DNA of 64,000 nt, from contig GG745338.1 in the NCBI GenBank assembly GCA_000151295.1, forward strand, positions 168,234 to 232,233, in the 5' to 3' direction. This DNA is from Allomyces macrogynus ATCC 38327. Lineage: Eukaryota > Blastocladiomycota > Blastocladiomycetes > Blastocladiales > Blastocladiaceae. Below, in pieces: positions 1-64,000 of this stretch (the first letter of the stretch is position 1; each line of letters opens with the position of its first letter). Made by a program: the position numbers and the translations under genes. The notes beneath the pieces were generated by a model. It was not told where the DNA came from, ran no database searches, and saw nothing but the letters and a program-made list of their open reading frames with translations.

Positions 1-1868
1 GTGGCTGTGGCCCCGGGCGGCGCCGCTCGCGTGGTGCGCGGATTCATGCCAAGCGCGTCCTCGCGCGACTTGAGAAACGCGAGGAGCCGCTTGAGCGCGA
101 CGCGCAGGAGCAGCGAGTTCTGGTCGAGGTTCGTGACGAGCTGGAAGGTGGGTTCCTCTGGCGGCGAGCGCAGGTTCGAGCACGCCAGGCAGACGACACC
201 CCCGACCGTGGGGGACCACGTCGCGTGCGGCAAGTCGTGCACGGTGCCGAGCGGCATGCGGCATCGCGAGCATGTAAAGCACGGCACGTGCCATCGCGCC
301 CTGGCTTGCGGCGCCGTGCGCGACGGTGGCGGTGCTGTCGCATCCGGCGGGACGGGTGGACCGAGTACGGCAATACACGCTTCCTCGATCGTCTTGCGGC
401 ATGCATGGCACAGGTCGGCCTTGAGGTGCGTGTCCTCAAACTGCACCATCCGTGCGGGCCGCTCCTGGTCCGACAATTCCATGAGAATGTCGAGAAACTC
501 GAGGACCGAGTTGGGTCGGTGGCACTCGTTCTCGAGCCGTAGGGCGCCGCACAGCGCAACACGGGTTAGCGCCTTGAGCGTGTGGGCGAGGGTCGTGACG
601 ATATTGAGCAGGTCTTGCGTCATGGCGAGACGGCGCGTCGGTTCCGCGACAACGACGCTGCCAGCATCACTGTTTGCGACGGTTGGTGCGGCCAAGTCGT
701 GTGTCTTGGTGAGCAGCGACAGGAACGCGACAATGCGCTTGCACAGCAACTTGGGCTCCTTGCGATGAATCACCGGGTTTGGCGCACGCGCGTCGGCGAG
801 CTGCGCCTGGATCCAATCAATCGCGCGGAACAGGACCTCGACGTGCAAGATAAACGAGGCGGCTTCGTTGACGCCGTCGAGGTTCCGCCCGTTCGAGACG
901 TGCAGCAGCATATCGGAAATGCACGCGGCCGCCGACTCTTCAAACACGCCGAGCACTGACAAGAGCCGCGCGACCATATCCTCGGTGCGCTGCTGCTCGG
1001 CGCGGAGCCGGTCGCGATCGAGCGCCGTCGGATTCATGGGCCAATCGGTTGGTGGCCCCGTCCCGGCCACGCTCACGTTCCACGCCTTGTGCACCATGTA
1101 GCACTCGGGGTGCCACTGTTCGGGCGCGCCCTGCCTTGCGACTTCCACAAACTGGCGCAGAATCGCGCCGTGGCACCCGGAACACCGTGCGGCCGGGCCC
1201 GTTGAGAAATGGTAGAGGCAAAAGACGGCGCCCTGGTGCTCGTAGTAGGACTCGGCGGGCCCAAAGACCACGTCGCACTGCGAGCACATGAAGTGGTCGG
1301 CGTGGTACTTGCGGCCGAGCGCGGAAATGTAGGCGCCGCGCAGGGCCCCGCCGCAGTAGGCGCACAGCAGGTCGAGCCGCGCAAAGTAGTCGCGCTCGCA
1401 GAGCGGGTGCTGCGTGCCATCGGGCGCGGCGAGCGGAAAGAATTTGGTGACGGGCTGGTCGCAGTCCTGTTGGAGACGGATCCACGCAAACAGTCAGCGA
1501 TTCCTCGATCAGCACCGTGTAAAGGAAGACGAAGAAAAACCACATACGACACACTTGAAGCACGCCAAATGGTACGCGCCGCCGAGCGCGCGCACAAACT
1601 GATGCGTGACGGGCAGACCGCATGCCGCGCAGAGTCGCGGCGGGCGCGGCGGGCGAACGACCGCCGGCGACGGTGCCGGCGCCACATCCGGTCGCATCAG
1701 CGGCAAGCTCGCGGTAGACATGGGTGCAGACGATATGGACGGTATCGGCGAGTCGGGAGTGGCAGCAGTCGAGGGTGGAGGGGCGCGCGGGCTCCTGGGC
1801 CGGCGACCCGTCACTGGCGGCGACGCAGCGGCGCCATTGGAGCGCACGGCCGGACCCTGGTCGAGCAT
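1..1868 (-). CDS. LRG1: LRG1-type LIM-domain RhoGAP, 3' part beyond window edge
   Basis: Exon 1 is 1548-1868 and exon 2 is 1466 to the window edge; the 81-nt intron 1467-1547 has a GTATGT donor and CAG acceptor. The product carries LIM zinc fingers. LIM1 reads CAACGLPVTHQFVRALGG followed by HLACFKC and, across the splice, VDCDQPVTKFFPL. LIM2 contains LLCAYCGGALRGAY and ALGRKYHADHFMCSQC. A third, more distant LIM starts near position 410 of the window (CHACRKTIEEA, then CFTCSRCRMPLG). The pairs FVRALGG and ALRGAYISALGRKYH are typical of fungal Lrg1, a GTPase-activating protein for Rho1 in cell-wall signalling. The RhoGAP domain normally follows the LIM domains and would lie outside the window, so it is not seen. 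The start is uncertain: I chose the ATG at 1868, which gives a Ser/Pro-rich leader of about 75 residues. The frame is open upstream to 2366 but of non-coding composition. Confidence 0.8.
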
Positions 1869-2518
1869 GGTACGCGGTCGTCGACGCGCTGATCCTTCAG
1901 AGTATGAGGGGTCGACTGGCCGAACCCGGTAATTTTGGCTGACCTGGCGGTGGTCGTGTAAATAATGGACCGGCAAACGCCCCACTACCACCAAGGCCGT
2001 GCTAATGAACGAGCGTGCGGTCCCTTGATTGACGCTGAAGACGGGTCCAGGAACGCTTGCCGCGCGAGAGCGCAAGCGCGTGCCGCGTGCCGAGCGCAGA
2101 CCGCAGTTGGTCGAAGGGTTGCTGGGGCGGCCGAGGGCGCGGCGAGCGCAGTCTGGCACCGAGCGCAGCAGCAATGCGGGGACACGAGATTGCAGCAAGT
2201 CGTGGGCGCACACGGCAGCGCAGGAGTCGAGGGTTCGTGAAGCGCGAGTGATTGAGGAGGGCCTGAACGACGTTTGCAGGAAGGTCGGTCGAGGCGTCTT
2301 TTGCAACGCTGATGGGCCGATGGCCTCAAACAAGTCGCACCCAAATCGCATCCAACGGCGTTCCAAAGACCGACCGCTGCACTATCGACGCTACGACTGT
2401 ACGTAGAAACTGGGTGGCTAAGGAAAAAAAAACCAAAATCATTCTTCCATGCAATGCCGTGCTCTCCTCACTGTGCTCCGCTTCGCGCGGACGCACTGGC
2501 CCGTCGCTTGCGCCGAGG

Positions 2519-4140
2519 TCATGATGACGACGACATCGCGGCCGATCCCATCGGGATGGTTGCGTAGTACTTCATGGCCCGCCTCTCCTCCTAGATCGGG
2601 AACGGAACCGTGAGCAATTTTGGCCGCCGTCAATATGCGCATCGGTGGTCGCAAACGCACCATCGACCACTCCATGTCGTCGTACACGAGCACCGACCGT
2701 GCCCCAACGGCCGGCGCCTTGGGGGCCGGCGCCAGGACCGGTGCGGTCGTCGGTACTACTGTGATGGTCATAGGAACAGCCACGACAGGTGCCGGCGCTG
2801 ATCCGTTCGCGTCGGCAGACTGACCGTTGGCCGCGTGATCGACTGGGACCGTCGGCGCGACCGGTGCAGTCGATGCGGTAGGAGGTAATGGAGCCCGTAC
2901 GGGGGACCGCGGCGACTTGGCAGGCGACCGGATGGGGTACTTGACCGACGGCTTGACGGGAGACATGATGGGCGACTTGACGGAGAGCGAGTGCACAGAT
3001 CTAGCAAGGAAAGGCACAGAACAAAGAGTTAATTACCGAGTCATGGACAAACGCAACCGAATAACCGTATCAACGAACCGATCAAACGACTTCCTGTCAG
3101 GGGACCGTGGTGATTGCGCGGCTGACGCCGACGCGGTCCCAGTTAGCGCCGACACGGGCGGTTTTGGCGGCAAGCCCGGAATCGGTTGCCGCGGCGTGTT
3201 GGTCGACGTTGGCGTCATCGAGGACGATGACGATGTGGGGGCCGGTGGGGGTGGGAGGGACGGGAACGGCGGGACCGCAGATGCACCAGGCACCGGAGGA
3301 GCCGGCAGCGGCGGCATCCCCGGGAGTGGCGGCGGCAGTGGCATCCCCGGGAACGCGCCAGGCGGTGGAGGAGGGAACGCGCCGGGCGGTGGCGGCGGGA
3401 ACGCCGGGAATCCGGGCAGAACCATGCCGGGAGGCGGCGGCGGCGGGATCGGGAACGGCACCATGCCCGGTGGTGGCGGCGGGATCGGGAACGGTGGCAT
3501 GCCGGGCGGTGGTGGAGGGGGCGGCATGCTGGGTAAGATGGGCATGCCAGGCGGCATGGGCGGGAGCGGCGGCATCCCCGGCGGCGGTGGGGGCGGTGGG
3601 AAGGGGAACGCGTGCGGCGGGAACGCGACGGGCGGCGGCGTGGCCGTGGCCGAGTCGGAGCTGTCGAGGTGCGTCGTCTTCTGTTTCTTTTTCGGGTTCT
3701 GCGCGGCCTCGAGCGCGGCCATGTGCGCGTCGAGGTCCTCTTGAGGCACGCCCTCCATGCCAAAGATTTCAATATCGACAGACTCGCGGCCGGGCATGGC
3801 GTTGGGAACCCTATAACGAAGAAACGGGTGAGAATAGGATTCAGAATCGGCACGCAAGGAGAGCCAGAGTGCGTACTTCTTGACGGATTCCTTGTGCACC
3901 TGCATGACATGGATCACCATGCCGCCGGCCGTGTTCAGCTTTTTCGGGCAGTGCGGACATTTAAAGTGCTTGGATTTCTGGTGCTGCAGCAAGACTTTCT
4001 CGTCCTCAAAGTCGCGGTCGCAGTACCTGGCCGTTCGAGGACGCGGTCGGTGAGCGGTTGGATGGTGGTTCACGGTGCCAGTGCTTAACGAGACCCTACC
4101 AGCACCAGGGGCGGAACGCCTTTTTCTTCTTCTTGGCCAT
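2519..4140 (-). CDS. BuGZ/ZNF207 homologue: C2H2 zinc-finger, BUB3-binding spindle protein
   Basis: Five exons: 4100-4140, 3877-4026, 3037-3810, 2661-3000 and 2519-2590 (458 residues; exon sum divisible by three). The N-terminus [14 protein letters not shown] joins [16 protein letters not shown] across intron 1. Two C2H2 fingers follow, then [20 protein letters not shown], all hallmarks of BuGZ/ZNF207. The middle is a long Pro/Gly/Met-rich low-complexity region, matching the phase-separating segment of the family. The last exon restores a GLEBS motif, [18 protein letters not shown], including the Glu-Glu pair that binds BUB3. In animals BuGZ stabilises BUB3, loads it on kinetochores and promotes spindle assembly and Aurora A activity. 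Introns are 66-73 nt apart from one of 36 nt (3001-3036). It is divergently arranged with DBP5. Confidence 0.88.
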
Positions 4141-4456
4141 TGCAGCAAGTCGCTTTCGGTGCCGAAGCTGCAGGGGTTGAGCAGCGCAAATGGCTCGACG
4201 ACGTCGACGACGACCAAAGAAATCGACGAAGCGAGCGATCGCCGGTGAGCGACCGCACACGCGGGCGCACGATCCAGTGACGTGGCCACTCCACCGCATC
4301 GCTGCACCGCTCGCCACGCCATTCCACACAGTCCACGCCCAAGACGAGCAACGCTGCAAGCAAGAGCCGATCCCAAATAACCCATCAGCGACGACAACAG
4401 CGGCGAACAGCTCCTCGACACTGAACGCGCCGCAAGAGCACCCTGAAGGCACCGCC
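4141..4456. promoter_or_regulatory. Shared intergenic region between BuGZ and DBP5
   Basis: This 316-bp gap separates the start codons of two divergently transcribed genes and must hold both promoters and 5' leaders. No TATA-like element stands out. An open frame runs into the DBP5 start from 4190 but is Arg-rich and unlike DEAD-box N-termini, so I treat it as leader. Confidence 0.5.
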
Positions 4457-6059
4457 ATGTCCTCCAATGATCCGGCCGTGCGCGCGGCGGCCATTGCTTG
4501 GGACGCACTCGACGACGACGACGACGACGACATCCCGTTCGGTGATGTCGATGAAGGCATTCCGGCTCCGCGACCGCCACCAGGAATGGCACCCGCGCTC
4601 GTACCCGTGCCCGTTCCTGCGCAGCAAGCCGCAACGGCCACGACTGTCGTTCCCGCCGAGCCTGATGCATCAATGGATGCTCCGGACGCGCTTGATCAAG
4701 ACATGCACCTCGAGCCCACGGGCTTGCACGAAACGTTCTTCGACAAGGATGAGATTGTCGTGACGCTTGCCAACCGCGACGACCCCAACAGCCCGCTCTA
4801 CTCGGTGTCGCGGTTCGAAGACTTGGGCCTGTAGGTACTCTTTCTTGCCGTATTTGCGACCTATCCGCCGCATTCCGACCATATCTGTTCATCGCTTCCC
4901 CTCCCATAGCACTCCCGAACTCTTGCGCGGCCTCTACGGCATGAACTTCACCAAGCCGTCCAAAATCCAGGAACGCGCGTTGCCGCTGTTGCTGCGCGAC
5001 CCGCCGACCAACTTGATCGCGCAGTCGCAGTCCGGCACGGGCAAGACGGCCGCGTTCACCCTGACCATGCTCTCGCGCATTGACTGGTCGGTGCCGCCGA
5101 CCAAGCCGCAGGCGCTGTGTCTCGTTAACACGCGCGAGCTGGCCGTGCAGATCGAGGACGTGGTCAAGCAAATGGGCGTGCACACGCCCGTGCAAGTGGC
5201 CATGGCCGTCAAGGACGCGCACGGTCGCGGGCAAAGAGTGGTCGGCCACGTCGTCGTCGGGACACCCGGCACCGTCCTCGAACTCGCGCGGCGGAGGCAG
5301 CTCGACCTGTCCGGGATCAATGTGCTGGTCCTAGACGAGGCCGACACCATGCTCGACGCGCAAAATCTCGGCGAGCAGGCGGGCCGTGTGCGCCCGCTCG
5401 TACCAGCGACATCGCAGGTCCTGCTTTTCTCGGCCACGTTCCCGGACAAGGTCAAGGCGTTTGCAGCGTCGTTTGCGCCGTCGGCCAACTTGCTGTCCCT
5501 CGCGCCGCAAGATATCAAGGTGGAGGCGATCCGCCAGTTTTTCATTCCCGTCCCGTCCCGCGCGGCCAAGTTTGACACGCTCTCGGACCTGTACGGCCTG
5601 CTGACCGTCGGGCAATCCATTATTTTCGTGCACACGCGCGCGACTGCTGTCGATCTCACCGCGCGCATGCAGGCCGAGGGCCACCAGGTGGCCGTGCTCA
5701 CGGGCGAGCTGACGCCCGCGCAGCGCGACCGCGTCATGGCCGAGTTCCGGTCGGGTTCGGCCAAGGTCTTGATTGCGACCAATGTGCTCTCGCGCGGGAT
5801 CGACGTGCCGCAAGTCAACCTCGTCGTCAACTATGACCTGCCAATGGACGAGAACCGGCAACCGGATTTCGAGGCCTACGTGCACCGTATTGGTCGGACG
5901 GGCCGGTTTGGCCGCGCGGGCGTCGCCATCAACTTAATTGATTCGGGCCACGCGCTCAAAATGCAGCAGCAGATCACGGCCGCCTACGGGATGGCCGTCA
6001 CGGAAATGCCGAGAGATTACGACGTCATGGAGCGGCTGCTGCGGCAGATTCGTGCGTGA
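4457..6059 (+). CDS. DBP5: DEAD-box RNA helicase DBP5/DDX19 (mRNA export)
   Basis: Exon 1 is 4457-4830 and exon 2 is 4910-6059 (507 residues). The 79-nt intron 4831-4909 is a GTAGGT...CCATAG intron. Helicase motifs appear in order: Q-motif region ([19 protein letters not shown]), motif [14 protein letters not shown], Ia [14 protein letters not shown], motif II DEAD, motif III SAT, IFVHTR, and the C-terminal [16 protein letters not shown] and [11 protein letters not shown]. The spacing and the Dbp5-like stretch around the Q motif identify the Dbp5/DDX19 branch, which removes export factors from mRNA at the cytoplasmic face of the nuclear pore. The N-terminal extension is acidic, with seven consecutive Asp codons near 4512-4532. 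I chose the ATG at 4457, in an ACCGCCATG context. Confidence 0.93.
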
Positions 6060-9059
6060 TGGATGGAGCCGATGTGAGATAATATGGTTGTTGTTTCCAG
6101 CATTGACGAAAATCGGAAGCAAATGTATGCAACGCATGATGTCCCTGAAGCGCTGGAGCACTCCTCAATACACGTCGATACCAGAAACCCAAGAGCTTGA
6201 AACCCCACCGCACCACGTTCAAGGGTGGGAGGGCAAGCGGTCGCTCATTCTTTATCACGCTTCGTTGGAGCAAACGCAAGTGGCCTGCCCAGAAAGAGCC
6301 ACGCGAATCATGTGTTGATACATGTCAACAACCAGCATTCTACGACTTGGCCTGTAAACATCAGGTGTGACCGTCCGACAGCTGAAAGTGATATAGTTGA
6401 TGCATGCCCAGCCTTTTTGCGCCGTGCTTGCGCGTCTTGATTAGTTGCACGACTACCGAGTTTGGGACAATGTGGCCAGGCAATGGGCGCTCGATTGGAG
6501 CTGAGACAATTTCCCCTTCCTGTCCAGGTCACTATTTGGATGTGGCCAGCTGTGCAGGTACCGTCATTTTCGGCCATGTTGGCCACGACCGCGCCATCCT
6601 GCTCCTGCCATTGCGCGGTCCTGATTGCCCGTTTTGTGCTGGTGCATCCGCGCGTGTAGTTTCCCACGTCACCATTTCCACAAGTCGTCCCTGGTCGCTC
6701 TTGCATGACCCAAGGAAGCGGCTGCGCTGCTACAAGCTCGCGGCCAGGGGCGATCCAGTCCCGCCTCTTTTCCGGCATCTCACTGTGCAGAGTGCTGCAT
6801 TCTCAATTATGAGCTTGAGCAAGCCGCTGCCCCACGATTCTGACCGACCTGACGCTCACAGTCTCTCAGGGTCAGGCAGCCCACTGTGATCTTTTTACGC
6901 GCCTTCCGCTTGCGCAGGCTGTCGCTTCAGAGATTCGCGTTCGTGGCGACAATGCCAACATTCACTTGCTTGTATGCTTGGTCACACAACTCCTGCCAAC
7001 GCTGACAACGCTCAAGCTGGGCATTTGCATGGATGAGACGCTCATGCCGCTAGTCTTGCTCTTCTGATAAAGCAATCCTTTCTTGCGATTCGTGAGCATG
7101 CTGGCCATCCAACGCAACTGTCTACCAATTGGCACATCTCAGCCCTTGGAGGCGAAATTACAACTTTCGCATGTCATAGATTTCGATGACTTGTCGCTGT
7201 CTGGGCAGAGTAAGAGTGGAGAATGGATCGTGTTGGATCATAAAGAATTATGGCAGTGACGATCGAAGATCTTCCAGCTGTCAGTTTGAGCAGGGGAAGT
7301 GTCATGCATTGTGTTGTGATGGCAACAACCGTGATCCAGGTTGGCGGCTGCAGCACTGGCATGCCATCATTGTGGTGAATTATGGTGGGTGGCAAAGTCT
7401 GGGTGGAAAGATACGGCTGCAGTGCGGGGGCCCCTGCATCATTGGGAAATGAGGTGGAGGTGATGCAGTGTTGCCTGGCACAGTTGGCCTATGCTTTCAG
7501 GTTGCAACAAGATATGTCGCCCCCTTGCGTGAGCGGCATCCATTCTGTCCATGCTGTTACATCCTCAACGCCGATTGCTGCTTGAAGCTGTCGCGCAACA
7601 GGGGGGAAATATCGATACAGACAACAGCATGCCACTTGGTGATCCACCTGACTGGGGCAGTCAAGTTGACAGAACTCATGAGGACGACGACCCTGAACCA
7701 GACAAGTTCGCATCCAGCCGACGCGCTCCTGGCCGACTTTGGCACTCTTTCTTTGGTCAAGGCTGACGCTGCTGTGGGTGCCAGAGTTTGTTGTCATCGT
7801 CAAGCAAGCTGGTCAAAGCAATGATTTTACACTGGCGTGCTTGTTGGCGCTGATATAAAACACGACACGCACTGTGCCACGCTCTCAATGCATCAGCCAT
7901 CCCAGACCGTGAAGAGTCAAGCCATTTGGGAACACACCACCAAGAACTCCAAGGTCCTGATTGTCGCTGAAATGCCATGGTCAGCGCTCAATGTAACAGG
8001 GCAGCGTGGTGTGGCCAGCACACTTGTCGCCAGCGCACCTGTGCATGGGCTCTTTCTGGAACCAGCCGTCCAAGGCGCTGCGACTTGACGTGATTGGTGT
8101 TGGCTGCAACCCGTCGATTGCAACGTGCCTGATGCTGCTTGGCACCATGGTACGTGTTTTCAGGCACGCTGTGAACATCGTGCTTGTAGACCACACGACA
8201 TGAAGGCTGAGGTGCGCATCCTGTTCCACTCCATGCCAATGTGGCTCACAGTTCGCAGTGGTGCTGAAGCATAGAGGCCTGACCGCCATGGATTTGAATT
8301 TTGATTTGTTCGGACAGTATGAGCATGCAGCACAGAAACAAAGAAAATTAACGGAAAAACCGATGCTCACAAGCCAAACTGCAGCCAAATGTTGCATTTG
8401 AGAAGAAACCACCATAGCGGCGCGTCTTTTCGCTCTTATTTGGCCTTCACCAGTGTTACACTATGTGGATCTTGCGTGACTGACCGCTACCACCAGATTG
8501 ATCTCCCCACTCAACTCACCTCTGATCCTCTTCAAAAAGCAGCATTTGAATCATCTCGGTAGCGCTCATCGATTCTACACCTCTCCACGGGCGGACCGAC
8601 CCAGGCGCCATAGATGCGGTTTCGTACTGCCCAGATCTCTGACAGCTGAACCGATTTGCATAAAAATTTGAATCAAGTTAGTTTGCAACTATTTAGCTTC
8701 AATTCACGGTGTTAAAGACATGGGGATTGAATAGGAAGTACAGGGGGAATGGCCAAAAATTGAGGAGCGTCTTCATAGCAACCACCAAATGGGCTCACAT
8801 CCGTTTTGGCCCAGTCCGCCAAAAAGAATGGAGAAAGAAAAGGTAGTTTTCCCAATTCGGGGGCGCCCCGGGGCGCCGTTGAGCGGCGGTAACGCGACTG
8901 AGCATTAGCATTTGGAGGAGGCGACGGCGGACTGTTGACCACTCGCACCACGAACAATCCTTGAATGTATCGTCTTTCTTTGCCGGACTTGCCAAACTCA
9001 AGTTCGAATAATAATTTCACCAAGCATCGAAACGGGAAACGTTTTATGGAATCACATTA
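6060..9059. other. Gene-poor, lower-GC tract without a recognisable gene
   Basis: About 3 kb between DBP5 and YJU2 is markedly less GC-rich than its neighbours and rich in TG and CA. All six frames are interrupted every 60-150 codons, and none of the short open stretches looks like a known family. I see no terminal repeats, tRNA-like structure or transposase motif. It may be decayed mobile DNA or relic coding sequence; one leucine-rich stretch is listed separately. Confidence 0.5.
6849..7067 (+). pseudogene. Possible decayed leucine-rich coding stretch
   Basis: Read from 6849, about 72 codons are open and leucine-rich, with phrases such as TLTTLKLGICMDETLMPLV, before tandem stops at 7065-7070. 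The same frame then continues for about 60 codons with DFDDLSLSGQSKSGEW before stopping again. Leucine spacing in TLTTLKLG resembles leucine-rich-repeat proteins. No start codon, splice signals or conserved neighbour supports a live gene, so a relic is the most that can be claimed. Confidence 0.2.
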
Positions 9060-10271
9060 CTAATCGGAATCGTCGTCGCTCTGGTACTGGATGACGAGCA
9101 TGCTCTTCTTGCCGGCTGCAGGTCGCGGTGCTGCTGATGCTGGCGGGGCGACACTCTTTGGCGTCGACAGTGCACCGGATTGCGCTGCCACCACAGGTGC
9201 CAAAGCTCCGGGCCGGCTTGGTGCAGCGTGCGCCGCTGCGCCTGGTGCCCCGGCAGAGACCAAGGTAGACTGCACCGGGGGCATCTTCTTGACGACCAGG
9301 TCGGCCCACATGTTCTTGCGCTTGCGGCTGCTCGCAGCGGCAGCAGGGTCCGGCTCATCGACGAGGGCCGAGCTGGACGACGCACCGGCGAATGATCGAC
9401 CGGCGCTTGCGCGCGAATCGGGTGCGGCGCCGCGGTACTCGTTAAGCAACTCTGTCAAATCCACCTCCTCTTCCACGCTGTCGTCGCCCCCGTCGCCGTC
9501 CGAGTCGGAATGGTCGAGCGGTACGCCGTCCTCGTTGCGCGACTTGGCCCGCGACTTGCCTGCGGCGGCGGCGCCGCGGAACGCCTCGCGCGCAAGCCGG
9601 TCGAACTCCTCTTCGACCTCCTGCTCCGACTGCGCGGCCATGGCAACGAGTCGGTCGATCGCCGCGTCCTCGGAGACCGCGTCAATTCGCGCATTGCGCG
9701 TGCGCACTTCGTCGAGCAAGTCCATCAACTCCATTTCGCGCTTGGCGTCGTCGGTCTTATTCTCGAGCGCGCGCATCGGGTTCAGCTCCTCGTCGAGCGC
9801 GCGCAGCGACTTGGACTGCGTATCGACCGCCTCCTGGTCGCGCCACGGCTCGAAGTTGCGCACGGCGCCTGACTCGGCGACGTAGTCAATATTGGCCGGG
9901 TCCGTCTTGAACGTGATTTCGGCGTGGCATTTTGGACACCGAATGTAGAACCGGAATATTTTGATCGACAGGTAGGTCTCGCCCTCGACGGTCTCCTTGT
10001 TGGCGTTGAATTTCTTGCCTTTGTAGATGTACTCGCCGCACGTGTTGCACTGCATGGAAAACGGCGCCATGAGCCGCACCTTGTGCTTCTTGGGACCCGA
10101 GTTCTTGTCCTTTTTGCGCCGCGGGATCTTGGACGGGTCTATGATGACGGTGGACAAAAGTCAGTCCATTGTGGCCGTAGTTGAGACGGAGCAGAACAGG
10201 TCGAAGGTGCAGGGTCGAGACAGACCAAAGTTGGGTGGAAAGTATTTGTTGAGCACTTTTCGTTCGGACAT
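9060..10271 (-). CDS. YJU2: Pre-mRNA splicing factor YJU2/CWC16 (CCDC94 family)
   Basis: Exon 1 is 10226-10271 and exon 2 is 9060-10138 (374 residues), with an 87-nt intron at 10139-10225. The spliced N-terminus reads MSERKVLNKYFPPNFD then PSKIPRR, an almost invariant start of the family. It is followed by the zinc-binding region: CNTCGEYIYKGKKFN, GETYLSIKIFRFYIRCPKC, FKTDPANIDYVAESGA and RNFEPW. The C-terminal 240 residues are charged, partly coiled and poorly conserved, ending in an acidic tail. YJU2 acts in the first catalytic step of splicing, associated with the Prp19 complex. Its presence fits the intron-rich genes around it. It is divergent from the PPCDC gene. Confidence 0.92.
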
Positions 10272-10558
10272 GGTGTCGAGTTACTTGATTTTCGGGTCCG
10301 AGCAGAATGCAGCAGGTTGCAGCAGGGGAACGTCGGCGGTGAGCCATTCGCTGTCGAGGCCGCCCATTCGCAAGGTGCAACCGATTTGGTCGAGGAGCGA
10401 GCCACTGAGTCGGAAATCCGTGATCGCGTCGCTGTCGCTGTCGCTGTCTTCGTTGTTGCTGACCATTCGATGGCCAGCAGCGCCGCGGCGCAAGATCAGT
10501 AGACGCTGTTCCATTGCAAATATCCTGTCGACACTTGCTGCAATCTGTTTTCACGATC
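10272..10558. promoter_or_regulatory. Shared intergenic region between YJU2 and PPCDC, with a hexamer repeat
   Basis: This 287-bp gap separates two divergent start codons. It contains a short GTCGCT-type hexanucleotide run near 10427-10445, about three to four units. No other element is obvious. Confidence 0.45.
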
Positions 10559-11410
10559 ATGGTCAACCTCCTGCTCGGCTGCACGGGCAGCGTCGCGTCC
10601 GTCAAGATCCCGCTGTTGGTCCAGGCCCTGTTCGAGGAAGGTGGGTCGTGGGCATGACCAAGCATTGCCTGAGTCCGTCGCCGACCTCACCATGATGACA
10701 CTCCACCAGCTCGTCGCGGCGAGTACCCGCTCTCCATCAAGATTGTCACGACCGAGCCGGCACTGCACTTTTTTGACCTCGAGCACGAGATTTTGAGCGC
10801 GCACAACGTGCCGGTGCTGCGCGATGCCGACGAGTACCTGCGGTGGGGGAAGATGGGCGACGAGGTGCTTCATATCGAGGTCCGGCTTTATGTTAGCCAT
10901 CGTGGGTGAACGATCAAGGCTGACCATTTGGTCGCACGTAGCTGCGCAACTGGGCCGACGTCATGGTCATTGCTCCGCTCTCCGCGAACACGCTCGCCAA
11001 GGCCGCGAATGGTCTTTGCGACGGTCTCCTGGTGCGCTAGCCTCTCTGCATCCCGCTATCCACCCTGCTCTAACAAGCTAATGAGCCGATCTTGGACAAG
11101 ACATGCGTGCTCCGCGCCTGGCACTTCACCAAGCCCGTTTTTGTCGCGCCCGCCATGAACACGGCCATGTACGAGCATCCGATTACGGCCACGCAGCTGC
11201 AGACGCTCGCGTTGTGGGGTTACCAAGTGATCCCGCCCATCAGCAAAAAACTCGCGTGCGGGGACATTGGTCTGCATCCGCCTTGCTCTCCTCACGCCAC
11301 TCTGTTCCTCACCCATATCCTCCTCTTAAATAGGAACCGGCGCCATGGCAGAATACACCGACATCGCTCGCACCATTGCCGCCGTCATGGCCAACATGCA
11401 CACGCAATAA
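10559..11410 (+). CDS. Phosphopantothenoylcysteine decarboxylase (CoA biosynthesis)
   Basis: Five exons: 10559-10640, 10710-10879, 10942-11031, 11101-11269 and 11334-11410 (195 residues; sum divisible by three). It is an HFCD-family flavoprotein that decarboxylates 4'-phosphopantothenoylcysteine to 4'-phosphopantetheine. Visible motifs are LLGCTGSVASVK (FMN loop), VMVIAPLSANTLAK, CDGLL/TCVLRAW across an intron, and the substrate clamp PAMNTAMYEHPIT followed by KKLACGDIGTGAMAE. Length is close to the single-domain eukaryotic enzyme. Introns are 62-69 nt, one ending in AAG. It ends 80 bp before the convergent unknown membrane-protein gene. Confidence 0.92.
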
Positions 11411-11490
11411 ACGCGTCATCTCCCGTTCCCAGTACCGTCTCGTCCAGCCCACACGTCCATAAGGTCCTAGTCCCCACCAGCCTCCCATCC

Positions 11491-13986
11491 TCAAACCAAG
11501 ACGTGGTCCGTCGACGTGACCCACTTTTGAATCTCCATCGACGCCTCATAATACGCCTGTTCGCGAATCACCTCGCCCACACGCCCGCCCGCACTGCCCG
11601 CGGCCACACCTCCGACGGGCCGCCACTGGTCAGCCTTGCTCACCCGATGCGACGCCGACATACCCGCAAGCGACGCGCTGCGCGGCATCCGCGCACCTCC
11701 ACCGACACCACCACCGTGCGCGACTTCACCCCCTGCTGCCGGGCGCGCAGCCATGTATGCGGCGCTCGTCGCCGTGCGTAACCGGCGCGACCCTCCCGGT
11801 CCCGGCGGTGAGCCCGTGTCGGCGCCCGTGACCGCGGGCAAGGCGTCGTTCGACGCCTCGTCCAAGTCCACGTGCGACTTGTACTGCACGATATCCTCAA
11901 TCACGCGCTCGCGGAGGAGTGCGAGTTTCGTCGATCCGTGGCCATGGCCATGGTGTTTCCGACTCGTGCGCGGGGACGCGGTGAGTGGGTCGGTTGGCGA
12001 TGGCTGACGCGCGGTCGGCATCACCCGCGCCGACTCGGATTTGGTCAGGCCCACAGGTCTCGGCTGCGGTGGGGACGCCTCGTGGTGGCGGTGTGGGGCG
12101 TGCGGCGGTCGCGACGAGGAGGACGGGGCCGGGGCGTCGGCGAGAGCCGCCGACGCGCTGCGCCGGATCTGGTGTCTCCGCGGATGGTGCACTGCGGGTG
12201 GGAGCGAAGGGGGTGTCGCGTCGTGGAGCTCGGCGTCGTCGATCGGGTCCGGGTCGGCGGTGAACGTGCGTGAGGCAACGGGGGGTGGTGGGGACGCAGA
12301 TCGGGCGGATGGAGTGGGCCCCGGGTCGCCAGGGTCGGCAGCGGCCACGCTTGGTGGGACCGACCTGGGTCTCGTCGACAAGTCCGTCACCGACGCCGGC
12401 GAGATCTGGATCGACAAACTCGACGGCATCCCCGCCGCCAACGCGGACGCTCCACCTGTGACCGCCAATCCCCCGGGCACCGACAGCTTGAACGTGTAGG
12501 TCTCCTGTAGCGGCGGTCCAGGGCCCGGCCCCGCGGCCGGGTTCGCGGTCGCCAGGACCTCCGGCGGCGGGAATCGTGGTTCGGGAGGGTCCGGCTCGGA
12601 CCGCTGCGTGTCGGACCGCTGTACGTCGCTGACCGACGGTGCGCGACTCGATCCAGGCGAGAGGGTCGGGGGCATGCTGGTCGTCGAGATCGTGAGTCCG
12701 CCGGCGGACGTGACGGTGATGCGGTCGACCGTGACGATTGGCGAAAAGTTGATGTGCAGCGGGTGCGCGCCATGGCCATGCGCGCTGCCAGACGTGTGCG
12801 AAGGATCAGGGCCTGTCGTGGTCGCGCTCGAGTCGCGCGCGGACTGCAGCGAGCTGTGCGACTTGGCGGAGAATTTGTCGAGCGAGAACTGGTGTCGAAA
12901 CGCGGAGAGGATGAATGGTGAGTGTTGTGACCTATTGGAGAACGGCCACGATGGAGGGCAGCGCACCCTTGAGATAACAGGCACGTTTCCCGCAGGCCGA
13001 AATTCTGGTCGGAGAGAGGGCAGGCCAGTGAGTCTTCAAACCACGCTGACGGCGGGATCTTGCCCGGTGATCCGGGCGGATACACACCGCCAACCCCACG
13101 CCGTCGTCGCAGAGCGACGGTCTTGACGAGCGCAGCGACCAGCACCCCGACGGGTACGGAAGATGAAGCGGCAACCGGGATACTCTAGTGCTCGTCGTCA
13201 GCGTCGTGGTGTAACAAGCGTCGAAACTCACTACAAGCGTACAATGCTCATGGTCACGGCCATGACGAGAAACAGCAACCCCGCAACCAGCAAGCCGAGC
13301 ACGGCGCCAATCGCCATACGGTGCCTCTGCGCCCCATGAGCCATGCGCTCGCGCAGTGTCGGCGGGCCCGATTCGACAGGGGGCCGCGAGAGCGTCGTGA
13401 CGGCGGGCAAGAGTGTTGTGACGACCCCCGGCTGCGGCGAGATCATGTACGTATGGACGGGCCCGTGATTTGCGGAGTTCGACGACGGCACCACGACGGG
13501 TGCCGGCGCGCCGCGTGACAGCGACATATATCCAATCGCATTGGCATTGCGCGAGAGCGAGACGTAGGTGTTCTGTTGCGCGCGCCGCATCGACGCGTAG
13601 GTCGGCTGGCCCACCGTGTCGCCGGTAGAGCCCGTCATTTGGTTGGCGCGGCGTGGGGATGGTTGCGGAGCCGGTGGCGGGGGAACAGCAGCGCTTGCAG
13701 TGGAGGGAGACGTGGGCGACGGCGTGCTCGAGTCGACGTCGCCACTGACCCCACGGAAGGTGCGTGTATACGTGGCGCGGCCGGCGGCACCTGGGCCGCC
13801 AACGCCGCTGGCGGACCCGCGGTGCGCGGAAGAGGATGCGGGCGCGGATGCGTGCGCGGATGCGGGCGTGGGGGACGGTGTCGAGGCGGTCGACGGCGAG
13901 GGCACTGCATGCGGTCGAGTCGCGTCGATGAGAAGTCGCGGCGGCGCGCCGGCCATGGACGGCGGGTCGGTCGACGACCTGGGCAT
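11491..13986 (-). CDS. Unknown membrane protein with long Ser/Pro-rich tail
   Basis: I join three exons: 13243-13986, 12985-13184 and 11491-12931 (794 residues; sum divisible by three, introns of 58 and 53 nt with GT-AG ends). I do not recognise the family. The first 220 residues are Ser/Thr/Pro/Ala-rich. A clear transmembrane segment follows, IGAVLGLLVAGLLFLVMAVT, ending near the first splice. The second exon adds a short hydrophobic stretch and a basic stop, VALRRRRGVGG. The remaining 500 residues are Ser/Pro-rich and low in complexity, with a more ordered C-terminal end, VGEVIREQAYYEASMEIQKW. No signal peptide is apparent. It could be a surface sensor or a scaffold. The start at 13986 is the first ATG in frame and is uncertain; the alternative is two separate genes split at 13231. 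Confidence 0.5.
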
Positions 13987-14531
13987 GGTGAGAGCGTTGC
14001 GTGCACAGATGCTCGAACGAGCGGCGAGCAAAGCTTCCCAGCGTCGGACCACGCCGTCTGCGAGTCGTCAGCAGCGTCCACAGCCACGCGTGAAGCGCAG
14101 GCCACAGCGTCGTGCCGGGATCTCTTGGGCAAAAGCGGCGTTCCTGGACGTTTTCAGGTTGGGGGTCGAGGTGTCGGTGTCGTTATCGTGGTCGATGCCG
14201 TTGACGCTGGCGGGCATGCCCGCCGCAGCCGCGGGCGGGGCATGCAGAGCCCGCGGTCGGGCAACGAGGGCAGATAGCAATGCGGGCAGTCGTGTAGCGC
14301 AGCGTCGTCGTGGGCGGACGCGCTCGTCCTCGTGCGGTGCGGAGGACGCGGCTGGAGATGGCGGTGCTGCTACAGTGGGGGACGCAGCCACTGCGACGCG
14401 GTCACATGTCGGCCGCCTTCCACTTCACCGAAGACACACGACAGGGCAATCCAACACAAAATCATGAATAACTCGGAGCAACTTCAATCATCCAACCAAA
14501 GACAACATGGATCCCTGGCTCTCCACAATTC
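13987..14531. other. Intergenic, no gene seen
   Basis: This is GC-rich sequence between the membrane-protein start and the XRN1 stop. A minus-strand open stretch (14068-14391) has no conserved features and is probably the 5' leader of the membrane-protein gene. Confidence 0.4.
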
Positions 14532-17500
14532 TCACGCGCCCTGCGGCCCCGGTCCCTCGGTGCCGGCCCCTTGCTGCTGTTGCTGCTGCTGCTGGTGCGG
14601 CGGCACCGGCCCTTGCCGCACCACCTGCCGCGGCCGCACGTTCGCGCGCACCTGCGGCCCCATCGACTGCATGTGAAACTGGTGGATTCCCGCGGGCCGC
14701 TGCGCACCTGGCTGCCCGTGTGCACTCATGTGCTCCTGTGCAGCTGCGGGTGCCGAGTACGCGTGGTGCTGGAATGCGGGCGGCGCCGGCATCATCGGCC
14801 CGGCGCCCATCGGCGGCCGCATCCCCATGGCCAGCTGCTGCTGGTACATGGCCGAGTTCATGGGCGGCGGGATCGGCATGCCGTAATACGGCGGTGGGGC
14901 GTACATGCCAGGGTGCGCGTGCGGCGGCGGCATCGGCCGCCCGAGCTGCGTCGGGAACGGGCCCGGGTAGGTCATGGACGGCATCCCAGGCGCGTGCGGA
15001 CCCACGGACATGCCCGGCGGGCCGGCCATCGGCGGCGCGACCATCGACCCGCTGTCTTGCGGCATTGGCGCCGACGATGGCACATGCGGCGGCGGCGGCG
15101 GGATCGATTCGGGGAAAGAGGGGATCGCGCGTGTCGATGACTCAGCCACGGCCATGGGTGGGGCCGATGCGGGCAGCGCTGGCTCGTCAGTCGGGTCCGC
15201 GGCGGGCATCTTCAGCGCCTGCTTGAGCGCCGCCGTCGCGTTAACCGGCGTCGGGGCTGCGGGCTCTTGCTTGTTTTGCTGCTTCCGGCCTTTCTTCTTG
15301 TCTGCATTGGGCGACGCGCCGGCGGTGCTCGATCCCGATGCCTCGCCGCCAGCGGGTTGCGGACCGGCAATGTTGAGCTTCTGCTTGAACAGCTTGGTCA
15401 GTTTGTCGGGGTTGGTTGCTGGCACTTTCTCGGCCGCATTACCGCCGCCACCCCGTGCCACACCGCGACCACGGCGGCCACGCGGGCTGCCAGTGTCGCG
15501 CGGCTGCTGTTGTTGCTGTTGCTGCTGCGGGACTTCGCTCTGTTGCTGTGGTCGTTGCTGTTGCTGCGGCGGCACTTGCCCTTGCTGCTGCTGTTGCGGC
15601 CGCTGCAGCACCTGTGGTTGCTGCAGGTACCTCGGCTGCTGCAAGCCGCCGCGCCCACCGGGTCCCCGCGACTGCGGTCCCGAAAACGTCTGCGGCGGCG
15701 CCGACGGCGCGCGCTGCTGCTGCTGCGCTTGCCCGTTGGGCCCCGCGGGCGTCGAGTGCGTGCGCGCCGGTGCGGGCGCCTGGCCGCCAGCGGCCCACGC
15801 GTTCTTGCTCGGCGCGGGTGCCGGCGAGTAGGTCTTGATCTGCGCCTTGGGCTTGACTTCGCTCGTCCAAACGGGACTCTGCGGGTAAGTCAAGTTTAGC
15901 AGCAGGCCGCGCTTCATGGCGAGACCGCGCGACTCGGTGCATCTGCAGTCGCAAAGAGAGGGAGTGGTGAGTCGAACGCTCCTCAGATCAATCACAAAGA
16001 AAACATCAAGCACGTACCGGCCGTTCAGCGTCGACCCGGCCATGAATGTCACATCAAACACGACCTCGACGTGCTCCTTCTCAATGCCGACAATGTACCC
16101 GAGCGCGCCGAGCGGCGCCTTGCCACGGTCGGCGACGCTGAGCACGCGATCGCCCAGACTAAACGTCTGCTTGCCGAGCACGAGTTCGGCGTGCTCCGAC
16201 TTGAGCACGCTGTTGGCCGGCACGCCCTTGACGACCACCGGGTCGGCGTAAAACGGCTTGGCCGTCGCAGCCGCCTCCTGCAATTTCTCCTCGAGCCGGC
16301 GCACCTGGTCTTTGACCATCGCCTGCGCGTCGAGGTGCACGCGCTCAAAGTCCTTGACGGGCGACGCACGAATCCAGTCGCGGATTTCCTGCAGCTTGTC
16401 CTTGGCGCAATCGCGCGGGTAGAAGTCGGTGTCGCGGTACCACGCCGACGAGGACCCGTCGCCGGGCTTGGTCTCAAGCCGCCGCACGAAATCCGGAAAC
16501 GCGGTCTTGAAGTCGCGAATCAGGTCGATCGCCTGGTTGCTGTACTCCCAGGTCGCGTTGACCTTTTGCGTGTACCCGAGAATCTTGAACCCCTTGGCGT
16601 CAAACTTCATTTGCAGGCCGAGGTTCCATTTGGTGTCGGACCCGGGGCACGTCGTCATGACGACGTGCAGCGACGACGTGAGCTTGGCGAGCGCCATGCC
16701 CGACATGTTGAGCAACCGCGCGGCCATGTAACTCGGTTTATACGCGTACTGGTCCTTGGTCTCGCGCAGCACGGCGTGCCCGAAATCTGGCATCGTGATG
16801 GTGCCGCGCATGATCTGCGCATCGAGCGTGCGCGTGCGGCCAAAACTGGCCGTGACCTGCCCAGGCCCGCCGTACATGGACTTGCCCAGGTAGAAAATGC
16901 GCGTGCCCACGGGGAACTCGACGTGCAGCGGCAACGCGGCGCGCTCCTCGAATCGCGCGTCGACGTACGCGACCGACTCGGACTCAACGACCAGCTGCCA
17001 CGGGTACCAGGCTAGCTCATCGGCGTACTCGCGGCGCGTACTGCCGTCAAGCGTGCGCACCATGGTCTTGATCGTGCGCACGGCCACCATGACCTGCACG
17101 TCCTCGAGCACCACGGCAAACCGTTTCGACACGTGCCGCTGAATGCGGTGCGCCGTATTGCGCCAGTCGCCAGTCTCGTGCGGCTCCATCAAGTTCGCGC
17201 GGTCGGCGCCCGTCTTGACGTCGTACATGACGCGGCCGTCGGCGACCTTCTCGACGCGTGCCTCAAACAGCATCGGCCAGTCGACATAGACTGACTTGCC
17301 GAGCACGCGCTGCGCCACGACTGCGGCGTCGGGCTGCTCCTTGTCGACGTGCAGCACGACACTGTCGTGCCGCGAATCCGACTCGAAGACGTGTACGCCG
17401 TGCACGCCAATCGTGCTGTGGTAAGGCAGCACCGAGAACGTCGGGAATCCGGCCATTTGCTTGAGCCCCTCGCACAGGCCGCGCTTGAACGCCGCCACAT

Positions 17501-19860
17501 GCGGCGGAATGAACGGCTCGTCCTGGCACTTGCACGCTGGCAAGGGCGGGAACACGCCCGGCAGCGAGCTCGGGTAGTCATGCGCCGTCTCCGAGAACGT
17601 GAAGAGCGTCGCGGGCCGGAACGAGTTGCGCTCGTTCTCCTCGCGCGTCAACTCGTGTGCTTTCGACTCGATCGCGGCCAGCAACCGGTCCTGGTCAATG
17701 AACGGGATCTTGACGACGGCCTCCCAGTCGTTCTTTTTCCCGTTCAGGTCCATTTCAAACTCGGTCGGGTAGAAGTCAATGATCGGCGAATTCGGCGAGA
17801 GCATCAGTTCGTGCAGCGGCGCCGGCACGTGCTGGCGACTGGCCGCGGGCAGCACGCCCATGAGCTGCTCGAACGGACGGAACGGTGTGCCGAGCTCAAA
17901 CTCGAGATCGAGGTCAGCTTCAGTGAGCTGCGCGAAATCGGAAATGTGCGGCGAGTAGTGGTACGGGTAGAACCAGCCCCACGACGCCACGCCGTCGTAG
18001 TAGTATCGCAGCACCCACTGCAGGCCGCGAATATACTCGCACAGCAGCGCCTTGAGCGCGTCCGGGTCGGCGTCCACGTCAAACTCGAGCTTCGTCTGGT
18101 AGTAGTTCTGTTTCCAGTCGTGCAGCATGGCCTTGTACGACGGCCGGTCGGCTTCGGGCACTGCGGGCTCGGGCTCGACGATCGGCTTGCGAATCATTTT
18201 CTCGAGCAGGTCTTTGCGCACGTTGTCGCCCTCGTCGTCGGACAAATCCTCGTCCTCGTTGCGCATCACGACCCACTGGCCGTCGCCCGTCACGTCGAGG
18301 TAAAGGTTGAGCTTGAAACATAGATTCTCGAGGAACGGCGTGTCGGTCGTGGTCACGGCCATCGACAGTTCCTTGGTGTCGAGGAAACTGAGCACGTCGT
18401 CGAGAATCAATCGCTGCTCCATAGTGATGCCGTCGCGCGGCTGCTGCTTCTTGGCCTTCTTACCGCCACCGTTGCCGCGGCCATTGCGTTGACCGCCGCG
18501 ACCGCCACCTCGCCTCCCACTGCGCCCTCTGCGCCCGCCACCACGATCGTCATCTTCGCCGTCGTCGTCGAGCTGGTTCCCGTCCTCGTCAATGTTAGCA
18601 AATGCCTGGAACGACTTAGCTTCGACCGACTCGAGTTCCTTGAGCATGGCGAGCAACGTGGGCACGTGAATCGTGCCGTCATTGTTGATGTACGAGTCGG
18701 ACGTGGCCATGACGCGCTTGTAGAGGTCGAACATGACGGCGAGCGCGCCCTCGTTGATGTGCAGGTTGGGCAAGTGCGGGAGGAAATCGTTGCCGACAAA
18801 CAGCGAGATGAGCACAAAGTCGTCGATCACGCGTTCTTGGTTGAACTCGATCTTCATCGTTTCGCGCAGCGCTTGGAACTCGAGCCCGAGGTACTCGCGG
18901 AACAGACTCAGGTGCATCAAGAAGAAATTCTGTGACTCGAGCGTCGCCGCGCCCGCGCGTTTCTTCTTGGGCCCAAACGAGACTTCTTCGCGCAGCAGCG
19001 AAAAGTGCGGCTCGTGCGTGACGAGCCCGAGCATAATCAAGTCGGCGTCGAGCCCGTACAGGCAGTGCCGCGTGTTCGGGTCAAAGTCGTCCTGCGCCTT
19101 AGCGTTGCGAATGTATTCCATGATCTTGTGCTCGCCCTCGCCGGGCGTTTCGTGGCCCGACAAGATCACCTTGACGTTGCGCCAATTCGCGTCCTCGGCC
19201 ATTTTACTGCGCACAAAGTACTGCAGGTGCTCGGACAACCGTTTCATGAACGGCGTGCCGGGCGTGATGCAGTTGGAGTCGAATGCCTCGGTCTTGTCGT
19301 CAATGTCCTCGCCGTTGCGCTGCGCCTGCGCAATGCGCCGCTGCGTGTCGAGCGCCGTGCGGAACCGCCGCGACCGCTGTTGGTTCATTTTCGCGCGCGG
19401 GGCAACGCCGTCGACGGCCATGAAGAACACCTTCTTGGGCTTGATCTTGTTGAAGAGGTGGTCAATGTAGTCGAAGATGGCCTGGAACATTTGCGCGTCA
19501 GTCAGGCGGAAGTTGATGTCGTCGTCGTTGGGGTGCGAGCAGTTGTGGATGATGCCGTTCATGTCGAGATAGAGGTTGTCTGGTGAGAGAGGACGAATCA
19601 TGGTCAATTTCCGCTGATACGCGGCAAGCTGGCCGGGAACGCGCAAGGAGCGCCGCGTACCAAACTCGGGAATGCGCTTCTCGGTGATCAGCTCGCTGCA
19701 CATTGGATAGCGCTCGCTATGTAGAGACCAAAACATCGTCAGGTCATGAACGGGCGCTCCTGCACCATCGACCCGGGGATCATCTGCTCAGACGCGATCA
19801 CCTAGGCAAGAACAACACCAAGCGGTACCTGATCCAGCGAAAGAACTTTGGGATCCCCAT
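14532..19860 (-). CDS. XRN1: 5'-3' exoribonuclease XRN1
   Basis: Four exons: 19829-19860, 19661-19716, 16018-19579 and 14532-15942 (1686 residues; sum divisible by three). The spliced start reads MGIPKFFRWISERYPMC then ITEKRIPEFDNLYLDMNG, the invariant XRN nuclease N-terminus. Conserved blocks follow: DGVAPRAKMNQQRSRRF, PGTPFM, SGHETPGEGEHKIMEYIR and YGLDADLIMLGL, which include the metal-binding acidic residues. An Arg/Gly-rich insert near 18440-18545 breaks the nuclease region. The length and the domains after the catalytic core fit cytoplasmic XRN1 rather than nuclear RAT1/XRN2. The C-terminal 450 residues are low complexity, with several poly-Gln runs (around 14574-14597 and 15500-15600) and Pro/Met-rich stretches. 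It degrades decapped mRNA. Confidence 0.95.
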
Positions 19861-20584
19861 GATGGCGTCGTATTGGGCGTGCTGCGCGGCGGTCGGTCAA
19901 GCGAGAGAGAGGGTGTGTGCGCGGGTCGGTGGAGAGGTGCGGGCCTTTTTGGGCAAGGGTCGTCGTTAACGGCGAGTTTCGCGGGTCGAGTCGCGAGGCC
20001 GTCAGCGCAAGCAGCTGACGCAGATGATTTGGACGTCGAACCGAGCGCAGTCGAGTCGACGGGCGGTCAAATAAGCTTGCGGTTCGAGCAGCAAGGACTT
20101 GTCGTTGCTTGAAGGTGACAGGTGCAGCAGCTGCCGCAGCGGTCGCCGACTTGCACGTCGCTGAGCTCGCAGCCGCAGGTTGCAGCGGGTCCGCTTCAAT
20201 CTGGAAGCTTGCAGTCGCGGCAGAGAACGCCGTTCGCAGGAGCGTGCGCGGGTCGAGGGCGAGCGGGACGAGGTCGCTGCCGCTGGCCAACAGGGCGGCT
20301 GTGTGCAGCGGGCCTGCACGAAAAACGGCTCTGCCGCACTGCACGTGACCGTGGTTTGCTTGACTCGATTGCCGCAATGCCGGATCGTGAGCCAAAAACC
20401 CGCCCACAGCCTGAGCTGCGAGATCCCGCATCCCGCTTGAACCACACAGAGCACTCAAACGCTCAAACGTCCCAAACCCTGTCAAACCCTGATCGTCGTG
20501 GTCGATTTTGCTTGTCGTCGGCCATCGCCGTCGTCGCCGTCGTCGCCGTCGTCGATCCATTGAATTTCTCCCCCTTCCACGACC
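19861..20584. promoter_or_regulatory. Shared intergenic region between XRN1 and the Spc25-like gene
   Basis: This 724-bp gap separates divergent start codons. Close to the plus-strand gene, at about 20522-20556, lies a GTCGCCGTC-type repeat of roughly three units. No gene is visible in it. Confidence 0.45.
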
Positions 20585-21876
20585 ATGACAACGCCGCGAC
20601 TCCCCGCATTCGGCGCACCACCGCCCGGCGCACCGACCGTGCGCACACTGACGCTCGCCGGGTCGGTCACTGCCTCCCGCCGCCGCGCCCCGACCGCGAC
20701 CACCACGCTCCTCGGCGCGCGCGCCGCCGCGCAACCGTATGCGCGCCCACCCTTCCCGCCCGTGCGGCTCCCGTTTGATCTGGGCCTGGGGTCCCGGCAG
20801 TCCACGCTGACCGGCGCGCCCGGGAATCGGCGACTGTCTATGCCCGCGCCCGCCGTGAGCCTCCTGGCGAATCGCCGCATCACGCTGGGCGCACCGCCCG
20901 GCCCGGACCGCGTCCGAGTCCTGGCGGCGTTTGACGACATTGACGACGGGATCGAGCAGCCGCGACTGCACCAGACGGAACCGCTGCTCGCGCAAATGGC
21001 CGAGTTTGGACGCAATATCGTGCGTGCGACGCAGATTGCGCGCCGTCATGCGCTCCGGTTGCAGTCGGCGCAGATTGAGGCCGATGCGCGCGACAGAGGT
21101 GGGTGCTCTCTCTTTGTTGCTGATGGTCCTTGACGGGCCACGCGTGCGGGCCGTGTTCCCTTGCTGACGCGGAGGCAACGTGTTTAGCGAGAATCAAGGC
21201 ATGCGAGCAAAAACGACAAGACATTGCCATGTGGTTCCGCGCTGAGCAGGAAAAGCACGGGCGGCACAAGCAGCAGGTTGCCTCGCAGCAGGCCAAGATC
21301 GCGGCCCAGCGCGACGCCACGGAGCTGGCTGTGCACCGCAAGCACTTAGCCGACGATGCCAACAAGGCGCTCGAAGCGCAGATTGCCCAGGTCAAGCAGC
21401 AACTGGCCGAAAAGGCGCAAGAGCGCGCCAGGCTCATTGCTGCTGCCGACCGCGACATTGCGCTCTATGCCAAGCTGACGGGCCTGACCATTTCCGTGGC
21501 GAAACCCCGGCCGGGAACACCACCCTCGACGGGCGCCGACGCCCCGGCACCCGCGCACCCGATGGTGTTCACGTTTGCAATCCCGGGACTGCGCAACAAG
21601 GCCGTGGTCTCGCTGCTGTTTGGCGACGTGGCCGTTCAGGCGACGGGTGAACCGGACGGGCCCGGGGCGTACCGATGCGAGAGTGCGGCCGTGGCGCAGG
21701 CACTGGCCAAGGCCAGGATACGGATCGTGCAGTGCGTGCCGCTGGTCCCGCTCGACGATGCGCTGCTCGAACTTGCTGTGCAGCGCAACGTGTTCCAGTT
21801 TCTCAAGCGTGTGCGCCGCGAAATGGCCGAGTACGCGGCGCGGCAGCTGGCGGCGGGCGGCCGACGGGTGTTATGA
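20585..21876 (+). CDS. Spc25-like kinetochore protein (Ndc80 complex)
   Basis: Exon 1 is 20585-21098 and exon 2 is 21188-21876 (400 residues), with an 89-nt intron. The layout matches Spc25: a coiled coil of about 120 residues across the intron (heptad-rich, Lys/Gln/Ala), then the linker DIALYAKLTGLTIS, then a small globular domain of about 110 residues. That domain has MVFTFAIPG, a pair of beta strands (VVSLLFGDVAVQAT), CVPLVPLDDALLELAV and the ending VFQFLKRVRREM, which parallels the Spc25 end pattern of a Phe followed by a Lys/Arg-Arg helix. Unusual is a Pro/Ala-rich N-terminal extension of about 120-150 residues, making it much longer than the usual 220-250. Identity is inferred from domain order and pattern, not strong sequence identity. 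Another RWD-type kinetochore subunit is possible. Confidence 0.6.
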
Positions 21877-22459
21877 TGGCGTGCAGTTGCGAGTCGCGGC
21901 GGCGACGACGACAGTGTACATAGTTAACAATCCATTCACTGCTTTTGCCGGGTCCCTTTGAGCGTTGTTCATCGTGGCAACTTGATTTATTCCACGTTTA
22001 CAACATGGAGACACGGCGGCCGCACAGGCGTCCCTTCGTGTGATCAACAGCGTCTTGTCGTCTTGTTGTCTCGTCGCCACCTGATCGCTGCTTGCGGCTG
22101 CTGCTGCCGCAAGTCTCCCAACCCCGCTCTCCCCTCGTCGAGCGGCCTTGTCCAACTTGCCGCATTCGCGTCCTGCTCGTGCCGCAACCTCAATGGCCGA
22201 ATGACCGGAGCTCCGGCCAAGGATCCTGGCTCTGGCTCTGCCAACGCTCGCGCCGTGCGCCGATCTCCTGCTCGCCGGCCTCGCTTTCCACTTCGGCCCT
22301 GGCACTACACGACCTCTTTTCCCTCGCCGTGCCGCGCGACGCTGCCGTGACCGACCCTGCGCGTCACTCTTGGGGCTCTTCGAATCGTGAACACCGTCTC
22401 GTCGCTCGGCCCGCGGTTATTTGCTCGACGTGCTCGGAACCGACGCCACTGTGCCCGCC
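21877..22459. other. Intergenic, no gene seen
   Basis: Sequence between the Spc25-like stop and the zinc-finger gene start. Only short open frames of non-coding composition are present; it presumably holds the 3' end of one gene and the promoter of the next. Confidence 0.4.
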
Positions 22460-25400
22460 ATGGACCCACTCACCATTGCCGTTGGTGCGGGCGAAACGAT
22501 TGATCCGCGAGTTGACGGGATGGGCACGACGCAGCCGGCCATGATCGTCCCCGCGAGCACCTCGGCCGAGAAGCCAGCGGCTGCCGCCGCACGCGTGCCC
22601 CCACCGCCGCCGCCCAGCATCGCATCGGGGCCCAACGTGATTCTTTCTGTGCGGCACGCGTCTACGCCGGTGCCGCGCGGTGTGCACGCCGGCGCGAGCG
22701 GCCACCAAGCCGGCTGCGGTGCCGGTCGCCGACTCCCCGACGAGCGGTGATCATAATATTCGTCACGGGACCGCGTTGCGTGCCCTCGGGAGACAGTGCC
22801 GCCGCGCCTACTCCTCCCCACGCTCCACAGCCTCCTTCTTCGGCGGCAGTGACCGCACCGGCGCGGCCTTGGACCCTCGCCGCTGCTGCACGGGATCTGT
22901 CCCGGTCCGGCGCCAGCCCGGCGCCGCTGCACGACGCGACTGCCGCGCACGCCCGCTCCACCCCGCCGATCAACGTCCCTGGCCCGCATCCTCAACCCGG
23001 CGGCGCGATCGCAGCCATAGACGCGTCCACGAGAGCATCGCGAGTCGGCATCCTTCCCGTTCAGTCTGTTTCAGCCGCACCTGGAGCTCGCGCCACGTCG
23101 ACCCCGCCAATCATGTCGGCCGATCTGGCGACCGCGCGCCCATTGCTCTATGCCGGATACCAGCATTACTTGCGCCGCGATTCGGTGCTTGACGGTTTGT
23201 GTGCCTTCCCTTGATACTCTTCGAATCGCGTTGATACTCATGGATGGGGTCGTGTTGCACTGCAGGCCCGACACATTTGTTCGGTTGCATTCCTCCTTTC
23301 CACCAACGCCCTTTCCAGCACGTTCCCATCTTCACCACCCCTTCGATTCCCTCTTCGGTGCCGCCCACGGTCCCGGCACGCGGGAGCACGCCGTTCGGCA
23401 CCTCCACCTTTGCACATTCATCCTCGGCGCCGACGTCGAGCATCACCACGGCGCCATCTAGCACGATCGTCGCAGACAATACCACCCCAGTGCCATTGAG
23501 TCCACCCGGCGTGCTCACCGTTGCTCCTCTCGCACAACCAATTCCCGCATCGCACTCATCCATGGACCTACCGGCCGCGGCCCGTGGCACCCCGACCCTC
23601 CCGTCGTCTTTGGCGTCCAGCTACGCGGCGCTGCCGACGGCCATGTACTCAACGGCACAGCTCACGTCGTACCAGTCGCTCGTCGCCAACGCCGCCGCGT
23701 CGATGCAGTTTTACTCGAACGCGGCATTCCTCTCCATGTACCACCCGCACGCGACGCACGGCGTGCTCACGGCCGCGCACGCGGCGACACCGCCACCAGC
23801 AGCGACTGCAGCTGCACCCGCCGTGCGCGACGCGTCGCCCGACGCGTCAAAACCTGGTCTCCTCCCGACGGCCGACGCCCTGCTGGCATATTACTCGTCG
23901 CTCGCTCCGGGGCGCAGAGACTCGGCGACCCCCGTCGCCGCACCCGCACCGCCAACACTCTCCACCCCGACACGTGCTGCGTCGGTCTCGGCCGCGTCCC
24001 CGGCTCCCGCGACGCCGACTACTCCAGCAATCGCCGCGACGGCCGCGAACGGCACGCGCCGGTACCTGTGCCCGGTGTGCAACAAGGGCTTCTCGCGCCC
24101 CTCGTCGCTGCAGACGCACTTGTTCACGCACACGGGCGAGAAACCGTTCCCGTGTCCCGTCGACGGGTGCGAAAAGAGGTTTTCGGTATTGTCGAATCTT
24201 CGCCGGCATCAAAAGATTCACGCGAAAAATGACGAGGCAGCCGCAGCCAAGGCGGCGGCGGCCAAGGCAGCGGCGGAGGCGGCAGAGCCAGCGGTCGATG
24301 CGGGCGCACGGGATGGATTGGTGCAAGTGACGCCGGGGATGGCGATGGCATTGGCGGGACCGACGTCGGCGGCAGTCACGTCGCCCGCTGTTCCTGCGCT
24401 GTCGTCTGATGAACCGATGGACATTGACGCGCCCAGCACCGTCGGCACCGAATCGGTCGTCGACGACGACGACCTGACCGTCTCGAGCGCATGGACTGAC
24501 GCCAAATCCATCTCGCCTGACCCGCCCGTGCCTGCGTCCGCGACGCGACCTACCCGCGCGCGCGACCCAAGCACGGCAAAGGACCCGCCTGTCCCGATCA
24601 CCACCGGCCCGATCCTCCTGAAGCGCGGCCGTAAGAGGCAAGCGTCGGCGTCCGTCGTGCTCGTGCACGCCATGCCCAAAAAAGCCGCCGTCGACCCAAC
24701 GCCGCGGTTGCCCGTCAAGGGCCGCCCGCCGAAGCGAACCGTCGTGACCGTAGGGGTGCCCGTGCCGGTGCCACCAACGCGCAGCAAGTCGACGCGTACG
24801 ACGCGGGCGCGGGGGAGGCCGCGGGTAACCGATTCGGCCGTGTCGCTGGTGGGGACGGATGGGATTGGAGTGTCTGTGGCGGGGCATGAGGAAGAGGACG
24901 CAGCGCGGGATGCAGATGACGATGATACGGACTCGCTCAGTTTCGGGGTCGCCGGACGCGTCGTCACGCGTCGACTGGCGGGGCTGCAGATTGACCCTGA
25001 GAGCGCGAGCGGCACGGCGCCGGCCGCGGCGGCCAAGCCCAAGCGCGAGGCCTGGGTCAAGCGCGTCGTCATGACCGCCGAGCCAGAGCACGACTTGGTC
25101 GATGCTGAACCGCAGGCCGACCATCCCGATGTTGTCGGCGCGAGCACCCCGCCAACTATTACGCCATGTCTGACCCGCACGCCTCGGACCTGAGCACGCC
25201 GCACCTGTCGCCGCAGGACCAGCTCATGGCTGACCTCGCGATCCACCCGCGGCTGACGCCTGACACGACCAGCACCCCGCTTGCCAGCAGCGCACTCGGA
25301 CTCATGCCCACCGCCGCCGCCGCCTACGCGACCCCGTCGTCCCCGCTCGAACTTCTCGTGCAAGCTGCCGCGGCCGCGGCCGCGCACGGGCACCTCGACG

Positions 25401-25888
25401 CGTCCACTCCACCCTCGGCACGCGCCGCGCTCGGCATTTCCGCCGACTCCCCGCACGACCTACCCAATACGCACCGGCTGCGACACGCCATGGTCATGCT
25501 GCGCAGCACGTCCCCGACACCCTGCGGGTCGCCCATGCAGCTCACGCTCGCGACCGGTTCTGGCGGCGGGATCTGGCCGCACGCGCGGCAGGAGTCGGGC
25601 GCGTCGGTCGCGACCACGCCGTACTTTGCCCCGCTCGCGCTCGGGCGCGGGCCGCGGCGCGCGTCCGTTTCGGCGACGGCACGTGTGCGGCTTGATTCGA
25701 TTGAGGCCGCGGCGATGGGCGTGCTCGGGAGCCCACCGATGAACGTAGATGGCGACGGGGTCGCGGGCGCGTTTTCGATTGGGCCGTTACTGCCGGAGTA
25801 CGTTGTGGCCGCACGGAATACGAGTGCTGCGGGGGCGATGGTCAAGGCCGGACCCGACCAGGGTGGTGGATGGAATTGCGACCAATGA
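22460..25888 (+). CDS. C2H2 zinc-finger protein with a frame break near its 3' end
   Basis: Exons as modelled: 22460-22746, 22797-23194 and 23266 onward; the first junction is the least certain. The protein is Ala/Pro/Thr-rich apart from one DNA-binding block at 24061-24220: two adjacent classical C2H2 fingers, YLCPVCNKGFSRPSSLQTH and FPCPVDGCEKRFSVLSNL, joined by the TGEKP linker. After the fingers come an Ala-rich helix and acidic and basic tracts, including the AT-hook-like RARGRPRVT. The first frame ends at a TGA at 25191-25193. Another frame, open from about 25140 to 25888, has strongly coding character and looks like the continuation, so a one-base indel or an odd splice is suspected. 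It is probably a transcription factor; I cannot name the orthologue. Confidence 0.6.
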
Positions 25889-25969
25889 GAATTAGAGTGA
25901 GAAGATCCATATGCCATTAACGCTAGAATTCAATAGCCTACTCTCACTCTTTCATTGAAATCAGGTAAT

Positions 25970-26069
25970 NNNNNNNNNNNNNNNNNNNNNNNNNNNNNNN
26001 NNNNNNNNNNNNNNNNNNNNNNNNNNNNNNNNNNNNNNNNNNNNNNNNNNNNNNNNNNNNNNNNNNNNN
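25970..26069. other. Assembly gap, 100 N
   Basis: Exactly 100 N separate the zinc-finger region from an unrelated, less GC-rich stretch. The round length suggests a placeholder rather than a measured size, so continuity and distance across this point are uncertain. Confidence 0.97.
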
Positions 26070-27167
26070 GCTTCAGGCTACGAATGCACAGTATCCAGCA
26101 CACGCAGCTCTGCTCAGGTCATAATCAGGTCAAGTACAAGTTCAGATCCCTGGTTTTGGATTCCTCTCAAAGCATGCCCATGTGTATGATCACTGAGACG
26201 TTCGCGATGGAACAGATTTTCTTTGTTTTATCAGTGTTTGAAGCAGAAATCAAGCCATTTCATCCCAAATCCCAACAAGAGCTGGTCTCAGTCAAGCGGT
26301 CATGAAATTTCCTTGTCATTTACTATTGTGGTGCTAATCTGCATACGTTGATAGGCCCGGTCATTTTCCTGTGGTTTGCCCAGAACAGCACGCCTTAGAC
26401 ACCTCTGTCAGTGAGGAGCTTTAAACACATCACTTCGGGGACGTGCGACGCGGCAGCGGCGCGCCGTGCAGCTGCAGCTGCAGCTGCGGCATCCTGGGCG
26501 ACAGTCGCCGGAGCAGACGGCGCAACGTCTCCGCCGCCGAGACCCCGGCGGGAACGGTCCGGGCGGGCGTGATGAGGGATGGAGATGAATGGATGGGGTC
26601 AAGAAGCAGGACGGAGGGAGCGGGAGCGGACTTGCAGCTGACGACACGGCACGGCGCGAGAACGCGGTCGGTCGGGACGTAGAGACCGGCGGATTTGTTC
26701 GGAGACTGGCTTAGAGCTGCGCAGCGTTTACATACCCATAATTCTAGTCATGGTGCACTTCGTTTTCTTGATGGAGCCGTAGAGCGCGTTTTGTGTCATG
26801 GCCGCGGCATTGGAGGTTCGAACGTGAGGCCATGGGAACTGGCCTTCGCGTAAACCTGGTGATTTGGTCCACATCTACGGCCTGCCACGTCTGTCGCTGA
26901 CTGACCTCATCTCCGAGCCGCAAGCAAGCGCTGGACTATTGCTGATCTTCTCATTTCCTCGCCGAATTAGCCGCGAATCGACATCAAACTTGCTGCAGTT
27001 TAACGAGATAGGAGCCTGTCGTGCGATCATTCCGGCCGTCGGTCCGCTGTCCTCGACGACCCAGCAAACTTCCGCACCCATTGCCCTGCCGACGCTCAAT
27101 TGAACCGACGTTGCCCAACGAACAACAACAAGATCACGATACGAACAGCGACAAGATCAAGATCACG
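26070..27167. other. Sequence between gap and Rod gene, no gene seen
   Basis: The first 330 bp are TG/CA-rich and lower in GC, resembling the decayed tracts elsewhere in the window. From about 26430 the GC-rich composition returns, with a short CAGCTG run near 26462-26487. No conserved reading frame is visible on either strand. The last few hundred bases presumably contain the Rod promoter. Confidence 0.4.
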
Positions 27168-30100
27168 ATGCGTCCGCCGCCCTCGACACGCATTGCCGCC
27201 GGGCACGATGCGTCGACGAGCGGGTCCGCGCGCAGTTTATACACGATGCAGGGCGGCATCACCGTGCCGGTCGCGACGCTTGCGTCGCATCAACAAAAAG
27301 AGGGCGGCCCAGCAGCGGCCGCGATCCCGCCGTCGCATGTGCAGGGCCTGTACCACCCGTCCATGATCACGCTCGGTATGGAGCGGTCCGCGCAGATTGT
27401 GTTCCCCGCGTCCGGCAAAGTGTCGGTGATCCAGTCGGGTAGGTTAGTTGTCTTTCTCATGGCGTTGGATTGGTGCTTGGTCAGTACTGGAATTGAAACT
27501 CGGTTGTTCGGTTTTTGTGGGTGCCGTTTGAACAGAGCACGATCGGTCAACCATGGTGGTCGCCATGTCGCCTGACCCGGCTGTTCCAATTATCGCTGTC
27601 GGCGACACGCACGCAGGCCGCATCAGCATCATCCATGGACCGAGCGAGCTCGTGTGCATCACGCGCGAACTCGGCCAGCATTTCCCGGACTTCAAGTTGC
27701 GCGGCATGGTGCTCTCCTGCGCGCCCGCTGCCGTCACTGGGCCATCATCAAAGTGCGTGGAAGCCGAAATGTTGACCATCGCTTGGGCCTTTGACTGATT
27801 TGATTGGTGGCGATGCCGCGCACTCTAGGTTCGAATTGATCGTCTGGTCGCAGCACCTCGTGATTCGGTTCTACGATCTCGACTTACGCGCCATGTGTCG
27901 CGCCGTTGACACCAGAGACCATGACACATTCTCGCAGGTATGGATTTGGTGGCTGTGGTTGGCTGGTCGAGTTGTTGCTTTGGCCTGACGACCCTCATCG
28001 ACAACGTCTAGATTGAAGCGTCGATGGGGGCCGAGCTGCTCGTTTTCCCGGTCCGAGGCGCGCACCGGGTCGGGCAGTGCCACACGGCCGTTACGTCGGT
28101 GATCCCGATCCGGCCGCACGACGACCTGGCCGATATTGCGCCCGGCCACAGGCACTTTTCACACCTCTTGGTTGTTGGCGAGGGCTCAAACTGCATGTCG
28201 CTCTGGACCCGCGGCCCCAACACTTCGTCCGCGAACTGCGTCAACTGCGTCTCGTCGTCGTCGCTATACTCGCCGATCCGGCAAGCACACGCAGCACCCA
28301 ACGGCATCGGCCTTTACACGCTCGACGCCGCCGGCCATCTGGCGTATTGGGTGATCACGAACTCGTGCCGGATACGGCTGCTGCGCCAGTACGGCAAGCC
28401 TGTCGAGGACTTTGCGGTCCATGCGCTCGCTGCGGCCACGGCCGCGTCGACGGACCCGAACATTCGGGTTCCGTCGAGCCATTTGGTCATGGTCGCGCAG
28501 CGCCGCACGTCGACCAAGGGCGACAAGTTGGGCCGCCTCCGCGGCGAGGGCGAGAATGTTGGGTCACCGTGCATTCGACTGCTCGATTCGCGAACATTCG
28601 ACGAGGTGGCCCGGTTCGACCTGCCGGAAATGGCGCGGGTGTGGCTGCCGGCGACGATTGCACATGCCGTGGTCGCCAAAGCGCCGTCGGCTGTAAACGC
28701 GCGGTCTTTTGCGGGTGCTGTCGTCCTCCCCGTCGTCGGTTTGCTCACGGAAATGCACAACGGCGCACCGTGCCTGCAGATTCGCGAGATTATTGAGACG
28801 CAGCCGCGGCAACAGCTGAGAGCGCTCATGCGCAACGGCGACTGGACCGCAGCGCTGGCGTTTGCGACGCAGTTTGGCATGGACGTGCAAGACGTGCACG
28901 AGGCGCGCGTCTCGGCAATGCTCGACGCACCCATTACGGCCGACCAAATGCTCGCGGCCATTCAGCCCGTCGCCGACACGGTCATCAAGTGCAAAGTGTG
29001 TTTGCGGGCCAAGTGCGCGACGCTCGCAGACGTGCGCCGATTGCTCGAAGCGGCCAAGGAGTACAGTACCAATGCGCTCGGTGCGCTGCGCAACGAGGCC
29101 AAGTCACACGGGATCTCGGCCAAGTCATCTCGTTCCGATGACGAGACTGGGTCGGTGGCGGCGGTGGCCAAGTCGCAGGGCCCGTTGGACGACGACTCGG
29201 CGAAGCGTTTGCTGGCCCAGATTGCCGAACTTGAGCAGCTTCAGAACAACGTCAACGACTCGATGGTGCGGCTCGGGACCTGGTGCCTGTTCAACCGCCC
29301 GTACCAGATTGATTTGTGGCGCCGGTTCATGAACGAGGATCTGGTTGTCTCGGCGCAGGCGATTGCGGGATTTGGGTTTATTCGCGACCTCAAGTTGCTC
29401 TGGACACGACACGGCCCGGTGCGCGATGCGATCGAGACCATTGTCACTTCCATCCCGCTAGACGTGCCCTCAGCCAAGTTTATTCCGTGGCTCCAACACG
29501 ATGTGTTTCCTGCCACGAAACCCGACGCAACTGCGGCACTGTTCAAGTGGCTTCAGTCGCGCGCAATCGCCGTCGAGGAGCTGCCGTCGCGCGGCCCGCA
29601 GGAAGCGCTGCGGTTGATTGAGCTGATTTTGGCGGCCGCGACACCATCGACGCATTTGCAGACGCCTTTGGCCTGCTTCAAGTATGCCATGAGCGTGGGA
29701 TCGCCAGCCGTTCCGCCCGAAACGTTGCGGCTCGCGCAGTTGCTGCGTGATATCGTCGACCTGCATGAGACGCACGGATACTCGATTTCGCTCGCGGCCT
29801 ACCAGAACAAGTCGCCTGAGGAGATTGCCATGGCGCTGCTCGATCGTGCAGTGGTGCCGGAACTGCTCCCAATGGCCGTGAAAGAGCATTTTGACCCGTA
29901 CGTCGCACGGCATGACCTCGACCGCGACATGCTTCTGCGCGACTATTGCGTGCAGGTCCTCGATGAACGTGTCGCGGGCGCGTCGGCGCAGTGGGAATCG
30001 CGCGTCGTGACGCTGCTCGAGTGCCTGTCGAGCGCGCAGCGGCGGTGTACGGTCATTGCCAACTTGATGACCTGTGTCGGCGTCCCGTGGAGCGACCAAG

Positions 30101-33100
30101 TCAACACCCTGATCCGTGGCGCACTCGCACTCGATCCGCGCGCGTCTGGCACCGCTGCCGGCAGCGAAATGACTGCCGAGGACGCGCCGTCGCCCGAGCA
30201 GCTGAGCGAGATTCGCGGTCACTACCAGCGCATGCTGATCCGACGCATGGTGCAGGCCTACCACATTACGGGGTTCGACGTGTCCAACACGTGGCAGGCG
30301 CGACAGCTCGTCAAGTTTTTCGCGACACGGCTCGACCGCACGCCGCTCGGCGGCACAGGACGCGCCGAGAGTCCGCACTCGGACCGCGATCGTGTCCCGA
30401 CTCTCGATCCGCTCGCTGACGCGCTCCAGGTTGCGGAATCGTACACGTCTCTGTCGCGCTCGTTTGTGTTTGAAACGTTCTTGCTGCACCATGCCGAGAC
30501 CCGCGCGCCGCACGTTCTGCGTGCGTACTTGGACCTGCTCGGCCAGCATCCGTGCCGGCTTGAGATGGCAGTCGCGGCTCGCGCTCCGGCTGCGTACATG
30601 GTGTCGTTAGTCGATCGCGCGACCGGCGCGACGGGATCTGCGGATGCTCAGCCCCGAACGGCCTTGGCCCGCGCACCGAGCGCTCGTGCTACTCGGCTCG
30701 AGCTCATTGAGAACGCATTGGCCCTGTTTGGATTTGTCGAGCGGCATTTCGGCCGCGCCGGTGTCGATCTCCACGCAAAGACCCAGGCCGCACTCGTCAA
30801 GGCGCAGCGGCTCCAGATTGAACTCGATTTGGCCGCGCCGCTGGGCAAATTGAAGTCCGAGGAGGCGTGTCTCGCACTGTTCAAGGTTACGGTTGAGACG
30901 TGGCGTGCATCGGTCACCCATGGGGACGAGGACGGATCGACGATGCAACTTGCCATTGGCCAACTCGCCGACATTCTCGCGATTCCGACTCCGACGGCGC
31001 GTTTATACCTGATTCGACATGCGCTCCAGGAGCGCAACGTAGCCGAGGCCGTTTTGCTCGTGCAAACGTGCATCCAAGAGGAAGTTGCTCTCGACGTGCA
31101 CGTGGTCATGCAGGATTTCGCGTCGTTCATGGTGTCGAATCCACGATTCGTCACGTCCGACCTGGTCACCAGCCTGACCGCTCTCGCGCAATACTCTGTG
31201 CTGTATGTCGAGGAACGGCAACTGCCCGCGACTTTGGACCTGTATCGGCTCGTTGCGCTGCAGCAAATCGTCTTTGACTTGACCGAGCTCGGTGATTATG
31301 GGCAGCATTTGCGCGCGTCGGCGGCAAGGACGGCGGACGTCGAGACCTCAGCTGCGGCATCGAATGCGGGCCGACCTGGATCGCCTCACTTGCCCGTGGA
31401 GCTGTTCCCGCACCAGTACGACTCGGATTCGGGACTCGTGCTCGACCCGGTCGCCGCCATCCCGCCGTGTGCGCGACTGATCCAACGCGGGCTCGAGGCG
31501 CTAGCCGCAATCCACCCGCAGTCGCTCCTGACCAAGCTCGGCCATTCGCGCAAGAAGAACAAGGGGCGTCAAGTCGATCCCATGGCGACGCTGCAAGAGG
31601 CCGTGAATGACGTGTCGCGACTGCTCGCTCGAGCCAGGCACTTCCAGACTAGGCTGCATCTTGGGGCCACGTTTGCCGAAATGATGACGCGGCTTGTGCT
31701 TGACGGCACGCGCGAGATCGACGCCCTCATGCACCTACAACAGCAGCTGCGCGTGGTGGATGGGACGCGCGAAGTGTGCCAGACGCTCGCTGGCGCACGA
31801 AGTCTGGACATGGCGCTCATATTCGGCCATTTGCTCGAACTCGGATCCGTCGAGAGTATGCGGGTCGTGCAAGAGTGGCTCGGCGGTGTCTTGGGCAATT
31901 TCTCCAAGTCGCACGTCCTGTGCTCGATTGGCATTGCCTGCGGCACGTTTTGGCAACACCGCGCGGCCATCGCGTTTTTCCTCGACTACATTGCCATCAC
32001 GACGTGGACCGAGCAGCTCAGCCTGCTCGACATTCCGTTCCGGCAGGGCGACTTCAATGACGAGACGGACCGACACACCAAGCTGCTCGAGTACGTGCCG
32101 CCGCTCCTCGACAAGACGGGACTCGACTTGCTCGTCGCGCTCGAGTTTGCGCGGCAGTTCAAGATTGACGAGGATTTGGTCTTGATCATGTACATTCAGC
32201 AGCAGCTCAAATACGGCAGGTCGCGAAACGCCAGCAGCACGAACAGCGACAACGCGCTCGGGGCCGATTGCGGCTCGTCTGCGCCGACATCCGCCAACTA
32301 CGAGTACCAGAATGCGATCGCTGGAGTGCATGGCGAGGTGCTGCGCAAGAAGCTACTGGCCGGCGTCTACATGGCCGCGTTCAACCACTCCGACCCGCAC
32401 GATTACGACAAGATCCAGTTCATTTGCGGGCAGCTCGCTGACGTGGCCACGCACGAAGGGGTCGACATGTCACGCGACCAGATTCATTCGTTCATGTTGG
32501 CGCGAACGGTGCTCGAGGTGATTCGATCGTTCAAGAAACCCGCGGTCGGCGAGCTGGCCGCTGTCGTTGCCGAGGACGTGCGTGTCGCGCACGAGAACGG
32601 GTGGGACGTCGAGTGGGCGGCGGAGCGCGTGCAGCTCCACGCGCTGTGCCATTCCCCGTGGGCAACGATTCGCAGGTACCTGTGCCCGGCCACGGTCGAC
32701 CAGCTGCTTCCGATTGGCGCCGTGTTCAAACTCGATCCGGATACGATTTTTGGTCAACTTGTGACGCAAATTACGGCGCAGAAGGGATCGACTCTGCGGT
32801 TCGCCGACGTGCGGCCGTACCTGCGCCAAATGCGCGGCAGCATGGCGTTCAGCGTTGCGAAAATGGTTGGCGAAACCACGCGCGGCAAGGACAAGGTGCA
32901 GGCGCTGCGGTTTGCGCTGCAGTCACTCGAGACGAGTCCCTTGCCGTCGCCGGACGTGACGGCTGAAGCGGCGGCGGCACGGCAATCCGTGACTGACCGA
33001 GTCGGCGGGCCCATGGTCAACCAAGAGCACGATATGTCGGACGCAAAACGGCTACTCATGGTCAAGGCGTTGCTGAACCGCGCCGAGCTCGAATGCCTGC

Positions 33101-35094
33101 TCGAGGACCAGCACCTCGACGAGTACCTGCCGCTCGTCACGCAACAAGACGTGCTCATCGAGTTATTGTATCGAAACTATCGCGCTATTCAGCAACGACC
33201 CAGCGTCACGATGACCGTGCACGAGCTGACCGCGCAAATTGCCGCCAAGTGCGCGATCAACATTCAAATCTTCCGCCGCCAGCTCTACAAGGTACACAAC
33301 TTCTCGGGTGTTTCATTTGGCAAGGCCAAAGTCACGATGCTGACGACTTGGATTCCCAAAGAAATTCCTGAACGCCGAGGAGGTCCTGGTTGAAGGTCAA
33401 TTGCCGTCGGCCACGTTTCATGTATGTCTGTCTGTCCCAAGCGTTGCTCGCTTGACCAGTCGGCGTCATGGCATCTGTGCTGACGGTTTGATTCTGCAAC
33501 GCTCTAGAAATCCGGGTGGGCCCATCACGACGTTATTCTGCGCTTGCTCGATACCGCGCCGCGCCAGGAAATGATCAAGGAGCTCCTCGAAATCGCCTAC
33601 GTATGCACGTCTGCCCGATCCCAACTGGTCAGCGGAGGTAACACAACTCACGAGTGAGTCTCTCGATTTCATGGTCTTCAGGATCGCAACTCGGCTCGAA
33701 AGTCACACGTTCGGATTCGCGCCTTGAGCATCGTGCTCAAGTTTGCCGAGCCCGAAGAGCTCAAGCAGGTGCCCATTACCCGCGTCAAGTTGCGCCGGTC
33801 ACTCCGCGGCTTCTTGCATTTCCGGGACTGCCAATACCTGGACATTCCGCACACGTCCAAGGATCTCGGCAACTGCAACAAGGCGCTGTTGCAGTCCCTG
33901 TGGTACAGCTCTCGGAGCCACGCCAAGTACCCGCTGGTGCGTCTTTCCAATCTCTCAGGCTCCCGCGGCTTGCGAGGTTATTGTTGAGTCTCACGACCAC
34001 GACCACGACCACAACCACAACCACAACGCACCCTGTCCAGGTTCTCCACCTGATTTGCAACTTGTCGCTCGACTACAGCATCTGCGATGACACGCTCATG
34101 AAGCAGTGTCTGACGGACCTGCTCCGGCACCAGCAGCACTCGTACCTGCTCGCCAATCTCGGCATGTTGTCGAAACTATACGGCAACCCGTCGTGGATGC
34201 TGATCGTTTGGAACCAGCTGCTCCACGCCGCGGTCGCGCACCCGACCCCGGCCAGCACCGACGCGATAGCGTGGTTCGATTCCATTCACGAAGCTCTCGT
34301 CTCCTGCCCGGTCGCCTCCAGTCTCTTCCCGATCGCCGACAGCGACGACAATGAAGGATCGGTTTCGACGGAGCCCAATCCGAGGACGAACGGCGGCGCA
34401 CATCCACCATTGGCCGAGGCGCTTCTCGACATGGCGTGGTCGCGCGTGTCGGTCGCTGCTGGTCTGGTCTTGCTCGCGGCCATGCCGATGAGCGAAGCGC
34501 GCGCCGTCGCGGCCATGGATCGAGCACGGCTTGAACCGGCCGACGTGGCTCGCGCTGTCGTCGTGTTACCGGAACGGGACCGCGTCGAGGACGTGCAGCG
34601 CCACGTATTTGCGTACGCACTTGCCAAGGACGCGGCGGCCGAGGTGGCCGAGGCGGCGCCGAGTCTCGTTCCGGCCTTCTTTGAGCACTGTCTCGCGCGC
34701 AATGTCTTGTACGACGTGGTCCAGGAAGCAGTCGTGTCGAATCGGTACGTTAGGTCTCGGCCAACCCGATTCCCTTCCCGATTTTCCTCGCCTGACTGGC
34801 TGGGCGGCGCGGATTGAACGTAGTTTGACATTTGCCGAGACGTTTGCGCAAATCTTCACGAAGCACCAAGGGTGGGAAGTGCCGGAAGGGCAGTCGCACT
34901 TGCAAGTCGCGCTGGCGCAGTTTGCCGCTGCTGCAGCTGCTCCTGCTGACACTGACCAAGGTGACGGTGTGCCAAATGCCGGGGCAAACGGCGTTGACGG
35001 CAATTGGCCCAGTTCTGAGGGCCAGGGCGGCGCAATACTCGCTCCACGGGCTGATCAAGGCGACCCAATGGGTGATAGCAGAGCGCTGCCGTAG
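27168..35094 (+). CDS. Rod/KNTC1 homologue, RZZ-complex kinetochore scaffold
   Basis: Nine exons: 27168-27438, 27536-27752, 27829-27937, 28012-33291, 33362-33421, 33508-33600, 33682-33936, 34041-34744 and 34824-35094. They sum to exactly 2419 codons plus stop, close to human KNTC1 (about 2200). The first 380 residues form beta-propeller-like repeats (PIIAVGDTHAGRISIIHG, ELIVWSQHLVIRFYDLDLR). The rest is an alpha-solenoid. Segments aligning collinearly with KNTC1 include LAFATQFGMDVQDVHEAR, LLWTRHGPVRDAIET, FIPWLQHDVFPATKPDA, LRDIVDLHETHGYS, VVPELLPMAVKEHF and, near the end, VRIRALSIVLKFAEPEELK and LSLDYSICDDTLMKQCL. Rod with Zwilch and ZW10 builds the outer corona that recruits Spindly, dynein and Mad1-Mad2. 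Yeasts lack Rod, so an intact copy here is notable. Intron 7 contains a hexamer repeat. Confidence 0.87.
33993..34028. repeat. Hexanucleotide microsatellite in a Rod intron
   Basis: Six 6-bp units: three ACGACC, two ACAACC and one ACAACG. They lie inside the intron 33937-34040. The unit change from ACGACC to ACAACC is itself a CpG-to-CpA transition. Confidence 0.9.
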
Positions 35095-35584
35095 AAAACA
35101 GTGTTGAATGAAAGATTATTGCAGAGTCCAGTTCTCATTAAGGTCTCTCTTCCTCTCGCGGTTTCTCATGCAGCGAAGCAGCGAAGAGCGAACAGCACAT
35201 CCGCAAATATTTTGAGGTTTCGAACGTGACCGCGCCGTTGTCCAGTCTTCCTTCGCCACCCGCGACAAGTGTTCGAGGCCGACATCAACCCGCGCCCACA
35301 TTGCAATTACTGCTCAACGAGCAGCAGAGCGCACCCGCAACCTGCTGCACTCGACGCGTGTGCGCCGTCCAAGGCTGCGGTTGGCATCCTAGAGCTGGCA
35401 CAAATTGCAGCACCGACTCTCGCTGCTCGTTCTGGAGACAACTCGGCTTGTTTGACAGCACCCGACTACGACAACGACAGCCAGCCAGCTCACTGGACCT
35501 CTTCGACCGACGTTACCGGCCTGTTGACTGGGCAAATAACGGCTGCTGCACGCTGTCAACCACGGCCACTCGTCACGCAAAATC
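35095..35584. other. Intergenic between Rod and the transporter, no gene seen
   Basis: 490 bp of mixed composition holding the Rod 3' end and the promoter and leader of the downstream transporter. Short open frames cross it but none is conserved. Confidence 0.4.
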
Positions 35585-37157
35585 ATGGACAAGAGCGCGT
35601 ATCTCCGCAACGCCGTGTTCATCACGGTGTGGTACACGTCATCGACCGTGTTGAGGTAAAAGCAATTGCAGCTGAGTCCGATGCTGGAGTCGCTCCACCC
35701 TCGACGCCGTGGTTGATCATGCCGCTGCAACGCGTCATTAGTCTCTATAACAAGCAGTTGTTTGGAAAGGAGTACTTGGACTTCAAGGCACCAGCGGCCG
35801 CGACGTGCGTGCATTGCAGTACGTCGACGACGCCAAGGACCGAATCCAAACCGACCAACTGTGAGCTGACCATTGTGCTCGAATCGAAATCTAGTAACTC
35901 AATTTGCTTGCGCATGGCTGACGATCCACGTCGTGCTCCGCAAGCAATTTGAAGCATTCCGTGCCTCCTTTTCATTCCGAGATTGGCAGTCTGGCTATCT
36001 TCGTTACGCGCTGCCCACCGCGGCTGCGGCTGCCGCTGGTTCGTTTTGTTGGCTCGCCATCGAAGGAAACGCTGTTGATGCGCGTGATTCTAATCCAACA
36101 CCTTCATCCGTTGGCTAGATGTGGCCCTATCCAACACGTCGCTCGGCTACATCTCCATCACGACCTACGTGCTCGTCAAGAACTCGGCACCCATTTTTGT
36201 CCTGCTCTCGTCATGGTTGCTCGGCCTCGAGCGCATCACGCCGAAGCTGCTCGTGATCATGGCCACGATCCTGTCAGGCGTCTACATGGCCGTGACGGGC
36301 GAGGTCAGTTACTCGTGGTCTGGCATGCTCATGGTCCTGGGCGCCGCGGCGTGCGGCGGGATGCGGTGGGCGCTCACGTCGTGCTTTTTGACGTGGCACG
36401 CGAATCGCCGTGCCGCGACCTTGCCCGGCGGCCCACAGACCGATGCGCCCGCGCCGAGCGTGATTGGTGGGCCGATTGTCACGCTCTACACACTGACGCC
36501 CTTCATGTCGGTGTTCCTGGCGATTGCGTCGGCCGTCATTGAGCCGCAGGACCCGCGCATTCTCGAGGGCGACTGGGCGCTCATGTCGGTGCTGTTTGCG
36601 GGCGGGTTCCTCGCGTTCATCATGCTCACGTCCGAGTTTGGGCTCATTCACAACTCGAGTGTGCTGGCGCTCTCTGGTACTCAAGCTGGTTTCAATTTTC
36701 CCCCGCACCCTGCCACGCACGGACACTAACGAAATCGTCGGTGCCTTTATTGTTCGTCTTCAGTCGCGGGTCCGTTTTTTGATTGCCGCTCGGCTTGCGT
36801 TTTCCTCCGCGCGGCTCTGTCCTACTCACGCTCCCTTCTCCACCAGGACTCGCCAAGGAAATCGTTTTGATCAGCAGCAGCATGCTCGTCTTTGGCGACA
36901 CGCTCACGCCGCGCAACGTGGTGGGCTTGCTCGTGTCGATGGCCGGCATTTGGTGGTACAACGCGTACCGGCAATCATCGCGGTCGTATCGGCGCGTGCA
37001 GGACGCCGAAGAGGACAGCGACAATGACGATCTGTTAGCCGACGTGGCCATGCAGGGGGAGAGCTCGTCGATTGCGTCGGCACAGAGCGCAGGCCGGCCC
37101 GGTCAGAGCCCCGTTGTGGGCGCGAACGGTGGCAGCGGGAAGCCGCGAATGGAGTAA
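35585..37157 (+). CDS. SLC35C2-like TPT/nucleotide-sugar transporter
   Basis: Five exons: 35585-35655, 35742-35818, 35895-36038, 36119-36676 and 36847-37157 (386 residues; sum divisible by three). The N-terminus VWYTSSTVLSLYNKQLF is the classic start of the triose-phosphate/nucleotide-sugar transporter family. Later landmarks are DVALSNTSLGYISITTY, VLVKNSAPIFVLLSSWLL, GGMRWALTSCFL and LAKEIVLISSSMLVFGD. About ten hydrophobic helices are visible, followed by an acidic, Ser-rich cytosolic tail. The MRWALTQ/S signature points to the SLC35C2/Ymd8 branch of Golgi transporters. The substrate cannot be read from sequence; GDP-fucose or a related sugar is suggested for animal members. It ends 156 bp from a convergent unknown gene. 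Confidence 0.85.
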
Positions 37158-37313
37158 CGCGCCGGCCGTCGCGATCGCGTGCATGTACAAATATATATAT
37201 CGTTGGATGTTGGCTCGCGCCATGATCACGAACCTGTCACTCAAAATCGGCTCCGGGTCGAACGAAACAGTTTTCATTTCGCTCGATGCCGGATCCATTC
37301 ACTCACAGCCTGT

Positions 37314-38279
37314 CTACTCCTTCGCAGCCCAAATGTCCTTGGAGTTGCGAATGTGCGGCATAATGTGCGTCTTGAATGCGTCAATCGTAATGTACCACCG
37401 TTCCGACACTTTGCAAATGCCCGGGAAGAAGTCGCCTGTGCTCTTGTCGAGACCGTATTCGCGCACGTGCCGCGAAATCGTGTTGTTGGCCGACCGCAGC
37501 GACGAGTAAGTGCCGGTCAAGAAGCCCAGCACGCCCGCGGCCACATAATGCCTGCCCTTGTGCGAGTGCACCGGTAATACCGCGCCCGTCTTTTCCAGCG
37601 CCAGGCGGCACGCGATGTCAACTTCCTTGGGGTAGGACATGTTGCCGTGGCCACTGCTGCCCACGGCCACCGGCGGACCCCGTGTCCACTTGGGCGACAC
37701 GACCAGCGGTGTCGACGCGCTGCCGCTGACGCTGCTCGTGTACCGCACCGACGACATGTCCGAGTACTCGGACGCCGTGTCGCTCATGGGGCCGCGGGAA
37801 GAGCCGGCCCATGGGCGAATCTCGTGTGTCCGCTGGGGCAGATCACGAGTCAGGTCCGATGTGGCAGTATAACTCTCGACTAGGGGCGGCGACACAGTGG
37901 ACGGGGTCGCAACGGGATTCGCGGCAGTGACGGGCGGGTTCGTGATGGGCAGCGGCGAGTACGAGGGAACTGACATTGTCGGCCCATCAACGAGCGCGGT
38001 GAGAGCACTTGACACGCCCACGAGGTCATTGACGATCTTGAGCAGGTCTTGGTCGTGCGAATAAAAAGAGCGAACATGATCATGCGCGCGAGTCGTCAGG
38101 TCGCGCAGCTGCGTGAGCCGAGCTTGGTGCGTGCTCAAGGCCGTGTTGGCGGTGGCGAGCTTGGAGATGGCATTGGTTACGTCTAGGAGGGCGCCGCTCA
38201 AGCTGGCCACAAGGGCCGGCGGCGGCGGAACCGAGGTCGTGTCGCTGGTCGATGTGGATGAAATGGGTGGGGCGATCAT
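37314..38279 (-). CDS. Unknown 321-residue protein with coiled coil and conserved-looking C-terminus
   Basis: A single exon, start ATG at 38279. I do not recognise the family. Residues about 25-90 form an amphipathic coiled coil (LLDVTNAISKLATANTALS, LTQLRDLTTRAHDHVRSF). Residues 95-210 are Ser/Pro/Thr-rich linker. The last 105 residues are compact and probably folded: YPKEVDIACRLALEKTGAV, GRHYVAAGVLGFLTGTYSS, VREYGLDKSTGDFFPGICKV and ERWYITIDAFKTHIMPHI. That segment resembles a small alpha/beta DNA- or protein-binding module in its mix of aromatic and basic residues, but no known signature fits. A coiled coil followed by a globular domain is also a kinetochore-like layout, which I note without claiming. 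Confidence 0.65.
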   Translation of the reverse strand: MIAPPISSTSTSDTTSVPPPPALVASLSGALLDVTNAISKLATANTALSTHQARLTQLRDLTTRAHDHVRSFYSHDQDLLKIVNDLVGVSSALTALVDGPTMSVPSYSPLPITNPPVTAANPVATPSTVSPPLVESYTATSDLTRDLPQRTHEIRPWAGSSRGPMSDTASEYSDMSSVRYTSSVSGSASTPLVVSPKWTRGPPVAVGSSGHGNMSYPKEVDIACRLALEKTGAVLPVHSHKGRHYVAAGVLGFLTGTYSSLRSANNTISRHVREYGLDKSTGDFFPGICKVSERWYITIDAFKTHIMPHIRNSKDIWAAKE

Positions 38280-38804
38280 CGTGTGTCGATGCTGGAGGGT
38301 CTGGTGCTGGTGTGAGCGGGGCCGGTCGCCCTTTTATTGTCAGCGGAGACGCTGACGACGTGGTTGGGTGGCGTCGCGAAGTCACGCGCTGTCCGCAAGT
38401 TGGCGTTGATTTGACGGCAACCTGCCCGACAGCTGCCACTGTGGCGCTCCAGGTCCGCCAACCTGACGACAGCCCGCCGCCAACCTGTCAATCAGGGAAA
38501 CGAAGACGACATTCCCCTGCTGTCAATCCTCTTCGGCCCAGCGGGGCCACAGCCGGGCCCAGCCTGTGCCTTGCAATTGGGATCGGAGCGCTTCTCGTGG
38601 GCAGCATGGGACATGCCCTCGGTTCCTTTTGGGAGCCGGCTTCGCCAGAGAAAATCGTCGAGGACAGGCGCGAGCAGAGGTGTGCGCGCAGGATGCAAGC
38701 ACGTTGGCCTGGCAAAAAGCATCGACGATAACCAATGAATCTCAGTCCAATTTTGTGTCATTGGGGCAAACAATGCACATAAGATAAGATCACGCCCCCT
38801 CCAC
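38280..38804. other. Intergenic, no gene seen
   Basis: This lies between the unknown coiled-coil gene's start and the DNMT1 stop. Composition falls in GC towards 38700-38800, as expected for a 3' flank. No conserved frame was found. Confidence 0.4.
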
Positions 38805-41800
38805 TTACTCCTCCTCCTGTTGCTGTTGCTGTTCAACAAGCGCGGCCTCTTCCTCGGTCAAGACGTGCAGCGGCGACGCGGCGAGTGCGCGCACCAGTGA
38901 CCGGTTGAGCGCGGCCGCGAGCACGGGTGGCACTGCGTTGCCGACCTGGAAGTACATGAGCTTGATTGCGTTGCCATAACAGTGGAACGTAAAGTTATCC
39001 GGGAAACCCTGGCTGCGCGCGGCTTCACGCACCGTGATGATGCGGTCCTGCTCCGGGTGGAGAATGGTCTACGAGGGCGGAGAAGCGCGTTAGCCAAACG
39101 GATCTGAAATACACAACAAGAACGAAGAGAAGATGAGATAAGAACGTACCCCCGTCTTTCCCATCGGGTTCATTTCCGTGGTCGCAGTCTTGAACGTGCC
39201 CTCCCACTGCAGACGCCCGTAGAGCCCCTTCCACCCGGAATGCCGCGATGCGGCCGAGTCCTCGTGCGAGAGCGCCCACGGCTTGAGTTCGTCGGGCAGG
39301 CTCTGGTGGTCGCACCCGGGCGGGTCTCGCGGGATCCAGCAAATGCGTTCGACGATATCCGACGACGTGAACTGGCGCGTCATTTGGTTCTTGACCATCG
39401 ACAGGTAGAGGTCCGACTCGTCGGACTCCTCGTCATTTTCCTCGTCGTTGTTGTCGGCGTCTCTGCCGTGTGCGTCAGCGCCGTTGGCGCGCCGCTGCTG
39501 CGCCTCGGTCTCGTGGTCGAGCCGCATCCGGCCGAACCGCGTGGCGACGCGGCGCATGAGCCGCTGGTAGTGTGACCTGGGCCGCGTCAAGTAGGGTGCC
39601 GGCCGCGTGTACCCGACCTCGGTCAGGAACCGGAGCGTCGGCTCGTACCCCTTGACGAGCTTGACAGCCGAATTGTGCCGCATCGCCTCGACCTTGTTGC
39701 GCGGCAGTTTCATAGCCACGTTCGGGTTCTCAAAGTCGAATGCCGGCAAATCGGAAATCGCGTCCTTGACGGTCGTGTTCGGGTACAGCGCGCGCGTGAC
39801 CTTGCAGTAGGACGTGACGTGGTGCACGAGCCGTGCTTTCGCCGCGGCGCGTGCCTCGGCGTCGAGACATACGGCGAGGTTGCACGTCTCGGTCTTGAAA
39901 ATGTGCGTGGGCTCGGGCCAGTCGGGCAACTTAATGTGCGGCAGCGTCGCAAACACGAGCACGCGACGCCGCGACTGCGGTGTGCCGTAGTTGCCGGCCT
40001 GCGCAACGTGCCAGGTCACTTGGTACCCGAGCTCGACGAGCACGCGCAGAATAAACGAGAGCGTGCCCGTCTTGTGCCCGCCCTCGACGCGGTGCTTGGT
40101 CGCCTGCTGCCCGCCAAACTTGAACGTCAAGAGGCCGACGACGTTTTCGAGCAAAAACACCTTGGGCCGGTAGAGCTCGACGTACGAGAGCGCCGTTGCA
40201 ATCAATGCGTTTTTCGGGTCGTCGGACTTCCGGTTGTTGTTGAGGCCCGAAAAACCTTGACAAGGCGGTCCGCAGTAGATGAAGTCGACGTTGCGTGCGT
40301 CGGGCGCGACCTTGGTCGACTTGGTGATCTCGGCGGGCGTGACGGGCGGCGGCGCGTCGGTGCCAAACGTCGCAATGCGCTGCTTGATCGCGTCCTCGAG
40401 CAGCGCGTTGCAGTCGACATTGTAGACGGTCGAGCCCGGGAAATTGCTGTGGAACGTGAGCGATGCGTGCTCGTCCCACTCGATCGCCCACTTGGTGTCG
40501 GCGCAAGCGACCAGGTCAGAGTCGAACCCGACCGTCAGACCGCCACAGCCGCTGAACAGGTCAATGGCCTTGAGCCGCGCGAGCCCCCTGGGCTTGGCCG
40601 TCGGGTCAGCCGCCGCAACGACGTCCTCGAGCGAGTCGGCGGGCGTCTCGGTAAAGTTGAGCAGCGCGGCCTGCTCGTTGAGCTTGAGAATATTGCCGAC
40701 CGACCGGTTCTCAAACACGTCAGTAGTCCACGGCTCAAGCTTGGCCGGATCGACCGAGTCGCGCAGCTTGGTCGGCGACGTCGACATGTGCTCGAGGAAC
40801 TTGGTCGGGTTGTGCGATGGGTGCAGGCCATGAAGCACGAGGTTGTGCTCGAACTGGAAGTACTTGTTGGGTGATTCAAGCCCGCGCGGCACGACGACGA
40901 GATGGCCGCGCAGCTTGTCGACCGGAATGGTCTCGTAAATGTTGGTCATGAACACGCGCCGCGGGTCGCTGTCGGCGTCCGGGTTGTCGTCGTGGTAGAG
41001 CGAGTTCCATCGGCCGAGAAGCCGCACCTTGACGGACGCGCGCGCGGCGCGCGACGAGGACGAGCGCTTGGGCGGGGCCGGCGTTGTTGCGCGCCCGTTG
41101 CGCCCACGCGGCACGGCGGCAGCGGCACGGCCACGCGCGGGGACTGACTTGACGTCGTTCTCTTCATCATCGTCGTCGTTCGAGACGTCCATGGCGTCGA
41201 CGCCGTTGCTCGAGGGCTGGTTGCCCGATGAAATCTTGACAATCTGCGCAAACAGGTAGAGGCCAATGCTGGCCTTGTCGTGGTCGTAGTAGATAAAGTC
41301 ATTTTCAAAATACTTGACGCCGCCAACCTCGATGTTGCGAATGGTCGTGGTGTTGAGCGGCGGGAACGTGGCGACGCCGGCGCGCGTGAGCAGCGGGTGG
41401 CGGTGCGTGCGCTCAAGTTCGACGACGTCGGGCAGGGCCACGGGCATGCGCCCGCGCTGGCACCCGGGGCACACGGTCAGGTCGAGCTTGACAAATCGGT
41501 CGCGCAGGAACATGGCGCGCACGGGCTGCGGGTCGTGCTGCAGGTCGGCGAGCGGCACGGTTCGACACTCGGCGATCGGGTACATGAACTCGTGCTCGGC
41601 CATGGCGCCCATCTGCGTCTGGTACCCGTAGAGCATGATCACGACGTGCGCGCGGTTGCCGTCGACGCTGTGCACCATGAACCGGCGCGCGTTTGCCGCA
41701 GACCCGCGCGTGCGCACCGTGTCGCCTGCGACAATCGGTGCGTCGGACGGCTTGACGATGGCCTCGGGCATGCGCGAGTAGGTGAAGACGTCCTTGCTGC

Positions 41801-43186
41801 CGACGACTTGCCGGCCGACCTGGTAGACACCAAACTCGTCGGCAATTTCTGCGACGAGCGGCGTGAACGTGGCGAGCGCGTCCTTTTTCAGATGCGGCGT
41901 CCTCTTTTGCACTTGCTGCACGCGTGGAGCACGGTCATGGCCCGAGGCGCGGCTCGTGCGACCATTTCGGCTGCGCGACCTGCCCGTCGCCTCCTTGAAC
42001 CAACGGTCGAGAACCGGGTGCCGGTACGTGATCTTGCCGGCTCCCATCCATTCCACGGTCGTTTGGCGAATCTGGTCCTTGAGATGATCGAGCGCCCATG
42101 CCTCAATGGCGTAGACCTTGCCCCCGAGGCCAAATTGGTGGTTGATGAGCCGGTCCCAAATCTGCGCATCCTTCATGGACTTGTCGGGATCGTCGAGCAA
42201 CACGTCGAGAACAAATTCAACCGCCAGATTGATCATTGCCGATTCCCAAAACTGGTCTGCGTAGGACCGGTGCGGGTCCGTCAGCCTGTACCATGCACAA
42301 TGCGTCTCGACCCAGAAATCCCTACATGAGAGGAGATGTTTTCGTCAGCTTTCCCTTCTCCACCGGTAGAGCCCCCCAAAAACTCGACGAGGAGTGTCAA
42401 GTACATTCGGTTGTCCTTGTCCATGTCGGAAAACGAGCGCATGATGGGTAACGTCGTCAGGTAGACGGGCACGGGCTCGTCATCGCCGTCGTCGTCATCG
42501 TCTCGGAAATTCTCGTCGCCATACAACGGAAGCACACGCCCACTGACTTGTACTGCTAGTTCCTCGAGTCCAGTGTGCATGTAGGGTGCGCGCGCGTTCA
42601 AGTCGTCGATTTTGTGAATAACGAAATCGGTCAACTGGCGCAGCACCTTGCCGGTGCCCTCCTCGCGCGCGATAATGTCGCCGTTGACGACTTCCTCACG
42701 CAGGACAAAGTCATCGGTCTCGTCGACGGCATTTTCGAGCGAGGAACCAGGCGCAGCGTCGTCGTCGTTTTCATCGCTGTCGCCCAGCGACGCGGCCGTT
42801 GCGGTGCGCGAGTTGGCGCCGTCGGCATCGACGTCGTTGTTGTCGTCGTCGGCAAATGATACGGGCGTCGCGGACCGCGAGCTGGCAGCGTCGTTGTCGG
42901 CAAATGATGCGGGCGTCGTGGACCGCGAGCTAGCAGCGTCGTCGTCGCCAGCCTCGGAATCTAGGGCGGGTGTCGGCAGCCGGCCGTCGTCGGGTTCCGG
43001 GTCCCAAACGTCAACGTCGCGAGGCGAGGAGGAGGATGGCGGGTCGCTCGAGTCGGGCGTCATGGGCTTGGCGCGCTTGGGCGCTCGGGCCGTGGCCGAC
43101 GACGAAATGGCCGGCAAGGGAGGGCTCCGGCTGCGCGCGGCGCGCCGCTTGGTGCCTGGGACGGGTCGTGGTCGAGCGCTCGACAT
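38805..43186 (-). CDS. DNMT1: DNMT1-type DNA (cytosine-5) methyltransferase
   Basis: Three exons: 42405-43186, 39150-42321 and 38805-39068 (1405 residues; sum divisible by three). An acidic, Ser-rich N-terminus is followed by an RFTS (replication-foci) domain across intron 1, with [16 protein letters not shown] as landmark. Next is a region matching two BAH domains (about residues 430-830). The catalytic domain starts near residue 847. Motifs: [31 protein letters not shown] with the catalytic Cys, [24 protein letters not shown], and the C-terminal block [13 protein letters not shown] then QVGNAVPP. No CXXC finger was identified. This layout is a maintenance methyltransferase acting on hemimethylated CpG at replication forks. 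The C-terminus is Glu/Gln-rich. It is divergent from oligoribonuclease. Confidence 0.93.
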
Positions 43187-43423
43187 GGTGATGGCCGGGG
43201 TAGTCGGTGGCCGAAAGCGAGCGCTGGTCGAGTATTTTTTGGTGCAAATTGCTGAGGGATGAGGGTGTCGACGTTGTCAAAATGAAGTGCGGCCGTCGTG
43301 GAGAGTGGCTGTTGTCGTCTCCTGCGTTGCTGTGGTTGTCGCTTGCTGTTTGGCGCCTCAGTGACTTGGACGCATCTCGACGTTCATAATCCTTGCGTCG
43401 TATTGTCTAGTCCTCGACCTGCC
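43187..43423. promoter_or_regulatory. Shared intergenic region between DNMT1 and oligoribonuclease
   Basis: Only 237 bp separate the two divergent start codons, the tightest such gap in the window. No TATA-like box is evident. Confidence 0.5.
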
Positions 43424-44481
43424 ATGCTCCAAGCCCGCTTCATCACGGCCGCATCAATCCGCGCGACACGCCCGCACTGCCAGCATCCAGCCGCCGACCT
43501 CTCGCGTCGGAACTTGCTCGTCACGGACACGCTCTGGAGACGCATCGCTGCCCCTGCCCCGCGCCCTTTCTCCACTATATCGTGTGCCCATTTGCGCCCC
43601 TTGGCCCGAACTGCCGCCGCGACACTGCCATTTTGCCGCGTCATGTCCACCGCCCAATCCGCGAAACCGAGCTCAGGTTCGGCATCCGCTGCCCCTGCTG
43701 CTCCTGCAACCCCCGTCGCTCGCCCGCTCGTGTGGGTTGACTGTGAGGTAAGGGGGATCACGGCTCGTATGCGTTCGTCCGTTACAACCCAACCTGACCC
43801 TCGCTTCTTGGCCGCTCAATAGATGACGGGCCTCAACCTGTCCCGCGACTTCATCATTGAAATCGCGTGCATTATCACCGACGGCCATTTAAACTTTGTC
43901 GCCGAGGTGCCTGTCATTCTCCTCCTCATCGACAATGTTGGCTCGCCTGACCACCCGCCTTCTCTCTTGGATGCTTGCACAGATGCCCGAGATCATTATC
44001 CACCAGCCCGCATCCGTTCTCGACGGGATGGATGCCTGGTGTACCGAGCAGCACGGCAAATCGGGCCTGACTGCGGCCGTGACCGCATCCACCGTCTCCA
44101 TGGCCGACGCCGAGACCCAAGTGCTCGAGTTCATTCAGCGCTACGTGCCCGACAAGGGTGTCGGCGTTCTCGCTGGTTTGTCGCTCCCAATGTTTGCCTC
44201 TTTTCTCCGAGCAAACTTACTGACCGACCTTCTCTTGGCCAGGCAACTCCGTCCACAGCGACAAACAATTCCTGCAAAAGGACATGCCACGCCTCGTCAA
44301 CCACTTGAGCTACCGCATCGTCGACGTGTCGACCATCAAGGAACTCGCGTCGCGGTGGTACCCGGCCAAGTTTCAGCAGAAGCCAATCAAGAAAACCGCA
44401 CACCGCGCGCTCGACGATATTCGCGAAAGCATCGAGGAACTGCGGTGGTACCAGCAGCACCTGTTTGTCCCAATCGAATAA
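43424..44481 (+). CDS. Oligoribonuclease, REXO2/REX2 type (DEDDh exonuclease)
   Basis: Four exons: 43424-43747, 43823-43906, 43983-44175 and 44243-44481 (279 residues; sum divisible by three). The DEDDh 3'-5' exonuclease motifs are present: VWVDCEMTGL (Asp and Glu of motif I, joined by splicing), the conserved MDAWCTEQHGKSGLT, GNSVHSDKQFL (motif II Asp) and KTAHRALDDIRESIEEL (motif III His and Asp). The enzyme degrades 2-5-nt RNA to mononucleotides. The first 100 residues precede the catalytic domain, are Arg/Ala/Ser-rich and lack acidic residues near the start (MLQARFITAASIRATR), so a mitochondrial presequence is likely. A second in-frame ATG near 43644 could give a cytosolic form, as in animals. 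It ends 77 bp from the convergent PSMD5-like gene. Confidence 0.93.
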
Positions 44482-44558
44482 GAAAGCAACGAATCCTCCA
44501 TTGATTCACAAAAACATCCTCTTGGTCTGGACACCGAGACCAACACCCCGCGGATCCG

Positions 44559-46422
44559 CTACGCAGCATCGCCCAACGCGACCGCCGCCTCCCGCACGAC
44601 AAAAAACGGGCCTTCGCGCAAATACTCGCCGATCCGCTTCTGCGTCGCGACATCCGCCCCCTTCACCACCTCGCTCGCCGCCAATAGCTCCACAACCGTA
44701 TACCGCGCGCGTTTGGCCGCAGGCGACCCGTCGTCCGCCGTCCGATCCACGAGATAATTCACGCGCTCGGGCTTGGCCAACTCCACCTGACCCCACTGCA
44801 CCTGCGCAAGCCCGCACTGCGCGGCATACGCGGCCGACCGCACCGTCTCGTCAATATGTGTCGTGGCCCGCACGGTCGCAGCAACCAGGACCGCCGCCGG
44901 ATCGTCCGCATTGGCCGTGACCACGGCCGCGAATTGTCCGTTTCGGTCGAGCGGCGCCCATGCGCAGAGCAGCTGCAGGAGGCCCGCGAGCCACGCGGCC
45001 GACCCGTGGTTCCCGCCGCGGAGCGGCGCGGTGACGGTGGTCAGCGCCTGCACGAGCCGCGCGTGTGCGAGAACCGGCGCAAGGTCGGGGATCGCGCTGA
45101 GCCCGCGCAGGGTCGCGAGGGCAACGATTTGGTGCGCGTCGCGCTGGACCAAATCGGCGTCGGCGGGTGGGAGAAGGGCGGTCGCGGCCACGTCCAGAAT
45201 GCGCGGGACGTAAGCGTCGTTGTCGGTCCCGACGGCCGCAACGTACGCGAGGAGGAACGTGAGCGTTGGGATCAGGTGCCGCGCGCGCGTTTCTGGGTTG
45301 GTGGATTCGGCGCGGTCGGTGATGGCGGCGACAACGCCGGCCTGCACGAGGAAGTGCCGCGCTTCGGTAGGGGTGCCCGCGTCGGCGGTCGAGGTGGGAA
45401 GGATCAGGGATGTGCAGAGTTCGGTGAGGACGGCGTACTCGAGGTCCCCGTCGTCGAGCGGGAGGAAGAACTTGGCGAGGTGCAGCTGGTGCGCGGCGGC
45501 GGCAGACAGGCGTGCGGCGAGGCCGACGATTTCGAGGACTCGGAAGCGGTCGAGCGGGTCGCTAGATGACAGGATCAAGCGTCAGTGAAACGCTGTGTTG
45601 CGAAAACTGATCATGGAGTACGTGCTGGGCAAGTTGGAGCAAAATCTCGAGACAAGACGCTTGGAGCAGGACGTGGATCATGGCCTCGCTCTTGAGGAGC
45701 GACTTGAACTGCTCAAACACGCGCAGGCTGCCCGTCAACGCCCCCTTCAGGGCGGCCGCAGCGAGTTCTTGCGTCTGTGGAGTTGGCGTGACGGCAATCA
45801 GCGAGACGGTCCATAAAGGCGTCGACTTACGTGTCGGGAACACGCACCCATTGGCTTGGACCGAGCTTCTTCAAGAGTGAGAGGACGAGGTTGCGAACTC
45901 CGCTTTCTGGATGACCGAGGCCGGCAACGAGGTTGTCCTAAAATGAAATCAAGGTGAGCACAACCCGATAACGAGCAAGTTGCTGGACAGAAAGCCGCGT
46001 ACATGTGCCTGGAGAATTGTCTCCGCGGGGAACGGCAGTGTGACTTGCTCGAGCAGCTTGACGGCGGCCTCGGCGACCTCCTCGTCGGGAATGGCGAGGA
46101 ACGCGAAGATGGGGTCGAGCGATCCGTTGAGACCTTGCAAAATCTCCCCCCTTGCGGTCGCGCCAGCGGGGCCTGGGGCAAACGGGTCAGTATCTGCCTG
46201 GTCAACAATCATCGATGTAGAGCGTATTGAGCTGGACCGCGGCGCACCTTTGACGTGGAAGGTCAGCGACTCGAGGATAAAGGCGACGAGCGCAAAATCG
46301 GGCTGTCCCGTCTCGGCATGGGTCGGAAACTCGTTATTTGGTGGGAGCAGGCGAGCAACGGCCGCGATCAAGTCGGCCGTCGTGGCATTTTGCAACGTCG
46401 CGCGGTCGAGAGCGTTGACCAT
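44559..46422 (-). CDS. PSMD5/S5b-like 26S proteasome assembly chaperone
   Basis: Four exons: 46003-46422, 45848-45937, 45659-45774 and 44559-45561 (542 residues; sum divisible by three). The protein is an Armadillo/HEAT-type helical-repeat solenoid. The best family evidence is the C-terminus, ERVNYLVDRTADD then YLREGPFFVVREAAV, which matches the PSMD5 ending (VDR followed by YL-EGP-YV). DPIFAFLAIPDEEVAEAA and LGHPESGVRNLVLSLLKKLG are typical internal repeats. PSMD5/S5b (Hsm3 in yeast) binds the C-terminus of a base ATPase, Rpt1, and delays base-core joining during assembly. The donor of intron 3 (GC|GTCTTG) is the least certain junction. An ATG at 46485 is an alternative start. Confidence 0.75.
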
Positions 46423-46782
46423 GGCGTTTTCGGGTCGATTCTTGCAGCGGCAATGGACACTATCAGTTTGCAGCTTGGCCGTCAAGCAGCTTGGCCGTCA
46501 AGCAGGTGCTGGCGGCGAACGGTGGTGGTCGCGGCAGCAACAGCGGCGTTGGTTTGGACGCGACGCGCTCACGTCTTTCCAGGAAGTGCCATGCGGGAAT
46601 GAGGCACCCCCTGACCGCTCTGACAGGGCTCCTCACCGCACCCGGCACAGTGAGTCAGACGCCACGGACTCTGTCCCGACCTCACCACGGCGTCGCTCGC
46701 TTCGTTGATGCAGCTGGTCCGGGTCTCGCCCAGTCCCAGTTGGCTGCAAGCTCAGAAACTCCTCGCATTTAGGCGGCTGCAC
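46423..46782. promoter_or_regulatory. Shared intergenic region between the PSMD5-like gene and POLK
   Basis: A divergent gap of about 360 bp. It contains two adjacent near-identical copies of a 15-bp sequence, CTTGGCCGTCAAGCA, at about 46475-46504. If translation of polymerase kappa begins at the in-frame ATG 46708, the gap shrinks accordingly. Confidence 0.4.
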
Positions 46783-49181
46783 ATGTCCGACAGGAGACCA
46801 AACGCCATGCGCGATGAGCTGGGTGGTCACGGCCGTGTTGGCCAGCGCGCCAACCTGACGAGGCCTAGGGAGGCAGGTCCAGTTCCCGACCCGTCCGCCG
46901 AATGGAGCCACGATGAGTTGGGCGCCGACGGCGAGCTCGCCGGCTTTGGTGACGACGAGGAATTTCAGGGCGTGTTCTCGCAAGATTTCGCGTGGCTATC
47001 ACAAGAGCACGACGGCCCGGCCGATCCCCCTGCCGCAAAGGGCGCGGATGACGCGACAGGCTACCGCTTCAGCTATTCCGCGCACAAGGCCGGCATGAGT
47101 ACGCACTCGATGTTCCGTTTCGAGGAGAGCATGTCCCTTCACCTCGTTTCTTATCCATTTTAGACCAAGTGGACCGCGCCAAGATCAACGCGCGCATTGC
47201 CGAGCTCTCCAAGGGGTCGGCCTACTACGAGAACGAGGAGCGCAAGTCCGAGGCCAACCGGCAGCGCGAGCTGCGGCTGCTCGACCAAGTGAGCGAAATG
47301 CGGCCGATTGCCCAGTCGGAACCGCACCGCGCCAAGATTGCGCGCCGGATTACCGAGCTCGAGGCGACGCGCGACTTGACACAGACCATTGTCCATCTCG
47401 ACATGAACGCGTTCTACGCGTCAGTCGAGGAGCGCGACTTGCCCGAGCTTAAGACCAAGCCCATGGCCGTCGGGTCGACCATGATGCTCTGCACGGCCAA
47501 TTATGAGGCACGCAAGTACGGCGTGCGCGCAGCGATGCCTGGTACTTGATTTGCACTGGGGGCTGGTCGAGCACCAGTTGCTGATTCGCTTTCAACCTCA
47601 TTTCGAAGGCTACATTGCACAACAACTTTGCCCCGAACTCGTCATTATTCCGCTGCATTTCGACAAGTATCGCGCCATTAGCGATCAAGTCCGCGCTCTC
47701 CTGCGGGTGCGTTGTCGCTCGACGTGATCTGACCCTCGGCACTGGCTGATTGCTTTTTTCTGACCAGGAATACGACCCCGACATGCGTACCGCTGGGCTC
47801 GACGAGTGCTACCTGAACCTGACCACCTACATGAAGTCGCACGACCTGTCGGACCCGCAGCCCATTGTACAAGAAATGCGCGACCGCATTATTGAAAAGA
47901 CGCAGCTGACCGCGTCCGCCGGCATTGCACCCGACGCGTGCGTGATTTTGACAATCTTTTCGTTCGTACATCCACTCTGGTACTCAAATCGACGCTCGTC
48001 TCTACCCCTAGGATGCTCGCCAAGGTGTGCTCGGACCTGAACAAGCCCAACGGCCAGTACTACCTCGCACCCGACCGCGAGACTGTCGTGGACTTCACCA
48101 ACAAGCTGCTGATGCGCCGCATCAGCGGTGTCGGGCGCGTGACCGAGCACCTGCTCAAGACGCTCGGCGTCGAGACGTGTGCCGACTTTGTGCGCGAAGC
48201 CGCGATCCTGTCGCTCGCCTTGTCGGAAAAGGCGTTCGGGTTCCTGCTCCAGTCGGCGCTCGGGCTCGGCAACGCGTTCTGGTCGGACGTGTCGCCCAAC
48301 TCCCTGAAAAACGACCCCATCCCCTCGATTCTGATGGACTCTTGGGCGTCGACAGAAGCTCCGGCCCGCAAAAGAGCATCTCGACCGAACGCACGTTCCG
48401 CGCAACGCGCGACGCCGCCGCATGGGACTCGACCCTCGCCGCCCTCGTCGCCGAACTGCACATGGAACTCGAGTCCACGTCGCGGCTCTCGCGGCACCTG
48501 ACGGTCAAGGTCAAGTCGGCGTCGTTTCGCGTGCGGCAGGCCGGGCGCACATTGCACAAGTACACGACGCAGACGACCGACTTGCTCCCAGTCGCACGCA
48601 CGTTACTGACCGAAGCCGTGGCCGCGGTCACCGCGCAGGACGGGGGTTCGGAAACGTCGATGATCCGACTGCTCGGCGTGCGCGTGTCGGATTTGATTGA
48701 CCGGGAGGTCCTGGAGAAAAGGGGGATTGCGCGGTTCTTGATTCGGCTGGGCGCGGAGACGGCGGTCGGGCCAGCAAAGAGTGCGGCGGGCTCTGGCGGG
48801 GCGACGGCCGAGGCTTCGTCATCGGCCCACGCGCCGCCCAGTCGTGACCCAGTGGACGAGGCCGTTTGCCCGGTCTGTCACGTCGTGCCGTTCCCCGCGG
48901 GGATGGCCGAGGCCGCGATGGTCTGGCACATTGACGAGTGCCTGAATCTCGCGGCATTACGAGCTGGCGGCGCTTCGAATGCGGTCGGGGAACCAGAGGC
49001 CGCTGTCGCCGCTTCATCAAGGAAACGCGCGGCACCAGCAGCCGGCCCATCGTCGCCAGCTCGTCCAAGTAAAAAACCGGCACGGCCGTCGGCACGACCG
49101 TCGGCACGATCCGACAAGAGCAAGGGCGAAAGCAGTGGTTCGCGCACACTCGACGACTTTTTTGCACCGGCCGATGCGTGA
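46783..49181 (+). CDS. POLK: DNA polymerase kappa (Y family, translesion synthesis)
   Basis: Clear exons: 46783-47098, 47164-47541, 47609-47706, 47768-47937, 48012 to about 48270, and 48356-49181. The N-clasp region reads [23 protein letters not shown]. Palm motifs are [16 protein letters not shown] (catalytic Asp) and, after splicing, [12 protein letters not shown] (second carboxylates). Other landmarks are [29 protein letters not shown], the helix-hairpin-helix [19 protein letters not shown] and, in the little finger, [10 protein letters not shown]-terminal features are a UBZ-like finger ([10 protein letters not shown] to HIDECLN) and a PIP-like end (RTLDDFFAP), for ubiquitin and PCNA binding. 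The junction before 48356 does not resolve cleanly: the typical donor at 48282 would create a stop. The start could instead be 46708. Confidence 0.88.
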
Positions 49182-49302
49182 CCCGAAAGGAAGGGCATGC
49201 TTGCACTTTGTGATTGCTTGCGATGCATTTTGCGATTCCTTGCCGTTAGTGCGGGTGTTATTTCCATGTGGCAAAGAATGGACCAAAATTGCCTTCACCA
49301 AA

Positions 49303-50797
49303 CTATGCCTGACTCATTTCTGGGTCCGGCCGCTCCTCCTCCATGATTCGCGCACACGCGCCGTCCACCAGCATCGCCTCCATGAGCGACTGCGGGCTAA
49401 ACCCGGACCCGTCCTCGGCGGGCGGTGGCGCGACCGGGTGCGACGCCACGAACGGCGTGCCGAGCGGCGACGCGCGCGCGTGGTACTTGTGGTAGACGTT
49501 GAGCTCGTTGGCGGGCCGGTGCGCGAGAAACACCGCAGCAGATGAGCCATTCTCGGCGGTGATGGTGAGCATGGCAATGAACAGACGTGCCTAATAGGAA
49601 GCGGGGGTCGTGAGTGGGTGGAGGGCTGTGAGACTGGGATCGAGGGGAACGTACAAAGTAGTAGACGGCCATCATGATAAAGGCCGGGACTGGGACGGCA
49701 ATGATGCCCGTGTAGACGGTGCCGGGACAGGTAGTAAAGAATTGCACGCCACGGTCGCCGTACCGCTTGTTCAAAGCGACGGTCAGCACGTCCATGGCGT
49801 ACTTGGACGACTGGTACGGGCGTTCACTGGTGGAGGTTGGAGCGGGTCAGTTGACAAAGTACGTCGATCGCGAGAGGTGGAAGTCGACGAACCCCTTCAA
49901 GCACTCGACGTCGCGCGGGTCGAAGTACTCGCGGTTGGCTGTGTAGGAGCTGGTGAAGATGACGCGCCCGCGACCCGCCGTCAGGAGCGGCATGAGCTCG
50001 TGAATCTGCAATGTACCAATCTGTCAGCTCAGAGCACTCTTAACGGCCAAGAAAGACGGGCCATTTCGAGCGCACCAGAACGTAGTGCCCCGCCGTATTC
50101 GCCATAAACACGGTGCCGTGCCCGTGTCTATCCCTGTCCCCGACCGGCTGCACAAACGCATTCGTGGCGACTGTCAAGAGATCGTACGGGTCGCACACTA
50201 GGTCGCGCATGATGGCGAGCCAGTTGAGTCCAACCGTCGGCATGATCCCGGCATTGCAAAACAAGTGCGTGACTTGGTCGAACCGCGCGCGCAACTCATC
50301 CCCGGCACGTTCAATCGACGCGCGGTCGCTCACGTCCAAAATGACCGTCTGCACGTCAGCGCCCGGAAACTCGGCGACAAGGGCGTCGCGCGCGGTCTCT
50401 GCACGGCCCAGGTTCCGGCAGGCGAGGACAACGGTTACAGCCACGTCCGGCTGGAAGGCATCGGCCGAGTGCAAGGGTGCGTTCTCGTCATGGTCGTCGT
50501 CCGAGTCGAGCACGACGTGGCAGGGTGTGCCGCGCGCGTCGACCGTTTCGAACCGGAACTGGCGGCGCAGGAGGCGGCGCGCGATCCCGAACCCGACGCC
50601 GCTACAGGCGGATAGTGCAGAGCGAGAGCGCGAGCGTGAGCTGAGGATGCGAGCATGTTGCCGAGGCTTGGCGGGGGTGTGCGGCACCTGTTGGCGCCGG
50701 TGATGACGGCGACGAGGCGCGCTGGCAGCAGGGCGGGCGTGGTCGAGTTCTCGACCGGTTTCGCCTGGTGCGCGGTGCGGCGAGCACTTGTGGTCAT
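49303..50797 (-). CDS. ERG27: 3-keto-steroid reductase ERG27/HSD17B7
   Basis: Five exons: 50688-50797, 50076-50601, 49863-50005, 49655-49826 and 49303-49590 (412 residues; sum divisible by three). It is a short-chain dehydrogenase. The cofactor loop VAVITGANSGVGFGIARRL forms across intron 1. THLFCNAGIMPTVGLNW and MRDLVCDPYDLLT match the Erg27 insertion. VIFTSSYTAN, then PYQSSKYAMDVLTVALN, gives the catalytic Ser and YxxxK. VQFFTTCPGTVYTGI and a hydrophobic patch follow. It reduces the 3-keto group after C4 demethylation in sterol synthesis, at the ER or lipid droplets. Intron 3 is only 36 nt (49827-49862). The ATG at 50842 is an alternative start. It ends 121 bp from the convergent POLK stop. 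Confidence 0.9.
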
Positions 50798-51300
50798 GGT
50801 CGTCGTCGTGAACAGCGGATCAGTGTTAGCGCCGGTGGACATGCATGGCAAAGATTTAGTGGAAGAGACCCGCCGCTCGCCCACCAGTCACCACCCCCCA
50901 CCACCACGTCAGGCAAGGACCGACCGTCGAGGACGACGACAAATACGACGCCGGCAGTCTTCTCTCCATCGCTTGCCACTCGTTGCCATTCCCTCCATCC
51001 CTTCGTACCCGGCACCTTCGACTGGCCCGGCCGTCTCTCCACCGCCCTCGGCCTTCCCACCACCACCACAACCACAACCACCAACCCATCCTGCGCCTTT
51101 GGCGCTCCCAAGACTCTCGCTCTGTTGGGCGCATCCGAAGCGTCCCACGCCTGGCCCTGTCTACACGTGGAGTTGGGCTGGGACCGTCTTCGATATTAGC
51201 ACCAGCCCTCGTGGCGAATAAGTCCAGAAGCATTCCTCCCTGTGGCCCAGTTCAGGTCGCAACAACTTGATAGCGTCTGCCAGTTCGACTCCTCAAGTCA
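50798..51300. other. Intergenic, no gene seen
   Basis: Upstream region of ERG27 leading into the retroelement tract. It includes an ACCACC/ACAACC-type run near 51058-51086. GC content drops sharply after about 51240. Confidence 0.4.
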
Positions 51301-51388
51301 ACCTGGCCTTGGTACCAGGCAAGGTACGCCAGATTTGTTGATACAGTGGGGTTTCTGACATTCAGCTATTCTTGTCTTGGATCGACGT

Positions 51389-51436
51389 TGTTCTGTCTGC
51401 AACCTGTTCTGTCTGCAACCTGTTCTGTCTGCAACC
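51389..51436. repeat. Three perfect tandem copies of a 16-bp unit
   Basis: The unit TGTTCTGTCTGCAACC occurs at 51389-51404, 51405-51420 and 51421-51436. It lies about 150 bp before the gag-like reading frame, where a retroelement leader would be. Confidence 0.95.
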
Positions 51437-51582
51437 TGGGCTGCAAGCAGGTGGTTGTGGTGTGCGATTTTCTCCAAAATTGGCAAGTCAGTGGGGTGGG
51501 CACAGTCACCCATCCATTATTTAAACCTCAAAATCGACCTGCAGGTGTGTGAAGCTGGCATTCTGGTGTTCCAAAAGGCAGC

Positions 51583-52005
51583 ATGAGCACTTTGGAGAAG
51601 TGTTTTGGGAAAGTGGAGCAGTTGAGTCAGGCAGTGCCTGAGATGTCAACCAAGTTTCATGATCTTGGTGCAGCAGTTGAGATACAAGGGGTAGTGATCC
51701 AGAGAGTGGGTGAGGCAGTGGAGAAGCAAGGGGCAGCAATAGAGGAGATCTGGTTGATGATGCAGTGGGTTCTTGGGGCCCAACCTGCTACAGTGCCTGC
51801 TGCCCAAGTGGAGCAAGCAGTGCCTGCTGCACCTGCAGCAGCAGCAGCGCCTGCAGCTGTCCCTGGTGCACAACCAGTGCTTGAAAAAAATGGTCACCCT
51901 GCTGTTTGTGGGGGTGTGGAAGTACAATGTGGTGGAGACATAGGTGCAGGTGGGCAGCAGTGTTGCATGGGTGGCTGTGCAGTGAGGTGGAGATGGTGCT
52001 CTTAA
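51583..52005 (+). pseudogene. Gag-like 5' reading frame of the retroelement
   Basis: 140 codons starting MSTLEKCFGKVEQLSQAV. An amphipathic helical N-terminus and an Ala/Pro/Val-rich segment end in a stop before the zinc knuckle. Position and composition suggest the start of gag. The frame is truncated relative to an intact gag, which should continue to the CCHC motif 280 bp downstream. Confidence 0.5.
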
Positions 52006-52282
52006 TTGGGCGCATTTTTGCTGGGCTGGCAGAATCATGCAGGGTGCAGCAGCATGCAGTGGGGCTGTGGCCAATGATGGTGGAAGGTTTTGTCCAGGCA
52101 GTGTGGTTGGAGTTTTTTCTGAAGTCATCCAGCTTCAAGTTGTGCACATGGTTGCACAAGATCACAATGGCCCTGGCATGACCATGGAGCAGCATTGCCA
52201 CTGCCAGCATGGATGTGGTAGCAATTGTGGACAGGACTGTGCAGATTGCACAGCCTATGATTGGGGCATGGAGTGCCACTGC

Positions 52283-52324
52283 TGTTATTGGTGTGGTGGT
52301 GTAGGCCATTTACAGTGTGATTGT
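52283..52324 (+). pseudogene. CCHC zinc knuckle of the retroelement nucleocapsid
   Basis: Translation gives CYWCGGVGHLQCDC, an exact C-x2-C-x4-H-x4-C knuckle, the nucleic-acid-binding motif at the end of retroelement Gag. The surrounding frame is interrupted. Confidence 0.8.
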
Positions 52325-52807
52325 CCATGGGGCACAAGGGGATGTTGCAGTTTTTGACAATCAAATTGGTGATGTTGCTGAGTGCCCAGGTTTTCCCTGT
52401 CAGGTCACCAAAGTTGCAGTCCATGGATGAGGATGTATTCCACAAATGGGTGCTGGGGGTGGCATTGTGTTGTCATGCAAGGGAGGGGCAGCAACCACAG
52501 TAGGGGTCAGGGAGGTTGACTGCAACCACACAGACATGGACAGCAGCAGCAGCAGCAGCCTGCACATGGGGGAGGAGCACAAGGATGTTGACATTGTTGG
52601 CAATGAGCTGGAGGTGGTTGCATTCAGCATGGACTGGCTGTATGTGTACAACACACTGCTGTAGCCAGATGCAACCCCATGCAAGGGGCAGGCATGGTCA
52701 ACTAAGTGCAAAGGCAAGAGGCTGCACAACAGGTTATGACAACAACATGGAGGCATGCTCATGGTTAACTTGGGTGTGTCACAACAACATTGCATGACTG
52801 CTGTCAT

Positions 52808-52851
52808 GGAGCACATTGGGGCACAAATTGGAGCACATTGGGGCACAAATT
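52808..52851. repeat. Perfect 22-bp tandem duplication
   Basis: The same 22-bp unit, beginning GGAGCACATTGGGG, occurs at 52808-52829 and 52830-52851 inside the retroelement. Being perfect in a heavily mutated element, it is probably younger than the decay. Confidence 0.93.
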
Positions 52852-53227
52852 GTGAGCAATGGGTGGTTGCAAGTCTCAGGGCTCAATGGTGTGGTGTGGC
52901 AGGTGCAGTGTGAGTGGGTGGTGATGCACATGGTGGTGGCTGGCATCATCACCATGGCAAGGTGTTTGATGTTGGACAATGGTGTGTGGGAGGTCATCTT
53001 GGGTTGGCCATGGTTGCATGAGTGCAACATGTGGCTCAAGTGGTCATCAGGCGCACTGTCACTTGACAATGGTGCAACACATGTGCAGCCAGTGGCAGGT
53101 GGGCCTTTGCATGTTGAAGTCAAATGGCTGTTGGCTGTTGAGTGTGTGGCAGCATTGTATGATGACCTGGCAATTGTGGTCATGGTTGTGCTCAACCTTC
53201 AAGGGCATTGGCTATATGGACATGGGT

Positions 53228-53873
53228 GGGCAGAGGCTGGTCAGCAAGTTCCTGACCAGGTTTGCCAAGCTGACAGGCATGCCACCAAAATGCAAGGTCA
53301 ACCACCAGATTGAGCTCAAGGATGGCACATTGCTGGTCGCCCAGTGTGCTTACCAGGCCTCACCCAGGGAGCTTGAAGAACTGCACAAGCAGCTGGAAGG
53401 GCTGTTGCAACATGGGCTGATCTGGCTGAGCAAGGGCTTGCCATTTGCATCACCAGTTCATTTTGTGTTGAAGAAGGACAGCAGCATCAGGGTATACATC
53501 AATTATCACACACTGAACAAGATCATGGTGTGTGACACAAACCTGATGCCATGTGCCAAGACACTGTTCTGGATGCTGTGTGGCATGTGCTACTACACAA
53601 AGCTCAACCTCATCTGCAGGTATCACCAGGTGTGCATGGACGAGTTGGACATGCACAAGAGTGTTTGTGATGCAGTACAGGACATTCAAGTGGTGTGTGC
53701 TCAGCTTTGGCTTGTGCAACACACCATTGACATTCATGCATGTCATGACCCAGGTCTTTGAGCTGTACCTCAACCAGTTTGATGTGGTCTTCCTCAACAA
53801 CATCTTGGTCTTTTTGAAGACAAAGGCTGAGCACAAGCACCACATTTGGCAGGTGCTCAAGGTGTTTCACTAG
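53228..53873 (+). pseudogene. Reverse transcriptase remnant, catalytic Asp pair lost
   Basis: The stretch shows the ordered blocks of gypsy-type RT: a Pro/Leu-rich lead-in with SKGLPFASPVHFVLKKD, then YINYHTLNKI, LNLICRYHQVCMDE, and in a shifted frame FGLCNTPLTFMHVM. The active-site box reads FLNNILVF at 53790-53813, where family members have two Asp. Both Asp-to-Asn changes (53796-53801) fit CGAC to CAAC transitions. At least one frameshift lies near 53690. The enzyme cannot be active. Confidence 0.85.
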
Positions 53874-54119
53874 AACAAGTTCCACCTCATGCTTGGTCAT
53901 TTCATGGACTGTGACAGTGCGCACATTGACCTGGCCAAGGTTGTAGTGGTGTGCAGTTGGCCTGTGTCCAAAGACCAGAAGGAACTGCATGAGTTCATTG
54001 GGCTTGCCAACTATTGTGCACAGTTCATCAATGGGTTTGCTGAGCTCATGTGCCCACTGACAGACTTGCTCACCAACATCACATATGAGTGGTTGGACAT
54101 GGCTGATGTTGCATTCTGA

Positions 54120-54545
54120 GCGCATAAGGGGGCATCATCAATGGTGCTGGTGCTGGTCCTGCCTGATGAGGATGGCAATTTCAATATTATAACTGATGCA
54201 AGCAGGTTCATGGTCAGCACAGTGCTACAGCAGGATGGGTGGCCAATTGAGTACTTCAGCTGCAAGTTGAAGATGGCTGAGTGCACATACCTGGTTCACA
54301 ACTTCACATTTGTCATGGCATTGAACCAGTGATGCACATATGTACACAGCAGGAAGGTGCACTGTAACTCAGACCACTGTACACTAATGTACCTTGCAAC
54401 ACAGTGTAAGCTCAATGGACAGCAGGTGCAGTGGCTATTGTTGCTCACCAAGCACAATCTGGAAATCAAGTACAAGAAGGGTGAGCACATGTCACATGCC
54501 AATGCACTTTCATGGCAGCCAGATTTGTGGCCAGACAGGTCACTG
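54120..54545 (+). pseudogene. RNase H remnant of the retroelement
   Basis: IITDASRFMVSTVLQQDG retains the first catalytic Asp context (TDAS). It is followed by the typical IEYFSCKLKMAE and, after a stop near 54330, by LEIKYKKGEHMSHANALSWQ. The last phrase normally has Asp-Ala-Leu-Ser-Arg-Arg; here Asp is Asn and the Args are Trp and Gln, again the products of CpG transitions. Confidence 0.8.
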
Positions 54546-54706
54546 CTTGCCAACACTGTACATGCCACTTGCATGGGACCCCAATGGTACATTGTATGCC
54601 ATGGCAGTACTATTGTACAAGGGCAAGGATGGTCCATTTGCAATGTTGTGTGTGCATTGGCACCAGGGGTGCATTCCAGAACCAGTCAGCACACTATGAA
54701 AAAATT

Positions 54707-54750
54707 GGCACTATGATTGCTGAAATCAGGCACTATGATTGCTGAAATCA
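54707..54750. repeat. Second perfect 22-bp tandem duplication
   Basis: The unit beginning GGCACTATGATTGC occurs at 54707-54728 and 54729-54750, near where recognisable coding sequence of the retroelement ends. Length matches the duplication at 52808-52851, but the sequence is unrelated. Confidence 0.93.
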
Positions 54751-55500
54751 GAGCCACATTGTACATATCATGCATGACTGAGCTTGTGGCTGAGAACCAG
54801 CAGCTCATTGCTGAGAATCAACAGCTCAAGGCAACCATGACTGATGCAAGCATCTAGTTTGCATGTTTGCCCAAACCCCTCCCCACCCCACCCCACAACT
54901 GATTCATTGTAATGACCATAGAGTATTCTCTGACTTACCTGCAAATGGCCGCCATGATGCTGCCCACAAAATGCCAATGGATTGGGCACCAACTGACTGG
55001 TCACACAACTCACTGCTCTTCACATTTGACCAATCTTGAGGATATTGATCCCACTGACATCACACCAATGCAAACCCAAATGCCACCATCACACTTGTCA
55101 GGTTGAACAACACATGGGTGGGCACAGGAAGGGTGGCTTGGCATGTCATCTGGTTCTGCAGTGGAGATGGCTGGTGCAACCCCAACAAGTGTGATGGTGG
55201 TGTTTGGGTTTGCATTGCTGTGATGTCAGTGGGAAATGATGTGAATCAACCAATTACTGTTGTCATCCTCCCAGCCAAAGTTGTCTTCATCATCATCATC
55301 CACAAACATTGCATGCTCCATGTAGCCAGCCAACACCAGCACAACTGCAAGTTGTGTGGAACTCAGCAGCAAAATGGCCTGTGGTGACATGAGATTTGTG
55401 AGAACTGTATTGAGCTTGAGCAGTGCGTGCATGGCACCAACACTGTCCATGCAGGAGTTGCTGTGTAGAACTCAGTAGCCTGACTGGCAAGGAACAACAG

Positions 55501-55827
55501 TGGGATTGATATTGGATGTGACAAGAGATGATATGTATTTGCAAGTGCGCCAGTGAGAACCACAAAAGGATGAAGACGAAACCGGAATCGCATTCACGGC
55601 CGCCATTGCACGTGACCCCACTGGGGTTGGGCCAACGACGCGACGACGAATGCGAGCGAATGAAAGGTGGGAGGAGAGAGACGACGGGAATACACACAAC
55701 AGCGCCCCCTCACCGAACCGAACAACGGCGAAGAAGGAGCGAGAAAAAAAAAACGATTTTGAACCTCAAATCGAGCCAACGACCGAAAACACCGCATCCT
55801 AACCACATCCCAACCGCACTGGGGCCC
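55501..55827. other. Boundary between retroelement tract and Cut8 gene
   Basis: CpG density rises abruptly after about 55580, marking the end of the decayed tract. No gene is seen. The interval holds the 3' flank of the Cut8/Sts1 gene. Confidence 0.4.
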
Positions 55828-56967
55828 TCACTGCCGCCCTATCCCAAACTGCACGCGCGGCCCGACCCCGACCACGGGCGACCGGCTCGCCGGCGACAAC
55901 GGCTGCTGGCCTGGCGTACCCCCCGCGAGCATCGACAGGAACGCCGGCTGAGTGGCGCCAAACAGGAGCGAGGCCGGCGCTTGCGGTGCCGGTGCGGGAG
56001 TCGGTAGCGGGAGTGGGGCCGCGGCGATCGCGCACGGCGCACTGACGGCGACGGGCGGCGGTGCGATCCCAAAGTACCATCCGAGCCGCGCGGCAAAGTC
56101 GCGGACGACGTCGGTGAGTTGGCCGCCGGTCATGGCGTTGGCGTCGGTCAGGCTAAGCAGAATAAGGGGTAAGTAAGTGATGTGATCGAGTGAACGGTTG
56201 AAATCAACTAAGAGCAACGCGTACCACTTGCCCCAAGCCTCGACGACCCCCGGCGCCATATACCGCGCCTGCTCGTGCGCCCACTGCGCGACATGGTGAA
56301 TCGCCGCGTGCCAGGCCTCGCGCACGCTCGAGACCAGGTTCGCCTTGGTGCGCCGGTGACTAGCATTCTCCCAGTCGGGCAGCCGCACGACCATGTTAAT
56401 CGCGAGCGCCAAGTACTCGAAGAGCGTCGCGATCCGGTCGAGCTTTGACTCGGCGGGGTCGAGCACCATGGCCTGCGCGTAAAAATACTCGAGGAAGTCG
56501 ACGACCGCGTCCTTGATCCTCTCGAGCACGGGCGCGACGCGCGCGTAGGCGTAGTCGTTGGCAATCGGGCCGGTGCGCGAGTACGGGAACGCGTCGCGCA
56601 GGTCGCGCTCGAGTCGAGTCAGGTGGGCCGCGACGGCGGCGATGGTCGGTTTCGGGATAGCCGCGTGCAGTGCGACGGCCTGGTCCGGGTTGGCCGATTG
56701 CGCGAGGTCGAGCAGGATCAAGATGAGCTGGTCCTTGTCGAGAATGGACAGGTACTTGGCCAGCATACGGTGCGTCGCGGCCGACGACGCGGTGTTGGAG
56801 CCGGAGCCGGAGTTTGGTGGGTGCGTCGGCGTCGGTGGGGCCGTGTGCTGGCGCACGCGCTTGGCGGTCGGGAGCGATGGCGTCGACAGCGCCGCGCCGG
56901 TCGGAGCGTCGGTTTCGTCGTCGGCGCTGTAGGCGCGTTTGCGGCTGTACATTTGGGCCATGGCCAT
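55828..56967 (-). CDS. STS1: Cut8/Sts1 nuclear proteasome tethering factor
   Basis: Exon 1 is 56225-56967 and exon 2 is 55828-56152 (355 residues). The 72-nt intron 56153-56224 is in frame but low in GC with GTACGC and TTAG ends. The N-terminus MAMAQMYSRKRAYSADDE is basic and low complexity, suitable for nuclear import. The conserved domain has MLAKYLSILDKDQLILILL, LHAAIPKPTIAAVAAHLTRL, DAFPYSRTG, DYAYARVAPVLERIKDAV and LFEYLALAINMVVRLPDW. These match the Cut8/Sts1 six-helix bundle, including the FPY and YAYxRV signatures. In fission yeast Cut8 anchors the 26S proteasome in the nucleus and is needed for securin and cyclin destruction at anaphase. The C-terminus is Pro/Ala-rich. Confidence 0.88.
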   Translation of the reverse strand: MAMAQMYSRKRAYSADDETDAPTGAALSTPSLPTAKRVRQHTAPPTPTHPPNSGSGSNTASSAATHRMLAKYLSILDKDQLILILLDLAQSANPDQAVALHAAIPKPTIAAVAAHLTRLERDLRDAFPYSRTGPIANDYAYARVAPVLERIKDAVVDFLEYFYAQAMVLDPAESKLDRIATLFEYLALAINMVVRLPDWENASHRRTKANLVSSVREAWHAAIHHVAQWAHEQARYMAPGVVEAWGKWYALLLVDFNRSLDHITYLPLILLSLTDANAMTGGQLTDVVRDFAARLGWYFGIAPPPVAVSAPCAIAAAPLPLPTPAPAPQAPASLLFGATQPAFLSMLAGGTPGQQPLSPASRSPVVGVGPRVQFGIGRQ

Positions 56968-57565
56968 GGTTGGACTGGGGTTGGAGGTTTCGGGGAGCGC
57001 GGAGGGTCGGATGGCGGCGAGAGAGAGAAGGGACGGGACGAGGATGTGAAGCGCAGGAGGTGGTTGCCGCAGAGAGACGAGGGGAGAGGGTGGAGAGAAG
57101 AGATGGGCGTCGGTCGGCAAGCTCGGCGGAGCGAATCCGTGCGCAGAAAGTGGCGGCAGGGAGGGACGGGCGGCGCTCGCGGCGCCGAGGGCGAGGAGGG
57201 CAATGGGGGGCGATGGAGCGTCTGGGATGCGGGGAGGCCGATGGCGAGCACTGGAGCAGAATGCAGCAAGTTGGGCCGGATGGCGACTGGGGGCCGGAGA
57301 GGAGGAGACGGCGCCCGCGCCGTCGTCGCCACGGAGAGCAACCAAACGTCAGCGGCGGTGGTTGCATCGTCATCTTGTCGCGCGGCACGCGGCGTGGATC
57401 TGACTTGGATTATCTTCCCAAGAACGCGTCTTCGCTCTTTCCACTGTCCACCGCTCCCAACACGCCATGGCATTCCCATGAACAAACGACCCACAACAAC
57501 ACCAAACCAATAGCAGCAACGACAACATTCGGCTGGAGCCAGCCCAACGACACGCACATGTTTCC
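56968..57565. promoter_or_regulatory. Upstream region of Cut8 gene, no separate gene seen
   Basis: An open frame continues upstream of the Cut8 start to about 57345 but is Pro/Ser/Ala-rich with no conserved content. I read it as leader and promoter sequence. The last part is the 3' flank of the G3BP-like gene. Confidence 0.4.
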
Positions 57566-59188
57566 TCACCCGCGCGGGAACGGAGTCCCACGCCCGCGTC
57601 CACGGCCACGCGGCGCGCCGCTACCGCCCGCCGACCCCGGCCGCCCCTGATCAAACGCGGCCCCACCACGTCCAGCGCCACCAGCGCTCCCGCCGCGCCC
57701 GCCCATGTACCCGCCGCGCCCGGTCCCACCAATGGGCTTCCCACCCTGCCCCTGCCCGCCGCCGTACGGCATCCCGCCCGGATGCATGCGGCGCTGCTCA
57801 ATCACGAGCATGCGCGGCCCCGCCATCGCCTGCCGGCCCATGATCCCCGGCACGACATTCGCGTCGGCGACGTACCCGACAAACCCGCCGCGGTTGGCCT
57901 CGAGACGCGTGAAGTGCACGTGGTCGGCAAACGCCGCACGCACCTCGTCCTCGGTCGGGATCGCGCCATCGTACGACCGGAACTTGAGGAAGACCGACGC
58001 CTGGTGCGACGCATAGTCGCTCGTCTGCGACGCCGCCGACGGGGTCGGCGACGGGACTGGATGGATCGTCGGTGCCGCGGGCGCGGCGGACTCGGATTTG
58101 GGGGTGGCCTCCTTGGCGGGCACGGCGGCGGGGGCCGGCGTCGGGCGCGGCGCTGCGGGGGTCTTGGCCATGTCGGCCCACGACGTCGGCTTGGGCGGAC
58201 CCGCCGGCTTGGGTTCCGGCTTGGGCTCGGCCTTGGGCTCAGCAGCCGCGGGGGTCGCCTGCTTGGTCGGCGACTTGGTCCGTACGACCTTGCCCGACAC
58301 TGCAGGTGCTGGCTGCTCAGCGGCAGCGGGCTTGGCTGCCGGCGCGGAGGCCTTGGCCTCGGCCGGTTTTGTCTCGGCCGCGGCGAGCTTGGATTCGGTC
58401 GCCGTGGGGGTCGGCTTGGCGGTCTCGGCATGCCTGGTCTCAGCGGGCTGCTTCTTGGCGGGCGACGCGTCACGCGACTTGGCCAGTGGCTCCTTGGCGG
58501 GCGCGGCAGCGGGCGCCGGAACGGCTTCCTTGGCCGGGGACGGCCCGCGCGCCGGGGACGCGGCCTTCTTCATGGGCGACGGCGCGCGCACGGGTGCCTC
58601 GACCACGGCCGGGGCCGCGGCGGCGGGCGCGTGCAGCTGCTGCGGATGCTGCTGCGGCGGTTGGCCCGACTTGGCCGAGGCAGCCGAGACCGTATCGTCG
58701 TGCACTTCCTCATCGTCCGTCTCGACCTCCTCGCACAAAAACCGAAACATATCGTTCAGGATATAGTACCCGCGCGGCTGCTTGGCGAGGAAAAACGTCT
58801 GCACAAACTTTTGTGACGGCAGGCCGCGGTTCGACAACTCGCCAATCACCTGGATCACGACGCCGTCGTCGCGCGACGGTTGCGAGTCGACATTGCTAAT
58901 CAACACGCGGCACTCGGACAGTTGCTGTGCCTGGAACAGCTGGTGAATCGCCTGCTGCCCGTGCGCGGCCTCGATCGCGGTCCCTTCCTGCCCGTGCTGC
59001 GCGTACGAGTCCTTGGCGTAGAAACAGTGCAGCCGCTGCGGCTTGTGATGCATGAACGAGTAGTACTCGCGCACAAACATCCATCCGACCTCGTAGGCCG
59101 TCGCGGGCGCCGCGGGGGGTGCCGGCGTGGCCGTGGATGCGGGGGTGGCAGAGGGCGCGCCAGGCGCGGGAGTGGTCGTGGCCGTCAT
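57566..59188 (-). CDS. G3BP-like RNA-binding protein (NTF2-like + RRM + RGG)
   Basis: A single exon of 540 residues. After an Ala/Thr/Pro-rich leader, residues about 30-155 form an NTF2-like domain: VGWMFVREYYSFMHHKPQRL, FYAKDSYAQHGQEG, and FVQTFFLAKQPRGYYILNDM with FRFL. An acidic stretch and a long Lys/Ala/Pro-rich linker follow, with repeated SPAK/SPTK phrases. An RRM lies at about residues 385-460 (VFLKFRSYDGAIPTEDEV, HFTRLEANRGGFVGYV). The C-terminus is Gly/Arg-rich (GGRGG repeats). This is the G3BP/Nxt3/Bre5 layout of stress-granule proteins that partner deubiquitinases. The start ATG at 59188 directly precedes the leader. Confidence 0.88.
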   Translation of the reverse strand: MTATTTPAPGAPSATPASTATPAPPAAPATAYEVGWMFVREYYSFMHHKPQRLHCFYAKDSYAQHGQEGTAIEAAHGQQAIHQLFQAQQLSECRVLISNVDSQPSRDDGVVIQVIGELSNRGLPSQKFVQTFFLAKQPRGYYILNDMFRFLCEEVETDDEEVHDDTVSAASAKSGQPPQQHPQQLHAPAAAAPAVVEAPVRAPSPMKKAASPARGPSPAKEAVPAPAAAPAKEPLAKSRDASPAKKQPAETRHAETAKPTPTATESKLAAAETKPAEAKASAPAAKPAAAEQPAPAVSGKVVRTKSPTKQATPAAAEPKAEPKPEPKPAGPPKPTSWADMAKTPAAPRPTPAPAAVPAKEATPKSESAAPAAPTIHPVPSPTPSAASQTSDYASHQASVFLKFRSYDGAIPTEDEVRAAFADHVHFTRLEANRGGFVGYVADANVVPGIMGRQAMAGPRMLVIEQRRMHPGGMPYGGGQGQGGKPIGGTGRGGYMGGRGGSAGGAGRGGAAFDQGRPGSAGGSGAPRGRGRGRGTPFPRG

Positions 59189-59853
59189 GGTCGCGTTGGC
59201 CTGGTCGTCGGGTAGAGCGTGTCAGTCTGGATCCACAATCTCGATCGGGTTGCGCTCCCAGCGCACGACGGCAGCAGTCGGTCGCGATCGCGTCGGATCG
59301 CGTGCCGGATCGTGTGCTAGATCGCGTTCTGGCTGCGGCCGCCGTGAACCGGGTGTCCATGTCCGCATCGCGCGGGACGGTACCGTTGGCATTCGCGGAT
59401 CGAAGGGGTGCAAGCTCCAAAAGGGCCGAACGGCGCGATGGGGCTCGTTGGGCGGCGGCTGCGAGCGTGCGTTGCGACCAGTTGCAGCAGCGTGGCGGGG
59501 CGGCAGCGTTGCAGAGCGGTCGTCGACGTCGTCGTGGTGGTCGCGGTGCAGTTCAAGGACGAGCAAAGTGGTGGGTCGCCTTGATCGCTTTTGGCGACGG
59601 CAACGGCGGTTCAGGGCAGTCACGCGCGAGCCCGTCACACGCGTGGTCAAGCCGCGGCATCAGGTGCACCCCTTGGAACAAGCGTCGTCTGCCTTTTTCC
59701 ATGGCCTGTCTGGCCTTGCCATAGAACCCCTGCCTTCCCTTTCCTTTCCTTCTTGCCCGTCGAGCGTCCCGTCGAGCGTCCCGTCGCGACAAACCCACGG
59801 CCGTTCATCCACACCAAAAAGCAATGTCATTCAACAACAGCAACGTGCCCACA
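59189..59853. promoter_or_regulatory. Upstream region of G3BP-like gene, no gene seen
   Basis: Between the G3BP-like start and the Aurora stop. Open frames here have no conserved features. It should contain the G3BP-like promoter and the Aurora 3' flank. Confidence 0.4.
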
Positions 59854-60951
59854 TCATTGTCCACCGCTTGCCGCCCCCGCGCCGGCGCCGCCGCCCGGCA
59901 AATGCGGCCTGTAGAGCCCCACCAGTGTCTCCGGGCAATTCTTGGTCAGGAACGGGTGCTCGAGCACGTCGGCCAGCGGCAACCGGTCCTCTGGGTTCCT
60001 CTGCAGCATCTTCTCAATCAGGTCCCTTGCCTCGGCCGAGACCTCCGGCGGAAAGCGCAGATCCACGTTCCGAATCCTTGAGTAAGTCTCGGGGATCGTC
60101 GGGTCCTCGAACGGCGGGTGGCCCACGAGAAACTCGTACAGGATCACGCCCAGACTCCACACGTCGACGGCGCGCGAGTACTCGACCCCCTGGTTCTGGT
60201 CGGCCGAGATCAACTCGGGCGACAGGTAGTCGATCGTGCCGCAAATCGTCGACCGCCGGTCGGTCGGCGCGTGCACCGACCACCCGAAATCCGAAAGTTT
60301 CACGGAATCGTCGCCGGCGAGCAAGATGTTCTCGGGCTTGAGGTCGCGGTGGATCACGTTCTTGCGGTGCAAGTACTCGAGCGCATTGACGATCTCAGCA
60401 AAGTACCGCGCCGCCCGCGGCTCGTCAAACGACCCGACCTCCTTGAGCAACTTATACAGCTCGCCGCGCGGCGCGTACTCGAGAATCAAGAAGACGCGCT
60501 TCTCGTCGTAAAAGTACCCATAGAGCCGCAAAATGTTGGGGTGCCGCAAGTGGGACTGGATCTCGACTTCGCGACGAAGTTGCCGCTCGAATTTCTCGCG
60601 CTTGATCTCGGTCTTGACGAGAATCTTGAGCGCAACAATAAAGCCCGACTCTTTTTCGCGCGCAACGTAGACGCGACCGAACCGGCCCTGGCCGAGCGGA
60701 CGGCCAATGTCAAAGTCCTTGAGCGTCCATACACGCGGCGGTTGCGCGTTGGTTGAGCTCGATGACGAGGATGTTGGTGCGGCCGAGGCGGTGGCAGGTG
60801 CGAGCGGGCGGACACACGCAGTCGTCGCCGAGGCCGTGCTTGCCGTGCCGGCCGTGCGCTTCATGGGGCCGGGGGCCCTGAAGCCGCCAGGTGTCGGGGC
60901 ACTGGATTGGCTCGGTCCGCTGGCCGTGCCTGCGCTTGCCGAGGTCGCCAT
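59854..60951 (-). CDS. Aurora/Ipl1 mitotic serine/threonine kinase
   Basis: A single exon of 365 residues. An N-terminal tail of 72 residues is Ser/Thr/Ala/Pro-rich. The kinase domain has GQGRFGRVY (Gly loop), [11 protein letters not shown] (ATP Lys), [11 protein letters not shown] (catalytic loop), [11 protein letters not shown] and the activation segment [16 protein letters not shown], whose Thr is the autophosphorylation site. DFGWS and the [10 protein letters not shown] segment are diagnostic of the Aurora family. It most likely covers Aurora A and B functions, as in other fungi with one copy, though a second copy elsewhere cannot be excluded. Aurora corrects kinetochore attachments, phosphorylates Ndc80-complex subunits and, in animals, is activated in part by BuGZ, also encoded here. 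Confidence 0.96.
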
Positions 60952-61596
60952 GCTGGTCGTGCAGAGGCCGGGCGTTGTTCGACGAACAGGACGGCGCGAG
61001 TCGATGAACTGACCGGTCGGTCGGCGACGAGCGAATTCGAACGGTCAAACGGGACGAGGCAGTCGAAAAAAGTTGCGTGCGATTGCGGGCAGTGATGCGC
61101 GTCGCCGTGGTCAGAGTCGGGCAAATGGAAATGTTGTCAAACAAAGAAGTCGTTGTGGACGAAGAGAGTGGAGGCTGAAGAGACGACGCGAGACGACGAT
61201 GGGGATGGAGATCCCAGAACCCGAATCTCAACTTGGATTGAATGTTTTGAAAAGCTGCAACATCACCTTTCCTGCTCAGTCGCTTTTCGGCTGCGGATAG
61301 TTGCCGTTACCGCCAACAGCCAAGCATGCCGCCGGATTCACGACCGACGCCGCCGAGCTGCCTGGCCGCAACTACGACGAAGACGACGAAGACGACGACG
61401 ACGACAACGCCGACGCCCCGGACAAGGTCCGCGCGCTAGCCAACTCCCCGCACTGCCACCGCGCGCGGCGCCCGTGGTCAAGAGGGCGGCTCACGCACAC
61501 CCTGCACGCTGTCGGTGCTCGCCGGCCTTGGATCGACCCAACACCAGCAATCGCATCCGCCGCCCCCATCCGCCAATTTATCACGATATACAACCA
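60952..61596. promoter_or_regulatory. Shared intergenic region upstream of Aurora and the 61597 gene
   Basis: A 645-bp divergent gap. A less GC-rich core near 61200-61300 may hold the promoters. No conserved frame was seen. A GAAGACGAC-type run lies near 61377-61403. Confidence 0.4.
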
Positions 61597-64000
61597 TGCG
61601 CCCGCGCCTGCACGCCAAGTTGTGGAACGAGATTGCGCTGCTCGCCGCACACGACTCGCCCTCGCAGTCGGCCGACGGCGACTGGGACAATGTCGCTGCC
61701 CTGATCGCCAAGACGGCGCACGCGTCGGTCCAGCAGCCCGACCGCCTGGCGCACGACGTGGCCGTCCTCTCGGCGCGCAACGCTGCCGCCACGGGCCTCC
61801 CCGCCGCCGTTGACCGCGTTGTCGAGGCCGTCTGGACCACGACGCTCTCCCTCGTGCGCGATGTCGCACACGCGACCGACTTCCACAAGCTCACGGCCTC
61901 GTGGCTGCCCGCGCTGATTGGCCTGCTGCGCGCGCTCGCCGACATGGGCATCGACGTACCTGCTGCGACGCTCGCCAAGAGCTGGGATTTCCTCGTGGCC
62001 ATTTCGCGCGACCCGCACTTGCTCGACGGCGTCTCCGACAACCTCGCCAAACTTGATGCCGACCCATCGCTCGCGCGGTACCGCCGCCGCCTTGCAACTT
62101 ACTGGCAGCGCCGCCCCTTCTCGCCCGACGTCATGTATCTGCAGTGCATCACGTTTGTGCGCAACGCGCTCGCCATGTACATTACGCGCCACCATCTCGC
62201 GCCCGCGACCGCCGATCCGCAGGGTACGCCCGCCTTGGCCGCTAAGCGTGCTGCAAATGCCGCTGCCAATGGCGTGCCAGACGGTGGGGACGTGTCTGAC
62301 GACAGCCAGGAGGACCAGGGGTCGGGCGCATCACTGCAGGACGACCGATCCGGCAGCGGCAGTACCAGTCACGGCGGTCCCGGCAGCAACGGGTCCCCCA
62401 CGACCGACTCGCTCGTGGGCCTGACCGAATCGACGCCCGCATCCATGGCCTCCATGGACCGTCCGGACCCCGACTTTGCCGCGGCCTGGGCGCGCCTGCT
62501 GACCTCACCGCAATTTGTGAACCTCGATGCGCACACGATGCCGCGAGCCGTCATGGAGCAAATCACCAAAGTGTGTCTGCAGCACTATGCCGTCAAGAAG
62601 ATCCCTGAGATTATGGCCGTTAACTTGCAGACGTGCTGCCTCGCGTGGCTCCTCTCGCCGCTGACGCTCGACGCGGTGATCCCGATCCTGTTCGACACGT
62701 TTGCCAGCGCCTCGACACCCGACACGATTCACGCGCCCGTGCTCGTTGCCGCTGCCGAATCGCTCGCCATTCTGGTCTCGGCACTCGCCTCGCCTGCGGC
62801 CATTTTGCAGGTGCAGAGCTTTCTCGTCGACTTGCTCACGCGGCCGCATCCGGCGTTTGCGTTGCTCGCGCAGCGCAACCACGGCGACGATCTCGCGCGA
62901 CTGCGCACGGCCGTGATCCAGGCGCTCACGGCGTGCGCGCTCGCGTCGCCGCCCGGCACCCGACTTGACGGCACGCTCTACTCGCTGTTTCGCAACGCGT
63001 CCGGCGATGTGGCGCAGGTCAAGTTTGATAATTGCTGTGCTGCCGTTGCGGCACTCACCTGCGCGGTGCGGCCCGCCGACGACCTCGATGCGGTCGTCAC
63101 GTTCTTCACGCGCATGTTCATCATGCCGGCGGCCGACGGGAAAGCAAGTGCGCCCGGTGCCGCACGCACCGAGTCGACGCACCTCAATACGCTCCCGTGC
63201 CTGCGGTACCTCGCCGACATTGCTCTCGTGGCCCCGCTCAACCGCTTCGGCGAGATTGTGGGTTTCTTTTCGAAACACGCCAAGGAGAACTTGAACGACG
63301 ACGCCGTCTCGCGCGTCGTCGTCGAGTGCGTCGACCGCATGTCGGCCGCCGCGACCCCCATCCAGCGCCGGATTGTGCTCCACACTCTACTGACTTTTTT
63401 CGTGGACAAGGCGTCGTATGTCTGGACGCAGGCGCGCGCGCCCGGTGCACCTGCCGCGTCCAAGACCGACCGCGCGGACTTGAGCAAGCTCCTCTTCTTC
63501 ATTTCGAAAATGTGCCACGCCGTGCACGACGACCGCAACTCGGGCGGGTTCGAGGCGCTCACGGCGGCCGGGCCCAAGTCGGCCGTGAATGGTGTCGCGG
63601 ACGGCGGGAACGAGTTGTTGCTCGATGACGGTAGCACCGGCGGCAGCGTGCCGACTAACCAGTCGTTCCAGGCGCTGTTCCGGTCTATGTGGTACTTTAT
63701 TGTCGTGCTCGACTTTGTCTCGGACGATGCTGCGCAGGACCACGTGGTCGACATTGCCCTCTACTCGCCCTACGTGCAGTTTGCGTCGGTTATCGAGTCT
63801 TACTTCCAGTCGCCCGCGCACAAGGTGCGGCTCGCGCAGCTGCTGACCACACCGGCGCTCGCGACGCCGTTGACCGTCGAGCAGGCGCTCTATCTTGTGA
63901 CCATGTTTCACGTTATGTGCTGCTGCGCGAGCGAGTCGAAACTCGTGCCGCTCGCCTTGCTCGAGACTATGGTCCCGCACAAGCAGTTGTTCCCGACGTT
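61597..64000 (+). CDS. Large helical-repeat protein, 5' part only; possible STT4/PI4KA
   Basis: Open from the ATG at 61597 to the window edge without a stop (801 codons, no intron needed). The sequence is an all-helical solenoid with two Ser/Gly/Asp-rich low-complexity inserts (around 62270-62440 and 63540-63650). No catalytic domain is reached. The phrase FQALFRSMWYFIVVLDFV followed by IALYSPYVQF resembles a segment of phosphatidylinositol 4-kinase STT4/PI4KA (a Phe-Trp-Tyr helix, then an Ala-x-x-Ser-Pro helix). That resemblance is short and could be chance. Other very large HEAT-type proteins remain possible. The ATG is preceded by CAACC and fits a start 645 bp from Aurora. Confidence 0.6.

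What the first reader, a model, noticed from the sequence alone, without database searches (positions are those of the whole stretch)
27168..35094. Intact Rod/KNTC1 gene in a fungal-type genome
A 2419-residue product from nine exons aligns block by block with KNTC1 along its length, from the propeller to the C-terminal helical repeats. Rod is missing from budding and fission yeast, where the checkpoint works without the RZZ corona. An intact copy implies this lineage still builds an animal-like outer corona, or uses Rod otherwise. It would help date the loss of RZZ in fungi.
Basis: partly seen in the sequence, partly recalled or inferred. Interest (0 to 1): 0.82.

Follow-up and report, generated by a model that had tools for sequence, protein, structure and literature searches.

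The report
Rod kinetochore gene in Allomyces
The window holds an intact gene for Rod, a protein that in animals works in the outer layer of the chromosome-attachment site; it is real, but it is a deposited gene of the zoosporic fungus Allomyces, and Rod in fungi has already been reported.

Summary
Nine exons at 27168-35094 (+) give a 2419-residue protein, identical to deposited AMAG_06235 of Allomyces macrogynus ATCC 38327, a blastocladiomycete fungus. Five KNTC1/Rod Pfam families match over their cut-offs, from KNTC1_N to Rod_C. KNTC1 (7qpg_R) is the only solved sequence at E<=1 for the large exon (2.7e-21). A second copy on C53 keeps all eight introns but has four frame-shifting indels and two in-frame stops in this assembly, so the window copy is the intact one. 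Partners: ZW10 is clear; Zwilch is probable but weak; Spindly was not found by motif patterns, which is inconclusive. The dating argument is not new: Wu 2023, citing van Hooff 2017, places the full RZZ-Spindly set in fungi and animals. A corona in Allomyces is not shown. Verdict: true and well read, but ordinary. A possible side lead is a second, divergent ZW10_C-bearing gene pair.

The parts
27168..27438 (+). exon 1: start codon, N-terminal tail and start of the KNTC1_N match
   Evidence: copy 2 has ATG at the aligned place
27536..27752 (+). exon 2: KNTC1_N region (residues 78-337 of the protein)
27829..27937 (+). exon 3: KNTC1_N region
28012..33291 (+). exon 4, 5280 nt: rest of KNTC1_N, the three KNTC1 ARM-repeat domains (best stretches 605-722, 841-968, 1454-1670) and the start of Rod_C (from residue 1888)
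33362..33421 (+). exon 5, Rod_C region
   Evidence: 98.3% identical in copy 2
33508..33600 (+). exon 6, Rod_C region
33682..33936 (+). exon 7, Rod_C region
34041..34744 (+). exon 8: end of the Rod_C match (to residue 2190) and C-terminal region
34824..35094 (+). exon 9: C-terminal tail and stop codon

Best explanation
The gene encodes the Allomyces macrogynus orthologue of Rod (KNTC1), the large scaffold of the RZZ complex. Shown: an intact nine-exon reading frame with the KNTC1 domain order, in a genome that also has ZW10 and a probable Zwilch. Inferred from the animal proteins: the propeller and helical repeats bind Zwilch and ZW10, and the complex sits on unattached outer kinetochores to hold checkpoint proteins and dynein. 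Whether it polymerises into a corona in this fungus is open. It is most likely an inheritance from the opisthokont ancestor, kept here and lost in yeasts.
For: Five KNTC1/Rod Pfam families over cut-off in order. KNTC1 (7qpg_R) is the only PDB sequence at E<=1 for exon 4, E 2.7e-21. Relatives in A. javanicus (2393 aa, five families precomputed) and A. arbusculus (2394 aa, four of the five over cut-off, KNTC1_N 21.2 under 27.1) are near full length. Between the two A. macrogynus copies dN/dS is 0.248 over 2403 codons. ZW10_C 53.4 bits, cut-off 25.8, and ZW10 chain 7qpg_W at E 3.1e-9. Zwilch family at 25.2 bits, cut-off 25, in the A. arbusculus relative; only the two Zwilch sequences at E<=10 with the three-row profile.
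Against: No functional data in any call. The Zwilch match is weak: 18.3 bits in this genome's C75 frame, below the cut-off of 25, 24.1 in A. javanicus, none in AMAG_02076, E 0.009 in the profile search. Zw10_N gave only a below-cut-off match in what looks like a coiled coil. Spindly's motif was not found. Rod_C was not found by the exon-wise genome search. Structure predictions were too poor to use (mean pLDDT 32.7 and 42.3).
Confidence: 0.85

Rival explanations
1. The gene is Rod by descent but no longer works at kinetochores; it serves another role, for example in vesicle tethering with ZW10 or at the flagellar apparatus.
For: Spindly was not found by motif patterns. Sec39, the tethering partner, was also not found by profile, so Rod could in principle stand in for it. 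A review quoted in PMC3785458 (passages) saw some correlation of RZZ with open or closed mitosis and with flagella.
Against: A probable Zwilch, for which I recall no tethering role, is kept beside Rod. The Sec39 profile rang in no control genome, so its absence is not shown. The Spindly patterns were narrow.
Confidence: 0.1
2. It is a different WD40-solenoid family (NAG/Sec39, RAB3GAP2, clathrin-like) that resembles Rod.
For: Such families share the propeller-plus-solenoid plan (recalled; no call).
Against: hmmscan at E<=10 lists only KNTC1/Rod families and one Utp13 match at E 0.3 (the program drops most matches above about 0.1).
Confidence: 0.01
3. The window gene is a decaying duplicate and the working Rod is the other copy.
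For: A second copy exists on C53.
Against: It is the C53 copy that has four frame-shifting indels and two in-frame stops; the window copy is open throughout. Assembly errors on C53 are possible.
Confidence: 0.03

Closest known systems
KNTC1/Rod (solved chain 7qpg_R, human by recall; Pfam PF24506, PF24520, PF24516, PF24515, PF10493)
   Same: Five families in order over cut-off; length 2419 against 2464 for the solved chain.
   Different: Strongly diverged: a single-sequence comparison aligns only one stretch well, exon-4 residues 461-708. No function tested.
AMAG_06235 of Allomyces macrogynus ATCC 38327 (deposited as hypothetical protein)
   Same: Identical letter for letter over 2419 aa; the KNTC1/Rod Pfam domains are precomputed for it.
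   Different: Nothing but the label: the NCBI name shown does not call it Rod.
AMAG_19605 (1697 aa; UniRef name begins 'RZZ complex subunit KN')
   Same: Second A. macrogynus copy, 88% identical to the window protein in the alignment.

Membership tests
KNTC1/Rod | Rod_C (PF10493) C-terminal region | tested here: met
   45.6 bits, cut-off 24, spliced protein; not seen by the exon-wise genome search
KNTC1/Rod | N-terminal region (PF24506 KNTC1_N) | tested here: met
   32.1 bits, cut-off 27.1, residues 78-337; the propeller fold itself was not confirmed by structure
KNTC1/Rod | three KNTC1 ARM-repeat domains in order | tested here: met
   80.2, 40.5 and 57.6 bits, each over cut-off
KNTC1/Rod | better match than NAG/Sec39 or RAB3GAP2 | tested here: met
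   neither is listed at E<=10
RZZ complex | ZW10 in the same genome | tested here: met
   ZW10_C 50.5 and 53.4 bits over the cut-off of 25.8 at C75; ZW10 chain 7qpg_W E 3.1e-9
RZZ complex | Zwilch in the same genome | tested here: inconclusive
   18.1-18.3 bits here, below the cut-off of 25; 25.2 in A. arbusculus; PDB profile search lists only the two Zwilch sequences, E 0.009 and 0.12
RZZ-Spindly | Spindly in the same genome | tested here: inconclusive
   four exact motif patterns, five places in all, none in a coiled-coil frame by eye; no Spindly profile was searched
RZZ complex | assembly at unattached kinetochores | not testable with these tools
   needs cells

The most novel reading that the evidence does not exclude
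Allomyces keeps a full Rod-Zwilch-ZW10 set and has two long-separated ZW10-type genes, so that one serves the kinetochore and the other the ER tether, a division of labour unlike animals, where one ZW10 does both (recalled).
Probability: 0.12. Interest if true: 0.45.

Novelty: already known. Interest (0 to 1): 0.2.

Why it matters
It confirms that a zoosporic fungus carries an intact Rod gene, so an ancestral-type RZZ could be studied outside animals. It fits a loss of RZZ within fungi on the way to yeasts, but the presence of RZZ-Spindly in fungi was already in print.

Tried and rejected
Structure prediction: P0005 (Zwilch relative, three rows) gave mean pLDDT 32.7, and exon 4 residues 1-1196 as a single sequence gave 42.3. 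Both are unusable, so no fold search was run.

Wider taxon search: two protein searches with Rod returned the same four Allomyces proteins and nothing else (exon-4 residues 240-1790, E<=0.001, 7995 candidates scored out of more; residues 765-912, E<=1, 527 candidates). The tool needs shared exact words, so this says nothing about other fungi.

Rod_C by genome search found nothing. The match is split over exons 4-8, which may be why, and its controls rang nowhere; the spliced protein does match.

Zw10_N hit L002: below cut-off (17.7/26.3 bits, E 0.212) in a frame that looks like a coiled coil; dropped as chance.

Spindly: patterns for GNSLFxEV (0 places), NSLFxEV (1 place, reading NSFFAEV), FxEVED-R (0) and GNSLFxE (4 places, with 1 for the reversed control pattern). 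None lies in a coiled-coil frame, judged by eye. The motif is recalled from memory. This is no proof of absence.

Sec39 profile: nothing here and nothing in the controls, hence no conclusion.

Literature: kinetochore+Zwilch+Rod+fungi+comparative genomics gave 3 papers, Allomyces+kinetochore 5, none on this gene by title, Spindly+Zwilch+fungi+orthologs 4, KNTC1+chytrid 0, three of Rod/Zwilch/Spindly/Batrachochytrium 107, of which 15 were listed, ZW10+Dsl1+fungi+paralog 6. Seen beyond listings: passages of PMC5579357, PMC10630089, PMC3785458 and PMC8476143 and section 12 of PMC10630089. The main texts of PMC5579357 and PMC10630089 do not name Allomyces; their figures and supplements were not seen, so I cannot say from here whether A. 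macrogynus is among their species. A search for its polyploidy (5 papers; passages of PMC8476143) gave nothing I use.

Full report
Observation. I rebuilt it from splice sites: exons 27168-27438, 27536-27752, 27829-27937, 28012-33291, 33362-33421, 33508-33600, 33682-33936, 34041-34744 and 34824-35094. They sum to 7260 nt, with 8 of 8 GT...AG introns of 70-104 nt and a single terminal stop, giving 2419 aa. A protein search returned the same protein, letter for letter, as AMAG_06235 of Allomyces macrogynus ATCC 38327. The species is a blastocladiomycete, hence a true fungus. The genome held as G000 has 53,996,887 bases in 75 contigs, and the window is C65:168234-232233.

Identity. hmmscan of the spliced protein lists five KNTC1/Rod families, each over its curated cut-off and in order along the protein: KNTC1_N (residues 78-337, 32.1 bits), ARM_KNTC1_1st (605-722, 80.2), ARM_KNTC1_2nd (841-968, 40.5), ARM_KNTC1_3rd (1454-1670, 57.6) and Rod_C (1888-2190, 45.6). 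The only other family listed at E<=10 is Utp13 at E 0.3. Against solved structures, exon 4 matches one distinct sequence at E<=1: Kinetochore-associated protein 1, chain 7qpg_R, E 2.7e-21; one stretch carries nearly all of the score.

Relatives. A. javanicus (2393 aa) and A. arbusculus (2394 aa) carry near full-length relatives, and A. macrogynus has a second protein, AMAG_19605 (1697 aa). Alignment identities to the window protein are 90, 87 and 88% in that order. A. arbusculus has four of the five families over cut-off (KNTC1_N 21.2, cut-off 27.1), and AMAG_19605 has four, without KNTC1_N. Two searches, the second limited to residues 765-912, found these four proteins and no others. The search needs shared short words, so no conclusion about other fungi follows.

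Second copy. Matches to the whole protein, residues 1-2418, are present again at C53:809330-817223. All 8 introns are kept with GT...AG ends. Exons are 84.5-98.3% identical and introns 65-85% over aligned columns. In this assembly exon 4 of that copy holds four frame-shifting indels (lengths 1, 1, 11 and 4), and there are two in-frame stops, at codons 602 and 2092 of the window register. Over 2403 comparable codons dS is 0.249, dN 0.062 and dN/dS 0.248 (codons with gaps and the two stops left out). I infer that both lineages were under constraint for most of their separation, so that the C53 copy decayed recently or was misassembled. Either way the window holds the intact copy. That the two gene sets come from a hybrid or polyploid origin of the strain is recalled, not tested.

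Partners: ZW10. PF20665 (Zw10_middle) matches at C73 with 24.1 bits, cut-off 23.6, and PF20666 (ZW10_C) at C75 with 50.5 bits, cut-off 25.8. The two open frames are alike (84%) and look like a pair of copies; the C75 frame matches the ZW10 chain 7qpg_W at E 3.1e-9. Against this: in the hmmscan of the open frames Zw10_middle falls under its cut-off (22.6 at C73, 14.9 at C75), and one search reported no ZW10_C match at C73.

Partners: Zwilch. One place on C75, 18.1 bits, E 0.0132, below the cut-off of 25. Its frame alone lists two Zwilch sequences first in the PDB comparison (E 0.04 and 0.21), then two unrelated chains at E 1.9 and 2.2. Its relatives score 25.2 (A. arbusculus, over), 24.1 (A. 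javanicus, just under) and nothing (AMAG_02076, whose model lacks that stretch). A profile of the three public relatives finds only the two Zwilch sequences at E<=10, at 0.009 and 0.12. I read this as a probable Zwilch, not a proven one.

Other partners. Spindly: four exact motif patterns gave five places, none in a coiled-coil frame by eye, which is inconclusive. Sec39 gave nothing, but its controls also gave nothing.

Mechanism. By descent and domain order the protein should scaffold Zwilch and ZW10 and act at unattached kinetochores. This is inference from the animal complex. No call tests localisation, polymerisation or checkpoint function. Two structure predictions failed to give usable confidence.

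What is known. van Hooff et al. 2017 (PMC5579357; passages) surveyed 90 species. They found that the profiles of Rod, Zwilch and Spindly are alike, with ZW10 following the ER-tether partners NAG and RINT1 instead. Wu et al. 2023 (PMC10630089; passages, and section 12) used 194 species. [quoted passage not shown] A review quoted in PMC3785458 (passages) had noted some correlation of RZZ with open or closed mitosis and with flagella. A fungus with flagellate zoospores (recalled) keeping Rod fits these reports. Neither survey's main text names Allomyces; their figures and supplements were not seen. I judge the finding true and ordinary.

Side lead. ZW10_C also matches over cut-off at C56 (33.4 bits) and C53 (31.7 bits) (30.0 and 29.0). 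These two are alike (81%) but only distantly like the first pair (23% over 102 residues, E 0.002 in a single comparison; profile comparison probability 23%, E 0.0009). They find no solved structure at E<=10 alone (the C56 frame) or as a profile of both. Two ZW10-type genes could split the kinetochore and tether roles. The second could equally be a diverged Dsl1-type protein or another tether subunit.

Noticed in passing
L006 (G000:C56:252682-253035) and L007 (G000:C53:244287-244640): A second, divergent pair of frames with a ZW10_C domain over the cut-off, separate from the clear ZW10 pair L004/L005.
   Followed up: partly
window 21124-21873 (+): An open frame with a weak Spc25 match (20.5 bits, cut-off 22.3), about 5 kb upstream of Rod; if real, two kinetochore genes lie close together.
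   Followed up: partly
   Followed up: yes
window 39093-42344 (-): Large frame (1084 aa) with a C-5 cytosine DNA methylase domain (122.7 bits).
   Followed up: no
window 14535-19787 (-): Xrn1-type 5'-3' exoribonuclease in one 1751-aa open frame.
   Followed up: no
window 55831-57348 (-): Cut8 nuclear proteasome tether domain (113.8 bits).
   Followed up: no
P0006 (AMAG_02076) against L003:3326-5785 (-): The deposited model of one A. macrogynus Zwilch candidate lacks about 60 residues that hold most of the Zwilch-family match in its relatives, which probably explains its missing Pfam label. Its contig length (2138473) differs from that of C75, so it seems to be a second copy, although the genome search showed one place.
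   Followed up: partly
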